Origin: Candidatus Krumholzibacteriia bacterium
Lineage (GTDB): Bacteria > Krumholzibacteriota > Krumholzibacteriia > JAJRXK01
Length of the DNA: 64,000 nucleotides
NCBI GenBank assembly: GCA_035268685.1
Contig: DATFKK010000172.1
Span: forward strand, 1 to 64,000
Direction of reading: 5' to 3'
Below are positions 1 to 64,000 of the stretch, one piece after another. The notes under the pieces were generated by a model. That model was not told where the DNA came from. It did no database searches and saw nothing but the letters and a program-made list of their open reading frames with translations. Position numbers and translations under genes: made by a program. Positions within the stretch are counted from its first letter, which is position 1. Each line of letters opens with the position of its first letter.

Positions 1-142
1 CGTCCGCGTGCAGCCCGCCGTGATCGCACCCACGTGAATCGCTTCCTCGTCCCCTTCGGCCGCCGGATCGGACCCGACCCGGCGTCGATCGACAGCTGCA
101 GGATGGGAGGCCGCCAGGGTCCTCGAGCGCGAGCCCCCGCAC

Positions 143-568
143 GTGGCCGACGGCCTGCGTCGCCTGCGTGCCGAGGTCCTGGCCGTGATGAAGCGGCTGA
201 AGGAGATCTTCGATCCCGACGGTGTGCTCAACCCCGGCATCGTGCTGAACGACGATCCGAACTGCCACCTCCACCACCTCAAGCACCCGCCGTCGGCCGT
301 CCCCGACGTCGATGCCTGCGTCGAAGCGGCGAGCCACGACGTGGTCGTGCCCGAGAACCTCGCCTGTTGTGGCACGGCCGGCGATCGGGGTCTGATCTTC
401 CCCGAGCTCTCGGCCAGCGCGTTGCGCAAGGAGAAGGCCGACCTCGAGGCCGCCGACGCCGGACGGTTCGTGAGTTCGAACCTCACGTGCGAGACCGGTC
501 CGGGCGCGCAGACGGGGCGTTCGTTCGAGTCGTTCCTGTATCTGCTGGAGGAGGCGTCGCGGGGTTGA
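143..568 (+). pseudogene. Remnant of FAD/Fe-S D-lactate dehydrogenase-like gene, internally deleted
   Basis: The readable frame joins two separated pieces of a two-domain FAD-linked oxidase plus CCG/Fe-S protein (D-lactate or D-2-hydroxyglutarate dehydrogenase family, normally about 900-1000 residues). First comes the end of the FAD domain (KRLKEIFDPDGVLNPGIVLNDDP), then the start of the link to the ferredoxin domain (DVDACVE). The frame then jumps straight to the extreme C-terminal Cys motif (LACCGTAGDRG) and the usual C-terminus (SSNLTCETG, SFLYLLEEAS). The [4Fe-4S] cysteines and most of the CCG domain, several hundred residues, are missing. Nothing upstream to the window edge reads as the rest of the FAD domain in any frame, so at least two deletions are likely. 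An assembly collapse is possible. Product name from family motifs; non-functional status is inferred. Confidence -1.
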
Positions 569-616
569 GGATGACACGATCGGCCGCCCCGTCCGACGGC
601 CCGCGTCCGTGTCCCC

Positions 617-2710
617 TCAACGACCCTCTTCGGGCCCCGACGGCTCCTCGATCACGAACTCCAGCGACCGCTCGAGGGTGACGTCGCGTACCTGGTCGAC
701 GACGGTCACCACGAGCTCGTGCGCACCCGGCTCGAGCTCCCGCAGGTCGAGCCCCGTGCCCTTGACCACCACACCGTCCGGCGAGATGCCCGTCCGCTCC
801 TCGACGAACTCGTCGATGCTGGGCGTGCCCTTCGTGCTGCCGATCGGGGTCGTACGGTAGGAGATCGAGAACCGGGTCCGATCGTCGGCCGCGAGACCCA
901 GATCGTACACCTCGAAGTACACGAACAGCCGGTCCTGCGCGCGCGGGATCACGCGCTCGGGCAGGGGAAGGACGACGTTCGCGTAGCGCACGAACTCCGT
1001 GGGCACGTCGGTGTCGACGGCGTAGTCGTCGAAGCTGACACCGAGCATCAGAGCGCTCATGGTCGGTGACGCGTCGTCGGGACGACCACTGACGACGAAG
1101 CGCAGGTCGATCCAGCGACGGGCACCGGTGAGCCTGTCCTCGCCCTCGAGTGCGAGACGGTAGCGCCCGGGTTCCACGTCGAGACCGACGCGTGCGGTGC
1201 GTGCCGGTCGGAGCCCGTGGGCGCGGCGTTCGGGATCGAACGCCGCGAGGAGGGACTCCCGATCCCGCGACGTGTCGGCGAGAATCGTCCCCTGGTCGAG
1301 CCGGTTCTCCGCGGTGTCGAACAGCGCCCACTGCAATTCGACGTCGCCGAGATCCTCGACGCTCCTGTCCGTGGATTCGTCGGACGCGACGACCGCCATC
1401 GAAAGGATCGCCGAGGCCCGCTCGCGCGTGCTCGCGAGCACCGCCATCTCGAGCGCGAGGTCGAAGGGCGAGGACCGGCCTCCGCGAGAGAACTGGAGCG
1501 GTTTGTCGCTGCGCAGGGCTTCGAACCGCGGCCTGGACTCCGGCGCGACGGCCCAGTCCCGCAGGTAGTTCTGGTCCACGAAGTTCAGACTGAACGTCGA
1601 CGGACCGCGGACCCAGGTCCAGACCCAGGTCCGGTAGTTCCCTCGCGTCCACCGGCGGTTCAGCGAGGGCGGCCTGAAATCGTCGCGGACGGCGACGATG
1701 GGCCGGATGTCGGGCGTGAACTCCGACGTCACGGTCGGCCGTCCCCAACGGACCCAGGCGTCACCGGTCTCGGTGTCCCAGCCCGGGGTCCCGGACTCGG
1801 CGTCACCCCACAGGGCGTCGGCCTGCAGGAGCCGGCGCCAGAACTCGAGACGATGCCCGTTGCTGCGACGCACGGGATCCGGATCGATCCGATCCCAGTA
1901 GCGCGCCACCGTGGCCACGTCGCCCTCGCGGACACCGGGCAGCCAGCCACCTCCGTGCTCGAAGACACTCGCGAGTTCGTCGGGCACCGCCGCGAGTGCC
2001 TGACCGAACAGGTTCTCCGACAATTCCTGCGTCGAAGCTTCGTAGGACAACAGCCCCGCCCTGAGCAGGAGGAGCGGAAGAGCGACCGCGCGACCCTCCT
2101 CGAGCGGAGGCAGATGGTCGAGGGCTGTGTCGGGCCGATCCGCAACGAGGCACACCGACGCCAATGCCGCCGAGTGATCCGCCGAGCCGGGGGCGAGTTC
2201 GGTGGCACGTTTCAGATGATGGATCGCCGCGCCCACGGGCTCGGGCTTCAGGTGGCGGCGGGCATCGAACCAGTACGCGAAGCCCAGCGCGTAGTGGTAC
2301 GCCGCCTGCTCCTCGAAGTGCTCGCGCGCTGCTTCCAGCGCGGCGATCGCCCCCGCCCCGTCGCGTGCCCGATGGTGGGCACGCATCGTCCACAACAGCA
2401 CGTCGAGTCGATCCGGAGCGCGCTGCGCCAGGCCCTCCAGGATGTCAACCGCGATCGACCGATCCTCGGAACGTCCCGTACAGAGGTTCAGAACGGCGAA
2501 CTCGAAGTCCTCGTGGACGGTCCGGAAACCCTGTGAATGAAGTCGAGCGGAAAGCGCGTCGATGCGTGCCAAGACGTCGTCGCGCGGAAGGTCTTCGGCC
2601 GGGTGCCAGATCCGGGGCGGACGCGGGCTGATTCCCAGGACCGATGCGCCCGCGGAAACCGCGGACAAAAGGACCAGGACCGCCACGACGATCCGTACCG
2701 TGCACTGCAT
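617..2710 (-). CDS. Exported GWxTD-domain protein with TPR-like N-terminal half
   Basis: 697 residues. The N-terminus is a hydrophobic Sec signal (residues 1 to about 24, ending near SAGAS). An alpha-helical, TPR-like region runs to about residue 250. At about 305-325 lies the diagnostic GWxTD block: ...RRLLQADALWG... then GWDTETGDAWVRWGRP, where Glu replaces the usual Asp. A beta-rich C-terminal half follows, probably binding or scaffolding in the periplasm. GWxTD proteins are typical of FCB-group and related bacteria, and their function is not established. Start at ATG 2710 is supported by AAAGGGA 8-9 bases upstream; longer upstream extensions in frame are shadow sequence under the divergent LysR gene. 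The gene converges on the dehydrogenase remnant at its 3' end. Confidence -1.
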   Translation of the reverse strand: MQCTVRIVVAVLVLLSAVSAGASVLGISPRPPRIWHPAEDLPRDDVLARIDALSARLHSQGFRTVHEDFEFAVLNLCTGRSEDRSIAVDILEGLAQRAPDRLDVLLWTMRAHHRARDGAGAIAALEAAREHFEEQAAYHYALGFAYWFDARRHLKPEPVGAAIHHLKRATELAPGSADHSAALASVCLVADRPDTALDHLPPLEEGRAVALPLLLLRAGLLSYEASTQELSENLFGQALAAVPDELASVFEHGGGWLPGVREGDVATVARYWDRIDPDPVRRSNGHRLEFWRRLLQADALWGDAESGTPGWDTETGDAWVRWGRPTVTSEFTPDIRPIVAVRDDFRPPSLNRRWTRGNYRTWVWTWVRGPSTFSLNFVDQNYLRDWAVAPESRPRFEALRSDKPLQFSRGGRSSPFDLALEMAVLASTRERASAILSMAVVASDESTDRSVEDLGDVELQWALFDTAENRLDQGTILADTSRDRESLLAAFDPERRAHGLRPARTARVGLDVEPGRYRLALEGEDRLTGARRWIDLRFVVSGRPDDASPTMSALMLGVSFDDYAVDTDVPTEFVRYANVVLPLPERVIPRAQDRLFVYFEVYDLGLAADDRTRFSISYRTTPIGSTKGTPSIDEFVEERTGISPDGVVVKGTGLDLRELEPGAHELVVTVVDQVRDVTLERSLEFVIEEPSGPEEGR

Positions 2711-2804
2711 GTCTCGTCCCTTTGGAGCGAGGAGGCCAGGCATCGAGGGGCCTCGCGCGCAAGCTACCGATCGCGGCCCCCTGCGCGCAAGCGGCGGTCG
2801 CGGG

Positions 2805-2833
2805 GGGACAGCATCGCCACGACGATCTATATT
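2805..2833 (+). promoter_or_regulatory. Possible sigma70-type promoter for the LysR gene
   Basis: GGGACA (2805-2810), a 17-base spacer and TATATT (2828-2833) lie 33 bases before the LysR start, in the 156-base divergent gap with the GWxTD gene. The -10 box is strong and the -35 box is a partial match. The AT-rich patch stands out in very GC-rich sequence. The same patch could serve the minus-strand gene. Confidence -1.
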
Positions 2834-2866
2834 CGGGGCATCGTCGTCGAGTCCGGCGTGTGCACC

Positions 2867-3835
2867 ATGCCCCGTTCCCCGAGGCCTCCCGTGTCCGAGA
2901 TCCCTCCCGCCCGCCAGTTGCTGCCCAGCACGGCCATGCTGCTCGCCTTCGACGCGGCCGTGCGCACGGGCAGCTTCACGGGTGCCGCGCGCGAGCTGAA
3001 TCTGACCCAGGGCGCGGTGAGCAAGCAGATCATCGCGCTCGAGGAGCAGCTCGGTGTCGACCTCTTCGACCGCTCCGGACATCGCGTGGAGCTCACCCAG
3101 GCCGGACGGGTGTACGCCCGCGACGTGCGCGCCGCCCTCGACCTGATCCTCACCGCGTCGATGCGCGTGATGAGCGATCCGCAGGGTGGCGCGCTCAACC
3201 TGGCCGTGTTGCCCACCTTCGGCACGCGGTGGCTCATGCCGCGCCTGCCCGGCTTCCTGGCCGAACACCCCGGCGTGACCGTGCACTTCCACACCAAGCT
3301 GTCGCCCTTCGACTTCCGGCTCGAGCACCTCGACGCCGCCATCCACTTCGGCACGTCGACCTGGCCCGACGCCGAGAGCACCTACCTCATGGGCGAGGTG
3401 ATCCTCCCCTTCGCCTCGCCGCAGTTCGTCGCCCAGCATCGGATCGAGTCACCGGAGGACCTGACGCGGGTGCGCCTGCTGCACATCTCGACGCGGCGGA
3501 GCGCGTGGGAGGACTGGTTCCGCGCGCAGGACGTCGCCGCGCCGAGCACCGAGGGACTGTACTTCGAGCAGTTCCTCACCGCGGCGCAGGCCGCGGCCGC
3601 GGGGCTGGGTGCCGTGCTGCTGCCACGCTTCCTGGTGGGCGGCGAGGTGGAGCGCGGCGAGCTCGTGCCGATCCTCGATCGGCCGTTGCGCAGCGAGAAG
3701 GGATACTACCTGGTGGTCCCCCACGACCGCGCGGGGTGGGCACCGGTGGTCGCGTTCAAGGAATGGCTGCTGCGGACGGTGGACGAGGACCGGCGCTCGC
3801 GGGGAGGCGCTCCTCGAGCCACCACCGAGGACTGA
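2867..3835 (+). CDS. LysR-family transcriptional regulator, GcvA-like
   Basis: 322 residues from ATG 2867. GTG 2891 gives 314 residues and has a similar weak ribosome site. The N-terminal winged helix-turn-helix (residues about 22-82) has the typical LysR pattern: [46 protein letters not shown]. It is followed by a linker helix and a periplasmic-binding-like effector domain ([25 protein letters not shown] onward), closest in style to GcvA/AmpR regulators. It converges on the aminomutase/thiolase operon with only 10 bases between stops, so it is a plausible but unproven regulator of that operon. Its effector might be an amino acid or CoA-pathway intermediate; that is inference only. Confidence -1.
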
Positions 3836-3845
3836 GCCGCGCCCC

Positions 3846-4228
3846 TCACCGCGGAGCGTCGATCACCATCATCGTCGCCGACGCGCGGGCCACGACGCGA
3901 TCGTCGTCCTCCGCACGCACCCATCCCTCGACGTAGGCCGTGCGGCGTGTGCGATGCACGACCGTGCCACGAGCGACCAGCCGTTCGCCGCGGGCCTTGC
4001 CGAGGAAGTTGACCTTCATCTCGAGCGTGGCGGCCGACAGGCTCTCGCCGCCGTCGGCCATGAAGAAGGAACGGGCCATGGCCGTGTCCAGCAGACTGCA
4101 CAGCACGCCGCCGTGCACGATGCCGCCGATGTTCAGGTGCCGCGGCTGCACGTCGAGCTCGACCACGTAGTCGTCGCCGTCGAAGCCCCGTGGGTCGAGG
4201 CCGAGATCGACGATGTGGTGGACTTCGC

Positions 4229-4232
<4 letters not shown>
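3846..4232 (-). CDS. PaaI-type hotdog-fold acyl-CoA thioesterase
   Basis: 128 residues, the normal size for a PaaI/YdiI hotdog protein. The active-site region [20 protein letters not shown] (about residues 38-57) has the HGG loop and following helix of the family. The strands after it ([30 protein letters not shown]) are typical. I chose GTG 4232 because it overlaps the thiolase stop codon (GTGA, 4229-4232), which implies translational coupling as the last gene of the operon. The role is probably hydrolysis of an acyl-CoA made by the upstream thiolase, or rescue of CoA from dead-end esters. The substrate cannot be read from sequence. Confidence -1.
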
Positions 4233-5446
<1,214 letters not shown>

Positions 5447-5473
5447 CGTCGTCCTCCCGTACGGCCGAAGGCG

Positions 5474-6850
5474 TCAACCCACCTTGGTCAGGGGCTGGTA
5501 CGCCGAACGGGCCAGCTCGCTCGTCCGGGCGTCCCGGACCTTGCACAGTCCACCCAACAGGGTGTCGGCGAACTCGTCGATCTCGGCCCTGGTCATCGCC
5601 GTCGACAGCATGCCCGAGGCGGTGTTGATCATCATGATGCCGTTGTGGAACAGGTGGTCCAGCAGGATCTCCAGTCGCTCCGATCCCATGGGCCCCACGT
5701 AGTTGGTCCGGTAGTCCTCAGGCGGCTTCGGCTTGAGGTGGATCCGGAACATCGATCCGGTCCCGGTGACGCAGGCCGGAATGTCGGCGATCTCCATGAC
5801 CTCGCGGATCGTTCGCCGCGTGTACTCGCCCAGGACGTTCAGCCGCTCCACCGCGTAGCAGTCCAGTAGCTTCATGGTGGTCAGCCCGGCCGTCATCGAG
5901 ATCGGGTTGGCCGAGAAGGTTCCCGAGTGCGGGAACAGCAGCTCGGGCGCACTCGGATCCATGACGTCCATGATCTCCTTCTTGCCGGCCAACGCACCGA
6001 TCGGGAATCCGCCACCGATCATCTTGCCGAGCGCCGTGAGGTCCACGTCGACCGGATAGCGGTCTTGGGCTCCCCCGACGGCGACACGGAAGGTGATCAC
6101 CTCGTCGAAGACGAGCAACGCTCCGTTCTCGCGCGTCCAGTCCCGCAGGGTGTTCACGAAGTCCGTCGTGGCCGGGATCATACCGATGCGGTGCGGGACG
6201 GGGTCGATGAGCACGCAGGCGATCTCGCCAGCGTGCTGATCCAGGATCGCCTTCGCGCGCAGCGGATCGTTGAAGGGGATGATGATCACGTCCCCGAGAG
6301 CGCTCGCGGGGGTGCCGCGCGCGACCGGCGTGCTCACCGGGTGGTCCAGGGTCCCCCAGTTGGAAGGGTTCGAAGTCTGGCTCACCTCGGCGTAGTCGTA
6401 GAGGCCGTGGTAGGCGCCCTCGCACTTGGCGATCTTCGGGCGGCCGGTGTAGGCACGGGCGGCCTTCAGGCAGCTCATGACGGCCTCGGTGCCCGAGTTG
6501 ACGAAGCGGATCTTCTCGAAGCCAGCCGCACGATCGACCATGAACTCCGCGAACAACAGCTCCTGCTCGGTCGCCATCGTGAACGCGGTGCCCCGCCGGA
6601 GTTGCTCGGACACCGCGTCGACCACTGCCGGATGGGCGTGGCCGTGCACCAGACTGGCCATGTTGTTCGCGAAGTCGATCCGGCAGTTGCCGTCGGCGTC
6701 CCACACCCGGCAACCCTCGCCGCGGACGGCGTACTGCGGGTGTGGCTTACGGAGCACGGTGTTGCGGCTGACGCCGCCGGGGAGGACTCTCTTGGCGCGT
6801 TCGAAGAGCTGCGCGCTACGCGGGTTGTCGTCGCCTTTGTCCTTGTCCAT
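5474..6850 (-). CDS. Class III PLP aminotransferase of the GSA-aminomutase / beta-transaminase group
   Basis: 458 residues. Fold-type I motifs are clear: FVNSGTEAVMSCLKAARAYTGR (PLP phosphate loop), GAYHGLYDY, DEVITF (the PLP-ring Asp), LTALGKMIGGGFPIGA with the Schiff-base Lys, and HSGTFSANPISMTAG. It resembles HemL, but the same subgroup contains the beta-amino-acid transaminases (beta-phenylalanine aminotransferases). The neighbourhood, a radical-SAM aminomutase and a 3-oxoacid CoA-transferase, suggests action on a beta-amino acid to give a beta-keto acid. It could also be the genome's glutamate-1-semialdehyde aminomutase; I cannot exclude that from sequence. ATG 6850 is preceded by GGTGA. 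Confidence is high for the family and low for the substrate. Confidence -1.
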   Translation of the reverse strand: MDKDKGDDNPRSAQLFERAKRVLPGGVSRNTVLRKPHPQYAVRGEGCRVWDADGNCRIDFANNMASLVHGHAHPAVVDAVSEQLRRGTAFTMATEQELLFAEFMVDRAAGFEKIRFVNSGTEAVMSCLKAARAYTGRPKIAKCEGAYHGLYDYAEVSQTSNPSNWGTLDHPVSTPVARGTPASALGDVIIIPFNDPLRAKAILDQHAGEIACVLIDPVPHRIGMIPATTDFVNTLRDWTRENGALLVFDEVITFRVAVGGAQDRYPVDVDLTALGKMIGGGFPIGALAGKKEIMDVMDPSAPELLFPHSGTFSANPISMTAGLTTMKLLDCYAVERLNVLGEYTRRTIREVMEIADIPACVTGTGSMFRIHLKPKPPEDYRTNYVGPMGSERLEILLDHLFHNGIMMINTASGMLSTAMTRAEIDEFADTLLGGLCKVRDARTSELARSAYQPLTKVG

Positions 6851-6921
6851 CACGTCACCAGCCGGTAGGGCCGGTCCAGGATCGGACGTCGACCGCGACA
6901 CCGTGCCGCGGCCGTGCCCGG

Positions 6922-7602
6922 TCACGTCCGGGACAGCTCGTCTCCCTCGATCAGTGGAGCTCCGGTGCGTTCCCGGACCTCCTCCATGGTCACCCCCGGA
7001 GCCAGCTCTGTGACGACGAGCCCGTCCCTGGTCACGTCGATCACGGCGAGGTCGGTGGTGATCCGGTCCACCACGCGCTTGCCGGTCAGGGGATAGGTGC
7101 ACTCGGTGACGATCTTCGGCTCGCCGGTCTTCGTCGTGTGCCTGGTGATCACGTGGATGGTCTTCACGCCGGCGACGAGGTCCATCGCTCCGCCGACGGC
7201 AGGGATGGCGTCGGCCGCTCCGGTCGACCAGTTCGCCAGGTCACCGTTCTGTGCGACCTGCATCGCGCCGAGCACGCAGACGTCGATGTGGCCACCGCGG
7301 ATCATGGTGAAGCTGTCGGCGTGGTGGAAGTAGGCCGCCCCCCGGATCGCGGTGACCGGCTTCTTGCCGGCGTTGATCAGTTCCGGGTCCTCCTCGCCGG
7401 GCTCCGGGTCGCGGCCCATGCCCAGCAGGCCGTTCTCGACGTGGTAGACCACCTCGCGGCCCTCGGGGATGAAGGCCGCCACCAGCTCGGGCATTCCGAT
7501 GCCCAGGTTCACGTAGCTGCCGTCGGGAATGTCCTGCGCCACGCGTCGGGCCATCTCCTCGCGGGTCCAGCCGACGACTCCCTGTTCCTCGGTCGCGCTC
7601 AT
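6922..7602 (-). CDS. pcaJ: 3-oxoacid (3-oxoadipate type) CoA-transferase, subunit B
   Basis: 226 residues, usual length for the beta subunit. The catalytic Glu lies in the conserved HVENGLLGMGRDP block (near residue 50). Further PcaJ/ScoB signatures are GEEDPELINAGKKPVT, YFHHADSFTMIRGGHID and GDLANWSTGAADAIPAVGGAMDLVAG. With subunit A it should transfer CoA from succinyl-CoA to a 3-oxo acid through a gamma-glutamyl-CoA thioester on this subunit. The start overlaps the subunit A stop by four bases (ATGA, 7599-7602). The 71-base gap to the downstream aminotransferase is short enough for one transcript. Confidence -1.
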   Translation of the reverse strand: MSATEEQGVVGWTREEMARRVAQDIPDGSYVNLGIGMPELVAAFIPEGREVVYHVENGLLGMGRDPEPGEEDPELINAGKKPVTAIRGAAYFHHADSFTMIRGGHIDVCVLGAMQVAQNGDLANWSTGAADAIPAVGGAMDLVAGVKTIHVITRHTTKTGEPKIVTECTYPLTGKRVVDRITTDLAVIDVTRDGLVVTELAPGVTMEEVRERTGAPLIEGDELSRT

Positions 7603-8309
7603 GGGTAGCGCACCCCCTCCCGCACCAGTGCAGACTCCTGCAAGGGCTCGGCCACCCGGACGACGCGGTCGACGAAGATCCCGGGCGTGACCACGCACTC
7701 CGGATCGATCTCGCCGGCCTCGACGATCTGTTCGGTCTGGACGATCGTCGTCCCGGCCGCGGTGCACATGATCGGCGCGAAGTTCCGCGCCGTTTTGTTG
7801 TACAGCAGATTGCCGTAGCGGTCGGCCACGCGTGCCTTGACCAGGGCGAAGTCGGCCCGCAGACCCCGCTCCATGAGGTAGGTCCGGCCGTCGAACTCGC
7901 GGGTCTCCTTGCCCTCCTCGAGCACCGTCCCCACGCCGGTGGCCGTGTAGAAGGCGGGGATCCCCGCGCCGCCGGCACGGATGCGCTCGGCGAGCGTGCC
8001 CTGGGGCACCAGCTCGAGTTCGACCTTGCCGGCCCGGTACTGCTCGGGGAAGACCTTCGAGTTCGCCGTGCGCGGATACGAGCAGATCATCTTCGCCACG
8101 CGCTCGTTGTCGATCAGCGCGGCCAGACCGACGTGGCCACTGCCCGTGTTGTTGTTGACCACGGTGAGGCCGCGCGCTCCCTGGTCGATCAGGGCGTGGA
8201 TCAGCTCGATCGGACTTCCGGCCTCGCCGAATCCACCGATCATCACCGTCGCCCCGTCCGGAATGTCGGCCACGGCCTCGGCCACCGAGTTCCATCGCTT
8301 GTCGATCAT
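7599..8309 (-). CDS. pcaI: 3-oxoacid (3-oxoadipate type) CoA-transferase, subunit A
   Basis: 236 residues, full length. The glycine-rich CoA-binding loop GATVMIGGFGEAGSP (residues about 19-33), TVVNNNTGSG, ELELVPQGTLAERIRAGGAGIPAFYT, GKETREFDGR and NKTARNFAPIM are standard for PcaI/ScoA. It forms the heteromer with the overlapping subunit B. The combination with a PcaF-type thiolase completes 3-oxo acid activation and thiolysis. The absence of aromatic ring-cleavage genes leaves open whether 3-oxoadipate is the real substrate. Confidence -1.
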   Translation of the reverse strand: MIDKRWNSVAEAVADIPDGATVMIGGFGEAGSPIELIHALIDQGARGLTVVNNNTGSGHVGLAALIDNERVAKMICSYPRTANSKVFPEQYRAGKVELELVPQGTLAERIRAGGAGIPAFYTATGVGTVLEEGKETREFDGRTYLMERGLRADFALVKARVADRYGNLLYNKTARNFAPIMCTAAGTTIVQTEQIVEAGEIDPECVVTPGIFVDRVVRVAEPLQESALVREGVRYP

Positions 8310-8363
8310 CTCGCCTTTCCGATCCTCGGGACGGCCGGGGCCGCTCCCCCGGCCGGAGTGCCG

Positions 8364-9956
8364 TCAGACGTCGAGCGATTCGCGCGCCGACGCCAGCGCG
8401 CGCGCCAGCTCCGCCTCGATCTCGCGCAGTTCCTCACGGAAGAAGAACTCGTCGCCCTCGAAGGGCGGCAGCAGGTCCACCGTATTCTGCTCCTCGTCGT
8501 ACTGCGCGAGGAAGACCCTGTCCATCCATTCCATGTTCCGGCCCTCGGTGAACTTCAGCGCGAAGGCCTGCTTGCCGTTCACCTCGCAGGTGCCGAGGAT
8601 CGAGATCTTGCCCGCCGACGAGGTCATCGAGATGTAGCGCGTGGGTCGGTAGATCGACGCCAGGTTGCGATGGATCCGGCTGGCGACCTCGTTCACCTCG
8701 GCCAGCGGCGTGGTGAAGTAGTGGTGCTCACCGGTCGGACGCGCGCAGTACATCGAGTGGAAGCCGATGTGCATGGTCCCGAGCAGGTTGGCCAGGTCGA
8801 TCCAGTTCTGTGCGCTGCGCTCGACGTCGGTGCGGCCGTCCGGGCCTTCGAACAGGCTCACGTGCCGCATGATCGGGCTCTGGCTGCGCAGCACCACGCC
8901 GTGGCGCTGCAGGCGGCGGATCGCCGCGATGGTGCTGGGATTGAGGATCTCGCGCGGCGTGCTGAAGTGCGCCATCCAGGCCAGCTGGATGCCGGCGGCG
9001 TGCAGCTCGTCGAACAGGGCGAGCATCTCGTCGTACTCCGGCGAGAGCACACGCTCGGGGCTGTAGCTGAGCAGGCGCGTGCCCAGGCGGATCGCACGCA
9101 CGTGCAGGAAGTCGGGGTCACCCTCGAGCAGCGGCCGGGCGTACTCGCGCAGACGGCTCGCCGGCATGTAGCCCGCGTCGCCGCCGGTGATCAACATGTC
9201 GGTGATCTCGGGGTGCGTGCGCACGTAGCGGTGGACCTGCTCGATCTCCTTCTGCAGGAACATGTCCTCGTCGCCGCGCACCTGCGCGTGGCGGAAGCAA
9301 TAGGTGCAGAAGGCGAAGCAGTTCTGCGTCGAGGTGTCGAAGATCAGCGCGCACTGCGGGTACTTGTGCTGGCTGCCCTCGAGGAATTCCATCTCGCCTT
9401 CGGCGTTCGTGAACAGCGGCTTGTTGAGCTGCTGGTTGCCGTCGTGCGGGTTGGTCGACTCCATGTAGTCGTCGAGGACCTGCTGGCGTTCCTCTTCGGT
9501 CGCCGCCGCCCGGGAGCGCTCGACCAGCTCCCGGCGCAGCATCCCCGGTTGCGGGAAGGTGAGCTGGAACAGCGAATCCGTGGCGAAGTGGTCCCAGTCG
9601 ATGCTGTTGAGCACGTGGCGCGTGACCATGAAGCGGTAGACGCGCACGAAGAGTTCGCGCTCCTCGACGTGACCGATGTGGATGCCGGCGTCCTCGAGGA
9701 CGGTCACCACCTCGCGCAGGCCCTCGAGGCCGCGGTACTGTTCCTTGTCGCGGAACAGGAAGGGACGCGTCTCGAGCAGGCCCGACGACTCCGGGTACTG
9801 GGCGTGCACCCGGCTCAGCAGACCCTGCGGCAGCAGGTCCTCGCGCTCGATGATCGCCCGGACCTCGTCGGAGTACCGGTAGCGATCGAGCATCCGGTCG
9901 ATGTCCTCACGGGTGACGGCGGCCGTGGTCGGGGCCATGGTCTCGGGTGCACTCAC
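8364..9956 (-). CDS. Radical SAM amino acid 2,3-aminomutase (KamA family), lysine-binding Asp residues not conserved
   Basis: 530 residues from GTG 9956, which has GGGGGA seven bases upstream; ATG 9938 has no such site. The radical SAM cluster motif CFAFCTYC (CxxxCxxC, near residues 211-218) is intact. It is followed by DMLITGGDA as in lysine 2,3-aminomutase. The PLP-Lys is probably in SSAGKISIL (near 447). In the Clostridium lysine enzyme two Asp residues hold the substrate epsilon-amine. The corresponding segments here read YCARPTG and YISMTSSAGK, without those Asp residues, so lysine is an unlikely substrate. The enzyme should move an amino group from C2 to C3 of an alpha-amino acid. It is first in the operon with the CoA-transferase, aminotransferase, thiolase and thioesterase. 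Confidence -1.
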   Translation of the reverse strand: MSAPETMAPTTAAVTREDIDRMLDRYRYSDEVRAIIEREDLLPQGLLSRVHAQYPESSGLLETRPFLFRDKEQYRGLEGLREVVTVLEDAGIHIGHVEERELFVRVYRFMVTRHVLNSIDWDHFATDSLFQLTFPQPGMLRRELVERSRAAATEEERQQVLDDYMESTNPHDGNQQLNKPLFTNAEGEMEFLEGSQHKYPQCALIFDTSTQNCFAFCTYCFRHAQVRGDEDMFLQKEIEQVHRYVRTHPEITDMLITGGDAGYMPASRLREYARPLLEGDPDFLHVRAIRLGTRLLSYSPERVLSPEYDEMLALFDELHAAGIQLAWMAHFSTPREILNPSTIAAIRRLQRHGVVLRSQSPIMRHVSLFEGPDGRTDVERSAQNWIDLANLLGTMHIGFHSMYCARPTGEHHYFTTPLAEVNEVASRIHRNLASIYRPTRYISMTSSAGKISILGTCEVNGKQAFALKFTEGRNMEWMDRVFLAQYDEEQNTVDLLPPFEGDEFFFREELREIEAELARALASARESLDV

Positions 9957-10312
9957 GGTGGTTCCCCCAGGGTCGGGTTCTCGATGGGCGCACGCCGCGC
10001 TGCCCCTCCGACCCGGGAACGGTGTGGGGCACGTCGAGCCGCGGCGCCCGATACGGGTTCCATCCAGATCTTCGACACCGCGCCCGCCCGGTGCCACCGA
10101 AGATCGGTCATCGAAGCATCACCGGGAGGAATGAACAGGATCTCGTCCGGCCGCTCGACCCCGAAACGGCCTCCAGGGCGCTCCATACGACTCTCGGCCC
10201 GCGGACGGCAGATCCCGGAGGACCGCCTGGAGGTCGGAGAGATCACAACTTCGATTCCGTCAGCGCATCGAGAGGCCCCGTTCGACAGGACGCCGCGTCC
10301 GCCGAGCGCCGG
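9957..10312. other. 356-base intergenic region upstream of the aminomutase operon
   Basis: This is the longest gap in the first 18 kb. It must hold the promoter of the minus-strand aminomutase operon and the 3' end of the minus-strand CDP-alcohol phosphatidyltransferase transcript. GGGAGGAATGAAC at about 10127 looks like a ribosome site plus ATG on the plus strand, but the short frame behind it matches nothing I know. A minus-strand frame ending close to the aminomutase start is also unconvincing. I see no clear -10/-35 pair or terminator. Confidence -1.
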
Positions 10313-11056
10313 TCACCCACGTTCGCCCAGTCGGCGGGCGATCCACACGGTGCGAAACACTGCCGTACCCGTCGTGCCCACGGCGAGGACGGCCAGAACG
10401 CCGACGGTGAGCGCTCCCGTGTCCCGACCGAGGAGGAGGTGCGACAGCGTGGGATCGAGCACGGGACCGAGCCCGAGCAGCAACATGCGCTCGGCTCGCT
10501 GCAGGACGCCGAGCTTGCACAGCACCCCCAGGCTCTCTCCGCGCGCGCGGGCGTAGCTGACCATGAGCGAACCACCCAACGCGATCACCGCGAGGACCAC
10601 ACCGGGACCCGACCCGTAGAAGACCACCAGGCCGACGAACACGGCCAACTCCGCGAACCGATCGAGGGTGGAGTCGATGAAGGCGCCCGCGTCCGACACC
10701 AATCCACGGCGGCGGGCCACGTCCCCGTCGAGGACGTCGGCGATCCCACTCAGCAGGATCAGCGCCCCTCCGACCGGCAGATGGCCGAGGCCGAATGCCA
10801 CGCCCGACGCGATACCACCCGCAAGACCGAGAAGGTTGAAGACGAATGGGCTCGCCCCGGAAGCGAATGCCGCCCATCGCACCGGGCGCAGCGCCCAGTA
10901 GAACCAGTCGCGCACGAAGAAGCCGAGTACGAACGACCCGCCACGTCCCGTGGCGTCCCTCCCCCGGGCTCGGCCCGCAGCGCTGAAACGGTACGCCGCC
11001 ATGCTCAACAGCGAGAGTCCGACCAGGCTCGTCACGACCACGATCTCGGGTCTCAT
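10313..11056 (-). CDS. CDP-alcohol phosphatidyltransferase family membrane enzyme
   Basis: 247 residues. The family motif DG-x2-AR-x8-G-x3-D-x3-D is perfect: DGDVARRRGLVSDAGAFIDSTLD (near residues 107-129). Several hydrophobic helices surround it. These enzymes exchange CMP of a CDP-linked lipid or alcohol for another alcohol (glycerol phosphate, inositol phosphate, serine and others). The exact acceptor cannot be assigned. The start ATG overlaps the stop of the Tam41-like gene (ATGA, 11053-11056). That gene is predicted to make CDP-diacylglycerol, so the two probably act consecutively at the inner membrane. Confidence -1.
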   Translation of the reverse strand: MRPEIVVVTSLVGLSLLSMAAYRFSAAGRARGRDATGRGGSFVLGFFVRDWFYWALRPVRWAAFASGASPFVFNLLGLAGGIASGVAFGLGHLPVGGALILLSGIADVLDGDVARRRGLVSDAGAFIDSTLDRFAELAVFVGLVVFYGSGPGVVLAVIALGGSLMVSYARARGESLGVLCKLGVLQRAERMLLLGLGPVLDPTLSHLLLGRDTGALTVGVLAVLAVGTTGTAVFRTVWIARRLGERG

Positions 11057-12045
11057 CTCTCGTCTCCGGGCGACATGGACTCGCGGCGCGCGCGGCGCAA
11101 CGCGCGGAGCACGCGAAAGAGCTTCGGCCACAACAACACCAGCGGCCAGCGGCGTTCGGCCGGTCGGATCTCGAGTTCGAGACCGGTCCGTCGCCGCAGC
11201 TTCCGCACGATGTAGTCGAGCCAGTCGTCGTAGGTGAAGAGATATTTCGACCACCGCAACGTGGCACGGATTCGCGAGCGCCGGAAATACCACGCCCAGC
11301 GCAGGCGTGCCACCCGTGATACGGCGCGGGTCCGCACGAAGTGATCACCGGCGACGACCACCCCGTGTTCGGGTCCATGACGGCTGATCAGATCGCGATA
11401 GAGCGGCACGAGCTGGTGCTCCTGGGCGGAGAAGACCTCTCGGACCCGCTCCCCTCGTTCCGGCCGGATCTCGCCCGCGTACGAGACTCGCAGCATGTGC
11501 TCGCAGTAGGTGCGGGCGTCGAACTCCCGGGGTAGGTCGAGCGGAACCCAGCACAGCGTCTCCACCCGCGCACGCGTCACGGCGGTCATGAGCGATCGCA
11601 GCACGGCGGACTCACGGACGAAGACGAACTCGACCCGCTGGGACAAGCGGCCCTTGCAGAAATGATCCGCTGACCGGCTCGAGAGTGCCCTCTCCAGGCC
11701 TTCCCGGGTGACCACGAAGCACTTCGCTCCGGCCCCCTCCACCGCTGGAGGTCGCACCGAGATCACGTTCGGTGTCAACCAGCGGTTCAGCACGGATAGC
11801 GTGAAGGCCGATCGCTGGACCATCCCCCGCTCACGAAGCCTTCCGTAGAACGACCGCGTGCTGTCGACGACCACGAAGAGGTCGGTCGCACTGTGTGGAT
11901 CCGGCGATGTGCCGAGCAAGCGCGACCCGAAGAGGATCACGGCCGCGAGCGTCGGCCCCGATGCACGTGACAGGTACTCGACCTGGGCGGCGACTTCGTC
12001 CGTCGGAACGAAGAGCTCGGGCCGAGCTCGGGAACCGGGATCCAT
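11053..12045 (-). CDS. Tam41-like phosphatidate cytidylyltransferase (CDP-diacylglycerol synthase)
   Basis: 330 residues. An N-terminal nucleotidyltransferase core is visible (residues about 29-60: AAVILFGSRLLG, then DLFVVVD with the metal-binding acidic residue). The C-terminal half matches the mitochondrial Tam41/TAMM41 pattern: CFVVTREGLERAL, HFCKGRLSQRVEFV, VSYAGEIRPERGERVREVF, LVPLYRDLI. Tam41 converts phosphatidate plus CTP to CDP-diacylglycerol and is unrelated to bacterial CdsA. It sits between a PlsC-type acyltransferase (phosphatidate maker, 31 bases upstream) and a CDP-alcohol phosphatidyltransferase (user), which fits exactly. ATG 12045 is chosen because upstream in-frame codons run inside the acyltransferase. 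Remote assignment, made from memory of family motifs. Confidence -1.
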   Translation of the reverse strand: MDPGSRARPELFVPTDEVAAQVEYLSRASGPTLAAVILFGSRLLGTSPDPHSATDLFVVVDSTRSFYGRLRERGMVQRSAFTLSVLNRWLTPNVISVRPPAVEGAGAKCFVVTREGLERALSSRSADHFCKGRLSQRVEFVFVRESAVLRSLMTAVTRARVETLCWVPLDLPREFDARTYCEHMLRVSYAGEIRPERGERVREVFSAQEHQLVPLYRDLISRHGPEHGVVVAGDHFVRTRAVSRVARLRWAWYFRRSRIRATLRWSKYLFTYDDWLDYIVRKLRRRTGLELEIRPAERRWPLVLLWPKLFRVLRALRRARRESMSPGDER

Positions 12046-12076
12046 TCGACCGTCTCTCGTCAGGCAACCCGGCGAG

Positions 12077-12976
12077 TCATCGAGACCCGCCGGGTGCTTC
12101 GGAATCCGCCGACCCTCGCAGTCCGGCGAGACCCTCGACCATCTCCACGTGCATTCGATCGGAGAACTCCGAGGCCGTCTCCACGGTCGGGTCGAACCGG
12201 AACGGACCCAGACGGAGCGCCCGGCCCCGGACCCCGCCGATGTTCGACACGTAGTCGGCGAGCCGGCCGCAGCGCCAGAATCCGTCGACCACCAGTACGT
12301 GGGTCTCCCAGGTCCGCTGCTCGAGGATCGCCTCGAGCCCACCTCTCTTGAACGGTCGAATCCCGCCGTCCCGAGTGCGGTGTCCCTCGGGGAACAGCAC
12401 CATGGGCCGCTCGGCGGAGCGGGCCACTTCGGCGAGACGGTCGACCTGTTCCCTCGTTCGCGATCCCGGCTCCACCAACGGCATGTCGTACAGCCGCAAC
12501 ATGTGGGAAACCAAGGGAATCCCCCGAGCGTAGCGTCGTCTGGTCACGATCAGGGGCGAGCGATCCCGCACCGCGAGAATGCCGAGGGGTATGTCCAGCA
12601 GGGACTGATGATTCATGAGGATGAGCGTCCCGGTGGTACCTCGCACCGGCGCGGGCACCTCGATCCGGGCCCCGGCGACCACTCCGACCACACCTCGCAG
12701 GATCAGCGCGGCCACCCCGCGCATCCAGACATACAGGATCCGGTCACGGGCGCCCGGCCGAATCCGTATCCATCCAGTCACGATGATCCGTTGAATCAAG
12801 TCGGTGACAAGAAATATGATGGCCGCCGTGAAGAGTGAGAAGGCTCCGCGCAGTCGCAATGGTTCGATCCTGCTCCGAGCTCCGGAACTCGACGTCGAAT
12901 CAGGCCCTCTCCGGCACCGGTGATCGTCCTCGAGCGCCTCGTGCTTCCCACGAGAGAAGGATATTTGGGCAGCCAT
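12077..12976 (-). CDS. 1-acylglycerol-3-phosphate O-acyltransferase-like protein (PlsC family)
   Basis: Up to 299 residues. Two membrane-leaning segments (FSLFTAAIIFLVTDLIQ and VAALILRGVVGVVAG) precede the acyltransferase motifs NHQSLLD (HX4D) and LFPEGHRTRDGG (FPEGxR). Expected role: acylation of lysophosphatidate or another lysolipid to give phosphatidate for the downstream Tam41-like enzyme. The start is uncertain. ATG 12976 falls on the same CATG as the divergent synthase start at 12975. A TTG near 12861, with GCAGGA eight bases upstream, would give a shorter protein beginning at the first hydrophobic segment and would free about 110 bases for the divergent promoters. Confidence -1.
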   Translation of the reverse strand: MAAQISFSRGKHEALEDDHRCRRGPDSTSSSGARSRIEPLRLRGAFSLFTAAIIFLVTDLIQRIIVTGWIRIRPGARDRILYVWMRGVAALILRGVVGVVAGARIEVPAPVRGTTGTLILMNHQSLLDIPLGILAVRDRSPLIVTRRRYARGIPLVSHMLRLYDMPLVEPGSRTREQVDRLAEVARSAERPMVLFPEGHRTRDGGIRPFKRGGLEAILEQRTWETHVLVVDGFWRCGRLADYVSNIGGVRGRALRLGPFRFDPTVETASEFSDRMHVEMVEGLAGLRGSADSEAPGGSR

Positions 12977-14348
12977 GAAACCGTCAAGGATCCCCTCCCG
13001 ATACGAGCCGCCCGATTCGGCGGTCGAGTCCAACGCATCCGCCCCCGGCGCGGCCGGCCAGGACGCCGTACCGACGCCCGACGACGAGGATCGCGCGCGC
13101 CGGTTCCAGGACTACGACTACAGCAACTTCTACTCGGGCACAGGGAACGATCCCTTCGACATGCTCGAGCCCTTCGACGCGTGGTGGCAATGGGCGCGGC
13201 CGGCGGGGTACTACCAGTTCGGCCTCCCGATGCGCACGGCACCCGGAACGAGGGTGGACGTCGACGAGACCAAGAATCACACCACCCTGAAGGGTCTCGT
13301 GAACCTGGCCAGCTACAACTACCTGGGTCTCTCCTACCGCCCGGAGGTGATCGAAGCCTCGGTCGACGCCGTACGCAGGTACGGCCTCGGCGCGTCCGGG
13401 TCTCCGATCCTGAGCGGCAACCTCGATCTGCACGAACGGCTGCGTGAGAACCTCGCCCGCTTCAAGGCGAAGGAGGAGGTCCTGCTGTTCCCGTCGGGTT
13501 ATGCTGCGAATCTGGGACTCATCGCCGGCCTGATGCGCGCGGGAGACCTGGTGGTGGCCGACCAGTACTCGCACACGAGCATCATCGATGGAATCATCCT
13601 CTCACGCGCCAAGGCTCGATTCTTCCGCCACAACGACGCCGACGACCTGGACCGCAAACTCGGTCGCGCCGATGGCAAGAAGCTCGTGGTGGTCGAGGGC
13701 GTCTACTCGATGGACGGCGATCTCGCTCGGCTGCCCGAGATCGTGGAGGTCGCTCGCAAGCACGGTGCGCGCATCCTCATCGACGAGGCGCACTCCGGCT
13801 TCCTCTTCGGAGAGAACGGCCGTGGGGTCGCGGAGCACTTCGGCCTCGACGACGAGGTCGACATCCATCTCGGAACCTTTTCCAAGAGCCTCGGGGGCAT
13901 GGGTGGCTTCGTTGCGGGCTCGACCCAGCTCATCAATTATCTTCGGGGGTTCGCGCGTTCGCGTGTGTTCTCCTGTGCGATCGCCCCCGGCGTCGTGGCC
14001 GGACTCGACCGGGCACTCGACATCGCTCGCGCCGAGCCCGAGCTCCGGTTCGTGCTCCACGACAACGCCGACTTCCTCCGCAATCGTCTGAGAGACGCCG
14101 GGGTCGACGTGGGCCTGTCGGAGTCGCAGGTGATTCCGATTCTGATCCGCGACGACGAGCGGATCTTCTCGATCGTCGAGGACCTTCTCCACGAGGGCGT
14201 GTACCTGAATCCGGTTCGCTATCCCGCCGTGGGAAAACACCGATCGCGGGTGCGGATCTCCGTCTCGGCGGCTCACACGCGCGCCGAGCTGGCCGAAGCG
14301 GCCGATGTCATCACTCACGTGCTGCGCAGGTACGGGCTATGCAATTGA
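12975..14348 (+). CDS. Alpha-oxoamine synthase, serine palmitoyltransferase / KAPA synthase-like
   Basis: 457 residues. PLP-dependent family II aminotransferase fold: LASYNYLGLS, GASGSPILSGNLDLHERLRE, DEAHSGFLFGENGRG, and the Schiff-base Lys in LGTFSKSLGGMGGFVAG. An N-terminal extension of about 100 residues rich in aromatic residues (YDYSNFYSG, PFDAWWQWARPAGYYQF) is unlike biotin-pathway BioF and more like the lipid-making members. The enzyme condenses an amino acid with an acyl-CoA or acyl-ACP and releases CO2. It begins a five-gene operon with a lipid kinase, so I favour a long-chain base or aminolipid product. BioF and CqsA-like roles remain possible. The next gene starts 10 bases before this stop. 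Confidence -1.
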   Translation: MKPSRIPSRYEPPDSAVESNASAPGAAGQDAVPTPDDEDRARRFQDYDYSNFYSGTGNDPFDMLEPFDAWWQWARPAGYYQFGLPMRTAPGTRVDVDETKNHTTLKGLVNLASYNYLGLSYRPEVIEASVDAVRRYGLGASGSPILSGNLDLHERLRENLARFKAKEEVLLFPSGYAANLGLIAGLMRAGDLVVADQYSHTSIIDGIILSRAKARFFRHNDADDLDRKLGRADGKKLVVVEGVYSMDGDLARLPEIVEVARKHGARILIDEAHSGFLFGENGRGVAEHFGLDDEVDIHLGTFSKSLGGMGGFVAGSTQLINYLRGFARSRVFSCAIAPGVVAGLDRALDIARAEPELRFVLHDNADFLRNRLRDAGVDVGLSESQVIPILIRDDERIFSIVEDLLHEGVYLNPVRYPAVGKHRSRVRISVSAAHTRAELAEAADVITHVLRRYGLCN

Positions 14349-15001
14349 CGAAGTACAGGTTCTCGAACGCAATCAATGCCTTCTTCGAGATGCCGACCGA
14401 GACCGCGGCCGAGCTGTTGCCCGACCATCTCCAACCACTCGAGCTACGCCACCAGTCCTCGATCCTCGCGGTGACGGCGTTCCACTTCACCGAGAGCATG
14501 GTCGGCGACTACCACGAGGTCGTTCTCGCAGTGATCGTGCCCCCGATGGTCAAAGCCGCCGATGTCTTTCCGAAGTCGGCCTACTATCCCTTCGTCGTGG
14601 GGACCAGTACGTCGGCCTCTCGCGAGCATGCCATCGAACGGTGGCACCTCCCCCACTACATGGCCGACGTCCATGTCGACCTCGTAGAGAAGGATGGTAC
14701 CGTCGACGTCCGTGTCCGTGACGAAGACAGTCCGATCCTCGACTTCCGGATCACGGCACACAAGTGGTCGATCGTCGACCAGCTGTACCAGTGCTTCATG
14801 ACCGACGACTCGAATCGCTATCGGGTCGACATGCATCTGCACGGTCGCTTCACCGAACACGAAGACGAGCAAGGCCGACTCACGCTCCACGAGCATCCGA
14901 TGACCGAGCTGATCTTCGACCAGGACGTCGCGACACACCCGTTCCGCGAGATGTGGATGAAGGACGGGATGCAGGTCTTCGAAGAGCTGGAAACGATCTA
15001 G
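14339..15001 (+). CDS. Acetoacetate decarboxylase-like protein lacking the catalytic Lys
   Basis: 220 residues with the overall pattern of the acetoacetate decarboxylase (ADC-like) superfamily: LLPDHLQPLEL near the N-terminus, YHEVVLAVIVPPM, YYPFVVGTSTSASREHAIERWHLPHYMADVHVD, and FRITAHKW. In true decarboxylases the position after the Pro is the Schiff-base Lys (PKK or PKY). Here it reads LPHYMAD, so Lys is replaced by His and ordinary decarboxylation through an imine is unlikely. It may bind or modify a 3-keto lipid made by the preceding synthase; that is inference from a 10-base gene overlap and shared operon. Homology call moderate; function unknown. Confidence -1.
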   Translation: MQLTKYRFSNAINAFFEMPTETAAELLPDHLQPLELRHQSSILAVTAFHFTESMVGDYHEVVLAVIVPPMVKAADVFPKSAYYPFVVGTSTSASREHAIERWHLPHYMADVHVDLVEKDGTVDVRVRDEDSPILDFRITAHKWSIVDQLYQCFMTDDSNRYRVDMHLHGRFTEHEDEQGRLTLHEHPMTELIFDQDVATHPFREMWMKDGMQVFEELETI

Positions 15002-15030
15002 ATGATCGTGAGTACCGAGTCCGTCGCCTG

Positions 15031-15927
15031 ATGTCGGTCTTCGTGATCGTCAACCCTGCCGCCGGCCGCGGACGGCGCGAGGGCCGGATCGCCAGTCTTC
15101 GAGCGCTCCTGGAGCGCGCGTTGCCCGACCGACGAGAGGTCTTCACCACGGGCCCCGGCCAGGAAGCCGACCTCGTGGATCACGCACTCACCGAGGGCTA
15201 CGACACGATCGTGGCGATCGGCGGAGACGGCACGTGGAGCCTGGTCGCGGACCGCATTCTGAGATCGGGGCAGCGAGACGTGCGTCTCGGGCTGTTGCCC
15301 GCGGGCACGGGGAACGACTTCGGGAAGTCGCTGGGCATCACGTCCGATCGAAGCGAGCACGTGGTCCGGGCGATCGTCGAACGCCGAACGCGTCGGGTCG
15401 ACGTAGGGCGCGCCGGAGGGCGATACTTCCTGAACGTGGTGGGAGCCGGCTTCGACATCGCCGTGATCGACGATGCGGCCGGTCTGCCTTTCCTGCATGG
15501 TGACGCCCTGTACCGAGCCTCCGCGTTGCGTCAACTCTTCCGCTTTTCGGGTCTCCCGCTGGAGATCCACGCGAACTCCTGCCGGCCACTCGTACTCGAT
15601 CATCTCATGCTGGTGGTCGCCAACGCGAACTACTTCGGCGGATCGTTCCACATCGCGCCGCGTGCCCGACTCGACGACGGCCGTCTCGACGCCGTGAGCA
15701 TCGCCAATGGGGGTGCATTCGAGCGAGCCCGCCTCTTCTCACTCGTCGGCCGAGGGCGACACGAGGGACATCCCAAAGTGATCATCCAACAGGCCTCTCG
15801 CCTCGAGGTGCGGTCCGAGCCGGGTTGGCGCTACGAGATGGACGGCGAAGTCTACACGTGCGAGGGTGGGCGGCTCGAGATCGAGTCGGTTCCCGCCGCG
15901 CTCGAGATCTTCGTACCCGAGTTCTGA
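15031..15927 (+). CDS. Diacylglycerol / sphingosine kinase-family lipid kinase
   Basis: 298 residues, normal for bacterial DgkB/YegS-type kinases. It has the NAD-kinase-like catalytic domain: VIVNPAAGRGR at the N-terminus, the nucleotide-binding VAIGGDGTWSLV (near 60-72), LLPAGTGNDFGKSLG, then a beta-rich C-terminal lobe (FLNVVGAGFDIAV, HLMLVVANANYFGG, YEMDGEVY). It phosphorylates a lipid alcohol such as diacylglycerol, ceramide or a long-chain base. Position after the alpha-oxoamine synthase favours a long-chain base or keto-lipid derivative. ATG 15031 is 29 bases after the previous stop; the ribosome site is weak, which suggests coupling. Confidence -1.
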   Translation: MSVFVIVNPAAGRGRREGRIASLRALLERALPDRREVFTTGPGQEADLVDHALTEGYDTIVAIGGDGTWSLVADRILRSGQRDVRLGLLPAGTGNDFGKSLGITSDRSEHVVRAIVERRTRRVDVGRAGGRYFLNVVGAGFDIAVIDDAAGLPFLHGDALYRASALRQLFRFSGLPLEIHANSCRPLVLDHLMLVVANANYFGGSFHIAPRARLDDGRLDAVSIANGGAFERARLFSLVGRGRHEGHPKVIIQQASRLEVRSEPGWRYEMDGEVYTCEGGRLEIESVPAALEIFVPEF

Positions 15928-15976
15928 CTCGGGCCCGAGGGGGCGTGGCGCACGACACAGTGGAGGACGGAACGAC

Positions 15977-17212
15977 GTGAGAGCCGTGACCTTCGACGGA
16001 GCGATTCCACGATACCTGACCACGCGGGCAACTGGTCGGATCGCGTCGCGCTGGCTCTCCGGTCCCGGCCGCTGCACACGCCTGCAGGAGGTCCCGCTGC
16101 CCGCACTGCCGGCCGACGACTGGGTCCGGGTTCGCACTCGACTCGGAGGAATCTGCGGGAGCGACCTCGATCTGGTGCGGCTCGACGTCTCCCCTTCGAC
16201 CTCACCCTTCTCTTCGTTCCCCTTCGTCGTCGGACACGAGAACGTGGGCGTGATCCAGGAGGTCGGTCCGGCCGTGACCGGTCTCCGACCGGGAGAACGC
16301 GTGGTGGTGAATCCGCTGCTCTCGTGCGTGCCGCGCGGAATCGAACCGCCGTGCCGTCATTGCGTGGGCGGGCACCCCGCGCGCTGCCAGAACTTCACCG
16401 AAGGCAGGCTCCCGGCCGGAATGCTCCTCGGCACGACGCGATCACTCGGGGGGAGTTGGGGCGACGCCTACGTCGCCCACGTCAGCCAGGTGGTCCGAGT
16501 GCCCGAACAGGTCGGTGATCGAAGCGCGGTCCTGCTCGAGCCGCTCGCAACGGTGTTGTCGCCCGTCCTCGACCACCCTCCCGCCGCCGGTGAGCAGGTA
16601 CTGGTGATCGGGGGCGGCTCCATCGGTCTGCTCGCAACAGCCGCTCTCCGCACGGTCGCCCCCGAAGCCCGGGTCACCGTGCTCGCCCGGCACCGTTTCC
16701 AGGCCGAACACGCCGAACGCATGGGGGCCCATCACATCGTGGTGCCCCGCGACGCGGACGACTACTTCCGCTCGCTCTCGGACCTCTCGGGTGGTCGCCT
16801 GTTGCACCCCATCCTCGGCCCACGCGTCCACGTGGGTGGATTCGACCACAGCTACGTTTGCGTCGGGAACTCCGGGGCGGTCGACGACGCGCTCCGGTTC
16901 ACGCAGGCGGGCGGACACGTGGTCCTACTGGGCAACGTCTCGCGACTCCCGAAGGTCGACTGGACACCGCTGTGGATGAAGGAGCTCACGATCCGCGGCA
17001 GCCTCTGCTACGGTCACCATCCCCACGGCGGCACGACCCGGCACGCTTTCGACACCGCAATGCATCTGCTCACCGAGGGACTCCGCGACACGATCGATCC
17101 ACTCGTCACCCACGTATTCCCCCTCCGTCACTTCCGGGAAGCACTCGCGTACTCGATGTCCAGATCGCGGCATCGAAGTATCAAGGTGGCCTTCGACCTC
17201 ACCGAGCAATGA
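15977..17212 (+). CDS. Zinc-dependent medium-chain dehydrogenase/reductase
   Basis: 411 residues. Catalytic zinc ligands are recognisable in GGICGSDLDLVR (Cys, near 55) and VVGHENVG (His-Glu). A structural-zinc lobe with Cys residues follows (PPCRHCVGGHPARCQNF). The Rossmann motif is VLVIGGGSIGLLATA. C-terminal features (GGHVVLLGNV, LTIRGSLCYG) are typical of sorbitol or threonine dehydrogenase-like members. GTG 15977 has GGAGG ten bases upstream. In this operon it may reduce the 3-keto group left by the alpha-oxoamine synthase, a job usually done by short-chain reductases. Alternatively it makes a polyol head group. The substrate is not predictable from sequence. Confidence -1.
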   Translation: MRAVTFDGAIPRYLTTRATGRIASRWLSGPGRCTRLQEVPLPALPADDWVRVRTRLGGICGSDLDLVRLDVSPSTSPFSSFPFVVGHENVGVIQEVGPAVTGLRPGERVVVNPLLSCVPRGIEPPCRHCVGGHPARCQNFTEGRLPAGMLLGTTRSLGGSWGDAYVAHVSQVVRVPEQVGDRSAVLLEPLATVLSPVLDHPPAAGEQVLVIGGGSIGLLATAALRTVAPEARVTVLARHRFQAEHAERMGAHHIVVPRDADDYFRSLSDLSGGRLLHPILGPRVHVGGFDHSYVCVGNSGAVDDALRFTQAGGHVVLLGNVSRLPKVDWTPLWMKELTIRGSLCYGHHPHGGTTRHAFDTAMHLLTEGLRDTIDPLVTHVFPLRHFREALAYSMSRSRHRSIKVAFDLTEQ

Positions 17213-17766
17213 ACGCACTTCGCCGGGCTCTCTTCTCTCGGTTCGTCTGGATGCTCGTGGGCCTGTTCGCCCTGACGATTCTCGCGGACCTCTGGCTCGA
17301 TGCGGAAGGCGGCGCTTCGGTCGTGGTGGAGAGATGGGGAGTCTGGGCACCCATCGCCGCATTCCTGCTGAAGACACTCACCACGATGACACCGATCGGT
17401 GCCGTGGCGCTGGCCGTGTTCACCGGAGTGATCTTCCCCCTGTGGCTGGCGATCCTGATCAATCTCGCCAGTGGGATCGTCGGGGGCATCGGGATGTACT
17501 ACGTGTGGCGGCAAGGGAACCACGAGTTCGACCTACAGGCTCGTCTCGAGACCCTTCCCGGGTGGATGCGGCGCTACGCTGCCGACAACCTTCTGTTCCT
17601 GATCCTCTTGCGCTTCCTGCCGTGGGCAGGCGGCGGCCTCGCCGACATGCTGGCCGGCGCGCATCGCATCCCCCTGCGGACACAGGTCTGGAGCCTCGTC
17701 CTCGGGTACCTTCCCGGTTCGGTGATCTACGCGCTCATGGGCACCGGACTCCTCCGTCTGACCTGA
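17209..17766 (+). CDS. Small VTT/TVP38-type integral membrane protein
   Basis: 185 residues with at least four hydrophobic segments: FVWMLVGLFALTILADLWL, a re-entrant-like LKTLTTMTPIGAVALAVFTGVIFPLW, ILINLASGIVGGIGMYY, and SLVLGYLPGSVIYALMG. RFLPWAGGGLADMLAGA resembles the conserved loop of VTT-domain (DedA/TMEM41B-like) proteins, some of which move lipids between bilayer leaflets. The start ATG overlaps the dehydrogenase stop (ATGA, 17209-17212), so it is last in the lipid operon. Lipid transport across the inner membrane would fit but is inference. Confidence -1.
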   Translation: MNALRRALFSRFVWMLVGLFALTILADLWLDAEGGASVVVERWGVWAPIAAFLLKTLTTMTPIGAVALAVFTGVIFPLWLAILINLASGIVGGIGMYYVWRQGNHEFDLQARLETLPGWMRRYAADNLLFLILLRFLPWAGGGLADMLAGAHRIPLRTQVWSLVLGYLPGSVIYALMGTGLLRLT

Positions 17767-17913
17767 TCTGACCGGACCGGAGACGTAAGGTATCCTGCCA
17801 TTCATCTTCGACTTCCGGCAAGCGGGGTGTGTCGTCGGGAAGGATCGAGCTGTCGGACCCAGAAGTCCCACGACCCCATCGGCTCGCCACGGCCGAGGAG
17901 AGCGGCACCGACG

Positions 17914-18714
17914 ATGACGGCGTCTCGAAATCGCGACCGCGGGGGGCGCTGGCAGACCATCGCCCTGCCGAACGAACACGGAGGCTGGAGCTTCGTCGGT
18001 GAGCCGATCCTGCTGGGTCTGCTGCTCGCGCCGACCTGGGGCGGGGTGGCACTCGCGACGGCCGCCGTCGCCGCGTTCCTGCTGCGGCATCCGCTGCGGA
18101 TCGTGCTGCGGGCGAGGGAGGTTTCGCCCCGTGTGCGCGCGGCCCGGCGATTCGTCGTCGCGTACGGCGTTCTCCTGGCCGCCGCGGCGGTCGTCGCTGC
18201 TGTTCTCGCGCCGTCGCTGGGCGTGCTGATCCCCATCGGCCTGTCCGCTCCGCTGCTGCTCGTCCAACTGGGGTACGACGCGCGCGGGCGCAGCCGCGAC
18301 GCCATGGCCGAACTCGCCGGGGCCGCGGCGACCGGGGCCTTCGCTGCCGGCATGGTCCTCTTCGCCGGCTGGTCGCTCGCACTCGCCCTCGGCGTGTGGT
18401 CGGCGCTGGCCATGAAGGGTCTCGCGACCGTGCTGTACGTGCGGGCGCGGCTGCGGCTCCAGCGCGACGCACCGGTGTCGCGCTCGCTCCCGGTGATCGC
18501 GCACGTCGTCGGCGCCCTCGTGCTGTGGGTCGAAACGATCGGCGGGGTGACACCGTGGACGGCGCCGGTGGGCATGGGTCTGCTGACGCTCCGCGCGATG
18601 GCGGGTCTGTCCCGCACGAGCGGTCGAAGGCCGGCGAAGGTCGTCGGTCTGCAGGAATTGGCGTTCGGTGTGGGCTACGTGCTGCTGGTGGCGCTCGGTT
18701 ACCGGGTCGGCTGA
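17914..18714 (+). CDS. YwiC-like integral membrane protein
   Basis: 266 residues. The N-terminal ALPNEHGGWSFVGEPILLGLLL matches the hallmark PNEHGGW motif of the YwiC-like family, followed by about eight hydrophobic helices rich in Ala, Val and Leu. Polar loops contain Arg-rich stretches. Family function is not established; the motif resembles the substrate-binding regions of UbiA-type prenyltransferases only superficially. GAGGAGAG lies about 12 bases before ATG 17914. It is separated from the lipid operon by 147 bases, so it probably has its own promoter, though none is obvious. Confidence -1.
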   Translation: MTASRNRDRGGRWQTIALPNEHGGWSFVGEPILLGLLLAPTWGGVALATAAVAAFLLRHPLRIVLRAREVSPRVRAARRFVVAYGVLLAAAAVVAAVLAPSLGVLIPIGLSAPLLLVQLGYDARGRSRDAMAELAGAAATGAFAAGMVLFAGWSLALALGVWSALAMKGLATVLYVRARLRLQRDAPVSRSLPVIAHVVGALVLWVETIGGVTPWTAPVGMGLLTLRAMAGLSRTSGRRPAKVVGLQELAFGVGYVLLVALGYRVG

Positions 18715-18780
18715 ACCGCACGCCCGCGGGGTCGTCGCCAGGCGGCGTGCGATTCCATTCGAAAATGCAGTGGTTCCAGG

Positions 18781-18910
18781 GTGTCAGCTTGTGACCGCTG
18801 ACGACGCGCAATGTCAGCCGCTGGAGGCTGACATTGGCAATTGTCATCCGATATCGGCTGACGAGGCGAGAACCGGGTCATGGACGAAGTATTTCATCGG
18901 GCCACGACGC
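18781..18910. repeat. Three-hairpin repeat, copy 1
   Basis: A 130-base unit, collinear without gaps with the copy at 19836-19965 and about three quarters identical by hand comparison. It contains three successive inverted repeats built on the same TGTCAGC/GCTGACA stem: around 18782-18802, 18811-18834 (the strongest, with a six-base loop) and 18842-18862. A less conserved 48-base tail follows. Differences between copies cluster in loops while stems are kept, which suggests selection on a structure or a palindromic binding site. No known repeat family is recognised. Confidence -1.
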
Positions 18911-19034
18911 TGGAGGAATCGGCGTCCGGCTTCGATGGGCACGCGTCTGCCTTCCGTCAGGTCGCGTCCGGGGTGAGCGCGGTCGCATCCTCTCACAGAA
19001 CGGAACGGGCGGGAATTCCGGGGATTCGGCCGGC

Positions 19035-19709
19035 CTACACCAGCCGCACCGCCCGCCGACGGTGCCGTCGCAGACCCTGATCGTGGACGGCGAGCGTGAT
19101 CCAGTCGCGCAGGGCGTTCTCGATCGCCCGGAGTTCGTCGTCCTGCGCCCGGTCCAGCGCGCGGTGGACGACCTGCCGCGAACATCCGAGCACGTGGTGC
19201 AGTCCCGCGCGGCCGTGCTGCCTCCGGCGCGCGAGAACGATCTCGTGCTGCCGGGGTGTCCACGAGCGCGTCACGCGGACGTGGGCGCGGGCCAGGCGCT
19301 CGGCCACTCTCTGGTAGGGCTCGAGATGACGGGCGACGAGGGACAGCTGGAGCGGAAGCCCTTCCTCGACCGCATCGGCCGTCGCGTCGCGGAGTGCATC
19401 GACCGGAAGCGTCTCCATCTCGGCCCGCGCGCGCTGGCTCGACGGAAGATCGACGGCTCCGTGCAGTCGGAAGTGGAAGGCCGCCGGCCAGCACACGAGG
19501 TGCAGGGCCGCCACGATGTCGAAGGCGCGTTCGGGCGCGGTCATCCACCCCACGAACAGGTCGTGCTCGGCGACCATGCGGAAGCGCCCGTGCCACCACT
19601 GGGGATGCCGCTCGCCGATCCGCGCGAGCAGGGCACCGGCCCCGGCACGTCGGGTGGGATCGAGGGGCTGGGCGGCGGCTCCGACGAGAAGATGCGTCAG
19701 CGCGTCCAT
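19035..19709 (-). CDS. Orphan helix-turn-helix protein, remotely SatD-like
   Basis: 224 residues from ATG 19709. The C-terminal part (about residues 155-205) reads WTPRQHEIVLARR...HVLGCSRQVVHRALDRAQ, a helix-turn-helix with the layout seen at the end of SatD-family proteins. The middle (RFRMVAEHDLFVGWMTAPERAFDIVAALHL) could match the SatD nucleotide-cyclase-like core. The usual N-terminal GDxxxSR motif is absent. The protein is Arg- and His-rich. It lies alone between two copies of the three-hairpin repeat, so it might bind the TGTCAGC palindromes or be cargo of a small element. Both ideas are speculative. Alternative upstream start codons exist but lack a ribosome site. Confidence -1.
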   Translation of the reverse strand: MDALTHLLVGAAAQPLDPTRRAGAGALLARIGERHPQWWHGRFRMVAEHDLFVGWMTAPERAFDIVAALHLVCWPAAFHFRLHGAVDLPSSQRARAEMETLPVDALRDATADAVEEGLPLQLSLVARHLEPYQRVAERLARAHVRVTRSWTPRQHEIVLARRRQHGRAGLHHVLGCSRQVVHRALDRAQDDELRAIENALRDWITLAVHDQGLRRHRRRAVRLV

Positions 19710-19835
19710 GGATCGCGGAGGCTGTCCGTCGGGTGGCGTCGGGCGACAGTATCGCACGTCCGGCGGGGCGGTGACCAGCCGGCGGGCCGGCGACCGGGCG
19801 GCGCGCGATGACACTCGGAAAAGCGGGGTCGCGGG

Positions 19836-19965
19836 ATGTCAGCCTCGTGGGACTGACAAAGCGAAATGTCAGCCCCTGGAGGCTGACATTCGCAGTTGTC
19901 AGCCGATCCCGGCTGACAATCCGAAAACAGGGTTCTCGAAGAATGGTTTCACCAGCCGACAACGC
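19836..19965. repeat. Three-hairpin repeat, copy 2
   Basis: Direct-orientation copy of the unit at 18781-18910. Its three stems are better preserved than in copy 1: TGTCAG/CTGACA at about 19837-19858, AATGTCAGCC/GGCTGACATT at 19865-19890, and TTGTCAGCCG/CGGCTGACAA at 19896-19919. It sits just upstream of the orphan gene, so any regulator binding here could act on that gene's promoter. Confidence -1.
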
Positions 19966-20036
19966 GCGCCGACAACGCGCGGCGACACCACGCAACGATG
20001 CCACCGCACGATACCGACGCACGATACCGACACACG
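19956..20036. repeat. Short tandem repeats in the lipA 3' flank
   Basis: Two small tandem duplications lie side by side. CCGACAACGCGCG occurs twice with slight variation (about 19956-19986), and CGCACGATACCGA occurs twice (about 20005-20036). They fill the space between the second three-hairpin repeat and the lipA stop. They look like slippage products; no function is suggested. Confidence -1.
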
Positions 20037-20039
20037 CGG

Positions 20040-20948
20040 CTAACCGATCGCCGCCCCGCTCTCCTCGTCCACGTGCTTCTTCGCGTGGTACGAGGACCGC
20101 ACGAAGGGTCCGCTCTCGACGTGCGCGAAGCCCATCGACAGCGCCTTCGACCGCAACTCGGCGAATTCCTCGGGCGTGTAGTACTTCTCGATCGGCAGCT
20201 GCCCGCGCGTGGGCTGCAGGTACTGACCGATCGTCACCACGTCGACGTCGACGAAGCGGAGCATGCCGAGCAGCTCGACCACCTCGTCCATCGACTCGCC
20301 CAGACCGACCATCAATCCACTCTTCGTACGCTGGATCCGATCGGGGCGCGCCTCGCCCGCGCGACGCAGCACGTCGAGCGATCGCTGCAGGTCGCTGCCG
20401 TAGCGCGCACGACGGTACAGCCGCGGCACGGTCTCGACGTTGTGGTTGAAGACCTCGGGCCGGGCCTCGAACACGACCTCGAGCGCCTCGGGATCGCCGG
20501 CGAAGTCGGGGACGAGCACCTCGATCTTGCACGAGGGGTTGCGCCGCCGCACGGCCTCGAGCGTGCGCGCGAAGTGGCCCGCGCCGTAGTCGGGCAGGTC
20601 GTCGCGGTCGACCGAGGTGATCACGACGTGATCGAGATCCAGACGCTCGGCCGCCTCGGCCACGTTCTCCGGCTCGTTCGGGTCGAGCGCGCCGGGTCGG
20701 CCCTTGCCCACCGAGCAGAAGCCGCAGTGCCGCGTGCAGATCTCGCCCATCAGCATGAAGGTCGCCGTCTTGTCGGCCCAGCACTCGAACAGGTTCGGAC
20801 AGCGGGCCTCCTCACAGACGGTGGTCAGGCGCAGCTCGCGCATCATGCCGGTGACCTCGTCCACGGTGCCCTGGTCATGGAGCCGGACCTTGAGCCAGTC
20901 GGGGCGTTCGGCGCTGAGCTCGAGATGGGACTTCTTCTTGCCGGCCAT
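20040..20948 (-). CDS. lipA: Lipoyl synthase
   Basis: 302 residues. Radical SAM enzyme that inserts two sulfurs into octanoyl groups on lipoyl domains. Both cluster motifs are present: the auxiliary CEEARCPNLFEC (CxxxxCxxxxxC, near 45-56) and the radical SAM CTRHCGFC (near 71-78). Also present are TSVDRDDLPDYGAGHF, NHNVETVPRLY, KSGLMVGLGE and the C-terminal RSSYHA motif that supplies the Ser ligand. The start shares a base with the lipB stop (TGATG), so the two are coupled. Product modifies the E2 protein encoded two genes upstream. Confidence -1.
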   Translation of the reverse strand: MAGKKKSHLELSAERPDWLKVRLHDQGTVDEVTGMMRELRLTTVCEEARCPNLFECWADKTATFMLMGEICTRHCGFCSVGKGRPGALDPNEPENVAEAAERLDLDHVVITSVDRDDLPDYGAGHFARTLEAVRRRNPSCKIEVLVPDFAGDPEALEVVFEARPEVFNHNVETVPRLYRRARYGSDLQRSLDVLRRAGEARPDRIQRTKSGLMVGLGESMDEVVELLGMLRFVDVDVVTIGQYLQPTRGQLPIEKYYTPEEFAELRSKALSMGFAHVESGPFVRSSYHAKKHVDEESGAAIG

Positions 20949-21655
20949 CACACGACCGCCTTTCCGGGGGTGGGGGCGCCGTCGACGAGGACGCGCCCGA
21001 AGACGCGGGGGAAGTGCTCGACCACACGATCGGCCACGCTGTCGAGGCCGACGTCGCGTCCGAGCACTCGTTGCATCGAGGTCACGCCGAGGTCGCGGAT
21101 CCCGCACGGGACGATGACGTCGAAGTCATCGAGATCCACGTTCACGTTCAGCGCGAAGCCGTGGCTGCTCACCCACTTCGACAGGCGCACGCCGATGGCC
21201 GCGATCTTTCGTTCCACGCCTTCGTCGCGCACCCACACGCCGGTGTGCGGTGGGTGGCGGAACCCCTCGATGCCGAAGTCGGCGAGGGTGTCGATCAGCA
21301 CCTGCTCGATGCGGCGCAGGTGGCCGTGGGCGTCGCGCTCGTCGCCGTCGAGGCGCAGGATCGGGTAGCCGACCAGCTGTCCCGGTCCGTGGTAGGTGAC
21401 GTCGCCGCCGCGGCCGACCTCGAAGACCTCGAAGCCGCGCGCGCGGAGCTGCGCCTCGTCCAGGAGGACGTTCTCGGCGTGGGAATTGCGGCCCAGGGTG
21501 AGCACGCGGGGGTGTTCGAGCAGGACGAGGGTGTCACGGCCCTCGCCCTGCTGCCGTGCGACGACGAGTTCGTCCTGCAGACGCAATCCTTCGGCGTAGG
21601 CGACCCGTCCGGGCCGCCGGACGTCGAGCAGGTTCTGCCCGTGCGCCTCGGCCAT
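20948..21655 (-). CDS. lipB: Octanoyl-[ACP]:protein N-octanoyltransferase
   Basis: 235 residues from ATG 21655; a GTG at 21667 would add four. The LipB signatures are RGGDVTYHGPGQLVGYPIL (near 80-98), KIAAIGVRLSKWVSSHGFALNVN with the catalytic Lys, and VPCGIRDLGVTSM with the catalytic Cys. It transfers octanoate from acyl carrier protein to the lipoyl domains, the step before LipA. Located between the E2 gene and lipA in one minus-strand operon. Confidence -1.
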   Translation of the reverse strand: MAEAHGQNLLDVRRPGRVAYAEGLRLQDELVVARQQGEGRDTLVLLEHPRVLTLGRNSHAENVLLDEAQLRARGFEVFEVGRGGDVTYHGPGQLVGYPILRLDGDERDAHGHLRRIEQVLIDTLADFGIEGFRHPPHTGVWVRDEGVERKIAAIGVRLSKWVSSHGFALNVNVDLDDFDVIVPCGIRDLGVTSMQRVLGRDVGLDSVADRVVEHFPRVFGRVLVDGAPTPGKAVV

Positions 21656-21677
21656 GACTGCGCCCACCCCGTCGGCC

Positions 21678-23120
21678 CTACAGGGCCGTCTCGTCGAAGT
21701 TCTCCAGCGTCTCCTTGATGCCGCTCAGGAAACGCTCCGCCGTGGCACCGTCGATCAGACGGTGGTCGTAGCCCAGGGTCACGTACATGCGCGGCCGGAT
21801 CGCGATGGCGCCGTCGACGGCCACCACGCGGTCCTCGACCTTGCCCATGCCCAGGATCGCCACGTTCGGCTGGTTGATGACCGGATCGCCCATGAGGCTT
21901 CCGAAGCTGCCCGGGTTGGTGATCGTGAAGGTCGAACCCGACAGCTCGTCGGGACCGAGCTTGCGGTCGCGGGCCCGGGTCGCCTTGTCGGTGATCGCCT
22001 TGGCCAGCCCGACCATCGACAGGTCCTGCGCGTCGTCGATCACCGGGACCAGCAGGCCCCAGTCGAGGGCGACCGCCATGCCCAGGTTCACGTAGTCGTG
22101 ATAGATGATGTCGGTGCCGTTGATCGACGCGTTGATCACCGGGTGCTTGGCCAGCTGGTCGATCACGGCCTTGGCCATGAACACCGTGTAGGTGAGCTTG
22201 GCCCCGCCGGTCCGCTGCAGGAAGGCTTCCTTGTTCTTCTTCCGCAGCTCGTCGACGCGCTTCATGTCGATCTCGTAGTAGGTGTGCACGTGCGGGCTCG
22301 TCTGCACGCTGTGCACCATGCGCTCGCTGATCACCTGGCGCATGCGCGACATCGGCTCGACGCGGTCGCGCTCGCCGGCCTCGGCGGTCGGACCCGACGC
22401 GGCGGGCTGCGGCGCGGCTTGCTGCCGCTGGGCCTGCTGCGGCTGGGCGGCCGGCTGCTGCGGGGCTGCCTGCGGGGCCGGCTGTTCGGCCGGGGCCTGC
22501 TCCGTCGCGGTGCCACCGCGCTCGATGTAGGCCATGATGTCGTCCTTGGTCACCCGGCCGTGCACGCCGCTGCCCTGCACCTGCGTGATGTCCACGCCGT
22601 GCTCGGCCGCGATCTTGCGCACCAGGGGCGAGCTCTTGGTCTGCACGCGCTCCTCGCGGGTGGCCGCCGGGCCGCCGTTGCCGCCGGTCGACGCCGCGGG
22701 CTGCGGCTGGGGCGCGGGCTCGGACGGAGCGGGCTTCTTCGCGGGCTCCTCGGTCTTCGCGGGCTCCTCGGCCTTCGCGGGCTCCTGTGCCGGTTCCTGA
22801 GCGGGCTGGGCCTCCTGCTTCGACTCCTCTTCCTTCGCGGGAGCCTCGGACGGCGCCTCGCCGCCGCCACCGTCGGCCTCGTCCCCCTCGCCGATCTTGG
22901 CGACGACGGTCTTCACCTCGACCGTCTCGCCCTCGTTGACGACGATCTCGGCCAGGGTGCCCGAAGCGGGCGACGGGATCTCGGCGTCGACCTTGTCGGT
23001 GGAGATCTCGAACAGCGGCTCGTCACGCTCGACGGGGTCGCCGACCTTCTTCAGCCACTTGGTGATCGTGCCCTCGGCGATGCTCTCGCCCATCTGGGGC
23101 ATCGTCACATCGGTTGCCAT
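21678..23120 (-). CDS. Dihydrolipoamide acyltransferase (E2) of a 2-oxoacid dehydrogenase complex
   Basis: 480 residues. Domain order: one N-terminal lipoyl domain (MPQMGESIAEGTI..., lipoyl Lys in ISTDKVDAEIPS near 43), a long Ala/Pro/Glu/Lys-rich linker, an E3/E1-binding domain (SSPLVRKIAAEHGVDITQVQG, near 165-205), a second Pro/Gln/Ala linker, and the catalytic CAT domain ending in GYDHRLIDGATAERFL with the active-site DHRxxDG. The family includes 2-oxoglutarate (SucB), branched-chain and pyruvate E2. DKVDAE and the C-terminus resemble the SucB/branched-chain group, but E1 genes are not in the window. AGGAGG sits five bases before the ATG. Follows lpd by 57 bases. Confidence -1.
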   Translation of the reverse strand: MATDVTMPQMGESIAEGTITKWLKKVGDPVERDEPLFEISTDKVDAEIPSPASGTLAEIVVNEGETVEVKTVVAKIGEGDEADGGGGEAPSEAPAKEEESKQEAQPAQEPAQEPAKAEEPAKTEEPAKKPAPSEPAPQPQPAASTGGNGGPAATREERVQTKSSPLVRKIAAEHGVDITQVQGSGVHGRVTKDDIMAYIERGGTATEQAPAEQPAPQAAPQQPAAQPQQAQRQQAAPQPAASGPTAEAGERDRVEPMSRMRQVISERMVHSVQTSPHVHTYYEIDMKRVDELRKKNKEAFLQRTGGAKLTYTVFMAKAVIDQLAKHPVINASINGTDIIYHDYVNLGMAVALDWGLLVPVIDDAQDLSMVGLAKAITDKATRARDRKLGPDELSGSTFTITNPGSFGSLMGDPVINQPNVAILGMGKVEDRVVAVDGAIAIRPRMYVTLGYDHRLIDGATAERFLSGIKETLENFDETAL

Positions 23121-23177
23121 CGTTCCTCCTGCGCAGACCGGGGTTCCGGAGACCGGGTTTCGGGTTCGGCTCGACGA

Positions 23178-24581
23178 TCAGAACGCGATCGGGTGACCCG
23201 CCGCGGCGTGACTCGCCTCGAGCATGCCCTCTCCCAGCGTGGGATGGGCGTGGACGATGCGCGAGAGCTCGTCGTTCGTGCACTCGAGGTGCAGCAGCGC
23301 GGCGGCCTCGCTGATCAGGTCGGTGGCCGCCGGCCCGATGATGTGGATCCCGAGGATCTCGTCGTACTTCTTGTCGCGGACGATCTTGACGAAGCCCGCG
23401 GTCTCGTGGCGGATGCGGGCCTTGCCGCTGGCCGCCCACGGGAACTTGCCCACCTCGACGTCGTAGCCCTCCTCGCGCGCCTGGGCCTCGGTCTTGCCCA
23501 CGCTCGCGACCTCGGGACGGCAGTACGTCGCATTCGGGACCGTCTCGTACTTGACCGGGAAGGTCTCGTGGCCGGCGATGTGCTCGGCGGCCACGATCGA
23601 CTCGGCCGAGGCGCAGTGGGCCAGGGCCGGCGTCGGCACGATGTCACCGATCGCGTACACGCCCTCGACGCTGGTCCGCATGTATTCGTCGGTCAGCACG
23701 TAGCCGCGCTCGTGCATCCGCACGCCGACCTCCTCGAGGCCGCAGTCGGCGGTCAGCGGCGAGCGCCCCACGGCCACCAGCAGCATGTCGGCCTTCAGGG
23801 TCTCGGTCTCGCCGTCCTTGTCGAGCGTCAGGTCGACGCTGCGGGCCTTCGCCTCGGCGTTGGCCAGCTTGGTCCCGGTACGGATCTCGATACCGTCCTT
23901 CTTCAACGCGCGTTCGAGGTCCTTGCTGCAGTCCTCGTCCTCGATCGGCAGGATCCGCGGGAGCATCTCCACGAGCACCGTCTCCACGCCGAAGCGGGCG
24001 AAGATCGACGCGAACTCGGTCCCCACGGCGCCCGCGCCGAGCACGACGAGCTTCTTCGGCAGCTTCTCGAGCTCGAGGATGTGGTCGCTGGTGATGATCC
24101 GCTTGCCGTCGACGGGAAAGGCGCCGATCTCGGTGGGCTTGCTGCCCATGGCCAGGAGCACGCCCCTCTTCGCGGTGAGCGTACGGGTCTCGCCGTCCTG
24201 GGTGACCTCGACCGTCTTCGGACCGGTGAGGCGTCCGCGGCCCCGCTCGGTGGTGATCTTGTTCTTCTTGAAGAGGTACTCGACGCCCTTGGCGTTCTTG
24301 TCCACCGTCTGGGACTTGTTCTTCATCACCTGGGAGAAATCGAGCTTCCAGTCGGGGATGTCCAGACCCATGGTCTTGGCGTGGGCCATCTCGCTGACCA
24401 GGTCGGCCGAGTGCAGCATGGCCTTGGTCGGAATGCACCCGCGCAGCAGACAGGTGCCACCCAGTCGGGAATCCATCTCGACGACGGCGGTGTTCAAGCC
24501 CAGCTGCGCCGCCCGGATCGCTCCGGTGTAGCCGCCGGGTCCGGCGCCGATCACGATCACGTCGTAGTCCGTGTTCGCCAC
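23178..24581 (-). CDS. lpdA: Dihydrolipoamide dehydrogenase (E3)
   Basis: 467 residues from GTG 24581, which has AAAGGGAG six bases upstream. FAD-binding IGAGPGGYTGAIRAAQLG is at the N-terminus. The redox disulfide motif is GGTCLLRGCIPTKAML, with Leu-Arg where Asn-Val is usual between the cysteines. Also present are the NAD-binding VVLGAGAVGTEFASIFARFG (near 183), YAIGDIVPTPALAHCAS, and the C-terminal HAHPTLGEGMLEA with the catalytic His-Glu. It reoxidises dihydrolipoamide on the E2 encoded next in the operon, passing electrons to NAD+. The 283-base upstream region to the divergent PqqD-like gene should hold its promoter. Confidence -1.
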   Translation of the reverse strand: MANTDYDVIVIGAGPGGYTGAIRAAQLGLNTAVVEMDSRLGGTCLLRGCIPTKAMLHSADLVSEMAHAKTMGLDIPDWKLDFSQVMKNKSQTVDKNAKGVEYLFKKNKITTERGRGRLTGPKTVEVTQDGETRTLTAKRGVLLAMGSKPTEIGAFPVDGKRIITSDHILELEKLPKKLVVLGAGAVGTEFASIFARFGVETVLVEMLPRILPIEDEDCSKDLERALKKDGIEIRTGTKLANAEAKARSVDLTLDKDGETETLKADMLLVAVGRSPLTADCGLEEVGVRMHERGYVLTDEYMRTSVEGVYAIGDIVPTPALAHCASAESIVAAEHIAGHETFPVKYETVPNATYCRPEVASVGKTEAQAREEGYDVEVGKFPWAASGKARIRHETAGFVKIVRDKKYDEILGIHIIGPAATDLISEAAALLHLECTNDELSRIVHAHPTLGEGMLEASHAAAGHPIAF

Positions 24582-24864
24582 GCTGCTCCCTTTCCCTGCT
24601 CGGGGCCCGGCCACGGGCCGGTGCCACGGGTCTTGTGGACGCACGCCAGGACCGGCGTTCGCCGTCGTGTCTCACAGTTTCGATAACCGTAGAAGACTAG
24701 CATGTCCGATCGATTCGACCAGGGGGCGCCCCCGGGTCGCGAGCGGGGATGATCAAGATGTTGCTGGAGTCGTGCGGCGGCCGGGGGGCGATTCCTCCGT
24801 CGCACACCCTTCTGGCATCCGCCATGCAGCGGCGAGAGGCGCACCTCTTCGGAAGGAACCCACC

Positions 24865-25197
24865 GTGGATCGCAATCTCCGGCCCGTTCGCGCCTTCGAC
24901 GTCCACTGGCGGGCACTGGACGGGGGTGGTGTCCTCGTCCGACTCGCCGACCAACGCCGTTTCACCCTCGACGAGATCGGACTGGTACTCTGGGATCGCT
25001 GCGACGGCGAATGGAGCGTGGGGGACCTCGTCGACGAGCTCGTGCGTCTGTTCGACGCCGAGCCCGACCAGGCCGCCGACGACGTCGAGGCCTTCCTGCT
25101 CGATCTCGAGAGAACGGAACTGGTCCGGCTCTTCGCCGTGCCCGACCCATCCCTGGCCGGACCGGCGCGCGTGGGCCCCACCACGGTCGTGGTCTAA
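24865..25197 (+). CDS. PqqD-like small protein
   Basis: 110 residues from GTG 24865, preceded by GGAAGGAA. The pattern DGGGVLVRL...RRFTLDEIGLVLWDRCDGEWSVGDLVDELVRLFDAEPDQAADDVEAFLLDLERTELV follows PqqD/peptide-recognition-element domains, which present a precursor peptide to a radical SAM or other modifying enzyme. No PqqE-type radical SAM partner, PqqA-like peptide or peptidase is nearby, so its partner must be elsewhere or it has another task. It converges on the cation exchanger gene with 26 bases between stops. The start is well supported; the function is not. Confidence -1.
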   Translation: MDRNLRPVRAFDVHWRALDGGGVLVRLADQRRFTLDEIGLVLWDRCDGEWSVGDLVDELVRLFDAEPDQAADDVEAFLLDLERTELVRLFAVPDPSLAGPARVGPTTVVV

Positions 25198-25223
25198 AAG
25201 TCCGTACATGGACCTTGACCGGA

Positions 25224-26168
25224 TCAGAAATAGCTGGCAGCCGCGAAGGCTGCGTAGCCCGCGAGCAGCAGAGCCCCCTCGGCCCGCCCCACTCTTCCGC
25301 CGGTGGCCATCATCGGGATCAGGGCCACGGTGAACACCAGCGTGATCGGAACGATCACCTGGCGCACCTGATCGGAGGCCTCCACGTCCCCGAACATGCA
25401 CACGCCGCCGAGCACGAACAGCAGGTTCATCTGATTGCTGCCGATGATGTTGCCGATGCCGATCTCGTGGTGACCGCGGACGACGGCGACCACGCTCGCC
25501 GCCAGTTCGGGCAACGACGTCCCGACCGCCACCATGGTGGCACCGATGACCTCCTCGGAGATCCCGAACTGCAAGGCCACCGCCTCGGCCGCGCTCACCA
25601 GCAGGTGCGCACCGCCCACCAGCAGCAGGAGCCCGAGCGCCGACTGCGCGATGGGCCAGAGCAGACCCGGGCGCGGGACGTCGGGGATCTCGGCCTCGAG
25701 CGCGGTGTCGCCGCCGGGCGCGTGCCCCCCGCGTATGTAATAGAAGAGCGACAGCGCGAGCATGCCCAGCATGACCGCACCCGCCGGACGGTCGAGGTGG
25801 CCCGTCATGGCGAAGGCCGCGGCCACGAAGGTGGCCAGCACCATGAACGACGCGTCGAGCCGCACCTCGCGCCACAGCACGCGCACGGGGTGCAGCAGAC
25901 ACACCGTCCCGAGGATCAGACCCACGTTGGCGATATTGCTGCCGAAGACGTTGCCGACCGCGATGCCGGCGGAATCCTTGGCCGCGGCCACCAGGCTGAC
26001 CACGGCCTCGGGACTCGAGGTGCCGAAGGCCACCACCGTGAGGCCGACCACCATGGGCCGGATCCCGAGGGTCAATGCGATATGCGCAGAGCCTCGCACC
26101 AGGAGTTCCGCGCCGAACCAGGTGCCGACGACCCCGCCGGCCAGCCAGAGAAAGGTGATGGGCTCCAT
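25224..26168 (-). CDS. CaCA-superfamily Na+/Ca2+ (or K+/H+) exchanger, YrbG-like
   Basis: 314 residues with about ten hydrophobic helices and the two inverted alpha-repeats of the family: GTSSPEAVVSL...GIAVGNVFGSNIANV (near 49-81) and GTSLPELAASV...EIGIGNIIGSNQMNLL (near 210-245). The Glu of each GTSxPE is the cation ligand. It exports Ca2+ or another cation against Na+ or H+ at the inner membrane. Ion specificity cannot be read. ATG 26168 gives the family's usual N-terminal first helix. Confidence -1.
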   Translation of the reverse strand: MEPITFLWLAGGVVGTWFGAELLVRGSAHIALTLGIRPMVVGLTVVAFGTSSPEAVVSLVAAAKDSAGIAVGNVFGSNIANVGLILGTVCLLHPVRVLWREVRLDASFMVLATFVAAAFAMTGHLDRPAGAVMLGMLALSLFYYIRGGHAPGGDTALEAEIPDVPRPGLLWPIAQSALGLLLLVGGAHLLVSAAEAVALQFGISEEVIGATMVAVGTSLPELAASVVAVVRGHHEIGIGNIIGSNQMNLLFVLGGVCMFGDVEASDQVRQVIVPITLVFTVALIPMMATGGRVGRAEGALLLAGYAAFAAASYF

Positions 26169-26260
26169 GGGTAGGGATCCGTGCCGAGAACGGGTGAGGG
26201 CGCAGGAGTGATTTCGGGTGCGGCGCGAGCCGCGCATGCTAGCACAGCCGCCGAGCCGCG

Positions 26261-26289
26261 TTGACCCCACAGTTGCGGGGCCCTAGACT
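26261..26289 (+). promoter_or_regulatory. Sigma70-type promoter of the polysaccharide cluster
   Basis: TTGACC (26261-26266), an exact 17-base spacer and TAGACT (26284-26289) lie 60 bases before the first nucleotide-sugar gene at 26349. Both boxes match the consensus at five and four positions. The spacing is ideal, and a second promoter with the same -35 box occurs at 31132. Confidence -1.
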
Positions 26290-26348
26290 CGACGGGTCCG
26301 TGTCCGGAGGTCGCGCTCGGCGACCCCTTCGATTCCAGGAGCAACACC

Positions 26349-27326
26349 GTGCGCGTTCTGATCACCGGCTTCACCGGCTTCGTCGGGAGCCACCTCGCCG
26401 ACCATCTGCTCGAGCGTGGCGACTGCGAGATCTACGGCCTCTACCGCTGGCGCAGCCGGATGGAGAACGTGAACCATCTGCTCGGTCGCGTCCATCTGAT
26501 CGAGGGCGACATCGCCGACGCCTCGGGCATGCGTCGCGCGCTCGAGATCAGCCGGCCGGACTGGGTCTTCCATCTGGCGGCCCAGTCCTTCGTGCCCACC
26601 AGCTGGACCAGCCCGAACGAGACGCTCGACGTGAACGTCCGCGGTCAGATCAACCTCTTCGAAGGTCTGCGTCAGCTCTCGTTGAACCCGCGGATCCAGA
26701 TCGCCTGCAGCAGCGAGGAATACGGTCTGGTCCACGCCGACGAGCTGCCGATCCGCGAAGAGAACCCCCTGCGGCCGCTGTCGCCCTACGCGGTGAGCAA
26801 GGTGACCCAGGACGTCCTGGCCTACCAGTACCACCAGAGCTACGGAATCGACACGGTGCGCACCCGCGGCTTCAACCACACGGGTCCGCGGCGTGGCCAC
26901 GTCTTCGTGTGCAGCAACTTCGCCCATCAGGTGGCGAGCATCGAGGCCGGCCTCCAGGACGCGGTGATCCGCGTGGGCAACCTGGATGCACGGCGTGACT
27001 TCACCGACGTCCGCGACATGGCCCGCGGCTACGTCCTGGCCCTCGAGAAGGGCGAGCCCGGCGGGTGCTACAACATCTGCCAGGGCAAGGCCCACCGGAT
27101 CGGCGACGTCCTGGACATGCTGCTCGACATGGCCCGTCTCGAGGTCAGCGTCGAAGAGGATCCCGAGCGCATGCGCCCGAGCGACGTCCCGGTGCTCCTG
27201 GGTTCGGCCGACCGCTTCCGCGAGCGCACCGGGTGGGAGCCTCGCATTCCCTTCGAACAGACGCTGCGCGACCTGCTCGACTACTGGCGCGACCGGCTGG
27301 CCCGACGCACCACCTCGACCCTGTAG
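26349..27326 (+). CDS. NAD(P)-dependent nucleotide-sugar dehydratase/reductase (GMD/Rmd-like SDR), first of a tandem pair
   Basis: 325 residues. The extended short-chain dehydrogenase fold has TGFTGFVGSHLADHLLERG at the N-terminus, HLAAQSFVPTSW, the catalytic SSEEYG and SPYAVSK (YxxxK, near 145-149), and FNHTGPRRG. The pattern is that of GDP-mannose 4,6-dehydratase and GDP-4-keto-6-deoxymannose reductase, sitting between the two. GTG 26349 has AGGAG upstream within the typical distance. It makes an activated 6-deoxy sugar for the surface polysaccharide built by the downstream flippase and WecA-like enzyme. The exact sugar is not predictable. Confidence -1.
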   Translation: MRVLITGFTGFVGSHLADHLLERGDCEIYGLYRWRSRMENVNHLLGRVHLIEGDIADASGMRRALEISRPDWVFHLAAQSFVPTSWTSPNETLDVNVRGQINLFEGLRQLSLNPRIQIACSSEEYGLVHADELPIREENPLRPLSPYAVSKVTQDVLAYQYHQSYGIDTVRTRGFNHTGPRRGHVFVCSNFAHQVASIEAGLQDAVIRVGNLDARRDFTDVRDMARGYVLALEKGEPGGCYNICQGKAHRIGDVLDMLLDMARLEVSVEEDPERMRPSDVPVLLGSADRFRERTGWEPRIPFEQTLRDLLDYWRDRLARRTTSTL

Positions 27327-27374
27327 CGAACGAACGGCGATCCTCCGACCCCACCGGGTGCACCCGGCCTCCAC

Positions 27375-28349
27375 GTGCAACGAGTCTGGATCACAGGCGG
27401 ACACGGCTTCGTCGGACGGACGCTCGCCCGCGAGCTGACCGGACGCGCTCTCGCGGTGTGGACCGTCGAGCGCGGTCCCGCTCGTCCCGATGACGACGAC
27501 CAGACCCTGCGCATCCCGCTGGCCGAGGACGGCGTCGTCGCCCGCGCACTGACCGACATCCGCCCCGACGCGATCGTGCACCTGGCCGCGCAGAGCAGCG
27601 GCGGCGCGAGCTTCCGTATTCCGCGCGAGACCCTGCGCAACAACGTCGAGAGTACGCTCGGCCTGCTCGAGGCGATCCTCTCGCTGCCCGCCGGGGAGCG
27701 TCCCCGCCTGCTGTCGGTGGGGAGCTGCGAGGAGTACGGTGCGCCGAACGGCGACGGCGAACTCCCGCTGACGGAGGACCAGCCGCTGCGCCCTGGCAAC
27801 CCCTACGCGGTGAGCAAGACCGCCCAGACCCTGTTGTGCCAGCAGTTCCGCCGTGCCCACGGTCTCGACGTCCTGGCCGTCCGCAGCTTCACGCACACCG
27901 GTCCCGGCCAGTCCGATCGCTTCGTCTTCGGCAGCTGGGCCCGGCAGATCGCCGAGCTGGAACGCGCCGGGGGCGGAGTGCTGGCCGTGGGCAACCTCGA
28001 CGTCAGCCGGGACGTCTCGCACGTCGGTGACGTCGCCCGCGCCTACGCCGACCTGTTGACCGTCGACTGGCCGCACGACGTGGTCAATCTCTGCCGCGGC
28101 GAGGCCACCGCACTGCGAACCGTCCTCGACCACCTCTGCTCCGTCGCCCTCGCCCCGGTCGACTGGCAGGTCGACCCGGCCCGGCTGAGACCCGGCGACG
28201 TACCGCTCTTCGTGGGCGACCCGTCGCGCTTGCGTTCGATGATCGGATGGGTACCCTCGACCCCCGTCGAGACGGCTCTGAACGAACTCCTGCAATGGTG
28301 GCGCGAACGGATCGGCGACTCCCCGTCGTCGCCCACCACTTCCCGCTGA
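27375..28349 (+). CDS. NAD(P)-dependent nucleotide-sugar reductase (Rmd-like SDR), second of a tandem pair
   Basis: 324 residues. TGGHGFVGRTLARELTGR at the N-terminus, HLAAQSSGGASFRIP, SCEEYG, NPYAVSK (YxxxK) and FTHTGPGQSDRFV match GDP-4-keto-6-deoxy-D-mannose reductase. Much of the layout repeats the preceding gene (HLAAQS, EEYG, YAVSK, HTGP, GNLD, RDV, RPGDVP), so the pair arose by an old duplication and has diverged strongly. One member probably dehydrates or epimerises and the other reduces the same nucleotide sugar. Start GTG 27375. Confidence -1.
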   Translation: MQRVWITGGHGFVGRTLARELTGRALAVWTVERGPARPDDDDQTLRIPLAEDGVVARALTDIRPDAIVHLAAQSSGGASFRIPRETLRNNVESTLGLLEAILSLPAGERPRLLSVGSCEEYGAPNGDGELPLTEDQPLRPGNPYAVSKTAQTLLCQQFRRAHGLDVLAVRSFTHTGPGQSDRFVFGSWARQIAELERAGGGVLAVGNLDVSRDVSHVGDVARAYADLLTVDWPHDVVNLCRGEATALRTVLDHLCSVALAPVDWQVDPARLRPGDVPLFVGDPSRLRSMIGWVPSTPVETALNELLQWWRERIGDSPSSPTTSR

Positions 28350-28380
28350 ACGAACACGCGCTCACGCGCGAGGAGGAAAC

Positions 28381-29688
28381 GTGGCCAGGATCTGCATGGT
28401 GGGAACCGGATACGTCGGACTGGTGTCCGGCGCGTGCTTCGCCGACTTCGGACACGAAGTCTGGTGCGTGGACATCAACGCCGACCGCATCGCCCGGCTC
28501 GAACGCGGCGAGATCCCCTTCTACGAACCGGGCCTCGACATCCTCGTCGAGAAGAACCACGGCAACGGGCGCCTGCACTTCACCACCGACCTGGCCACCG
28601 GCGTCGCCCCCGCCGAGGTGGTGATGATCGCCGTGCAGACCCCGCCCATGGAGAACGGCGAGGCCGACATGCAGTACGTGATGAAAGTCGGCCAGGACGT
28701 CGCCCGCCTGCTCGAGCCCGGGGAATACAAGGTGATCTGCACGAAGAGCACCGTTCCCGTGGGCACCGCACGCGAGCTGACGAAGATGATCGACTCCACC
28801 GCGAAGGAAGGCGTCGACTACGACGTCGCCAGCAACCCCGAGTTCCTGCGCGAGGGCAGCTCGATCGAGGACTTCATGCGCCCCGACCGCGTGGTGATCG
28901 GCACGAAGACCGAGCGCGCCGCCGAGCTCATGCAGTCGCTCTACCGCCCGCTCTACCTGCTCGACACCCCGATCGTCTCGACCGACCTCGAGACCAGCGA
29001 GCTGATCAAGTACGCCAGCAACGCCTACCTGGCGGTGAAGATCAGCTACATCAACGAGATGGCCGACCTGTGCGAGAAGCTCGGCGCTCGAGTCGACGTC
29101 CTCGCCAAGGCCATGGGCCTGGACGGACGCATCGGGAAGAAGTTCCTGCACGCCGGTCTGGGCTTCGGCGGAAGTTGCCTGCCGAAGGACACCAAGGCGA
29201 TCGTGCAGATGGGCCGGGCCAACGAAACGCCCCTGCGCCTGATCGAGGGCGCGATGGGCGTGAACGACGAGCGCGCCCCGCGTGCGGTGGAGAAGCTCGA
29301 GGCCCTGGCGGGTTCGCTGCACGGCAAACGCGTCGCCCTCCTGGGCCTGGCCTTCAAGCCGAACACCGACGACGTGCGCGAGGCGCCGAGCCTCGGCCTG
29401 GTCGCGGCCCTGCGCGAACGCGGCGCCCACGTGGTGGCCTGTGATCCCGAGGCGGTCGAGACCTTCCTCATGCACGTGCCCGATCTCGAGATCGCCGACG
29501 GACCGTACGCCTGCATCGAGGGCGCCGACGCCGCTCTGCTGGTGACCGAGTGGAACCCCTACCGTGAACTGGACATGGAGAGGATCCGCGACGCGATGAA
29601 GGCGCCCGTCTTCATCGACTGCCGCAACGTCTACCCGCGCGATCGCATGGAGTCCCTGGGCTTCGCCTACGACAGCTTCGGACGATGA
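28381..29688 (+). CDS. ugd: UDP-glucose 6-dehydrogenase
   Basis: 435 residues, the usual length. The NAD-binding MVGTGYVGLVSGACFADFGHEV is at the N-terminus, then TKSTVPVGTA, NPEFLREGSSIEDFMRPDRVVIG, the middle-domain ETSELIKYASNAYLAVKISYINE, the catalytic Cys in GFGGSCLPKDT (near 260), and LGLAFKPNTDDVREAPS. It oxidises UDP-glucose to UDP-glucuronate with two NAD+, providing acidic sugar for surface polysaccharide. GTG 28381 has AGGAGG six bases upstream. Confidence -1.
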   Translation: MARICMVGTGYVGLVSGACFADFGHEVWCVDINADRIARLERGEIPFYEPGLDILVEKNHGNGRLHFTTDLATGVAPAEVVMIAVQTPPMENGEADMQYVMKVGQDVARLLEPGEYKVICTKSTVPVGTARELTKMIDSTAKEGVDYDVASNPEFLREGSSIEDFMRPDRVVIGTKTERAAELMQSLYRPLYLLDTPIVSTDLETSELIKYASNAYLAVKISYINEMADLCEKLGARVDVLAKAMGLDGRIGKKFLHAGLGFGGSCLPKDTKAIVQMGRANETPLRLIEGAMGVNDERAPRAVEKLEALAGSLHGKRVALLGLAFKPNTDDVREAPSLGLVAALRERGAHVVACDPEAVETFLMHVPDLEIADGPYACIEGADAALLVTEWNPYRELDMERIRDAMKAPVFIDCRNVYPRDRMESLGFAYDSFGR

Positions 29689-31124
29689 GCAGCCCCGCGG
29701 CGCGCGGAGGCCTGGCGACCAACGTGGTGACGGCGGCGTTGCCGCTGGTCGGCAGCTTCCTCGTGTCGCTCCTGCTCGCACCCTACGTGGGCGACGCGGG
29801 ATTCGGCGTCTACTCGCTGGTCATGTCGGCGGCCACGCTGCTGCTGGTGGCCGCCAAGTTCGGTCTGCACACCGCGACCTCGCGTCTGGTCAGCGAGAAC
29901 GACGACACCCCCGGTCCGTGGATCCGGGCCGGGCTCGCGTTGCGCCTGCCGCTCACCCTGGGGACGGCGATCGTCGCCGTGGTGGCCTCGCCGTGGATCG
30001 CACGGGGCCTGACCGGCACCGACGAGACGACGGTGGCCTTCGCCCTGGCCGGCGCGGTGATCGTCGGGGCCAGTCTGTTCGAGTTCGCGGGCGAGGTCCA
30101 GGTCGGCCTGCGGGCCTTCCGGCCGCAGATGTGGCTGCGCGTGGTCGCCCTCGTGCTACGCCTGGCCGCACTGGGACTCGTCCGGTGGTTCGGGGTGGGC
30201 GTCGAGTGGTTCCTGGCCGGCCACGCGCTGTCGCAGGCCCTGCCCTCGACGGTCGTGCTCGGGCGGCTGGTCCACTCGACGCGCGCACAGACCGTGGCCG
30301 GGGTCCGGACCCTGCGCCGCACCTGGGACCTGGCCCTGCCACTGGCCTTCTCTTCGGCCAGCTTCCTGATCTACGCCCACACCGACCGGCTGATGCTCGG
30401 TGCCTTCGACAGCGAGGCCGTGGTGGGGCAGTTCGCGGTGGCCCGCAACGTGATCGACGCGGCGATGTTCCCGGTCGTGGCCCTGACCTGGTCGTTGCGT
30501 CCGGCCTTCGTGCGGTCCCTGCGCCCCGGCGCCACCGAGTCGGTGGGTGCGGTCCTCGCCGAGGGACTGCGTCTGTCGGTCGTCTACGTCTGCGCCGGCG
30601 CGGCGTTGATGGCGGTGCTCGGCCCCGGCCTGTTGCGCGGACTCTACGGCGCGGAGTTCTCCGAGGCCGGCGCACTGCTGCTGTGGATGGTCCCGCTGTT
30701 GGCGCTGCGGGGTCTCGGCACGGTGATCTTCCCCCTGCTCGTGGCCGCGGACTCCCAGCGCGCCTACGCACGCCTCATGGGCTGGACGGCCGGCGTGAAC
30801 GTTGCGGCGAACCTGGTGCTGATCCCGATCTTCGGGGCGATCGGGGCGGTGGCGAGCACCTTCCTGGCCCTCTTGCTGCTGACCGTGGGCGGGTTCCGCG
30901 AGGTCCGACGCGCGGCGGGATCGCTGCCGTGGGGCGAACGGGCGGGCTCGCACACCCGGGCCGTGGTCTCGAGCGGGCTGGCCGCAACGGCCGTCCTGCT
31001 TTGGGATCCCGAAGGACGCGGATTGGCGGTGACCACCGCCGCTGCCGTGATCGGCGTCGTCGTCCTCGCCCTGGTGAATCTCGGCCGCCCGCGGCGTCCC
31101 TTCCGCGGCGTCCGTCGACCCTGA
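29685..31124 (+). CDS. Polysaccharide flippase (Wzx-like, MOP superfamily)
   Basis: 479 residues with twelve or more hydrophobic helices, the layout of Wzx/MATE-type lipid-linked oligosaccharide flippases. N-terminal NVVTAALPLVGSFLVSLLLAPYVGDAGFGVYSLV and the central SFLIYAHTDRLMLGAF (an Asp-Arg pair in a helix) are typical. Start ATG overlaps the ugd stop (ATGA, 29685-29688). It should move undecaprenyl-linked repeat units across the inner membrane. No polymerase or glycosyltransferase lies between it and the WecA-like gene, so the cluster is incomplete or scattered. Confidence -1.
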   Translation: MSSPAARGGLATNVVTAALPLVGSFLVSLLLAPYVGDAGFGVYSLVMSAATLLLVAAKFGLHTATSRLVSENDDTPGPWIRAGLALRLPLTLGTAIVAVVASPWIARGLTGTDETTVAFALAGAVIVGASLFEFAGEVQVGLRAFRPQMWLRVVALVLRLAALGLVRWFGVGVEWFLAGHALSQALPSTVVLGRLVHSTRAQTVAGVRTLRRTWDLALPLAFSSASFLIYAHTDRLMLGAFDSEAVVGQFAVARNVIDAAMFPVVALTWSLRPAFVRSLRPGATESVGAVLAEGLRLSVVYVCAGAALMAVLGPGLLRGLYGAEFSEAGALLLWMVPLLALRGLGTVIFPLLVAADSQRAYARLMGWTAGVNVAANLVLIPIFGAIGAVASTFLALLLLTVGGFREVRRAAGSLPWGERAGSHTRAVVSSGLAATAVLLWDPEGRGLAVTTAAAVIGVVVLALVNLGRPRRPFRGVRRP

Positions 31125-31131
31125 TGCGGAC

Positions 31132-31160
31132 TTGACCGGCGGCGGCGGCGGGCGTACACA
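31132..31160 (+). promoter_or_regulatory. Sigma70-type promoter before the WecA-like gene
   Basis: TTGACC (31132-31137), a 17-base spacer made of GGC repeats, and TACACA (31155-31160), followed by an AT-rich patch, lie 103 bases before the TTG start at 31263. The -35 box is identical to that at 26261. The long 5' leader contains nothing else I can recognise. Confidence -1.
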
Positions 31161-31262
31161 TTTTCGATCGTCATACGCGCGGCGGACACCCGGTCTCGCC
31201 GCCACCTCCGGGCTTCGCTCGGTCGAAGCTCGCCCCGCGCGCGGAGCCAGGACGGTCCAGCC

Positions 31263-32384
31263 TTGCCGATCTCGACCACGGTCTTCGCGTTCAGCGTGGC
31301 CTGTCTGAGCGCCCTGTTGATCACGCCGGTCGTCCGGCGCGTCGCGGTGCGTCTGCGCTGGCGGGACCGGCCCGAGGGCGCCGCCCACAAGGAGCGCGAG
31401 TCGGCCCGGACCCACGCCGGCGGCATGGCCGTCCTGGCGGCCACCGGGATCGGTCTCTGGAGCATCCACGCCGCGTTCGAGGGCATCGGGGGCCGGCTCG
31501 AGCCGGTACTGCTGACCGTCGTCCCCGGAACCCTCCTCGTGGCCGGAGTCGGTCTCGTCGACGATCTGCGTGGCTGCCGTCCGATCGAGAAGCTCCTCGT
31601 GCAGATCGCCGCCGTGTCCGTGCTGGTGTCGAGCCAGGCCGTGCTGGGCCTGTCGGGGATCGTGGCCTGGACCATGCTCCCGGCCGCCGCGGCCGTGATC
31701 GCCCTGGGCCTGTGGATGGTCACCACCACCAATGCCGTCAACCTGGTCGACGGGATCGACGGGCTGGCCCCGGGCCTGGTCGCGCTGGGTGGATTCGGAC
31801 TGGTGGTCCTGGCCGTGCGGGCCGGTGATCTGGGAACTGCCGCCATCGCCGGATCCTTCGCCGGAGCCGCGCTCGGTTTCCTGCGCAGCAACCGCTATCC
31901 GGCCAAGATCTACCTGGGTGACAGCGGCAGCATGATGTTCGGGTATCTCGTCGCGTCGGTGGGCGCGATCCTGATCGGCAGGGACCCGTCGCTGCGCACA
32001 CTGCTCGCGGTGGCCCTCTGCGCCTGGGTCCCGTTGCTCGACACGCTGCTGGCCGTCCTGCGACGGGTCCGGAGCCGCGTGAGCCCCTTCCGCGCCGATC
32101 GGGACCACGTCCACCACCGTCTGGTGGCGGCGGGCTTGTCGATCCGGGCCGCTGCGGCGATCCTGTGGACCATCGGGTTCGTCGGCGTGGCCGCCGGGCT
32201 CGCGATCGCGTGGGGAGCGCCCCTGCTCCCGGCCCTCGGGGTCGTGGTGGTGGTCACCGCGCCATTGGCGCGTGTCGTGCTTCCTCTGCGCGTGACCGTG
32301 CGCCTCGACGATCCGCGTCGGGAACGGCTCGAGAGCGACACCCCCAGCGGTGTGGTCCCCGCGCCGCAGAACCGCGCCGCCTGA
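31263..32384 (+). CDS. WecA/MraY-family undecaprenyl-phosphate sugar-1-phosphate transferase
   Basis: 373 residues with about eleven hydrophobic helices. Family motifs: THAGGMAVL near residue 50, the Mg-binding DD in VGLVDDLRG (near 100), TNAVNLVDGIDGLA (near 158), KIYLGDSGSMMFG (near 216), and the cytoplasmic FRADRDHVHHRL (HIHHR-type loop of WecA/TagO). It attaches the first sugar phosphate to undecaprenyl phosphate, starting O-antigen, teichoic-like or enterobacterial-common-antigen-type glycans. The start is an unusual TTG at 31263 with CCAGGACGG upstream; no better start codon precedes the first helix. Confidence -1.
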   Translation: MPISTTVFAFSVACLSALLITPVVRRVAVRLRWRDRPEGAAHKERESARTHAGGMAVLAATGIGLWSIHAAFEGIGGRLEPVLLTVVPGTLLVAGVGLVDDLRGCRPIEKLLVQIAAVSVLVSSQAVLGLSGIVAWTMLPAAAAVIALGLWMVTTTNAVNLVDGIDGLAPGLVALGGFGLVVLAVRAGDLGTAAIAGSFAGAALGFLRSNRYPAKIYLGDSGSMMFGYLVASVGAILIGRDPSLRTLLAVALCAWVPLLDTLLAVLRRVRSRVSPFRADRDHVHHRLVAAGLSIRAAAAILWTIGFVGVAAGLAIAWGAPLLPALGVVVVVTAPLARVVLPLRVTVRLDDPRRERLESDTPSGVVPAPQNRAA

Positions 32385-32405
32385 TCGGATCCTCCTCGTC
32401 TGTCC

Positions 32406-33458
32406 ATGAGCCACCAAGACTCCGATGACCGACCGCTGATCCTGGGCGTCGCTCCCCGCGGGCTGGCCCGGACCCAGGCGGAATCGCTGGCACGCTCGCT
32501 GGTCGAGCGGAAGTCGACCTTTCCCATCCACCTCGAGATCATCGGCGAGGACGACCCCGACGACACCGTTCTGCACGACGACCACATCGCCGAGAACCGC
32601 TCCGAGATCCGCCGACTGCACCGCCGACTGCGCGAAGGTGCCATCGACACGGTGATCCATCGCGGCTTCGACCTCCGCGGCGACGTGCCCGACGATCTCC
32701 GGATCCTGGCCGTGCTCGAGCGCGGCAAGCCCTACGAGGTCCTGGTGAGTCCGCACGGCGAGACGCTGGACCTGCTGGAGGACGACGCCCGTGTGGGCGT
32801 GGTCCACCTCCGCACACGCGCCCAGGTCATGGAGTACCGCCCCGAGCTCGCCACGGAACTGATCCGCGGCGACGCCGGCGACTGGCTCACGTCGCTGATC
32901 GACGGAACGGTCGACGCCCTGGTGGCGCCGGGGGCAGCGATCGAGCAGCTGGGCCTGCACGAACAGGTCAGCGAGATCTTCCCGCCCGAGATGCTGGTCC
33001 CGGCGGCCGGAGCCGGAGTGCTGCTGTGTCTCGGGCGTCGCGACGACGACCTCACCGCTGCGCGTCTGCAGGCGCTGCACGATGCGACGACCGCCGCCGA
33101 GTACGCGGCCGAATGCTCGTTGCTCGAAGCGCTGGGCGGACCGTGGGAGATGCCGATCGGAGCGCTGGCCCGATCGGGCGGTGACCGTCTCGTCGTGTAC
33201 GCTGTGGTCGCGTCCCCCGACGGCGAACACGTCCTGCGCGAGGAACACGTCTCGGCACCGGACGACCCCTGTTCCTCGGGCATGGAGGCCGCAGCCCTGC
33301 TGCTCGCCCGCGGTGCCCAGGACGTGCTCGGGGGGACCTTCGAGGACGACGACGACACCGAACCGTGCACGATCGCGGGAAGCCTGCCGTCCTACGACGC
33401 CGAGTGGGAGATCGACGACGAAGACCCCGACGGCGGCCCCGAGACCGACCCCTGCTGA
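32406..33458 (+). CDS. HemC-fold (hydroxymethylbilane synthase-like) protein without the cofactor Cys
   Basis: 350 residues. It follows HMB synthase from end to end: an N-terminal LILGVAPRGLARTQAESLARSL, a degenerate HSxKDxP region reading IHRGFDLRGDVPDD with the catalytic-type Asp kept, VDALVAPGAAIEQLGL, MLVPAAGAGVLLCLGRRDD, and ECSLLEALGGPWEMPIGALA. In true HemC the last segment reads GGCQVPIG and its Cys carries the dipyrromethane cofactor; here that position is Trp. The GTSSLRRQ and RGNVDTR substrate-binding blocks are also lost. An acidic C-terminal tail follows. It is probably a paralogue with another role, not a porphyrin enzyme. It starts 21 bases after the WecA-like gene. Confidence -1.
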   Translation: MSHQDSDDRPLILGVAPRGLARTQAESLARSLVERKSTFPIHLEIIGEDDPDDTVLHDDHIAENRSEIRRLHRRLREGAIDTVIHRGFDLRGDVPDDLRILAVLERGKPYEVLVSPHGETLDLLEDDARVGVVHLRTRAQVMEYRPELATELIRGDAGDWLTSLIDGTVDALVAPGAAIEQLGLHEQVSEIFPPEMLVPAAGAGVLLCLGRRDDDLTAARLQALHDATTAAEYAAECSLLEALGGPWEMPIGALARSGGDRLVVYAVVASPDGEHVLREEHVSAPDDPCSSGMEAAALLLARGAQDVLGGTFEDDDDTEPCTIAGSLPSYDAEWEIDDEDPDGGPETDPC

Positions 33459-33478
33459 TCGGTCTCGGCCACCCGGTC

Positions 33479-34417
33479 TCAGCCGACCGGACGGAGGGCC
33501 GGGAGCCGACGCGATCGCAGATCCACCGGCCGTTCCACGTCCATCGCCGCGAGACGCTCGGCCAGGCGCCGTTCGAAGACGTTGGCCAGATCGGGCCGTG
33601 CGAAGAGCGACGTGCCCACCTGCACCGCCGTCGCACCCGCCACGAAGAAGCGCAACACGTCGTCGAGCGACGAGATCCCGCCGATGCCGACGATGGGAAT
33701 GCCGACCGCGTGGGCGACTTCCCAGACCTTGGCCAACGCCACGGGCAGGATCGCCGGCCCGCTGTAGCCGGCCGTGCCGCGCGGGAACACGGGCTCGCGC
33801 CGGTCGAGGTCGATCTCCATGCCGACGAGGGTGTTGATGCAGCTGATCGCATGGGCGCCGCCGGTCTCGGCCGCGCGGGCCAGATCCCCGATCGCCGTCA
33901 CGTTCGGGGTGAGTTTCACCCACAGGGCACGATCGGCCGGGAGCGCACGTCGGGCATCGGCGGTGATCCGCTCGACCCGCGCCGGATCCCGCCCGAAGTC
34001 CAGGCCGCCCCGCGCGACGTTCGGGCAGCTCAGGTTGAGCTCGACCGCACTCCACCCCGGGTGTGCGGCGAGCTCGTCGATCATGGTCGTGAACTCGACC
34101 TCGTCGCGGGCGGCCAGCGACACCACCGTCGGCACGCGGTGTTCCCGCAGCACGGGGAGCTTCTGGCCGACGAAGGCGGCCAGCCCCACGTTCTCCAGAC
34201 CGATCGAGTTGAGCATGCCGTGGCGCAGCTCGCACACCCGCGGCTGCGGATTGCCCGCTCGCGGCTCGACGGTGACGGTCTTCGTGACGATGCCGCCGAG
34301 GTCCGACGGGTCGCACAGGTCGAAGTACTCGATCCCGTAGCCCCAGGTGCCCGACGCGGTGAACACGGGGTTCCTCCACGTGACCGGTCCGGTGGTGACG
34401 CGCAGGTCGATGCTCAT
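33479..34417 (-). CDS. pyrD: Dihydroorotate dehydrogenase, class 1B catalytic subunit
   Basis: 312 residues. NPVFTASGTWGYG at the N-terminus, LNSIGLENVG, VELNLSCPNVARGG with the active-site Cys of class 1 enzymes (near 134), VKLTPNV, CINTLVGM, GIGGISSLDDVLRFFVAGATAVQVGTSLF with the FMN phosphate site. It oxidises dihydroorotate to orotate and passes electrons to the PyrK partner and NAD+. Start ATG overlaps the pyrK stop (ATGA, 34414-34417). Last gene of the pyr operon; converges on the HemC-like gene. Confidence -1.
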   Translation of the reverse strand: MSIDLRVTTGPVTWRNPVFTASGTWGYGIEYFDLCDPSDLGGIVTKTVTVEPRAGNPQPRVCELRHGMLNSIGLENVGLAAFVGQKLPVLREHRVPTVVSLAARDEVEFTTMIDELAAHPGWSAVELNLSCPNVARGGLDFGRDPARVERITADARRALPADRALWVKLTPNVTAIGDLARAAETGGAHAISCINTLVGMEIDLDRREPVFPRGTAGYSGPAILPVALAKVWEVAHAVGIPIVGIGGISSLDDVLRFFVAGATAVQVGTSLFARPDLANVFERRLAERLAAMDVERPVDLRSRRLPALRPVG

Positions 34418-35250
34418 GCCGAGCACGCTCCGGGCTCGGCACGGTCGGTGTGGTCCTCGGGCAGGAAGCGGATCTGGTCGACGTCGAAGACCGGACCCTC
34501 CTTGCACACCGTGCGCATGCGCGGCTGGTCGGCGTGCTCGATCACACAGGCCCGACAGACGCCGGCGCCGCAGCCCATCTGCTCCTCGAGGCACACTCGG
34601 AGCGGGACACCGCGATCGCGGCACATCCGGGCCACGGCGTGCATCATCGGCGTGGGTCCGCAGGTGGCGACGATCGCGTCGGGCGTCGCGTCGAGCGCTT
34701 CCTCCAGGCCGAGCGTCACGAGTCCCAGACGCTGTCCTTCCAGGGGCTGCTCCTCGATCCACAACTGCCAGGGGCCGGCGGGCTCGTCGCCGAGCAGTTC
34801 CACGGGAAGGTCCGCCGGCGTGTGCGCGCCGAAGAGCGGGCGCGCTGCCGGCCCTCCCCGGCGTTTCAGTTCGCGCGCCAGACGGTAGAGGGGAACGATC
34901 CCCACGCCTCCGGCGACCAGGACCGACGGGCGACCCTCGAAATCGGCCAGGTCGAAGCCGTGGCCCAGAGGGCCGAAGATCCGCGCCGTCGCGCCCTCGC
35001 GGATCTGGGCCAGCTCCTTCGAGCCGCGGCCGGCGACCTTCACCAGCAGGTCCATGCGGTCGCCCACCACGTCGAGGATGCTGTAGGGCCGCGGCAGGAC
35101 GTAGGCGTCGTCGTCGCCGGTGTGGACCATGGCGAACTGACCGGCCGTGACCGGTTCCTCGAGGTGGACCTCGAAACTCACGACGACGGTGTCCCGCGCG
35201 ACCTCGCGGCGCGCGACGACCGGGCACTCGGCGAGGGTACGTGGCATCAT
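34414..35250 (-). CDS. pyrK: Dihydroorotate dehydrogenase electron transfer subunit
   Basis: 278 residues. Ferredoxin-reductase-like FAD domain (RPYSILDV, the FAD-binding RxYS, near 55; then KVAGRGSKEL), an NAD-binding domain (VLVAGGVGIVPLYRLARELKRRGG, near 108), and a C-terminal [2Fe-2S] cluster with Cys in GCGAGVCRACV and a distal RTVCKEGPVF. The start at 35250 overlaps the stop of the TPR lipoprotein gene (ATGA, 35247-35250); a second ATG follows immediately. It makes the 1B enzyme NAD+-dependent rather than quinone-dependent. Confidence -1.
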   Translation of the reverse strand: MMPRTLAECPVVARREVARDTVVVSFEVHLEEPVTAGQFAMVHTGDDDAYVLPRPYSILDVVGDRMDLLVKVAGRGSKELAQIREGATARIFGPLGHGFDLADFEGRPSVLVAGGVGIVPLYRLARELKRRGGPAARPLFGAHTPADLPVELLGDEPAGPWQLWIEEQPLEGQRLGLVTLGLEEALDATPDAIVATCGPTPMMHAVARMCRDRGVPLRVCLEEQMGCGAGVCRACVIEHADQPRMRTVCKEGPVFDVDQIRFLPEDHTDRAEPGACSA

Positions 35251-36812
35251 CGGCCTCGTTCACGGGGGGTGAAGGCACCGGGACCGCCGTACTGCAGCGA
35301 ACGCGTGGGCGCGAAGCGCGGATCGTCGGTCGCTCCCCCGCCGGGACCGGTCCCGGTCCCACCCGCTCCGATCTGACGCATGCGTGCCGCGACGAGGGCC
35401 TCCAGCTCCTCCTGCGTCCGCTCCTTGGCAGTGAGGAACTCCTCACCGGCCAGGCTGCGCGCCTGTGGCGACTCGGGGTAGTCCTCGCGCAGACGGGCGT
35501 ACATCCGGTCGGCCCCTTCGGGATCGTCCATGTGCTCGGCCCGGATGTACCCGATGGCATAGGCCGCGGGCGGACCGAACTCGGTGTCGGCACCGAGCTC
35601 GAGGGCTCGCTCGTACCACGGAAGGGCATCGCCCGGGCGCTCGAACCCGAACAGGACGAGTTCACCCAGTTCGAAGGCCGCCTCGACGCGCTCGAGCGCC
35701 TCGGTGCTGTCGGCGGCGACGACTCCGCGCAGCTCCTCGTACTGCGCGAGCTGACTCTCGCGCACCTTCACGGGTGGTCCCCACTCCGCGCCGAGCCGCC
35801 GCGAGACCGCTGTCTCCAGCTTTTCGGCGAGTAGTTCGCTGTCGGGACCCCGTTCGCGGACCAGGTACTCGACGATCGTGTACCAGGCCTGGCCCTTGGC
35901 CTGCGACTGGCTGTCCTCCGCGCCGAGCACTTCGAGGGCCTCGATGCCCTCGTCGACGCGTCCCTGCTCGAGCAGGGTCCGCCCCTCGAGCAGGAAGGCC
36001 TCGTCGCGCTGGGACTGGTCCATCGCGAGATCCGAGAGCTCGACCACGAGTTCGGCGGCCTCCTCGGGACGACCCTCCTCGATCAGGGTCACCACGCGCA
36101 GGCGCTCCACCTCGAAGCGCTGCGCGTCGTTCAGGAGCTCGGGGTCGACGGCCGCCAGCTGTTCGAGCGCCTCGGGCCGCCGATCGAGCTCGAGCAGGAT
36201 CCGCGCGAGCGACAGACGGGCCGACGACACCTCGGGACGATCGGGGTGTTGCTCCAGGAAGCGCCGGTAGTAGTCGATGGCCTGATCGTAGCGGCGGTCC
36301 TCGGCGTAGGCATCGCCGAGACGGTACAGGGCCTCGGCCGCGAAACGACCGTCGGGAAAGGATTCGCGCAGCCGCGCGAACCAGTCGAGACCGGCCTGCT
36401 CCTCGCCCCGGCCCAGATGGGCCAGGCTCTTGAGGTACATGGCCTCCTGGACGAACTCACTGTTCGGGAAGTTGGCGAGCAGGTTGTCGAGGTTCCGCAG
36501 GGCGTCCGACCACTCGTTCAGACGCAGGTAGGACTTGCCCATGAGGAAGAGCGCATCGTCGACGAGGTCGCTGTCGGGGTACTCGTCGAGCAGCATCTCC
36601 GACTTGCGGATGGCGCGCCGGTACTGGTTCCGCTGCTGTTGCGTCGGCCGGTCGCGTGGATCGACCTCCTCGCCCAGACGCTCGCCCTCCTCGAAGGCGG
36701 TCTCGGCATTGTAGAACAGGTTGAAGTAGGCGCAGCCCGCCGGGAACGACACCACGATCGCGATCAGTGCGACCGCGGCGAGCCATCCCTTCCGCTGCTT
36801 CGTCGATCTCAA
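35247..36812 (-). CDS. TPR-repeat lipoprotein (BamD/YfgM-like architecture) inside the pyr operon
   Basis: 521 residues from TTG 36812. The N-terminus is a lipoprotein signal: KGWLAAVALIAIVVSFPAGC, with the lipid-bearing Cys near residue 27. Tandem TPRs run through most of the rest (SEMLLDEYPDSDLVDDALFLMGKSYL, NLLANFPNSEFVQEAMYLKSLAHL, YYRRFLEQHPDRPEVSSARLSLARIL and more). The tail is Gly-rich and disordered. It is probably anchored in a membrane facing the periplasm and is comparable in style to outer-membrane assembly or division scaffolds. Its place between pyrC and pyrK, with overlaps on the pyrK side, is odd; no link to pyrimidines is evident. Confidence -1.
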   Translation of the reverse strand: MRSTKQRKGWLAAVALIAIVVSFPAGCAYFNLFYNAETAFEEGERLGEEVDPRDRPTQQQRNQYRRAIRKSEMLLDEYPDSDLVDDALFLMGKSYLRLNEWSDALRNLDNLLANFPNSEFVQEAMYLKSLAHLGRGEEQAGLDWFARLRESFPDGRFAAEALYRLGDAYAEDRRYDQAIDYYRRFLEQHPDRPEVSSARLSLARILLELDRRPEALEQLAAVDPELLNDAQRFEVERLRVVTLIEEGRPEEAAELVVELSDLAMDQSQRDEAFLLEGRTLLEQGRVDEGIEALEVLGAEDSQSQAKGQAWYTIVEYLVRERGPDSELLAEKLETAVSRRLGAEWGPPVKVRESQLAQYEELRGVVAADSTEALERVEAAFELGELVLFGFERPGDALPWYERALELGADTEFGPPAAYAIGYIRAEHMDDPEGADRMYARLREDYPESPQARSLAGEEFLTAKERTQEELEALVAARMRQIGAGGTGTGPGGGATDDPRFAPTRSLQYGGPGAFTPRERGR

Positions 36813-36838
36813 GCCCTGGTGTCCACTCGTCTGGGGGG

Positions 36839-38179
36839 TCAGACCGCACCGCCCGCCGGCGTGGCCGTCTCCAGGTCGAAGGTCACGCGACCGGCCAGGA
36901 AGGTCGTGTGCACACGCCCGGTGAGCGCACGACCCAGCCACGGGCAGTTGCGTCCCTTGCTGCGAAGACCACCGGCGTGCGGGGTCCACGTGTCCTCGGG
37001 GTCGATCAGGGCGAAGTCGGCCGAACGGCCGGGTTCCAGGCTACCGCCCGGCTTCCCGAGGATACGGGCCGGGGCCGTCGACATCAACTCGACCAGACGC
37101 GGCAGGTCCAGCGGACCGCGCCGGACCAGCCGCTCGTGGGCGGCGGCGAAGGCGGTCTCCAGCCCGATGACGCCGAAGGGTGCGTGGGCGAAGGTGCGTT
37201 CCTTGTCGGTGCCCGTGTGCGGGGCGTGGTCGCTGGCGATCGCATCGATGGTGCCGTCGGCCAGGGCCTCGACCAGGGCCTCCTGGTCGGCGACGCTGCG
37301 CAGGGGCGGTTTCACCTTGAACGAGGTGTCGTAGTCGCGGCAGTCGGAGTCGGTGAAGAAGACGTGGTGCGGTGTGGTCTCGCAGGTGATCGCCAGGCCC
37401 TGCGCCCGGGCCCCGCGGATCAGCTCGACGCCGTCCCGCGTGCTGACGTGTGGAACGTGCAGCGGTGCGCCGGTCAGTCGCGCGAGTTCGATGTCACGGG
37501 CGATCGCGCTGACCTCGGCCGCCGACGGCAGGCCGACCAGCCCCAGACGGGTGCTCCAGGTCCCTTCGTGCATGGTGCCGTTGGGCGACAGCGAGGCGTC
37601 CTCGGGGTGACTGATCACCGGCACGCCCAGCGTTCGGATCGACTCCATGGCGTGGCGCATCAGCCCGCTGTCGCGCACCCACTGGACGTCGTCGGAGAAG
37701 GCCACCGCTCCGGCATCGAACAGGTCACCGTACTCGACCATCGACTCGCCCTTCATTCCCGCGGTCAGGGCCGCCACCGGATGCACGCGGCACCTGCCGG
37801 CCTCGGCACTGCGGACCAGCACGAGTTCGATGGCGCCCGGGGTGTCGGCGCACGGGTGTGTGTTCGGCATGGCCGTCGTGTCGGTGTACCCGCCCGCCGC
37901 GGCCGCCGCGCAACCGGTCGCGATGGTCTCGCGGTCCTCGTAGCCGGGCTCGCGCAGGTGGGCACGAAGGTCGAAGAATCCGGGGACGAGCGTCAGCCCC
38001 TCCCCGTTGCGCTGTTCGGCGCCTTCGACGGGCGCGAAGTCGGCGGGCAGATCGCCCAGGTCGCAGGCGACGATCTCGCCGTCGCGCGCCACCAGGTGAC
38101 CGGTACCGTCGAGCTTCCGCGCCGGATCGATCAGGCGGGCCCCGGTGACGATGAGGGTTCGGTGGTCGCGGCGTTCCAT
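36839..38179 (-). CDS. pyrC: Dihydroorotase with one metal-binding His replaced by Arg
   Basis: 446 residues. Type I dihydroorotase: TLVPGFFDLRAHLREPGYEDRE near residue 55-76, AMPNTHPCADTP, FSDDVQWVRDSGLMRHAM, VISHPEDASLSPNGTMHEG, LHVPHVSTRDGVELI, CETTPHH, AIASDHAPHT with the catalytic Asp, and APARILGKPGGSLEPGRSADF. The metal motif should be DxHxHxRxPG. Here the first His is Arg (CGT, one base from a His codon) while the other ligands are kept. That resembles partial degeneration toward the non-catalytic PyrC' proteins that scaffold PyrB in some bacteria, but most of the active site is intact. It follows pyrB by 28 bases. Confidence -1.
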   Translation of the reverse strand: MERRDHRTLIVTGARLIDPARKLDGTGHLVARDGEIVACDLGDLPADFAPVEGAEQRNGEGLTLVPGFFDLRAHLREPGYEDRETIATGCAAAAAGGYTDTTAMPNTHPCADTPGAIELVLVRSAEAGRCRVHPVAALTAGMKGESMVEYGDLFDAGAVAFSDDVQWVRDSGLMRHAMESIRTLGVPVISHPEDASLSPNGTMHEGTWSTRLGLVGLPSAAEVSAIARDIELARLTGAPLHVPHVSTRDGVELIRGARAQGLAITCETTPHHVFFTDSDCRDYDTSFKVKPPLRSVADQEALVEALADGTIDAIASDHAPHTGTDKERTFAHAPFGVIGLETAFAAAHERLVRRGPLDLPRLVELMSTAPARILGKPGGSLEPGRSADFALIDPEDTWTPHAGGLRSKGRNCPWLGRALTGRVHTTFLAGRVTFDLETATPAGGAV

Positions 38180-38207
38180 TGTCTCGTGCCTCCGTCGTCG
38201 TCCGACG

Positions 38208-39149
38208 CTACAGATCCTGTCCGAGGCTCTCACGGACACCGCCGGAGAGCAGGTAGAGCACGGCCATGCGCACGGCCACGCCGTTGGTCACCTGTTCGAG
38301 GATCACCTGACGGTCGCCGTCGGCCACCGCACTGCTGATCTCGACATCGCGGTTCATGGGTCCGGGGTGCATGATGATGCACCCGGGCTTGGTGCGGGCG
38401 AGCATGCGGTCGTCGAGCCGGTAGGCGCGGGCGTACTCGCGGTTGCCCGGGAAGATCTGGTTCTCCTGCCGCTCCAGCTGGATCCGCAGGACGTTCACCG
38501 CATCGGCGTCTTCGATCGCCCGACCGAAGTCGTACTCGACGGTGCAGCCCAGACTCTCGATGTCGAGCGGCATCATCGGCGGCGGACCGCACACGGTGAC
38601 ACGGGCACCGAGCTTGTTCAGCCCCCACACGTTGCTGCGCGCCACGCGCGAGTGCGCGATGTCTCCGACGATGGTGACCTTCTTGCCCTCGAGCGAACCG
38701 AGCTTCTGCCGCATGGTCATCATGTCGAGCAGACCCTGCGTGGGGTGCTCGTGCATGCCGTCGCCGGCGTTGATCACGCTCGCCGGCACCCGCTCCGACA
38801 GGTAGCGCGCCGCGCCCGAGTCCGGGTGCCGCATGACGATCATGTCGACCTTCATGGCCAGGATGTTCTCAGCCGTGTCGCGCAGGGTCTCGCCCTTGGC
38901 CACCGAACTGCCGGAGGCACTGAAGTTCACCACGTCGGCACTGAGACGCTTCTCGGCCAGCTCGAAGCTGATCCGCGTGCGCGTGCTCGGCTCGAAGAAC
39001 AGGTTGGTGATCGTCTTCGCCCGCAGGACCGGGACCTTGGGAATCGGGCGATCGAGGACCCGGCGGAAGCTCTCGGCCGTGTCGAGGATCTCGAGGATCT
39101 GCGCCGCGGTGTAGCTCTCGAGATCGAGCAGGTGCTTCTGCGCGAACAT
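38208..39149 (-). CDS. pyrB: Aspartate carbamoyltransferase catalytic subunit
   Basis: 313 residues, full length. Carbamoyl-phosphate site [19 protein letters not shown] (STRT, near 52-55), then [32 protein letters not shown] (HPTQ), [13 protein letters not shown] and the aspartate loop [14 protein letters not shown]. It joins carbamoyl phosphate and aspartate, the first committed pyrimidine step. The start shares a base with the pyrR stop (TGATG). No pyrI regulatory subunit is adjacent, so control is probably through PyrR attenuation upstream. Confidence -1.
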
Positions 39150-39724
39150 CAGGCCTTGTCTCCTTCGCCGGATTCGTCGTCGAGCAGCTCGCCGAGCACG
39201 ACCTTCCGCGTCTCGTCGAAGTCCTCGACCATGACCTTGATCACCTCGCGCCGCGACGTGGGCACGTTCTTGCCCACGTAGTCGGCGCGGATGGGCAGCT
39301 CGCGGTGGCCGCGGTCGATCAGCACCGCCAGCTGGATCGCGCGCGCACGGCCGTAGTCCATGAGTTCGTTCATGGCCGCGCGCACGGTGCGGCCGGTGTA
39401 GAGCACGTCGTCGACCAGGACGACCGTCTTGTCGTTGATGTCGAAGGGCAGATCGGTCGACCCCACGCTCGGTGCGGGACCCATGGTCGACAGGTCGTCG
39501 CGGTAGAAGGTGATGTCGAGCGTTCCCAGCGGAACGTCGGTGCCCTCGATCCGCGTGATCGCGCGCTGGACGTCGCGGGCCAGGCTCACCCCCCGCCGCT
39601 GGATGCCGATGAGCACCACGTCGTCGGTCCCGTGGTTGCGCTCGATCACCTCGTGGGCGATGCGCGCCAGCGCGCGGTTCATGTCGGCGCTGTCGAGGAG
39701 CTGCGATTTCTCTCGGATCTGCAT
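39149..39724 (-). CDS. pyrR: Bifunctional pyr operon regulator / uracil phosphoribosyltransferase
   Basis: 191 residues. Type I phosphoribosyltransferase with the PRPP loop [18 protein letters not shown] (near 97-114), N-terminal [13 protein letters not shown], and [23 protein letters not shown], where the basic patch binds pyr mRNA. With UMP bound it grips the leader RNA and favours termination. A matching binding loop (39882-39897) and an intrinsic terminator (39797-39832) lie in the leader, so this gene controls the whole downstream operon including itself. The C-terminal tail is acidic and slightly longer than usual. Confidence -1.
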
Positions 39725-39796
39725 GGCGAACGTCCCGGACTGGATCCTCGGTGCGGGCTCAGGGGTCGGTACGGGGTCGGCCGTGGCGAGCGGGCA

Positions 39797-39832
39797 GAAA
39801 AAGACCCGCTACGCCTCGGAGGACGTGCGGGT
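39797..39832 (-). terminator. pyr operon attenuator (intrinsic terminator)
   Basis: Read on the minus strand, ACCCGC pairs with GCGGGT, the inner ACG-CCTC/GAGG-CGT continues the stem, and CTTTTTCT follows. This gives roughly a 13-bp GC-rich hairpin with one bulge and a U tract. It lies between the PyrR-binding loop and the pyrR start, 73 bases before the ATG, exactly where the B. subtilis type of attenuator sits. Confidence -1.
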
Positions 39833-39881
39833 GCGTGCGGCGATTCCGCGTTTCGGGCCGGTTCACGGCGCAACCCCTTCC

Positions 39882-39897
39882 GGACCTCACGGGATCC
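39882..39897 (-). promoter_or_regulatory. PyrR-binding loop in the pyr leader RNA
   Basis: The minus strand reads GGATCCCGTGAGGTCC. It matches the PyrR-binding consensus ARUCCNGNGAGGYU at 12 of 14 positions, including the invariant UCCNGNGAGG core. It is upstream of the attenuator and of a gene encoding PyrR itself. TTTAAA, directly 5' of it, is the AT-rich spot of the leader. Confidence -1.
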
Positions 39898-39995
39898 GTT
39901 TAAAGGTGTCGGATACGGGGCGCCGTCGGCGACGACGCTGGCGGGACCTTAGCCACTCCGGGGCGCTTCGGCAAGCCATGTCACGGAACCGGGCC

Positions 39996-40772
39996 TCAAC
40001 GGCCCGGCCGGAGGGAGCGCAGGTGCTCCCGGGCCTCGTCGGCCAGGGCGCTGGTGGCGTCACGCTCGAGATAGGCCTCCCAGGCGGCCGCCGCCTCGTC
40101 GATCCGCCCGGCCCGCTCCAGGGCCAGCGCGTAGGTCCAGCGGGCGCGCAGGAACTCCGGATCGAAGGCCAGGGCGCGTTCGAGCGGACCGAGGGCGCGG
40201 GCGTCGTCGCCACCGTGCACGTAGGCGGCGGCGAGGCCGTAGAGGGCGTCGGGATCGTCGGGGCGTTCGTCCACCACGCGCCGCAGCTCCTCGGCGGCAG
40301 CCCGGGGTTCGCCCAGACGGATCAGGACCAGGCCCAGGTTGTAGCGCGCGTCGACGTAGTGCGGGGCGCGATCCAGGGCCCGCTCGAAGGCCTCGCGGGC
40401 TTCGACCCCGCGGCCGCGCTGCTGCATGGCCTCGACGCCGGCGTTGTACGAACCGCGCGCCGAGGCGACGGCGCGGACGAGTTCGAGGTCCTCGCTGCGC
40501 ACGTCGATCCGCACCCGCTCGCCGGGCACCGGCGTCGAATCGGGCGCGCGGCCGTTGTCCCGCGCGATGCGCTCGGCGTAGCGGCCGTCCCCGTAGATCC
40601 GCGAGCTGATCGAGTCCCACGTGTCGCCGGCGCGGACCTCGAGCGCGGTGCTGCGGGCCACGGGTGGCTGCTCGTCGGCCGGATCGGTCGAGGGCAGACC
40701 CCGGGGGGGATCGGCGCAGCCCGCGACGAGGCCGAGCACCAGGGTGACGGCCACGAGGACGAGACGCGTCAT
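39996..40772 (-). CDS. LysM- and TPR-containing lipoprotein
   Basis: 258 residues. Lipoprotein signal LVLVAVTLVLGLVAGC with the lipid-bearing Cys near residue 19, then a single LysM domain (LEVRAGDTWDSISSRIYGDGRYAERIARDNGR...PVPGERVRI, near 45-90) for peptidoglycan binding. Three to four TPRs follow (AREAFERALDRAPHYVDARYNLGLVLI, AAEELRRVVDERPDDPDALYGLAAAYV, ALGPLERALAFDPEFLRARWTYALAL). It is probably a periplasmic scaffold at the cell wall. Start ATG overlaps the dus stop (ATGA, 40769-40772). Confidence -1.
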   Translation of the reverse strand: MTRLVLVAVTLVLGLVAGCADPPRGLPSTDPADEQPPVARSTALEVRAGDTWDSISSRIYGDGRYAERIARDNGRAPDSTPVPGERVRIDVRSEDLELVRAVASARGSYNAGVEAMQQRGRGVEAREAFERALDRAPHYVDARYNLGLVLIRLGEPRAAAEELRRVVDERPDDPDALYGLAAAYVHGGDDARALGPLERALAFDPEFLRARWTYALALERAGRIDEAAAAWEAYLERDATSALADEAREHLRSLRPGR

Positions 40773-41821
40773 GCCGCGCGTCTCCCCCGCAGCGGCTCGG
40801 GCCGGAACCCCGCGTTGCGCGTGCGGTAGGCCTCGAAGGCGGCCACCACCTCGTCGCGGTCGTTGGTCGCGAACACCCGCTTGCGCAGCTCGGCCACGCC
40901 CGGGCAGCCCTTGAGGTAGGCCGCGAAGTGGCGCTTCATGCGATTCATGCCCGTGCGCGGTCCCTTCAGCGCGATCTCGCGGTCCAGGTGGTCGACGAGC
41001 ACCGTCACGACACGGTCGACATCGGGGTGCCGGTACTCCACACCACGGCGCACCGCGTCGATCTCCTCGAACACGAAGGGGTTGCCGATCGCAGCGCGAG
41101 CGATCATGACCGCGTCGCAATGGGTCTCGGACTTGATCCGGCGGTAGTCCTCGCCCGTCCACACGTCCCCGTTGCCGATCACGGGGACCTCGGCGACGTC
41201 CTTCATCCGGGCGATCGGGGTCCAATCGGCGACACCGGTGAACTTCTGGTCGCGCGTCCGGCCGTGCATGGTGATCGCGCAGGCCCCGGCCTCCTGCAGC
41301 ATCTGCGTGGTCTCGAGGTAGTTCAGCGAGCCCTGGCTCCAGCCCAGGCGGGTCTTGGCCGTCACGGGCAACGCCGTGGCCTCCACCACCGCGCGGACGA
41401 TGTCCTCCATGAGCGGCACGTTGCACAGCAGCGCCGAGCCGCCGTTCTTCTTCACGACCTTCTTCACCGGGCAGCCGAAGTTCAGGTCGATGATGTCGGG
41501 ACCGAGTTTCTCGGCCTCGCGCGCGGCCTCGGCCATGCGCTCGGGATCGCTGCCGAAGAGCTGGATCCCCACGGGGTGCTCGTCCTCGGCCAGCTCGATG
41601 AGCTCGCGCGTGCTCTGGTTGCCGTGGACGACACCGTCGGCGCTGGCGAACTCGCAGAAGGTGACGTCGGCGCCGTGATCGCGGCAGACGGCGCGGAAGA
41701 CGAGGTCGGTCACGCCGGCCATGGGCGAGAGCAGGACCTCGTCGTGCGCGTACAGCGCCCGCACTCGCGCGCGCTTCTCGGCGATGCGATTGCGCTGGAA
41801 GAAGTTCGCGTGGTCGACCAT
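40769..41821 (-). CDS. dusB: tRNA-dihydrouridine synthase, DusB type
   Basis: 350 residues from ATG 41821; an ATG 60 bases upstream would add 20 residues. FMN-dependent TIM barrel: LLSPMAGVTDLVFRAVCRDHGAD near the N-terminus, VGIQLFGSDPERMAEAA, DLNFGCPVKKVVKKNGGSALL with the catalytic Cys of NxGCP (near 115), TAKTRLGW, ITMHGRTRDQKFTG and VIGNGDVWTGEDY. It reduces uridine in tRNA D-loops using NADPH. The C-terminal helical RNA-binding domain is complete. In some genomes dusB precedes fis; here it precedes a LysM lipoprotein. Confidence -1.
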   Translation of the reverse strand: MVDHANFFQRNRIAEKRARVRALYAHDEVLLSPMAGVTDLVFRAVCRDHGADVTFCEFASADGVVHGNQSTRELIELAEDEHPVGIQLFGSDPERMAEAAREAEKLGPDIIDLNFGCPVKKVVKKNGGSALLCNVPLMEDIVRAVVEATALPVTAKTRLGWSQGSLNYLETTQMLQEAGACAITMHGRTRDQKFTGVADWTPIARMKDVAEVPVIGNGDVWTGEDYRRIKSETHCDAVMIARAAIGNPFVFEEIDAVRRGVEYRHPDVDRVVTVLVDHLDREIALKGPRTGMNRMKRHFAAYLKGCPGVAELRKRVFATNDRDEVVAAFEAYRTRNAGFRPEPLRGRRAA

Positions 41822-42089
41822 GGAGTCTCGGATCGGGGTCGGGGGGACCTGGGGCACGGGCCCGCGTGCGCGCCACAGCATATCCGAAACGCCCCGTCCC
41901 GCCGACCGGTTCCCGCCACCGGCTTCACGGGATCTTCACGAAAACCCCATCGAGAACTGCGGACAAGACCCGCCCGTGCGCTTTCGTGGCCTCGGGCCTC
42001 GTGCTAGCTTGCGCTGCCGACGAGTCCTGCCTCGACGCGCGGTCCGACCGGAGACCGTGGCCCGCAACGGTTCAGGGAGACACGCCTCC

Positions 42090-42977
42090 ATGGTATCGGT
42101 CCTGCGGACGCTGCCGACCCTCGTGGTCGTGGCGACGGCCTGCGCGCTCGCTCTGCTGCCCGGTTGCAGCGAGGGCGAGCCCGACTGCGAGTGCTCGGTC
42201 GACCAGATCGACTTCCCCGTGGTCCAGTCGCGCGAGGACACCCTCACCGCCGAGTTCACCATCCGCAACACCGGCGACGGCGACAACCTGAGCTGGCGTC
42301 TGGAGAACCTGCCCGAGTTCGGCCTGCGCGTGCTCGAATCCCCTCTCTACTCGCTCGACGAGGGCGAAGAGGTCACCTACACGCTGCAGTTCGCGCCGCA
42401 GGACTCGATCGGCCCCACCGTGATCGACTACCGCGTGGGGATCGACGAGTGCGTGATCCGCGTGGGCGTCGAGGCCTTCGCGCCGCTGATCCCGGGCGCG
42501 TGCTGCACCGACAGCGGCTGCGTCGACGGCGTGCTGCCGCAGGAGTGCGAGGGCGAGCTGGGTGGGACCTTCCAGGGGCCGAACACCACCTGTGCCGACG
42601 TCACCTGCCCCCCGCCGATCTGCGCGGTGTCGACCGACTCGCTGGGGTGGGTGTCGACGATCGACGACCTGGTCGCCGGCAACACGGTCACCGAGACCGT
42701 CTGGGTGGCGAACGTGGGCGGCACGATCATGAACGGACGCTTCGCCCTGCCGGGCTGCAGCGGCCCGACCGTGCAACTACGCGGGCAGACTCCCTCGGAC
42801 CCACTGGACTTCAGCGTGCTGCCGGGCGACACCGTCTACGCCGAGGTCGTCCTGACCGCGGGCACCTACGACTGCATCCTGTCGATCACGAGCGACGCTC
42901 CGGGCGATTCCTCCTGCAGTGACGTCCGGGTGACCGGGGTCCTCCAGTTCGAACCGAGCAACGGCCAGCGCCGCTGA
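42090..42977 (+). CDS. Cys-rich surface or secreted lipoprotein of unknown function
   Basis: 295 residues. Lipoprotein signal TLVVVATACALALLPGC with the lipid-bearing Cys near residue 26, followed by SEGEPDCEC. Two immunoglobulin-like or ASH-type beta-domains (EDTLTAEFTIRNTGDGDNLSWRL; VTETVWVANVGGTI) flank a central Cys motif: ACCTDSGCVDG...QECEGELGGTFQG..TTCADVTCPPP. This CC-x4-C ... C ... GGTFQG ... C ... C pattern recurs in extracellular proteins of several environmental phyla, as I recall. GGGAGA lies about 10 bases before ATG 42090. It is probably outer-surface exposed; the substrate is unknown. Confidence -1.
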   Translation: MVSVLRTLPTLVVVATACALALLPGCSEGEPDCECSVDQIDFPVVQSREDTLTAEFTIRNTGDGDNLSWRLENLPEFGLRVLESPLYSLDEGEEVTYTLQFAPQDSIGPTVIDYRVGIDECVIRVGVEAFAPLIPGACCTDSGCVDGVLPQECEGELGGTFQGPNTTCADVTCPPPICAVSTDSLGWVSTIDDLVAGNTVTETVWVANVGGTIMNGRFALPGCSGPTVQLRGQTPSDPLDFSVLPGDTVYAEVVLTAGTYDCILSITSDAPGDSSCSDVRVTGVLQFEPSNGQRR

Positions 42978-42990
42978 TCCCGAGCACGGA

Positions 42991-43413
42991 TCACAGGTAG
43001 AGCGTGGAGTCGGCGGCGCCGATCAAGGCGATCGTCGTGGGCCAACCGATCACCTCGTCCACGATCGAGCCGTCGATCTCCGCCGGGTCCCGACCGATCA
43101 GCGCGAGGCTCGCACTGCAGGCGAGCACCCGTGCGCTTCCGCTCGAACGCGCGGCGCGCAGCAGTCGGGATGGCGCGCGCGTCCCCAGCTCCTCGGCCGT
43201 CTCCTCGAGCCGGCGGGCCTTCGACGTATCTCCGGAAGCGAGTTCGAAATCGTCGAGCCGGCCGTCGAGCAGCTTCTCGAGCGCGTCGAAGTAGAACACC
43301 AGATCCACGCGCCAGCCCGTCGACGCCGCCGTGGCGGCGGCGCTGGCCGCCTGGTAGAGGCGGTCCCAGCCACCGTCGTGACACAACAGCAACAGACGCT
43401 TCGGTTCGCCCAC
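42991..43413 (-). CDS. DsrE/DsrF-like small protein
   Basis: 140 residues from GTG 43413. The N-terminal KRLLLLCHDGGWDRLYQAASAAATAASTGWRVDLVFYFDAL and the Cys-containing ARVLACSASLALIG (near 93-106) fit the DsrE/DsrF-like fold, whose members relay sulfur or sense peroxide through that Cys. It follows the ETF:quinone oxidoreductase stop by only three bases, so it is co-transcribed. No dsr sulfur genes are nearby, so sulfur chemistry is not assured. Confidence -1.
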   Translation of the reverse strand: MGEPKRLLLLCHDGGWDRLYQAASAAATAASTGWRVDLVFYFDALEKLLDGRLDDFELASGDTSKARRLEETAEELGTRAPSRLLRAARSSGSARVLACSASLALIGRDPAEIDGSIVDEVIGWPTTIALIGAADSTLYL

Positions 43414-43416
43414 CGT

Positions 43417-45126
43417 CTACATCCGCGCGTAGTTCGGACCGCCCCCGCCCTCGGGCGTGATCCAGTCGATGATCTGGTAGGGGTCCATGATGTCGCAGGT
43501 CTTGCAGTGGACGCAGTTGCTGAAGTTGATCTGGAAGGTCTGCTGCCCCGGTTCCGACCCCGGTGTCCATTCGTAGACGTTCGCCGGGCAGAAGTGCTGG
43601 CACGGGTTGCCGTACTCGCGCGTGCAGCGGTCGTGGCAGATCGAGGTGTCGCGCACCACCAGGTGGCAGGGCTGGTTCTCCTCGTGTCCGGTGTCGGAGT
43701 GGTAGACCGAGGTGTTCTTGTCGAAACCCAGCTGGCCGTCGAACTCGCGTTCGGGGCGCGCGATGCCCTCGCCGTTCTCCGCTCCGACCGGACGGTACGA
43801 CTTGCCGTAGTACTCCTCTACGGTCTTCATCCGTTCGTGGCCGGCTTCGGTGATCCAGGGATCCTTCAGGCCGCGGCCGCCGCTGACCATCTGCAGGCCG
43901 ACGTGGGCCATGCCGCTGTAGAGACCGCCCTCGAAGGCCTGGTGGAAGTTGCGGGCGCCGAAGAGCTCTTCCTTCGCCCAACTGTTCTCGAACCGCTCGT
44001 GGTAGCCGCGGAGCACCGAGGCACTGGCGTCGCCGCGGACGAGGGCGTCGAAGGCCGTCTCGGCGGCGAGCATCCCGCTCTTCATGCCCAGGTGGATGCC
44101 CTTGAGGCGCATGCCGTTGAGGAAGCTGGCACTGTCGCCCACGACGAGCACGCCGTCGTGGTAGAGCTCGGGCATGGCGTAGTAGCCGCCCTCGGGGATG
44201 GTCGCCGCGCCGTACTTCAGCAGCTTGCCGCCCTCGAGCATCGACTTCACGCGCGGGTGCTGCTTCATCTCCTGCAGACGCGCGTGCGGATCGAGGAAGG
44301 GATCCTCGTAGTCGAGGCCGATCACCAGACCGGCGATCAGTTCGGTGGGACTCATCTGGTAGAAGAAGGCACCGCCGAACTCCTCGCTCTTCAGCGGCCA
44401 GCCCAGGGTGTGGATCACCGCGCCGGGCTTCATGCGACCCTCGGGGATCTCCCACAGCTCCTTGACGCCGATGGCGTAGACCTGCGGCTGACGGCCGTGC
44501 ATGTCCAGATCCGCGAACATCTTCTTGCAGAGGCTGCCACGGGCGCCCTCGCCGACGATCGTGACCCTGGCCTTGATGTCGATGCCCGGTTCGTAGTTCG
44601 GGCGACGGTTGCCGTCGCGGTCGATCCCCTTGTCGCCGGTGCGCACGCCGACCACGCGCTGGGCGTCGTCGTAGAGCATCTCGGCACCGGGGAAGCCGGG
44701 AAAGATCTGCACGCCGAGCTCCATGACCTTCGGCGCGAGCCACTGGGTGACCTCGTTGAGACTGACCACGTACTTGCCCTGGTTCTTCAACGGAGGCGGA
44801 ACGATGGGAGCGTCGAAGCCACCGCCCTCGGTCAGGTACCAGAGCGAGTCCTCGCTGACGGGGGTTCGGAAGGGCCCTCCCTCGTCGCGGAATCCCGGAA
44901 TCAACTCGTCGAGCGCGCGCGGGTCCATGACGGCGCCGCTGAGAACGTGCTGGCCGATGTCCGCCGACTTCTCGATCATCACGATCATCGGCTCGATCGG
45001 AGTGTCGGCGCGCTCGTTGTGCTCCCGGATCATCGTGCCGAGGCGATACGCGGCCGCCAGGTTGGCGGGCCCCGCGCCGACGAAGAGGACGTCGACCTCG
45101 AGTGCTTCGCGGGCTTCTTCGTTCAT
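43417..45126 (-). CDS. Electron-transfer flavoprotein:quinone oxidoreductase
   Basis: 569 residues, the full ETF-QO length. FAD site VLFVGAGPANLAAAYRLG (near 14-31), HVLSGAVMDPRALDEL, VVGVRTGDKG, GEGARGSLCKKMF, PEGGYYAMPELYHDGVLVVGDSASFLN, LKGIHLGMKSGMLAAE, and the C-terminal [4Fe-4S] region (ICHDRC...QHFCPANVYEW, then NFSNCVHCKTCDIMDP). It passes electrons from ETF, reduced by acyl-CoA and other dehydrogenases, into the quinone pool at the inner membrane. ETF genes are not in this window. It supports fatty-acid or amino-acid respiration. Confidence -1.
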   Translation of the reverse strand: MNEEAREALEVDVLFVGAGPANLAAAYRLGTMIREHNERADTPIEPMIVMIEKSADIGQHVLSGAVMDPRALDELIPGFRDEGGPFRTPVSEDSLWYLTEGGGFDAPIVPPPLKNQGKYVVSLNEVTQWLAPKVMELGVQIFPGFPGAEMLYDDAQRVVGVRTGDKGIDRDGNRRPNYEPGIDIKARVTIVGEGARGSLCKKMFADLDMHGRQPQVYAIGVKELWEIPEGRMKPGAVIHTLGWPLKSEEFGGAFFYQMSPTELIAGLVIGLDYEDPFLDPHARLQEMKQHPRVKSMLEGGKLLKYGAATIPEGGYYAMPELYHDGVLVVGDSASFLNGMRLKGIHLGMKSGMLAAETAFDALVRGDASASVLRGYHERFENSWAKEELFGARNFHQAFEGGLYSGMAHVGLQMVSGGRGLKDPWITEAGHERMKTVEEYYGKSYRPVGAENGEGIARPEREFDGQLGFDKNTSVYHSDTGHEENQPCHLVVRDTSICHDRCTREYGNPCQHFCPANVYEWTPGSEPGQQTFQINFSNCVHCKTCDIMDPYQIIDWITPEGGGGPNYARM

Positions 45127-45227
45127 GGTCCGCAGCTCTCGTCGATGGGGGCGCGGAAGAAGGTCATTGCGGGCAAGTCTAAGGCCCGGTTCGCACTACG
45201 GCAACCGAGGTACGGAGGAACGACGGC

Positions 45228-46325
45228 GTGGAGCATTCCGATCGATCGCTGCTGATCGCCGACGCGGTGCGCGTCTTCGGCGGCGCCGAGCGCTTCGTGC
45301 TCGACGCCGCGTGCGGTCTCGGCGAACTGGGCTGGCGGGTGACGGTCCTCGTCCATCCGGACACGCCCCTCGACCACCGCGCCCGCTCGCTCGGCCTCGA
45401 GGTGCACACCGCACGCACCCGCGCCAACGGGGCGCCGTGGACCGTGGCCCCCCTCGTGACATGGTTCCGCCGGCGTCGTTTCGACGCGGTGCTGAGCGTG
45501 TACGACAAGGACCTGCGCACGGCCGCCTGGGCCGCCCGTCTCGCGGGTCGCTCGACCGCGGTGATCCACAGTCGCGAGTGCGACACGCCGATCAAGGACC
45601 GTCCCTGGATCCGGGCCTTCCACCGTCGTGTCGCCGACCGCATCGTCGTCAACAGCGAAGCCACGCGCGCCACGACACTCACCTCCGCCCCCTGGCTCCC
45701 GGCCGAGCGCGTGGCCGTGGTTCCGAAGGGGATCGACGCCGACCGCTTCTCCGCCGCGTCCCGTGGAGCCGGCGATCGCGAAGCCGCCGTACTGGGCTTC
45801 GCCGGACAGCTCGTCGCGCGCAAGCGCGTCGACCTCCTGATCGACGCCGTCCGTGGACTGCCCGCCGGCACCCTGCTGAGGATCGCCGGCGACGGTCCGG
45901 AACGGTCCCGACTGCAGGAACGCGCGCGCGCCGCCGGCATCGACGCGCGCTTCGACGGGTTCGTCGAGGACCTGGCCGCCTGGTACCGCGAGGTCGACGT
46001 CTTCGTCCTGCCCTCGCGCGTGGAGGGATGGGGCTACGTGCTCGCCGAGGCCGCGGCGTCCGGCTGCGCGATCGTCGCCTTCGACAGCTCGAGCGTCCCC
46101 GAGGTCGTTCCCGCCGCATCGGGGGCATGCCTCGTCGAGTCCGACGACCACCTCGCCGCCGTGCTCCGCGACCTGCTCCGAGAGGGCCGGGACGGCTGGC
46201 GTACACGGGGCCTACGGCTCCGCGAACACGCGATCGAATGCCTGGGGCTCGACAGAATGCTCGGGAATCTGGAGAATGAGATCTTCGTCGCTGTTTCGAG
46301 TCGCCGCGGTGGACGCGCCGGGTGA
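45228..46325 (+). CDS. Family 4 glycosyltransferase (GT-B)
   Basis: 365 residues. N-terminal FGGAERFVLDAACGLGELGWRVTVL acceptor-domain start, GFAGQLVARKRVDLLIDAVRGLP (near 185-207) at the donor domain, IAGDGPERSRLQ, and the GT4 E-x7-E region SRVEGWGYVLAEAAASGCAIVA (near 257-278). It transfers a sugar from a nucleotide donor with retention, probably in lipopolysaccharide or exopolysaccharide synthesis. GTG 45228 has GGAGGA eight bases upstream. It is isolated from the main polysaccharide cluster by 13 kb. Confidence -1.
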   Translation: MEHSDRSLLIADAVRVFGGAERFVLDAACGLGELGWRVTVLVHPDTPLDHRARSLGLEVHTARTRANGAPWTVAPLVTWFRRRRFDAVLSVYDKDLRTAAWAARLAGRSTAVIHSRECDTPIKDRPWIRAFHRRVADRIVVNSEATRATTLTSAPWLPAERVAVVPKGIDADRFSAASRGAGDREAAVLGFAGQLVARKRVDLLIDAVRGLPAGTLLRIAGDGPERSRLQERARAAGIDARFDGFVEDLAAWYREVDVFVLPSRVEGWGYVLAEAAASGCAIVAFDSSSVPEVVPAASGACLVESDDHLAAVLRDLLREGRDGWRTRGLRLREHAIECLGLDRMLGNLENEIFVAVSSRRGGRAG

Positions 46326-46341
46326 CCCCTTCGCGGAGTCG

Positions 46342-47145
46342 ATGATGCGTGTTGCCGTGGTCCAGTTCTCCCCCCGCTTCGGTGAGGTCGACGCGAACCT
46401 CCGTCGGACCGAGGAACTGATCCAGGGACTCGACGCCGAGGTCGTCGTGTTGCCGGAGCTGTTCCAGACCGGATACCTGTTCACCCGTCGCGAAGAACTC
46501 CCTCGCCTGGCCGAACCGCTCGACGGTCCCACGCGGGATCTCGTGACGAGCTGGGCCCGCGATCTCGACGCGGCGATCGTCTACGGCTTCGCCGAGGCCA
46601 CGCCGCAGGGCTGCTTCAACAGTGCCGCCCTGGTCGGCCCCGAGGGCTTGCTCTCGCACTACCGGAAGATCCACCTGTTCGATCGCGAGAAGCTCTGGTT
46701 CGAACCCGGCACCATGGGCTTCTCGGTGATCGAGTTCCGCGGTGTCCGCATGGGGATCATGGTCTGCTTCGACTGGCGCTTCCCCGAGGCCGCACGCAGT
46801 CTCGCCTTCCTGGGCGCCGATCTGATCGTCCACCCCAGCAACCTGGTCCTGCCTTGGTGTCCCGACGCCATGATCACCCGGGCCCTGGAGAACAACGTGT
46901 TCATCGCCACCAGCGACCGCTGGGGCGTCGAGGCCAAGGACGGCGTGGAGCTGCGCTTCATCGGACGCAGCCAGGTCGTGAGCCCGCGCGGGGAACGACT
47001 GGCCACGCTCGGCGAGGCGGAGGACGGCGTGATCGTCGTCGACATCGACCCGGCACTGGCCCGTGACAAGCAGGTGACCGAGCACAACCACCTGTACGGC
47101 GACCGTTCCCCGGCTCTGTACGTGGGCACGCCCCTGGAGCACTGA
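46342..47145 (+). CDS. Nitrilase-superfamily amidohydrolase (carbon-nitrogen hydrolase)
   Basis: 267 residues (ATG 46342 or 46345). The Glu-Lys-Cys triad is complete: VVVLPELFQTGY (Glu near 40), LLSHYRKIHLFDREK (Lys near 110), and MGIMVCFDWRFPEAARSL (Cys near 143), followed by GADLIVHPSNLVLPWC and a C-terminal IVVDIDP. Family members hydrolyse amides such as omega-amidodicarboxylates, N-carbamoyl amines or beta-ureidopropionate; the specific substrate is not clear. It starts 16 bases after the glycosyltransferase stop and may be co-transcribed. Confidence -1.
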   Translation: MMRVAVVQFSPRFGEVDANLRRTEELIQGLDAEVVVLPELFQTGYLFTRREELPRLAEPLDGPTRDLVTSWARDLDAAIVYGFAEATPQGCFNSAALVGPEGLLSHYRKIHLFDREKLWFEPGTMGFSVIEFRGVRMGIMVCFDWRFPEAARSLAFLGADLIVHPSNLVLPWCPDAMITRALENNVFIATSDRWGVEAKDGVELRFIGRSQVVSPRGERLATLGEAEDGVIVVDIDPALARDKQVTEHNHLYGDRSPALYVGTPLEH

Positions 47146-47354
47146 GAGCGGCCGTCCCTCGGCACGTCCGGCCTCGTTGAAAACGACCTTCGATGTCATC
47201 CGATGGTGCGGCTGCATCATTCGTGCTCGGGATCCGTGATCTCACTATTCCACAGTGTCGAGCCATGAAGAGAGCTCCCTATACTGCCCAGGCCAATGAT
47301 GCAACCGCTCCACGACCTCGCCCGTGGAGCGAACCCGCCGACAGGAGGACGGGA

Positions 47355-48560
47355 ATGTCCGGGCATCACGCCGGAACTCCAGTGCGTCGCCGACTCTGGA
47401 CGCCGGCCTATCGCACCCTGACACTCGTAGGATTGATCGCCACGCTCATGGTCGCCGTTCGTTTCGGGACCGGTCTCGGACCCATGACGAACATGACCGA
47501 CGTGTTCCCCTGGGGCACGTGGAAGGTCTTCAACGTGATCGTGCTGACCGCGTTGGGTTCGGGCGGCTACGCACTCGCTTTCGTGACCTACGTCATGAAC
47601 CGCGGCCGCTACCATCCGCTGGTCCGGCACGGACTGTTGACCAGCGCCGTGGGATACACCATGGGCGCGATCTCGCTCGCCACCGACATCGGACGTCCCT
47701 GGAACATCTGGCGCGTCTTCGTCTACCCGCACGAGTGGAACCTCGACAGCGTGCTGCTCGAGGTCGCGATCTGCGTGACGCTGTACGTGGCCGTACTGTG
47801 GATCGAGCTGTCGCCCGCGATGTTCGAGGTGTGGCGGAACTCGGGCAAGAAGTGGCTGGCCGATCTGTCCGAGAAGGTCCTGCCCGTGCTCGAGAAGTCC
47901 ATGCCCTGGGTGATCGGCCTCGGAATCCTCCTGCCGACCATGCATCAGAGCTCGCTCGGCTCGCTGTACCTGCTCGCCGGCCACAAGGTGCACCCGCTGT
48001 GGTACACGCCGATGATTCCGCTGCTGTTCCTCGTCAGCTGCTGGATCCTGGGCTACGCCATGGTGATCGGCACCTACATCCTCTTCAGCCGAAGGTACGG
48101 GCGTCCGACCTACGACGAGACGCTCACCAAGCTGGCGCACTTCATGGCCTACGTCATCCTGGCCTTCGGAGTGTTGCGCCTCGGTGATCTCTTCTGGCGC
48201 GATCAGTTCCTCCGCTTGTTCGACGGCAGCTGGCAGAGCTGGCTGGTGATCCTCGAGCTGGTGTTCGTGTTCGTGCCCGGACTGGCCATGCTCCTGGACA
48301 AGTCCCGGCGCGAACGGCCGTCGTGCATGTTCCGCATGTCCTTCTTCATCCTGGCCGGCGGCGCGCTCTACCGCATGAACGCCGGCTGGCTCGCCTTCGA
48401 CGGCGGCATCGGTGCGGTGTACTTCCCGAGCGTCATGGAGCTCATCATGACCGTCGGGCTGATCGCCGTGCAGGGCACCATCTACCTCTTCATCGTGAAG
48501 GAGTTCCCGGTGCTCACCCGCCCACTCGAGAAGAAAGCGCAGGCCGAGGCCGCTGCGTAG
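47355..48560 (+). CDS. hybB: HybB-like integral membrane subunit (NrfD/PsrC superfamily) of a hydrogenase-type complex
   Basis: 401 residues with about ten helices. N-terminal WTPAYRTLTLVGLIATLMVAVRF, FPWGTWKVFNVIVLTALGSGGYALAF, and LEKSMPWVIGLGILLPTMHQSSLGSLYLLAGHKVHPLW match HybB-type cytochrome-b-like subunits. These contain no haem and link periplasmic [NiFe]-hydrogenase or molybdoenzyme modules to the quinone pool. AGGAGG lies eight bases before ATG 47355. No catalytic or Fe-S subunit is next to it, but a hyp maturation cluster and a [NiFe] large subunit lie 8-16 kb away, so it may serve that enzyme. The 209-base upstream region has a TATACT box near 47280 but no clear -35. Confidence -1.
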   Translation: MSGHHAGTPVRRRLWTPAYRTLTLVGLIATLMVAVRFGTGLGPMTNMTDVFPWGTWKVFNVIVLTALGSGGYALAFVTYVMNRGRYHPLVRHGLLTSAVGYTMGAISLATDIGRPWNIWRVFVYPHEWNLDSVLLEVAICVTLYVAVLWIELSPAMFEVWRNSGKKWLADLSEKVLPVLEKSMPWVIGLGILLPTMHQSSLGSLYLLAGHKVHPLWYTPMIPLLFLVSCWILGYAMVIGTYILFSRRYGRPTYDETLTKLAHFMAYVILAFGVLRLGDLFWRDQFLRLFDGSWQSWLVILELVFVFVPGLAMLLDKSRRERPSCMFRMSFFILAGGALYRMNAGWLAFDGGIGAVYFPSVMELIMTVGLIAVQGTIYLFIVKEFPVLTRPLEKKAQAEAAA

Positions 48561-48591
48561 GAATCTCCGCCCGGTGAACGCGCGGAAGGAG

Positions 48592-48621
48592 AAGAGGCGG
48601 TCCCGTGAGGGGCCGCCTCTT
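48592..48621. terminator. Bidirectional intrinsic terminator between hybB and the exported-protein gene
   Basis: AAGAGGCGG (48592-48600) pairs with CCGCCTCTT (48613-48621), with a further C/G-rich inner pairing. On the plus strand it is followed by the short T-containing stretch CGTTCGT. The genes on both sides converge here, so one hairpin probably ends both transcripts. Confidence -1.
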
Positions 48622-48670
48622 CGTTCGTGGGCCGGCGGGTCCGCCCGACCGGCCGCTCAGGAACGTCGGA

Positions 48671-49369
48671 TCAGAAGCGAGCCTTCAGGGCACTGAAGCT
48701 CGAGGTGTCGCCGTCGACGGCCTCCTGGATCAGCATGGTGATGCTCGGGACCGTACCCCAGGCCCCCTCGGTGGGACCGGACACACAGGCGTCGTCACGG
48801 AACTCCGGGAAGCCCGCGGGGAAACTCTGGGTGTCGGTGCTGCCGATGGTGGCCGAGTTCGAGATCACGAACTCCATGATCCCGGGATGGTCGTCGAAGG
48901 TTCCGTTGAGCGTGACGTTCGAGACGATCGAGACCAGGGTCCCACCGACGAACTGATAGGTGGCCACGTTCACGAAACTCGTGACCGTCCCGATGTAGTC
49001 GACCGTGTTGTCGCCCCAGGGACCGTTGCGAGCGAGCCAGAAGGTCCCGCCGGTGTAGGCCGTGTTGTAGACGATCTCACCGGTCCCGGTGCCGTCGACC
49101 GTGTTGCTGACCTCGGTCGGTGACGCGCCGATCGAGGGGCACTCGACGCGCCACTGCGTGCCGAGGTTGATCGTGTCGTAGGACTGTGCGTGGATCGTGT
49201 TTCCGACCTGACCGGGACCGCCGCCCACGAAGGACTCGCTGAAGCGTCCGGTGAGCATGCTTCCCCCGATGTCGTTGGACCGGTAGGTACCGAAGGCGGG
49301 AGCTCCCGCCTCGGCGCTCGGGGGGATCAGGAGGAATCCGACCAGGAAGAGCGTGAACAAGGACCGCAT
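48671..49369 (-). CDS. Secreted protein of unknown function
   Basis: 232 residues. Sec signal peptide RSLFTLFLVGFLLIPPSAEAGA, cleaved near residue 22. The mature part is beta-rich and full of Thr, Gly, Ser and Asn (SNDIGGSMLTGRFSESFVGGG, IVYNTAYTGGTFWLARNGPWG, YQFVGGTLVSIVSNVTLNG), with few charged residues. The composition suits an extracellular or outer-membrane-associated protein. I recognise no family. GGAGG sits six bases before ATG 49369. The 263-base upstream gap before PEP carboxylase should contain both promoters; none is obvious. Confidence -1.
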   Translation of the reverse strand: MRSLFTLFLVGFLLIPPSAEAGAPAFGTYRSNDIGGSMLTGRFSESFVGGGPGQVGNTIHAQSYDTINLGTQWRVECPSIGASPTEVSNTVDGTGTGEIVYNTAYTGGTFWLARNGPWGDNTVDYIGTVTSFVNVATYQFVGGTLVSIVSNVTLNGTFDDHPGIMEFVISNSATIGSTDTQSFPAGFPEFRDDACVSGPTEGAWGTVPSITMLIQEAVDGDTSSFSALKARF

Positions 49370-49632
49370 GTGTCGCCTCCGCGATGGTTCGAGAGTCCGG
49401 CGCCGCGCGGAAGAACGCGGCGCACTCGCGGGAGCCGGGCCGTGGCCCGGGACCACGACACCCTTCGTCGGAGAAGGGCGCATGGAGTCTCCTCCTGCTC
49501 ACCGGGCCCGCACAAGAGGCGCAACGGCATCAATCGCCCCCCGCGCGGCCCGCCGACGAAGGCGTGGTCCGGGGCGGAGGTCTGTGGCATGGTCGACGGG
49601 TCCACGCCCCCTTCCTCCGGAGCCGGATCCCG

Positions 49633-52293
49633 ATGAGCGACCCCCATCGTCCCCTGAGCGACGACATCCAGTGGCTCGGCCGTCAGCTGGGCGAGGTGAT
49701 CCGCACGCACGCGGGCCAACAGGTCTTCGACTGCATCGAAGCGGTGCGGTCGACCACCAAGACCCTGCGCGCCTCCGCGCGCACGCAGGACGCCAGCGAG
49801 GCCGATCCGGGGGGCGTGCAACAGATGCTCCGAGCGCTGTCGACCGAGGAAGCCCGTTCGGTCGCGCGTGGATTCGGCCTGTTCCTGTCGCTGGCGAACG
49901 TGGCCGAGCAACACCACCGCCTGCGACGACGACGCGCGCACGAGCAGCAGGGAGACGCGCCCCAGCGGGGCTCGGTCGAGGAGACCCTCGCCCGCCTGAT
50001 CGACGACGAGGGCCACGATGCGGCGGCCATCGCCTCGACCCTGCGCGAGCAGCGGATCGAGCTCGTCCTGACCGCCCACCCCACCGAGATCACCCGGTCG
50101 GCCGTGATCCACAAGCTCATGCGGATCGCCGACCTGCTCGCCGAGAACGACCGGCCCGACCTGCTCCCCCGCGAACGGGCGACCATCGAGGAATCGCTGC
50201 GCGCCCAGATCACGGCCCTGTGGATGACCGACGAGATCCGCCGGAGCGGGCCGACACCGCTCGACGAGGCGCGCTCGGGGCTGTTCTGGTTCGAGCAGAC
50301 CCTCTGGGACTCCACCGTCGGCTTCCTGCGCCGACTCGACCGCGCCATGCGCGACCGCCTGGGTGAGGGCCTGCCCTGGGACGCCGTCCCCATCCGCTTC
50401 GGCTCGTGGATGGGCGGCGACCGCGACGGCAACCCGAACGTGACGGCGGCGATCACGCGGCGCACCGTGTGCCTGGCGCGGGCCTTCGCGGCCACCCTCT
50501 ACCGCCGCGAGATCGACCGGCTCGCCGACGAACTCTCCCTGGCCGCGGCCGGCCCCGGGCTGGACGCACCGCCGGACGCCGACGAGCCCTACCGTGCGGT
50601 TCTCAACGCGCTGAGCGAGGACCTGAAGCGCAGCCGTGAGCACTGGCTGGCCGGCTACCACGACGCGGAAGGGCATCCTCCACCCACCGATCGAGAGCCG
50701 ATCGCCGCCGAGCATCTGCGCGACGTCCTGCTGCGCGTGCGCGACTCCCTGCACGCCACGGGCGCGGACGCGCTGGCCGATCACCGGGTGCTCGACCTGC
50801 TGCGCCGCGTGGCCATGTTCGGCGGCGTGCTCGCACGACTCGACCTGCGTCAGGACTCGGCCGTGCACTTCGAGATCGCCGACCGGCTCACGGGCGGGGG
50901 CTGGGCCGTGCTCGACGAGGCCGACCGTCTCGATCGACTCGCGCAGTGGACGACGACCGAGGGACCCGACCTGGACACCCTGCTGCGGAGTCTGGACCCC
51001 ACGACCGAGGGCGAGTTGATCGAAACGGTGCGGTTGTTCCTCTCGATCGACACGATCGGGTCGGACGCCCTGGGGGCCTATGTGATCTCGATGGCCCGTC
51101 GCGCCTCCGACGTCCTGCTCGTCGAGGCCCTGCAGCGCCGGGCCGGGGTACGCCGTCACTGTCGCGTGGTGCCCCTGTTCGAGACGGTCGAGGACCTGCG
51201 CGCCGCACCGGACGTGCTGGAAGCCCTCTTCGCCCACCGCACCGCGCGCGGGGACGGGGTGGCCCACCAGGAGATCATGATCGGCTACTCGGACTCGGCC
51301 AAGACGGGCGGACGCTTCTCGTCGGCGTGGGCACTGTACGAGGCGCAGGAGCGCATGGTCGAGGTGGCACAACGGCACGGCGTCGAGCTCACCCTCTTCC
51401 ACGGCCGCGGCGGCACCGTCGGGCGCGGGGGTGGCCCGACCTCGCTCGCGATCCAGTCCCAACCGCCCGGCACCATCGACGGCCGCCTGCGGGTGACCGA
51501 GCAGGGCGAGATGATCCAGACCAAGTTCGGCCTTCCCGGCATCGCCGAGCGCACCCTCGAGGTCTACACGACCGCGGTGCTCGAGGCCACGCTGCACGAG
51601 GACGCGCCGGCGCGGCCCGAGTGGCGCGAATCCATGCGCGCCATGAGCCGCGCCTCGCTCTACGCCTACCGCGATCTCGTGCAGAAGACCCCGGAGTTCG
51701 TGGAGTACTTCCGCGCATGCACGCCCGAACGCGAGCTGTCGCACCTGCGCATCGGCAGCCGGCCCAAGAGCCGGCCGGGTTCCGGGGGTGGGGTGGAGAG
51801 CCTGCGCGCGATCCCCTGGGTCTTCGCCTGGATGCAGACCCGGTGGCTCCTGCCGGCGTGGCTGGGCATGGATGCCGCCCTGGGCGCCGTCGACGCCGAG
51901 ACCCTGCGGCACATGGCGCGAGCGTGGCCCTTCTTCCGCAGCATGCTCGACCTGCAGGAGATGGTCCTGGCCAAGGCCGAGATCCCGATCGCCCGCCGCT
52001 ACGAGACGAACCTGGTCGACGAGCGCCTGCACCCGATCGGGGACGAGCTACGGGAGCGCTACGAGCGCACTCTGGCCGCCGTTCTGCGCGTGAGCGGCGA
52101 GGACGAACTGCTCACCCGCAATCCCGTGCTGGCCCGTTCCATCCGCGTGCGCAACCCCTACGTCGATCCGATCAACGTGCTGCAGATCGAAGCGCTGCGT
52201 CGCCACCGCTCCGACCCCGAGGACTCCGACGCCCTCGACCTGCTGCTGCGCACCATGAACGGCATCGCGGCCGGCATGCGGAACACGGGCTGA
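49633..52293 (+). CDS. ppc: Phosphoenolpyruvate carboxylase
   Basis: 886 residues, full bacterial length. The two signature regions are present: VLTAHPTEITRSAV (catalytic His, near 150) and FHGRGGTVGRGGGPTSLAI (near 595), along with FGSWMGGDRDGNPNVTA, IGYSDSAKTGG, RVTEQGEMIQTKFG, and the C-terminal MRNTG close to the canonical QNTG. It carboxylates phosphoenolpyruvate to oxaloacetate with bicarbonate, replenishing the TCA cycle for aspartate and glutamate families. ATG 49633 has GGAG 11 bases upstream. It converges on argJ with 27 bases between stops. Confidence -1.
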   Translation: MSDPHRPLSDDIQWLGRQLGEVIRTHAGQQVFDCIEAVRSTTKTLRASARTQDASEADPGGVQQMLRALSTEEARSVARGFGLFLSLANVAEQHHRLRRRRAHEQQGDAPQRGSVEETLARLIDDEGHDAAAIASTLREQRIELVLTAHPTEITRSAVIHKLMRIADLLAENDRPDLLPRERATIEESLRAQITALWMTDEIRRSGPTPLDEARSGLFWFEQTLWDSTVGFLRRLDRAMRDRLGEGLPWDAVPIRFGSWMGGDRDGNPNVTAAITRRTVCLARAFAATLYRREIDRLADELSLAAAGPGLDAPPDADEPYRAVLNALSEDLKRSREHWLAGYHDAEGHPPPTDREPIAAEHLRDVLLRVRDSLHATGADALADHRVLDLLRRVAMFGGVLARLDLRQDSAVHFEIADRLTGGGWAVLDEADRLDRLAQWTTTEGPDLDTLLRSLDPTTEGELIETVRLFLSIDTIGSDALGAYVISMARRASDVLLVEALQRRAGVRRHCRVVPLFETVEDLRAAPDVLEALFAHRTARGDGVAHQEIMIGYSDSAKTGGRFSSAWALYEAQERMVEVAQRHGVELTLFHGRGGTVGRGGGPTSLAIQSQPPGTIDGRLRVTEQGEMIQTKFGLPGIAERTLEVYTTAVLEATLHEDAPARPEWRESMRAMSRASLYAYRDLVQKTPEFVEYFRACTPERELSHLRIGSRPKSRPGSGGGVESLRAIPWVFAWMQTRWLLPAWLGMDAALGAVDAETLRHMARAWPFFRSMLDLQEMVLAKAEIPIARRYETNLVDERLHPIGDELRERYERTLAAVLRVSGEDELLTRNPVLARSIRVRNPYVDPINVLQIEALRRHRSDPEDSDALDLLLRTMNGIAAGMRNTG

Positions 52294-52320
52294 GCCCCTG
52301 CGCCGCACCGGCGCGCGGGA

Positions 52321-53526
52321 TCAGGTCGTGTACTCGGCATTGATCCGGACGTACTCGTAGGACAGGTCGGTCCCCCAGCTCACGGCCCGGCCCGATCCTT
52401 CGTTCAGGCCGATCGTGACCTTGAGGAAGCTCTCCTTCATGCGCTTGGCCAGTGTCGATCGCCGGATCTTCACGGGCTGTCCGCCCTCGAGGATCTTCAG
52501 TGTCTCCCCGGCGGTGATCGACAGGTCGACCTTGTCGGGATCGAAGTCCACGCCGGCGCGTCCGGCCGCACCCATGATACGACCCCAGTTCGGGTCGTGG
52601 CCGAAGATCGCCGTCTTCACCAGCGTGGAGTCGCTGACCGTGCGGGCGATCTTGCGGGCGGCCTCGTCGTCGCGCGCGCCCTCGACCACGTACTCGACGA
52701 ACTTCGTGGCGCCCTCGCCGTCGGAGACGATCAGACGCGCCAACTGCTCGCAGATCTGGTCGAGCGCCCGGCGGAAGCTCTGGTAGGCCCGATCCTTCCG
52801 ACGGATCATGGGGTGGTCGGCCTTCCCACTGCACATGATCGCCACCATGTCGTTGGTCGAGGTGTCCCCGTCGACGGTGATCATGTTGAAGGTGCGGCCC
52901 ACCGATTCCCGCAGGGCCTCGTCCAGCAGGTTCTTGGTGATCTTCACGTCGGACACGATGAAGGCCAGCATGGTGGCCATGTTCGGGTGGATCATGCCCG
53001 AACCCTTGGCGATGCCCGAGATCCCGACCTTGGTGCCGTCGATCTCGAACTGCTCACCCGCCTCCTTGGCGAAGGTGTCGGTGGTGAGAATGGCGTTCGC
53101 GCACAGCGTACTCGCCACTCCCCGCCGCGTGAGCTTGATCACGTTGTCGTGGATGCCCTGGACGACCTTCTTCGTGGGAAAGGGCTCGCCGATGAGACCG
53201 GTCGACGAGACGATCACCAGCTTCTTGTCGATCCCCAGCGCCTCGGCCGCGGCCTCGGCCATGGCCACGGCGCCCTTCTCTCCGTCCTTGCCGGTGCAGG
53301 CGTTGGCGTTGCCCGAGTTCACGACGAAGGCCTGGGCCTTGCCGTCCTTGATGTGGCGGCGCGACAGCTTCACCGGCTCGGCCACGACCACGTTCTGCGT
53401 GAACACGGCGGCTGCCGTGGCCGGTTCGTCGCACACGATCATGGCCAGGTCGCGGCGCTTGGACTTGATGCCGATGTGTGCGCCCCAACAGCGGAAACCC
53501 GGGATGTCGGTGATGGCGAGTTGCAT
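52321..53526 (-). CDS. argJ: Bifunctional glutamate N-acetyltransferase / amino-acid acetyltransferase
   Basis: 401 residues, full length. The self-cleavage and catalytic Thr lies in KGSGMIHPNMATMLAFIVSDV (near 185-205). Also visible: AVFTQNVVVAEPVKLSRRH, FVVNSGNANACTG, VIVSSTGLIGEPFP, ITVDGDTSTND, and NWGRIMGAAGRAGVDFDPDKV. ArgJ recycles the acetyl group from N-acetylornithine to glutamate, so the pathway is cyclic and needs no separate ArgE. In this window ArgB, ArgD and ArgC precede it. Last gene of the arg operon, 23 bases after argC. Confidence -1.
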   Translation of the reverse strand: MQLAITDIPGFRCWGAHIGIKSKRRDLAMIVCDEPATAAAVFTQNVVVAEPVKLSRRHIKDGKAQAFVVNSGNANACTGKDGEKGAVAMAEAAAEALGIDKKLVIVSSTGLIGEPFPTKKVVQGIHDNVIKLTRRGVASTLCANAILTTDTFAKEAGEQFEIDGTKVGISGIAKGSGMIHPNMATMLAFIVSDVKITKNLLDEALRESVGRTFNMITVDGDTSTNDMVAIMCSGKADHPMIRRKDRAYQSFRRALDQICEQLARLIVSDGEGATKFVEYVVEGARDDEAARKIARTVSDSTLVKTAIFGHDPNWGRIMGAAGRAGVDFDPDKVDLSITAGETLKILEGGQPVKIRRSTLAKRMKESFLKVTIGLNEGSGRAVSWGTDLSYEYVRINAEYTT

Positions 53527-53549
53527 GGTCGCGATTCCTTCGCTCGATG

Positions 53550-54590
53550 TCAGGGGGACAGCGGGGCCTGGCCCAGACCACTGTGTTCGAGGAGTCCGAA
53601 CATGATGTTCATGTTCTGGATCGCCTGGCCAGCGGCGCCCTTGACGAGGTTGTCGATCGCCGAGATGGCGATCACGCGTCCCGTGCGCGGGTCGTGGACC
53701 ACGTGCAGGTCGCAGAAGTTCGATCCACGAACCGCCTTCACGCTCGGCGGACGGTCGAGGACGCGCACGAAGTGCTCCTTGCGGTACACCGAGTCGTAGG
53801 CGTCCCGCAGATCCGATCCGTTGATCTTCGGTCGACGGAGGTGTGCGTAGGCCGTGGTCAGGATCCCGCGGTCGACCGGAAGCAGATGCGGCGTGAAGAG
53901 CAGCTGCACCGGGGCCGCGCAGTAGAGTTCGAGGGCCGACTCGATCTCGGGCGTGTGCCGGTGCTTCAGGAGACCGTAGGCCGAGAAGTTCCCGAACACG
54001 TCGGGGAAGTGCGTGGTCGACGAGGGCTTGACCCCGGCGCCCGTCACGCCCGACTTCGAGTCGACGACGATACCCTCGATGTCGATCAGGTCCTGCTTCA
54101 GGAGCGGCGCCAGGGCGAGGATCGCCGAGGTCGGGTAGCAACCCGGATTCGCCACCAGCCGGGCCTTGCGCAGATCGTTGCGGAAGAGTTCGGGGAGGCC
54201 GAACACCGCCTCGTCGATCCGTCCCGGAGCGCGGTGGGTCTTGCGGTACCACTTGCGGTAGAGCTCGGCGCTCGGCAGACGGAAGTCCCCCGACAGGTCG
54301 ACGATCCGGAAGCGTTCGGTGCCGAAACTCGCCACGAAGTCCATGGACGCGCCGTGCGGCAACGCCAGGAAGACCACGTCGAGATCGGTGTGCTCGACGT
54401 CTTCGAGCGACTGCAGCTCTTCGTCGAACAGACCCACGAACTGTGGATGGACGTCGGAGAAGCGCCGGCCCACGTGGCTCTGCGAGGTCACCAGCTCGAT
54501 GCTGGTGCTCGAGTGCTGCAGGAGCAGGCGAACCAGCTCCGATCCCGTGTAGCCGGTCGCCCCGATCACGCCCACGCGAACGTCACGCAT
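53550..54590 (-). CDS. argC: N-acetyl-gamma-glutamyl-phosphate reductase
   Basis: 346 residues. NADPH-binding GVIGATGYTGSELVRLLLQH at the N-terminus, FLALPHGASMDFV, VDLSGDFRL, ARLVANPGCYPTSAILALAPL with the catalytic Cys (near 150), DSKSGVTGAGVKPS, and HRHTPEIESAL with the catalytic His. It reduces acetylglutamyl phosphate to the semialdehyde. Its start overlaps the argD 3' end by eight bases. Confidence -1.
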   Translation of the reverse strand: MRDVRVGVIGATGYTGSELVRLLLQHSSTSIELVTSQSHVGRRFSDVHPQFVGLFDEELQSLEDVEHTDLDVVFLALPHGASMDFVASFGTERFRIVDLSGDFRLPSAELYRKWYRKTHRAPGRIDEAVFGLPELFRNDLRKARLVANPGCYPTSAILALAPLLKQDLIDIEGIVVDSKSGVTGAGVKPSSTTHFPDVFGNFSAYGLLKHRHTPEIESALELYCAAPVQLLFTPHLLPVDRGILTTAYAHLRRPKINGSDLRDAYDSVYRKEHFVRVLDRPPSVKAVRGSNFCDLHVVHDPRTGRVIAISAIDNLVKGAAGQAIQNMNIMFGLLEHSGLGQAPLSP

Positions 54591-55791
54591 GGTCGATCAC
54601 CTCCGTGAGCGACTGGAAGAAGACGTCGAGGACCCGGTCCAGATCGGACTCCTCGATGGTCAGGGGTGGAAGGAGACGGATCACGCTGCCCGCGGTGCAG
54701 TTGGCCAGGACGCCGTGCGCGCGCATGCGGCCGACGACGGCCTGTCCGTCGGCGTCGTCGCGGAGCTCGACGCCGATCATCAGTCCGCGACCGCGGACCT
54801 CGAGCACCTGCGCGTGATCGTGCGCGAAGTCGTCGAGGCGCCGGTGGGCGTGCTCGCCCAGCCGTCCGGCCCGCGCGGCCAGATCCTCGGCCTCGATCGT
54901 ATCGAGCGTGGCCTGCGCCGCGGCGCAGGCGAGCGGATTGCCGCCGAAGGTCGTGCCGTGGTCCCCGGGGTGCAACACCTCGGCCACCGCCGTGTCGGCC
55001 AGGAACGCGCCGATGGGAACACCGCCCCCCAGCCCCTTGGCCGTGACCAGCACGTCGGGCCGTACCTCGTGTGCCTGCCAGGCGAAGAGATGCCCGGTAC
55101 GGCCCATGCCGCACTGGATCTCGTCGAAGACCATGAGCACACCGCGCTCGGTGCACAGCGACCGTGCCTCGCACAGGAAGCCCGGATCGATCTCGTGGAT
55201 GCCGCCCTCGCCCTGGATCGGCTCGACCACGAAGGCGGCGGTGTCGTCGCCGAGCGCGCGGTCGAGGGCTCCGAGGTCGTCGCGGGGAATGCGTGTGAAG
55301 CCCTCCGGGGCGGGGCCGAAACCCTTCATGTACTTGTCGGCACCGAGGGCCAGCGTGGCGAGGGTGCGTCCGTGGAAGCACCCCTCGACGCCGACGACCT
55401 TCGGGCCGTGTCCGTGCTCCGAGGCGTGGCGGCGCACCAGCTTGAGCGCACCCTCCATGGCCTCGGCGCCGCTGTTGGCCAGGAAGGCCCGCTCGAAGCC
55501 CGCCATGCGGGTGAGCGTCTCGACCAGCGCCGACTGCACTTCGGTGTAGTACAGGTTCGAGACGTGGATCAGTCGACCGGCCTGCTCCTGCAGGGCCCTC
55601 GTCACGGCCGGGTGGCAGTGCCCGAGCACGTTCACGGCGATCCCCGCGAGGGCGTCGAGGTACTCGCGCCCGTCGAGGTCCCACACCCGAGTACCCTCGC
55701 CGCGGTCGAGCACCAGGGGCTGGCGGCCGTAGGTCTGGAAGTGATGCGCCTGCTCGCGATCGATCGCGAGTCGGCGGCGATCGGTGTTCAT
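54583..55791 (-). CDS. argD: Acetylornithine aminotransferase
   Basis: 402 residues. Class III PLP aminotransferase: YLDALAGIAVNVLGHCHPAV, FLANSGAEAMEGALKLVRRH (phosphate loop), GCFHGRTLATLAL, VEPIQGEGGIHEI, MVFDEIQCGMGRTGHLFAWQ (PLP Asp), LVTAKGLGGGVPIGAF with the Schiff-base Lys (near 250), and TTFGGNPLACAAAQATL. It converts acetylglutamate semialdehyde to N-acetylornithine using glutamate. The spacing of the conserved blocks is canonical for ArgD, unlike the aminotransferase at 5474-6850. Start overlaps the argB stop (ATGA, 55788-55791). Confidence -1.
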   Translation of the reverse strand: MNTDRRRLAIDREQAHHFQTYGRQPLVLDRGEGTRVWDLDGREYLDALAGIAVNVLGHCHPAVTRALQEQAGRLIHVSNLYYTEVQSALVETLTRMAGFERAFLANSGAEAMEGALKLVRRHASEHGHGPKVVGVEGCFHGRTLATLALGADKYMKGFGPAPEGFTRIPRDDLGALDRALGDDTAAFVVEPIQGEGGIHEIDPGFLCEARSLCTERGVLMVFDEIQCGMGRTGHLFAWQAHEVRPDVLVTAKGLGGGVPIGAFLADTAVAEVLHPGDHGTTFGGNPLACAAAQATLDTIEAEDLAARAGRLGEHAHRRLDDFAHDHAQVLEVRGRGLMIGVELRDDADGQAVVGRMRAHGVLANCTAGSVIRLLPPLTIEESDLDRVLDVFFQSLTEVIDHA

Positions 55792-56624
55792 GGGGTGATC
55801 TCCGTTCCACGGTCCGTTGTGCGTTCCAGTGCCTCGCGCAGCGCGCCCTCGCGCGTGCCGTCGACGATCCGGGCGCGCGGGACACCGCCGGTGACGGCGA
55901 TCGCGCAGGCCTCGACCTTCGGGATCATCCCGCCCTGGATCGACGTGCCCATGAGCGCGTCGATCTCACCCAGCGGCAGGTGATGGATCACGGTCGAGGG
56001 GTCGTCGGGAACACGACGTAGACCGTCGACGTCGGTCATGGCGACGAAGAGTTCGACGCCGAGTGCCGCGGCCAGGTGCGCGGCGAACATGTCGGCGTTC
56101 ACGTTGTAGACCTCGTCGTCGTGGCCCAGCGCCAGGGGTGCGACGACGGGCAGGTAGTGGCTCGCGAGCAGCAGGTCGAGCAGCTCCGTGTCGACGGTGT
56201 CGACGTCGCCCACGAAGCCCAGGTCGACGCGCTGGGCCTCCGCACCCTCCACCGGGTGTTCGTGGTACCGGCGGCGGGCGCGGACCATGGCGGCGTCCTT
56301 GCCCGACAGACCCACCGCGGGTTGCCCGACCGCGCAGAGCCGGCGGACGAGGTCGCCGTTCACGCGCCCCCGCAGCGCCATCTGCACGTAGCCGATGGTC
56401 CGCGCGTCGGTGCGGCGATGGCCGCCCACGAACTCGGTCTCGAGGCCCACCTCGGCCAGGATCTCGGCGATGGCGGGGCCACCCCCGTGCACGAGCACCA
56501 GCCGCGCGCCGGAGTCGTGCAGGTCTCCGATCTCGGCCAGCACACGGTCGCGCACGGCGGCGTCCGTCATGGCGTTGCCGCCGTACTTGACGAGGATCGA
56601 GGGGCAGTCGTCGGGATCGGTCAT
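55788..56624 (-). CDS. argB: Acetylglutamate kinase
   Basis: 278 residues. Amino-acid kinase fold: ILVKYGGNAM at the N-terminus (catalytic Lys), LVLVHGGGPAIAEIL (glycine-rich loop), EFVGGHRRTDARTIGYVQMAL, VVAPLALGHDDEVYNVNADMFAAHLAAALGVELFVAMTDVDGL and MIPKVEACAIAVTGGVPRARIVDG. It phosphorylates N-acetylglutamate with ATP. The IDGT-type end and lack of a long N-terminal helix suggest the simple form, which may be less arginine-sensitive; that is tentative. First gene of the arg operon, 64 bases after hypF, so partial read-through from hyp is possible. Confidence -1.
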   Translation of the reverse strand: MTDPDDCPSILVKYGGNAMTDAAVRDRVLAEIGDLHDSGARLVLVHGGGPAIAEILAEVGLETEFVGGHRRTDARTIGYVQMALRGRVNGDLVRRLCAVGQPAVGLSGKDAAMVRARRRYHEHPVEGAEAQRVDLGFVGDVDTVDTELLDLLLASHYLPVVAPLALGHDDEVYNVNADMFAAHLAAALGVELFVAMTDVDGLRRVPDDPSTVIHHLPLGEIDALMGTSIQGGMIPKVEACAIAVTGGVPRARIVDGTREGALREALERTTDRGTEITP

Positions 56625-56688
56625 GGTTCCGGCTCGTGGTCACGGGTTCGGGTGGGCGCGATCAGCCAAGCCCAGCGCGCCGCTCGCG

Positions 56689-58986
56689 TCAAGCGTCGGC
56701 CTGCATCGCGGTGGCGGCGGCCCAGACCTGTCCGGCGGCGAGCCCGCCGTCGGTGGGCGGCAGCTGGGCGTGGGCACGGAGATCGAGTCCGCGCTCGGCT
56801 CCACGGGTCAGCAGGGACTCGCTCAGACGGCGGTTGCAGAACACACCGCCGGTGAGCAGGACCGGCCGCTCGCGCCACGGCGCGAGCTGGGACAGCGCGG
56901 CCTCGACCAACGCGGCGTGGAACCCGGCCGCGGCATCCTCGGCCTCGAGGGTCCCCTCGACCGTTCGCTCGACGATCGTCCGCACGGCCGGCCGCCAGTC
57001 GATCCGCACCAGGCCGTCGAACTCGACCAGGGGCATGGACAGATCGACGGGCCGGGTGGCGCGCCACGACGCCCACTCGAGCATCTGCGGGCCCTGCGCC
57101 TGGTGGGTGTTCTCGGTGCACAGGCCGAGCAAGGCGCTCACGCCGTCGAAGAGACGGCCCATGCTGGTGGTGGTGACGGCCGCGTCGCCCCGTGCGAGCA
57201 GACGACGCAGGTTCGCCACCAGGTTCGGATCGACATCGCCGAAGAGGGGCGGGGGGTCGCCGTCGAAGGCGACGTGCGCCAGCGACAGCGCGGTCCTCCA
57301 GGTCTGGCGGACGGACCGCTCGCCCCCCACCAGTCCGAAGGGAACGATCGACCCCACGCGCTCGCTCCGTGCGGGGGTCCCGTGCAGGAGTTCGCCCCCC
57401 CACACGGTGCCGTCCCCACCGTCGCCGGTGCCGTCCCAGGTCAACGCGACGACCTCGCCGTCGATCTCGTGCTCCAGGGCGGCGGCGGCCAGGTGGGCGT
57501 GGTGGTGCTGCACCGCGGTCCGCGCAACGCCCCATCGCTCGGACAACTCTTCGGCCAGATGGGTGGTGAAGTAGTCGGGGTGCAGGTCGTGGACCACCCC
57601 TTCCGGTGCTACGTCGAGCAGGCGCAGCAGGTCGTCGAGAGTGCGTCGGTAGGCCGCGCGGCCCTCGGCCGATTCCATCTCGCCGAGATGCGGCGCGAGC
57701 ACGACCTCCCGATCGCGCGCCACCGCGAAGGTCACGTTCATGTGGCCGCCCAGACCCACGAGCGCCGGGAGCACGCGCGGTGCGAGCACCGGCAGCGGCG
57801 CGAATCCACGCGCGCGTCGCAGCAGTTGCGGGCGCGGCGTGGGGCGGGTGACGACCTGCAGCACCGAGTCGTCGGCCTGACGCAGGATGGGCCGATCGTG
57901 GACCAGGAAGGCGTCGCAGATGCCGCGCAGCGACTCCAGGGCCTCGCGGTCGTCGTGGATCGTCGGCTGGTCGGAGGGGTTGCCCGAGGTCGCGACCACG
58001 GGACGGCCGAAGGCGTCGAGCAGCACACGGTGCACTGGCGTGTACGGCAGGAACACCCCGAGCTGCGGACAATCCGGCGCGACCGATGGGGCCGGCTCCG
58101 ACCACCCCCGCGCGGTGCGCGGCGACAGCACGATCGGGGCCTGTGGCGAACGCAGGGCCGAGGCGACGAAGTCCGGGACCTCGACCCAGCGCCGGGCCGC
58201 GTCGAGATCGCCGACCATGACCGCGAAGGGCTTGGCCGGCCGGCGCTTGCGCGCGCGCAGCCTCTGCAGCGCCGCCTCGTCGCCGGCGTCGACCACGATG
58301 TGATACCCCCCGAGCCCCTTCACGCCGACGATGCGCCCGTCCGACAGCCAGCCGACGGCTCGGGCCAGGGCCTCGGGGCCGGTCATCTCGTCGCCGTCGC
58401 CGTCGCCGTCGATCGCCTGCAGACGCGGTCCGCACGCCGCACAGGCCGTCGGTTGGGCGTGGAAGCGGCGGTCGGTGGTGTCCTCGTACTCGGCCCGGCA
58501 GCGCGGACACATGACGAAGTCCTTCATCGAGGTCTTCGCCCGGTCGTACGGCAGGTCCTCGAGGATCGTGTAGCGCGGTCCGCAGTTCGTGCAGTTCAGG
58601 AAGGGATAGCCGTGGCGGCGGTCGTCGGGATCGCGCAGCTCGCGCTCGCAGTCCTCGCACATGCCCAGATCGGGCAGCAACCAGGCGCGCGTGGGACCAC
58701 CGGCTTCGCTCGCGACGATGCGGAACTCGGTGTGGCCGGCCGGCGCGAGCAACCGCGTGTCGACCGCGTAGAGCACGGCGGCGCGCGGCGCGTCGTCCTG
58801 CAGACGCGCGAGGAAGGACCCGAGTTCCGTGGGATCGCCCTCGACCTCGATCGTCACGCCGGCCGGATCGTTACGGATCCAGCCGGCCAGGTCGAGGTCG
58901 GTGGCGAGACGGTGCACGAAGGGACGGAAGCCCACACCCTGGACCACGCCCACCACGCGCACCTGCATGCGCTCGCGTGCGCTCAT
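56689..58986 (-). CDS. hypF: [NiFe]-hydrogenase maturation carbamoyltransferase
   Basis: 765 residues, full length. Domain order: acylphosphatase (GVVQGVGFRPFVHRLATDL, near 14-32), two zinc fingers with four CxxC pairs (CEDC, CTNC, CPRC, CAAC, near 110-185), a YrdC-type domain (GRIVGVKGLGGYHIVVDA, then VVATSGNPSDQP), and a Kae1-like carbamoyltransferase domain (HHHAHLAAAALEHEIDGEVVALTWDGTGDGGDGTVWGGEL, near 500; later LTGGVFCNRRLSESL). It makes the carbamoyl group of the Fe-bound cyanides and hands it to HypE. Last gene of the hyp operon. Confidence -1.
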   Translation of the reverse strand: MSARERMQVRVVGVVQGVGFRPFVHRLATDLDLAGWIRNDPAGVTIEVEGDPTELGSFLARLQDDAPRAAVLYAVDTRLLAPAGHTEFRIVASEAGGPTRAWLLPDLGMCEDCERELRDPDDRRHGYPFLNCTNCGPRYTILEDLPYDRAKTSMKDFVMCPRCRAEYEDTTDRRFHAQPTACAACGPRLQAIDGDGDGDEMTGPEALARAVGWLSDGRIVGVKGLGGYHIVVDAGDEAALQRLRARKRRPAKPFAVMVGDLDAARRWVEVPDFVASALRSPQAPIVLSPRTARGWSEPAPSVAPDCPQLGVFLPYTPVHRVLLDAFGRPVVATSGNPSDQPTIHDDREALESLRGICDAFLVHDRPILRQADDSVLQVVTRPTPRPQLLRRARGFAPLPVLAPRVLPALVGLGGHMNVTFAVARDREVVLAPHLGEMESAEGRAAYRRTLDDLLRLLDVAPEGVVHDLHPDYFTTHLAEELSERWGVARTAVQHHHAHLAAAALEHEIDGEVVALTWDGTGDGGDGTVWGGELLHGTPARSERVGSIVPFGLVGGERSVRQTWRTALSLAHVAFDGDPPPLFGDVDPNLVANLRRLLARGDAAVTTTSMGRLFDGVSALLGLCTENTHQAQGPQMLEWASWRATRPVDLSMPLVEFDGLVRIDWRPAVRTIVERTVEGTLEAEDAAAGFHAALVEAALSQLAPWRERPVLLTGGVFCNRRLSESLLTRGAERGLDLRAHAQLPPTDGGLAAGQVWAAATAMQADA

Positions 58987-59014
58987 CGCCGTTCCGTGCC
59001 GGGGATGCGAACCG

Positions 59015-59692
59015 TCAGGACGCCGCGAACAGACGTTCGCGCGCGCTGAGCAGCGACTCGATCCACGCGTCGACCCCGTCGCCCGTCTTCGCGCTCACGT
59101 GATGGATGTCGATGTCCGGCCGCAGCTCCTTCGCCAGACGCTCGACCTCGTCCACCCGGAAATCGAAGTGCTCGAGCAGGTCGACCTTGGTGATCAACAT
59201 CTGCTGCGACGAGTGGAAGGCCTTCGGATACTTCGGCGGCTTGTCCTCGCCCTCGGGCACCGACAGCAACACGGTGCGCAGGTGCTCGCCCAGGTCGTAG
59301 CTGGCCGGACACACCAAATTGCCCACGTTCTCGATGAACACGAAGTCCCACGGCCCGTCGTCGGCGATGCGTTCCCAGGTCTGCTGCACCTGGTGCGCCT
59401 CGAGGTGGCACGCGCCGCCGGTGGTCATCTGCAGGGCGCGCACGCCCACGCCGCGAATGCGCTCGGCATCGCGCTCGGTCTCGAGGTCGCCCTCGAGCAC
59501 CAGCACGCTGTGGCGCTCCTGCAGCTTCGGCAGGGCCTTCTCGAGCAACGTGGTCTTGCCCGATCCCGGTGAACTGAGAAGGTTCACGACGAAGGATCCC
59601 TGCGACCCGAAGCGATCGCGCATGGTCGACGCGACGAAGTCGTTCGCCTTCAGCAGGCTCTCCTTCAAGTGGATCTGACGCAACTCGCTCAT
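59015..59692 (-). CDS. hypB: Hydrogenase nickel-incorporation GTPase
   Basis: 225 residues. P-loop LLSSPGSGKTTLLEKAL (near 39-55), LEGDLETERDAERI, the metal site TGGACHLEA (Cys-His) with IENVGNLVCPASYDLGE supplying a second Cys, and ITKVDLLEHFDF (NKxD-like) for guanine. It drives nickel insertion into the large subunit together with HypA. No N-terminal His-rich or CxxCGC nickel-storage segment is present, so another protein such as SlyD may store nickel. GAGAGGTG precedes ATG 59692. It lies 32 bases after hypA. Confidence -1.
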   Translation of the reverse strand: MSELRQIHLKESLLKANDFVASTMRDRFGSQGSFVVNLLSSPGSGKTTLLEKALPKLQERHSVLVLEGDLETERDAERIRGVGVRALQMTTGGACHLEAHQVQQTWERIADDGPWDFVFIENVGNLVCPASYDLGEHLRTVLLSVPEGEDKPPKYPKAFHSSQQMLITKVDLLEHFDFRVDEVERLAKELRPDIDIHHVSAKTGDGVDAWIESLLSARERLFAAS

Positions 59693-59724
59693 GGCACACC
59701 TCTCGTGTTCGCGGCGGGGGGAAT

Positions 59725-60120
59725 TCAGCCCGACGGCATCGACGGACCGTCGCGGTCCTCGTCCTGCAGGTCGTCGATCTCGAGTTCGACGTGGCGCAGC
59801 AGCAGCTCTTCGCCCTTCTCCGCCCGGACGGCGGTGCTGCCGCAAGCCGGACAGCCGAAGGTGAAACTCTCGGGATGGGTGATCGAGCCGCAGTCGCGGC
59901 AGTGCAGCTCGAGCTGCACCTCGTGGACCACCACTTCGGCGTCGCGCATCACGTCGACCTCGGCCGAGACGACCTCGATCGCGTCCTCGAGCAGCTTGGG
60001 CACCACGTTGCTCAGCGCGCCGATCTCGAGTTCGAAATGGGTCACGCGTTGCGCGCCGTGCTCGTCGCAGATGCGCTCGAGCTGTCGCGCCAGACCGATC
60101 ACCAGGGAGACTTCGTGCAT
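59725..60120 (-). CDS. hypA: Hydrogenase nickel-insertion chaperone
   Basis: 131 residues. N-terminal MHEVSLVIGLARQL contains the nickel-binding Met-His-Glu. The zinc ribbon has CRDCG and CPACGS (near 72-93). The C-terminal stretch is an acidic tail (EIDDLQDEDRDG) longer than in E. coli HypA. It hands Ni2+ to the hydrogenase large-subunit precursor with HypB. The start shares a base with the hypE stop (TGATG). Confidence -1.
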   Translation of the reverse strand: MHEVSLVIGLARQLERICDEHGAQRVTHFELEIGALSNVVPKLLEDAIEVVSAEVDVMRDAEVVVHEVQLELHCRDCGSITHPESFTFGCPACGSTAVRAEKGEELLLRHVELEIDDLQDEDRDGPSMPSG

Positions 60121-61160
60121 CAGCAGATCCTCGGCAGCTGTTCGCCGCTCAACATGTCCAACACCCGGGTGCCTCCGAGACCACTGCGCACGCGGACCGA
60201 TCGTGGGTGCGTGTCGACCACGTCGCCGATCACGCAGGCCTCGCGCCCCAGCGGTTGCGCGCGCCACGCCTCGAGCAGCGCGTCGCAGCGTTCCGGGGCG
60301 ACGAAGGCCAGACAGCGGCCCTCGTTCGCCACGTACAGAGGATCGAGACCGAAGATCTCGCACGCCGCCCGCGCGGGCTCGCGCACCGGGATCGACTCCT
60401 CGTCGAGAACGATACCCACTCCGGCGGCCTGGGCGATCTCGTTGGTGGCCGACGCGATGCCGCCGCGCGTGGCGTCGCGCAGGCAGTGCAGGTCGGCTCC
60501 CAGCGGTCGCAGACAGGACTCCACGAGGGGCCACAGGGCCGCGCTGTCGCTGCGCAGGTCACCCTCGAGCTCCAGGCCGTCGCGCTGGGCCAGGATGGTC
60601 ATGCCGTGGTCGGCGATCGGTCCGTTGACCACGATACGATCGCCCGGCCGGACGCGCCGCGGCGCGACGTCGATCCCTTCGACGACCTCGCCGATGCCCG
60701 TGGTGTTCACGTACACACCGTCGCCCTTGCCGCGCTCGACGACCTTGGTGTCGCCGGTGACGACCTCGATCCCGAGCGCGTCGCAGGCCTCGCGGATCGA
60801 GGCGACCACGCGCCACAGGTCCTTCAGCCGGAGACCCTCTTCGAGCACGAAGGCCAACGACAACCAGCGCGGCCGGGCGCCGCACATGGCCAGGTCGTTC
60901 GTGGTCCCGTGCACCGACAGCGAGCCGATGTCGCCGCCGGGGAAGAACAGCGGCCGCACCACGAAGGAGTCGGTGCTCATGGCCATGGCGCCGTCCGGCC
61001 GCGGCAGCCGCGCGCCGTCGTGCAGCTCGTCGAGTCGTGACCCGCCGAGCGCGGGCACGAACAACGACTCGATCAGCTTCTGGCTCAGACGTCCCCCACC
61101 GCCGTGCGCCATGGTCACGGCGTCGTAGTCCTCCAGCGGAATGGGGCACTGCAGTTGCAC
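60120..61160 (-). CDS. hypE: Hydrogenase expression/formation protein HypE (cyanide synthase)
   Basis: 346 residues from GTG 61160, preceded by TAGGAG. AIR synthase-like fold: VTMAHGGGGRLSQKLIE, AMSTDSFVVRPLFFPGGDIGSL, GTTNDLAMCGARPRWLS, VTGDTKVVERGKGDGVYVNTTGIG, LRDATRGGIASATNEIA. The C-terminus GEQLPRIC ends in the Cys that receives carbamoyl from HypF and is dehydrated to thiocyanate. The CN is then transferred to Fe on HypCD. Eight bases separate it from hypD. Confidence -1.
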   Translation of the reverse strand: MQLQCPIPLEDYDAVTMAHGGGGRLSQKLIESLFVPALGGSRLDELHDGARLPRPDGAMAMSTDSFVVRPLFFPGGDIGSLSVHGTTNDLAMCGARPRWLSLAFVLEEGLRLKDLWRVVASIREACDALGIEVVTGDTKVVERGKGDGVYVNTTGIGEVVEGIDVAPRRVRPGDRIVVNGPIADHGMTILAQRDGLELEGDLRSDSAALWPLVESCLRPLGADLHCLRDATRGGIASATNEIAQAAGVGIVLDEESIPVREPARAACEIFGLDPLYVANEGRCLAFVAPERCDALLEAWRAQPLGREACVIGDVVDTHPRSVRVRSGLGGTRVLDMLSGEQLPRIC

Positions 61161-61168
61161 GGACGCTC

Positions 61169-62272
61169 CTACGACCCGGCGCTCACGGCGTCGCGCCGGA
61201 AGGCGTGGTAGGCCGCGCACGCGCCCTCGCTCGACACCATGGGGGCACCCAGCGGGGAGTCGGGAGTGCATTCGCGACCGAAGGCCGGGCATTCGTGCGG
61301 CTTGGCGCGCCCCTGCAGCACGAGCCCGGCGATGCAGCGGTCGGACTCCTGCGCGGTGACCGACTCCACGCTGAAACGGCGCTCGGCGTCGAAGTCGGCG
61401 TAGGCGTCGGTCAGGCGGAGCCCGCTCGCGGGAATGGGGCCGATGCCGCGCCACGCGATGTCGGTGACCTGGTAGACCTCGGCCAGAAGGCGTTGCGCGG
61501 CCGGATTGCCCCGGGCCGCGGCGGTGCGGGCGTAGGCGTTGTCGACGGCGACCTCGCCGGCGGCCAACATGTCGGCCAGCCGCGCGATGCCGTGCACCAG
61601 GTCGAGCGGTTCGAAGCCGGCCACCACGAAGGGTACGCCGTACTCGCGGGCCAGTTCCTCGTACTCGGCCGTGCCCATGATCGCGCACACGTGGCCCGGC
61701 GCGAGGAAGCCCTGCACCCGGCACTCGGGTTCGTCCAGGATCGCGCGCACCGCGGGCGGTACCCGCACGTGCGAAACGAGCGCGCTGAAGTTCTCCACTC
61801 CCCGCTGCTTCGCCTCGACCACGGCCATACCGTTGGCCGGCGCCGTCGTCTCGAAGCCCACGGCGAAGAAAACCACCTGGCGGTCGGGATTCGCCTCGGC
61901 CAGACGCACCGCGTCGACCGGCGAGTAGACGATGCGTACGTCGGCCCCGCGCGACTTGGCCGAAAGCAGGTCGCCCTTCGAGCCGGGCACCCTCAGCATG
62001 TCGCCGTAGGAGGCCAGGATCACCTCGGGACGCCGCGCCAGCTCCAGCGCACGGTCGATCTTCTCGAGCGGCGTCACGCACACCGGGCACCCGGGCCCGT
62101 GGATGAGTTCCACCTTTCCTTCGAGCAACTGGTCGATCCCCGAACGGATCAGCGTGTGCGTCTGCCCCCCGCAGACCTCCATGACGCGGATCGGGGTGTC
62201 GACGCGCTCGCGGATGCGGTCGATCCACTGCCGCGCGGTACGGCCTTCGCGGTATTCGTCGCGATGCTTCAA
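61169..62272 (-). CDS. hypD: Hydrogenase formation protein HypD
   Basis: 367 residues. Conserved blocks: [17 protein letters not shown] (active Cys), [14 protein letters not shown] (two Cys), [60 protein letters not shown]. The C-terminal [4Fe-4S] ligand region reads [23 protein letters not shown]..., with a further Cys near the end. It holds the Fe(CN)2CO unit with HypC. Start overlaps the hypC stop (ATGA, 62269-62272). Confidence -1.
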
Positions 62273-62553
62273 GACTTCGACTCCGGCGAGCCGGTGATCG
62301 TCGGCGGTGGACCCTCGGGAGCGGCTTCCCCCAGCTCACGCAGGTAGCGCAGAGTGGTTTCCGCTTCTTCTTCGTCGATCACGCTGATCGCGAAGCCGAC
62401 GTGCACCATGACGTGCTCACCGACCTCGACTTCGGGCGTGAACGACAGATTGACCTCGCGCAGCACTCCACCGAAGTCGACCTTGCCGTGGACCAGGTCG
62501 AGTCCGTCGAAGCGCTGGACTTCCACGACACGTCCGGGGACACCGAGACACAT
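62269..62553 (-). CDS. hypC: Hydrogenase assembly chaperone HypC
   Basis: 94 residues. N-terminal [12 protein letters not shown] carries the essential Cys2 exposed after Met removal. The beta-barrel core follows ([44 protein letters not shown]). It shuttles the iron centre from HypD to the large subunit. First gene of the hyp operon. The upstream gap before the divergent Rieske gene (62554-62702) must contain both promoters. Confidence -1.
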
Positions 62554-62702
62554 GACGAGAACCTCACTTCCGCCGGCAGGGGGTTCCGGCGCGACCCAGC
62601 GGTACGAGGAGGGGGGCGCCGGGGGTCGAAGACTGGTTCAAGCTAACCAGCGATCGGCCCGTCCTACCCTACCGATTCCGTGAGCCATCCCGGATTCGTG
62701 TG

Positions 62703-63269
62703 ATGCACCGCGATCACGCCCTGGACGCTCGCGCGCGCCTCGGCGAGACTGCCCGGAAGGCCTTCGGACGCCCCGGAACTCCCCCCTCACCGCAGGAGCG
62801 GGCCGTGCAGCTGGATCGTCGACAGTGGTTCCGTCGTACCCTCACCGCCGCCGGCGCCCTGGTCGGCGCCCGTGTGATGGGAGTCACAGCACCCCTGCTC
62901 AGCGGGTGCGGCGGGGCGTCGGAGCCGGCCGAGACCTCGCCGGTGCTGCGGGTGCCCGTCGACGCCGTCCCGGCCTCCGGCCGCCACGAGGTCCTGCACA
63001 AGGGAGTCGCCGTGGAGTTCCGCCGCGAGGGCGGCGAGATCGTGGCCCTGTCGATGATGTGCTCCCACCAGATGTGCCGGATCGAGTGGAAGCCCGACGA
63101 CGAGCGGTACTTCTGCCCGTGCCACGACGGGGTCTTCGCCGCCGACGGCAGCGTGGTGTACGGACCGCCGAAGCGTCCGCTGCGACGGCTCACGGTGACG
63201 ATCGAACGCGGTGAGGCCGTCGTCGACGTCCACGAGATCTACCGGCCGCTCCCCCGCGAGGCGCGCTGA
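62703..63269 (+). CDS. TAT-exported Rieske [2Fe-2S] protein
   Basis: 188 residues. Twin-arginine-type signal DRRQWFRRTLTAAGALVGARVMG (near 39-61) followed by LLSGCGG, which could be a lipobox, so a lipoprotein is possible. Rieske cluster: CSHQMCRIEW (box I, Cys-x-His) and FCPCHDGVF (box II, CxxH), near 120-145. The box I sequence differs from the bc1 CTHLGC by carrying Gln-Met. It is not next to cytochrome b, but lies between hyp genes and the hydrogenase, so it may relay electrons for that enzyme or for an ACIII/bc-like complex elsewhere. GTG 62700 is an alternative start. Confidence -1.
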   Translation: MHRDHALDARARLGETARKAFGRPGTPPSPQERAVQLDRRQWFRRTLTAAGALVGARVMGVTAPLLSGCGGASEPAETSPVLRVPVDAVPASGRHEVLHKGVAVEFRREGGEIVALSMMCSHQMCRIEWKPDDERYFCPCHDGVFAADGSVVYGPPKRPLRRLTVTIERGEAVVDVHEIYRPLPREAR

Positions 63270-63279
63270 CCGCGCCAGC

Positions 63280-63819
63280 TCAGCGATTCCCGGCGCCCGG
63301 CAGCCACCACAGATCGGGCTCGAGCGGCTCGGCCTTCGGCTCGACCGTGTGGCCGAGCGCGCGCAGGGCCTCCACGACCCGTTCGACCGAAGGGTCGACC
63401 GCCGCCTGGACCGCGGGCGTCAGGCCGGGCTCCATCTCGGTGGTCTCGGGGACGGTGGCCACCAGCAGGATCGACTCGGGCGAGGATCCCTCGAACTCCA
63501 TGGCCATGAGCGCTTCCTTCAGGCCCGGATCGTGCGGATTGGTGCGCGGCTGCGGCGGATGCTTCTGGATCGCCGCCGCGTCGTAGGTGCGCACGCCCCC
63601 CGGGCCGTCCTTGGCGCGGACGGTGTCGACCAGGATCAGGTGATCGTGCCCCGTCAGGTGCGGGTGCAGGTCGAAGCCGGGGGTGCCCAGGTCGGTGACC
63701 TCGACGTCGTCGGGCAGGTCGTAGCGGGCCCGCAGCGTGGCCACCACGGTCGGCCCGTACGCGTCGTCGTGCATCAGCACGTTGCCGAACGAGAACACGG
63801 CGGTGCGCGCGGCGCTCAT
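63280..63819 (-). CDS. Hydrogenase maturation endopeptidase (HyaD/HybD/HupD-like)
   Basis: 179 residues from ATG 63819, preceded by GGAG. The nickel-sensing region FSFGNVLMHDDAYGPTVVATL (near 9-29) holds the first acidic ligand. VTDLGTPGFDLHPHLTGHDHLILVDTVRA follows, with the second Asp and a His-rich loop. It cuts the C-terminal tail of the large subunit after nickel insertion, and that gene's tail is found immediately upstream at 63940-64000. The C-terminal half is longer than usual for HybD-type proteases. Confidence -1.
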   Translation of the reverse strand: MSAARTAVFSFGNVLMHDDAYGPTVVATLRARYDLPDDVEVTDLGTPGFDLHPHLTGHDHLILVDTVRAKDGPGGVRTYDAAAIQKHPPQPRTNPHDPGLKEALMAMEFEGSSPESILLVATVPETTEMEPGLTPAVQAAVDPSVERVVEALRALGHTVEPKAEPLEPDLWWLPGAGNR

Positions 63820-63846
63820 CGCGATCTCCAACAGGGGGCTCGAGGC

Positions 63847-63897
63847 AGAAAGAACGGGCCCGCTCGCCCCCAGGGGGATCCAGGGCAGAGCGGGCCC
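63847..63897 (-). terminator. Strong hairpin after the hydrogenase large-subunit gene
   Basis: GGGCCCGCTC (63856-63865) and GAGCGGGCCC (63888-63897) form a perfect ten-base stem. On the minus strand the downstream arm is followed by GTTCTTTCT. It lies 43 bases past the hydrogenase stop and before the endopeptidase start. It may end or stabilise the structural-gene mRNA and lower expression of the protease. Confidence -1.
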
Positions 63898-63939
63898 GCA
63901 AGGATCGGGCGTCGGCGGCGGCCGTTCCGGCCCCCGGCC

Positions 63940-64000
63940 CTAGAGGGCCTGGACCTTCGACACCTCGGTTCCCTCGATGTCCAGCGTGTGGACCGCACAC
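63940..64000 (-). CDS. [NiFe]-hydrogenase large subunit, C-terminal end (partial)
   Basis: Only the last 19 codons are in the window; the gene continues past the right edge. The readable tail is CAVHTLDIEGTEVSKVQAL followed by TAG. It matches the end of the catalytic subunit, where DPCxxCxxH carries the last Ni ligands. Here the distal Cys and the cleavage-site His are visible (C-A-V-H). The maturation protease should cut after this His, removing a 15-residue tail. Its position next to a protease and hyp genes supports the call. Group assignment needs the missing sequence. Confidence -1.
   Translation of the reverse strand, partial: CAVHTLDIEGTEVSKVQAL

Follow-up and report, generated by a model that had tools for sequence, protein, structure and literature searches.

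A Tam41-like protein encoded in the stretch of DNA analysed here (the window: 64,000 nucleotides of contig DATFKK010000172.1, Candidatus Krumholzibacteriia bacterium, assembly GCA_035268685.1) is put forward, at about an even chance, as a CTP:lipid-phosphate cytidylyltransferase acting on a phosphorylated sphingoid- or ceramide-like lipid, in series with a phosphatidyltransferase that would pass the activated lipid on to inositol phosphate. New here is the association of an enzyme of the Tam41 type with a lipid pathway built on an oxoamine synthase and with a partner of the PI-phosphate synthase type. The genes are collected in Table 1.

Table 1. Genes of the two divergent operons (window positions; strand; basis of assignment).
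Feature	Positions	Strand	Basis
CDP-alcohol phosphatidyltransferase, PI-phosphate synthase type	10313..11056	-	Pfam CDP-OH_P_transf, 48 bits; full signature
Tam41-like candidate CTP:lipid-phosphate cytidylyltransferase, 330 aa	11053..12045	-	AlphaFold2 fold match; Pfam Tam41 sub-threshold
PlsC-family acyltransferase, NHQSLLD and FPEGxR motifs	12077..12976	-	Pfam Acyltransferase, 54 bits; homologue alignment
alpha-Oxoamine synthase, own clade	12975..14348	+	Pfam, NCBIfam; co-occurrence; tree
Acetoacetate-decarboxylase-like (ADC-like) protein	14339..15001	+	Pfam ADC, 36.6 bits; homologue alignment
YegS/BmrU-type lipid kinase, ATG at 15031	15031..15927	+	Pfam DAGK_cat and YegS_C; NCBIfam TIGR00147 above cut-off
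Zinc-type alcohol dehydrogenase, candidate ketone reductase	15977..17212	+	Pfam; present in 4 of 7 loci
VTT-domain (DedA/TVP38-like) membrane protein	17155..17766	+	Pfam; 2 loci only

On the minus strand the order is acyltransferase, Tam41-like gene and CDP-alcohol phosphatidyltransferase gene, with a gap of 31 bases and then a 4-base ATGA overlap; the operon that an earlier note on this DNA had described in these terms was confirmed by the coordinates and the Pfam matches. As called (from 12976), the acyltransferase gene runs into the start codon of the oxoamine synthase gene on the other strand (window 12974-12977). The alignment of homologues shows no conservation over the first 27 to 40 residues of the acyltransferase, and by sequence its start probably lies downstream of 12976 (TTG at 12859, or TTG/GTG at 12799/12781). 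The plus-strand operon, which the earlier note left out of account, opens with the alpha-oxoamine synthase gene, followed by the genes of the ADC-like protein and the lipid kinase; the true start of the VTT-domain gene is probably located after 17212.

Membership of the middle protein in the Tam41 fold family is well supported by its predicted structure. The AlphaFold2 model (input of seven sequences; pLDDT 85.1, pTM 0.83) contains the two-domain Tam41 fold, a nucleotidyltransferase domain and a winged-helix-type domain. Foldseek returned first 7ecd (Tam41 of a Firmicutes bacterium with CTP) and next yeast Tam41; VIA-align gave Z 21.4 (rmsd 3.5, 245 residues aligned, including the second domain) for 7ecd and Z 16.9 for 6ig4 (yeast Tam41), versus Z 7.4 for the best non-Tam41 family, aminoglycoside nucleotidyltransferase. 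A ten-sequence profile run against the PDB ranked S. pombe Tam41 first (E 0.012). The Pfam Tam41 model (Tam41_Mmp37) scored the window protein at 17.1 bits (E 0.0036), below the cut-off of 24 bits, and matched all seven Krumholzibacteriota family members (best E 4.7e-5); none of the three scanned plasmid homologues was matched. Judged by sequence only, the window protein is a weak candidate for Tam41, and the assignment is based on the fold match. The aspartate D55 of the nucleotidyltransferase (NT) fold is invariant in 10 sequences. The usual partner position of D55 is non-acidic, and the strands that follow it (residues 93-97 and 107-113) carry no acidic residue in the window protein; according to PMC11646218, Tam41 keeps only one of the three acidic residues of the NT fold.

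Bacterial Tam41 is already known (PDB 7ecd; Kimura et al. 2022, cited through PMC11646218). The 7ecd structure (with CTP and Mg) has the same fold over the 245 aligned residues and likewise a single NT-fold aspartate, but the window protein is only 12% identical to it, stands under the Pfam Tam41 cut-off and is clustered with an oxoamine synthase. With mitochondrial Tam41 (S. pombe, PDB 6ig2 and 6ig4) the protein has in common the fold, motifs of the GRL and SYxxEIR types and, by eye, an Arg/Lys-rich C-terminal part; it differs in sequence (about 15% identity), in being without a targeting sequence and, probably, in its lipid phosphate substrate. Viral origin of the gene was considered and rejected, no relatives being present in viral contigs.

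The phosphatidyltransferase carries the full DxxDGxxARx8GxxxDxxxD signature. A CKxG and RxER block, with a role in inositol phosphate binding, is present in the window transferase, in its five aligned orthologues and in a second PI-phosphate-synthase-like enzyme of the same genome (contig C28), whereas CKxG is missing from all five proteobacterial transferases checked; the acceptor is therefore probably inositol phosphate, as judged from these motifs. The scores against the NCBIfam models of archaetidylinositol-phosphate and PI-phosphate synthase were below cut-off (120.4 bits where 180 are required, and 94.1 where 170 are), and the protein is not classed as a certain equivalog.

The oxoamine synthase belongs to the alpha-oxoamine synthase family (NCBIfam bioF 360 bits, SPT 359 bits, both below the equivalog cut-offs); a conserved extension of about 100 residues is found at its N-terminus. 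In the tree it forms a clade of its own (100/100) outside the clade (100/97) of ceramide- or CPG-linked synthases, the deeper placement being weak. The tree gives no support to a plain serine palmitoyltransferase, and as the enzyme branches outside the clade of those transferases, a sphingoid product is only a proposal. The ADC-like protein was rejected as a classical acetoacetate decarboxylase: the alignment of seven homologues has no invariant lysine that could be the Schiff-base lysine. An invariant HAIERWHLPH motif is present in it.

The Tam41-like gene was found in 7 of 80 Krumholzibacteriota genomes, and exactly the same seven carry the ADC-like gene and an orthologue of the oxoamine synthase at 66-75% identity (co-occurrence of the Tam41-like and oxoamine synthase genes: hypergeometric 3e-10, phylogeny not corrected). 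The phosphatidyltransferase gene is present in six of them; in the seventh the contig ends inside the Tam41-like gene, and with this one exception the three-gene order is retained in the six other genomes. The arrangement of the five-gene core is conserved; the kinase gene adjoins the ADC-like gene in five of the seven loci and is absent beside the cluster in two, and the dehydrogenase gene is found in four. An exact-pattern scan of genome contigs gave matches solely from members of Krumholzibacteriota.

Distant homologues (27% identity) were found in Proteobacteria. With the window protein as query, 72,556 plasmids yielded 15 matching records, all from Pseudomonas or Roseomonas (lowest E 3e-18); the Pseudomonas relative as query added matches in Diaphorobacter and Qipengyuania. 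Gene context was inspected at six loci (Pseudomonas, three Roseomonas, Diaphorobacter, Qipengyuania). The homologue is clustered with a CDP-alcohol phosphatidyltransferase and a lipid kinase at five of the six, four of these with a serine palmitoyltransferase as well, and the kinase gene directly adjoins it, again, at five of six. At four loci (Pseudomonas and all three of Roseomonas) the homologue carries the annotation hypothetical protein and immediately follows the lipid kinase, and these clusters also hold acyl carrier protein (ACP), a CerR-type reductase, an acyl-AMP ligase, nucleotidyltransferases and LptF/LptG. The Diaphorobacter locus has a transferase, a kinase and an acyltransferase near the homologue and no synthase within the stretch examined; the Qipengyuania locus has the kinase-homologue pair only. 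The window kinase resembles its proteobacterial counterparts in these clusters only distantly (best E 1e-5 over 100 residues) and is no clear orthologue of the ceramide kinase. The window PlsC-like protein was rejected as an orthologue of the Diaphorobacter acyltransferase, no significant similarity being found. The Diaphorobacter plasmid, pDCB2, is a conjugative IncP plasmid; its head-group genes of phosphosphingolipid type, the Tam41-like gene among them (locus L066, 11887-12819), adjoin mercury and arsenate resistance genes.

Plasmid loci L060-L063 fit the Caulobacter-type ceramide phosphoglycerate cluster, and the Roseomonas gene order matches that of Caulobacter CC_1159-CC_1163 as described in PMC11324152. 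In Caulobacter, CC_1160 is a ceramide kinase that makes ceramide-1-phosphate, and CC_1161 (CpgC) is required for the next step; a CDP-DAG-synthase InterPro domain was noted in CC_1161 (PMC11324152), and a nucleotide-activated ceramide was suggested for the pathway (Olea-Ozuna et al. 2024; PMC11324152). Later papers, including a preprint of May 2026, state that CpgC acts by an unidentified mechanism. CpgC (CC_1161/CCNA_01219) stands where the plasmid homologues stand in their clusters; from this position and from the domain reported for it we infer that it belongs to the Tam41-like family. The window cluster has a kinase, a Tam41-like gene and an oxoamine synthase but is without the ACP, acyl-AMP ligase, CerR and LptF/G of the Caulobacter cluster, and its head group is probably inositol in place of glycerate. 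A PI-phosphate-synthase-type transferase near sphingolipid-like genes is likewise a feature of the Bacteroides-type phosphoinositol sphingolipid pathway (BT1523, phosphoinositol dihydroceramide synthase). In that pathway phosphatidylinositol donates the head group by exchange, whereas a direct CDP-lipid route is proposed for the window cluster.

The analysis establishes the genes, their conservation, the Tam41 fold and the motifs of the transferase; the reactions of the pathway, its lipid backbone and its head group are inferred as follows. The alpha-oxoamine synthase would condense an acyl thioester with an amino acid, which should be serine for the kinase to find a primary hydroxyl; the zinc-type dehydrogenase would reduce the ketone, the PlsC-like protein would attach a second acyl chain and the YegS-type kinase would phosphorylate the lipid. 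The Tam41-like protein, presumably a peripheral-membrane enzyme, would convert the lipid phosphate and CTP into CDP-lipid and pyrophosphate, and the PI-phosphate-synthase-type transferase would then join the activated lipid to inositol phosphate, yielding a membrane lipid of a phosphoinositol sphingolipid-like kind. Kinase, Tam41-fold enzyme and phosphatidyltransferase would thus form a series from lipid alcohol through lipid phosphate and CDP-lipid to phospholipid, and a lipid backbone supplied by the oxoamine synthase would explain that the two operons were not seen apart. Points against this reading are the place of the oxoamine synthase outside the ceramide-linked synthases, the N-acylation step, to which no gene is assigned, the lack of a ceramide synthase homologue in the window cluster, and the kinase, which is distant and not adjacent at every locus.

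In the earlier note phosphatidate was named as the substrate. On such a model the acyltransferase would make phosphatidate and the Tam41-like enzyme CDP-diacylglycerol, from which the partner would supply phosphatidylinositol phosphate as a dedicated pool; the oxoamine operon would belong to a neighbouring sphingolipid pathway, which may use that phosphatidylinositol as head-group donor. We hold this main rival to be less likely. The Tam41 enzymes characterised to date use phosphatidate, yeast Tam41 eases the phospholipid defect that loss of CdsA by depletion causes in E. coli, the acyltransferase gene lies within the same operon at all seven loci, and a PAP2 protein of the genome weakly resembles phosphoinositol dihydroceramide synthase. 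The genome, however, already contains CdsA and another PI-phosphate-synthase-like enzyme, the operon is seen only together with the oxoamine synthase gene, and the proteobacterial homologues are located in phosphosphingolipid clusters, mostly beside a kinase. Phosphatidate is thus not the best-supported choice; a phosphorylated sphingoid- or ceramide-like substrate appears at least as likely on comparative sequence evidence, because the oxoamine operon strictly co-occurs and the homologues stand in phosphosphingolipid clusters, usually beside a lipid kinase.

Besides CdsA and the enzyme of contig C28, the genome encodes inositol-1-phosphate synthase and, on contig C183 (L025, 2507-6838), a canonical-looking ceramide cluster of a serine-palmitoyltransferase-like synthase, a GNAT ceramide-synthase-like protein, a CerR-like reductase and the PAP2 protein mentioned above. 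The window genes are therefore second copies. The Tam41-like enzyme was accordingly rejected as the only CDP-lipid synthase of the genome, and a dedicated second CDP-lipid route beside CdsA, as suggested earlier, is a fair reading. A strong ceramide synthase homologue was found in only one of the seven cluster-bearing genomes and was absent or weak in the other six; the window cluster therefore does not appear to depend on a ceramide cluster of the C183 type, for which a role as required partner is not supported (the shortfall is not significant, P 0.12).

That the three-gene and the divergent operons are functionally unrelated and adjacent by descent alone is very improbable: the adjacency in seven genomes could stem from one event, but the arrangement was kept across three families despite divergence of the proteins to 38-75% identity, and the proteobacterial loci link enzymes of these classes too, arranged differently. 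Most improbable is that the protein merely resembles Tam41 and belongs with other nucleotidyltransferases (aminoglycoside or tRNA enzymes, or one with a soluble phosphate substrate, e.g. phosphoglycerate). Its N-terminal residues (about 120) are also similar to aminoglycoside nucleotidyltransferases (Z about 7) but the Tam41 match extends over the second domain, K108, R133 and SYxxEIR, all outside the N-terminal core, align with yeast Tam41, and the setting is one of lipid synthesis throughout. Another nucleotidyltransferase family, the outcome of structure prediction that had been set against the earlier claim of a Tam41 protein with a nucleotidyltransferase core, was rejected on the fold comparison, in which aminoglycoside enzymes scored far lower.

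For the cytidylyltransferase proposed here a wider claim, held somewhat more tentatively, is that a bacterial CTP:ceramide-1-phosphate (or sphingoid-phosphate) cytidylyltransferase of the Tam41 fold exists, that it is the function of CpgC in Caulobacter, and that in Krumholzibacteriota it feeds a PI-phosphate-synthase-type transferase leading to phosphoinositol sphingolipids. If true, phosphoinositol sphingolipids would be reached by way of CDP-ceramide, which is unlike every head-group step known for sphingolipids, and a CDP-lipid logic would be common to sphingolipids and glycerolipids; among 5.39 million open papers searched, none names CDP-ceramide or a synonym. The claim bears on the unsolved Caulobacter step from ceramide-1-phosphate to ceramide phosphoglycerate. 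The window would hold a remote and compact version, in which the candidate cytidylyltransferase is coupled by the 4-base overlap to the transferase, so that activation and transfer could be tested with two or three genes.

Elsewhere in the window, 4229-10097 encodes a thiolase, a class III aminotransferase, probable CoA-transferase subunits and a radical-SAM protein (likely lysine 2,3-aminomutase), which together look like a lysine degradation set; its radical-SAM and aminotransferase genes are absent beside the Tam41-like gene in the other loci. Two 113-base copies (18798-18910 and 19853-19965; 77% identical) are built from TGTCAGCC...GGCTGACA palindromes. The unassigned open reading frame between them, on the minus strand at 19035-19814, has no Pfam match and may be REP-associated.

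Follow-up and report, generated by a model that had tools for sequence, protein, structure and literature searches.

A conserved gene block in two little-studied phyla, Krumholzibacteriota and Gemmatimonadota, appears, judging by its protein families, to have the means of making a sphingolipid-like membrane lipid along a different route from the established bacterial one, also in species without that established route. In the window (the whole 64,000 nt stretch of DNA analysed, from a 4.59 Mb genome that is 99% complete and is placed in Krumholzibacteriota by its closest named relatives) this block spans nt 10313–17766, and includes an alpha-oxoamine synthase (AOS) of the kind that starts long-chain base synthesis. 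We favour, at a confidence just short of even, the reading that the product of the module is a dedicated aminolipid, derived from the AOS reaction and carrying a phosphodiester head group. Its genes are as follows:

10313..11056, minus strand: CDP-alcohol phosphotransferase, a module-specific second copy, of inositol-phosphate type by similarity (Pfam PF01066, 2e-12)
11053..12045, minus strand: Tam41-type CTP:lipid-phosphate cytidylyltransferase-like protein, 330 aa (by profile and fold)
12077..12976, minus strand: PlsC-type acyltransferase (PF01553, 2e-14)
12975..14348, plus strand: AOS, in its own clade near SPTs (Pfam Aminotran_1_2, 2.6e-60)
14339..15001, plus strand: ADC-fold protein without the Schiff-base lysine (PF06314, ADC, 4.5e-9; fold match 2e-10)
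15031..15927, plus strand: DAGK/YegS-type lipid kinase (DAGK_cat, 4.8e-27, and YegS_C)
15977..17212, plus strand: zinc dehydrogenase with a weak likeness to threonine 3-dehydrogenase, accessory (ADH_N/ADH_zinc_N)
17209..17766, plus strand: VTT-domain membrane protein, accessory (PF09335, 5e-13)

The five consecutive plus-strand genes at nt 12975–17766 (AOS, ADC-like, lipid kinase, zinc dehydrogenase and VTT) are joined by a 10-base overlap, a 29-base gap, a 49-base gap and a 4-base overlap, in that order. The coordinates confirm this run and its junction lengths as given in the preliminary description of the region, and Pfam backs every family. The kinase has catalytic and YegS C-terminal domains that both score over their cut-offs, and carries a GGDG motif; an alternative start is possible at nt 15028. 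The true start of the PlsC-type gene is probably at or after nt 12859, within the frame listed. The best NCBIfam match of the CDP-alcohol phosphotransferase is archaetidylinositol-phosphate synthase (120 bits, below the cut-off).

Searching the genome collection for the AOS gave 21 close relatives, distributed over Krumholzibacteriota and Gemmatimonadota; four of the records are titled Gammaproteobacteria, yet carry a nearly identical module. With three further loci from the survey of the phylum, 24 other loci were compared (25 with the window). Nearly all of the 21 show the same order: one strand carries the CDP-alcohol phosphotransferase, the 330-aa protein and PlsC, the opposite strand the AOS, ADC-like protein and kinase. 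This six-gene divergent arrangement is found again in both phyla. The AOS and ADC-like genes are adjacent in 24 of the 24 other loci, and the kinase gene follows the ADC-like gene in all loci except L007 and L056. Only five of the 25 loci (the window, L006, L015, L055 and L025) have the dehydrogenase, and only two (the window and L006) the VTT gene. Thus, of the gene set that had been proposed as a unit, the AOS/ADC-like/kinase core stands, while the dehydrogenase and VTT genes are accessory. The conserved unit reaches leftward, across the divergent operon, to about nt 10313.

Gaps in the divergent operon lie mostly at contig ends, and three loci (L021, L024 and L025) are without the operon nearby. 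The genome of L021 has a Tam41-like gene at another place. At L024 and L025 the AOS, ADC-like and kinase genes stand without the divergent genes for Tam41 and the phosphotransferase, and no Tam41-like gene occurs in the genomes of these two loci; a PlsC-type gene still lies beside the AOS in L025, although the CDP genes are absent there. A ketone reductase gene is not present in most Gemmatimonadota loci. Two loci of this phylum (L009 and L018) have thioesterase and phosphopantetheinyl transferase genes downstream of the kinase, hinting at acyl-ACP. The viral contigs searched for the ADC-like family gave no match.

Of 80 Krumholzibacteriota genomes, the same seven hold members of the AOS clade (E<=1e-120), of the ADC-like family (E<=1e-20) and of the Tam41-like family of the 330-aa protein (E<=1e-6), and each of the three is confined to those seven. 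The coincidence of two independent 7-of-80 sets has p = 3e-10, a value that is overstated, as the genomes are related. The seven genomes are spread over three families, two of which also hold relatives without the module. PlsC and the kinase were left out of the counts, as their paralogues would blur them. One copy of a CDP-alcohol phosphotransferase, scoring 1e-24 to 1e-41, occurs in nearly all 80 genomes, and a second copy of module type is found only in module genomes, scoring below 1e-100 in six of the seven; in G077 only a fragment of the second copy is present, at the edge of a contig. Synteny and co-occurrence together rule out chance adjacency of these genes. The presence of inositol-phosphate synthase did not discriminate genomes by module. 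Canonical SPT is absent from six of the seven module genomes, and a search of them for bCerS gave no match in five and a weak one in another, so that the module stands alone. In Gemmatimonadota, an AOS that outscores that of the module was found only in G085 among the ten genomes tested. Two genomes of this phylum, G088 and G089, have AOS-ADC-kinase and no Tam41-like gene, showing that CDP activation is not universal.

The nearest solved proteins to the window AOS are SPTs, and it carries the SPT-type motifs SYNYLG and GTFSKS, as in the SPT of S. paucimobilis. The suggestion, made in the preliminary description, of an aminolipid or long-chain-base type pathway unlike that of Caulobacter and Bacteroides is supported. 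The PLP lysine lies in the GTFSKS motif, and the residues of the PLP site are conserved. Eight residues (H200, D270, H273, S303, K304, Y114, N115 and R427) are invariant in 22 members of the family, and the Ser following K304 varies in two of them. The window AOS falls below every NCBIfam SPT cut-off (NF047600, 359/640; NF047599, 341/500; NF047603, 271/670), and its top NCBIfam match is, by a hair, BioF (TIGR00858), at 360 bits compared to 359 for SPT, also below the cut-off (426). An LCB2-like identity for the N-terminal extension was set aside, the likeness being only marginal (SPT2, E 0.09). In the AOS tree, the module family comes together as a single clade (100/99), next to one of known SPTs in which the SPT encoded on contig C183 of the same genome falls. 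Topology tests reject the joining of the module family to SmSPT alone (p 0.0006), while a grouping with all SPTs (p 0.12), and likewise one with either BioF or Kbl, passes the AU test (p 0.12–0.15 over these groupings), and so the amino-acid substrate is not fixed by the tree. As the kinase needs a hydroxyl group, serine would be favoured over glycine or alanine.

The host genome holds four AOS genes and one marginal match. The case named in the preliminary description in which the window gene would be a biotin enzyme (clustering with BioF in a genome that has bioABD and no other bioF) does not hold: a different AOS gene, on contig C85, adjoins bioA, bioD and bioB (bioA and bioB scoring above curated cut-offs) and itself scores 392 bits, just below the BioF cut-off of 426. 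With this gene beside bioADB, and with lipid genes around the window AOS, identity of the latter with BioF was rejected. On contig C183, another AOS forms an operon with a GNAT (bCerS-like) protein, an SDR (CerR-like) protein and a PAP2 protein, the last weakly resembling phosphoinositol dihydroceramide synthase. By family and arrangement this is a canonical-looking ceramide operon, and as it holds a canonical-looking SPT, the window AOS is an additional one in this genome.

The structure model of the ADC-like protein (pLDDT 91.6) matches the ADC superfamily (E 2e-10), and all 24 matches of the fold search at E<=0.001 are ADC or ADC-superfamily enzymes. A phmmer search of the protein against the PDB gave no match and its profile gave noise only; two annotated ADC-family proteins were likewise without a match. 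The lysine that follows a conserved proline in the ADC family is the catalytic Schiff-base lysine. The P-K pair of three annotated ADC-family proteins is replaced here by P105-H106, the position having been taken from motif alignment to these annotated proteins and not to a solved ADC, and His106 is present in 22 of 22 members. With a histidine invariant at the Schiff-base position, this protein, first described as acetoacetate-decarboxylase-like, is unlikely to be an ADC-type decarboxylase. A classical decarboxylase was rejected as a candidate on the missing lysine, and decarboxylation through a Schiff base is improbable. Many His, Glu and Arg residues are nevertheless invariant, so that an enzymatic role is possible.

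A profile of 15 members of the 330-aa family found the Tam41 chains 6ig2 and 6ig4 as its best PDB matches (E about 0.006). The Pfam family Tam41_Mmp37 (PF09139) matches 14 of the 15 (best 5e-6), with the window protein under the Pfam cut-off (17.1 bits vs 24). The model of the window protein (pLDDT 86) matches bacterial Tam41 (7ecd) with E 3.4e-9 and TM 0.56/0.66, other nucleotidyltransferases being far behind. The 330-aa protein is therefore predicted to be Tam41-like, weakly by sequence and strongly by fold. Bacterial Tam41 is able to make CDP-DAG (PMC11646218). The host genome encodes an ordinary CdsA on contig C82, and with this and a housekeeping phosphotransferase present, the CDP genes of the module are not needed for ordinary phospholipids. 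The preliminary description had set the plus-strand genes apart as divergent from a CDP-lipid operon; they are divergent, but the operon co-occurs with the synthase and most probably belongs to the same pathway.

From the family and fold identities, gene order, co-occurrence, AOS motifs and the lost ADC lysine, we infer a pathway, in every chemical step, substrate and product, as follows. The AOS would join an amino acid, most likely serine, to a long acyl thioester, giving a 2-amino-3-keto long-chain base. The ADC-fold protein would then deal with that ketone by a mechanism without a Schiff base and, where the zinc dehydrogenase occurs, the 3-keto group could be reduced in the reverse of threonine dehydrogenase/Kbl chemistry. 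Phosphorylation of the base by the DAGK-type kinase would yield an analogue of lyso-phosphatidate, which the PlsC-type enzyme would acylate to a ceramide-1-phosphate-like analogue of phosphatidate. The Tam41-type enzyme, with CTP, would convert this to a CDP-lipid, and the module's CDP-alcohol phosphotransferase would add a polyol phosphate, perhaps inositol phosphate. Phosphatidate logic applied to an amino base would account for the kinase, PlsC, Tam41 and dedicated phosphotransferase genes travelling with the AOS. Against this reading stand the AOS scores under the NCBIfam SPT cut-offs and a tree that does not put the AOS within known SPTs, the lack of a ketone reductase gene at most Gemmatimonadota loci, L007 and L056 without a kinase after the ADC-like gene, and G088 and G089 without a Tam41-like gene. 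That all of this holds together, as a complete sphingoid-type lipid route by glycerophospholipid logic, proceeding via a CDP-activated aminolipid (a CDP-ceramide analogue), with a Tam41-type enzyme acting on an amino-lipid phosphate and an ADC fold recruited without its lysine, is a tentative proposal with the balance somewhat against it.

The strongest rival is that the locus represents two operons and two lipids: neighbouring pathways regulated together from a common promoter region, in which the minus-strand operon makes a special glycerophospholipid from phosphatidate and the plus-strand genes yield a long-chain base, or the phosphate of one, as a separate product. This we regard as unlikely, if less so than the other alternatives. 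Glycerolipids are the usual substrates of the PlsC, Tam41 and CDP-alcohol phosphotransferase families. The loci L024 and L025, with AOS-ADC-kinase but neither Tam41 nor phosphotransferase genes alongside, and the genomes G088 and G089, with AOS-ADC-kinase and no Tam41, keep this explanation alive. Against it, AOS, ADC-like and Tam41-like genes occur strictly together in seven of 80 genomes, and the PlsC-type gene remains beside the AOS where the CDP genes are absent.

A less probable explanation is that the product of the AOS is a signal or a secondary metabolite of the alpha-aminoketone type, as with CqsA or PKS-linked AOSs, and that the lipid genes only modify or export this product. Related plasmid AOSs of Thioclava and Methylocystis do sit in PKS-type clusters, and the tree allows the module AOS more than one deep placement. 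However, PKS, NRPS, regulator and export genes are all missing from the conserved core, and its genes for a kinase, PlsC, a Tam41-like protein and a CDP-alcohol phosphotransferase point to a membrane lipid. The canonical-looking SPT/bCerS-like/CerR-like operon on C183 raises the question of whether the window AOS is a second SPT that supplies the known ceramide pathway, with bCerS and CerR encoded at another site of the genome. This is improbable given the six module genomes without canonical SPT and the five without a bCerS match, and other SPT-like AOSs are mostly missing from the Gemmatimonadota module genomes as well. For a biotin enzyme there is the first place of BioF in the NCBIfam list, set against the score below the BioF cut-off, the other AOS beside bioA/bioD/bioB and the lipid gene context, which leave this explanation with very little probability.

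Surveys of bacterial sphingolipid capacity rely on SPT, bCerS and CerR. Should the product of the module be a sphingolipid-like lipid, producers among Gemmatimonadota and Krumholzibacteriota could go unnoticed in such surveys. A Black Sea survey set aside homologues of SPT that fell outside its SPT-like clade, judging that they probably do not serve sphingolipid synthesis (PMC11334938). A liponucleotide-activated aminolipid would, if true, open a chemical route to amino-phospholipids that is new, and would provide a testable function for these bacterial Tam41 homologues and for lysine-less ADC-fold proteins. The part of the literature that was searched held no CDP-activated aminolipid route and no use of the term CDP-ceramide, and nothing joining Gemmatimonadota, bacterial sphingolipid and SPT; such absences are weak evidence.

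In Caulobacter the pathway runs through SPT, bCerS and CerR, and the ceramide kinase is CpgB (PMC10331486). The module has in common with it an AOS of the SPT kind and a lipid kinase of the DAGK family. It differs in that its AOS forms a separate clade, and in having PlsC-type, Tam41-type and CDP-alcohol phosphotransferase genes and no bCerS, CerR or ACP genes. The inositol sphingolipid genes of Bacteroidota (BT1522-1526 type) encode a PIP synthase and a PAP2 transferase. The CDP-alcohol phosphotransferase of the module, likewise in a lipid cluster, resembles the BT1523 model, the one of this set that was compared, at 94 bits and so far below the cut-off of 350; in contrast to this type, the module has no inositol-phosphate synthase or PAP2 gene, and CDP activation is here proposed on the aminolipid itself. 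With the CDP-DAG synthase Tam41 (mitochondrial, and bacterial 7ecd) the 330-aa protein shares the fold and a weak sequence profile, but identity is 12–15%, and the module protein is the genomic partner of an AOS. The pairing of an AOS with a zinc dehydrogenase weakly resembling Tdh recalls Kbl/Tdh threonine catabolism, but the AOS motifs are SPT-like, the dehydrogenase is optional and lipid genes surround it. The PKS-derived sphingolipids of PfSgaAB represent another non-canonical bacterial route based on an AOS (PMC12134224); the module has CDP-lipid genes and no PKS, and a non-canonical AOS-based sphingolipid route would be common to both.

The lipid kinase gene of the module is followed by an additional gene pair in one Gemmatimonadota branch:

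L009 (module locus), 12967-14152: 4HBT thioesterase and phosphopantetheinyl transferase genes, after the kinase gene
L018 (module locus), 6004-6992: the same pair, after the kinase gene

The presence of these two genes hints at acyl-ACP as substrates in this branch. Four MAG records named Gammaproteobacteria (L011, L013, L016 and L017) carry a module nearly identical to the Gemmatimonadota one, and their names are probably wrong. In L007, an arylamine N-acetyltransferase-type gene (PF00797; 3680-4507) faces the acetoacetate-decarboxylase-like gene at the expected place of the kinase. At about 10940-11040 of L056, a stretch of N breaks up the decarboxylase-like gene of genome G074, and a kinase gene was not found downstream of it in this locus.

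Ahead of its catalytic domain, the alpha-oxoamine synthase (AOS) of the window shows a marginal match to eukaryotic SPT subunit 2 (13092-13349; E 0.09). Plasmids of Thioclava (L038) and Methylocystis (L039) encode an AOS with a similar N-terminal region, embedded in a PKS-type cluster common to both that also contains ACP, AMP-binding, PPTase and PEP/pyruvate-binding genes. This cluster possibly specifies an AOS natural product not yet described.

Another group of genes in the window looks like lysine or amino-acid fermentation:

4229-9938, minus strand: thiolase, class III aminotransferase, two CoA-transferase subunits and a gene judged KamA-like by eye (Pfam match absent at 1e-8)

Just two CDP-alcohol phosphotransferases (PF01066) were found in the window's genome, on contigs C28 and C172, and both resemble inositol-phosphate types more closely than they do PgsA or PssA, suggesting an unusual phospholipid make-up. 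The same genome carries a canonical-looking sphingolipid operon:

Contig C183 (L029), 2507-6844: SPT, GNAT bCerS-like, SDR CerR-like and PAP2_3 proteins

Its PAP2_3 protein bears a weak likeness to phosphoinositol dihydroceramide synthase, and its SPT scores 499.6 bits against model NF047600.
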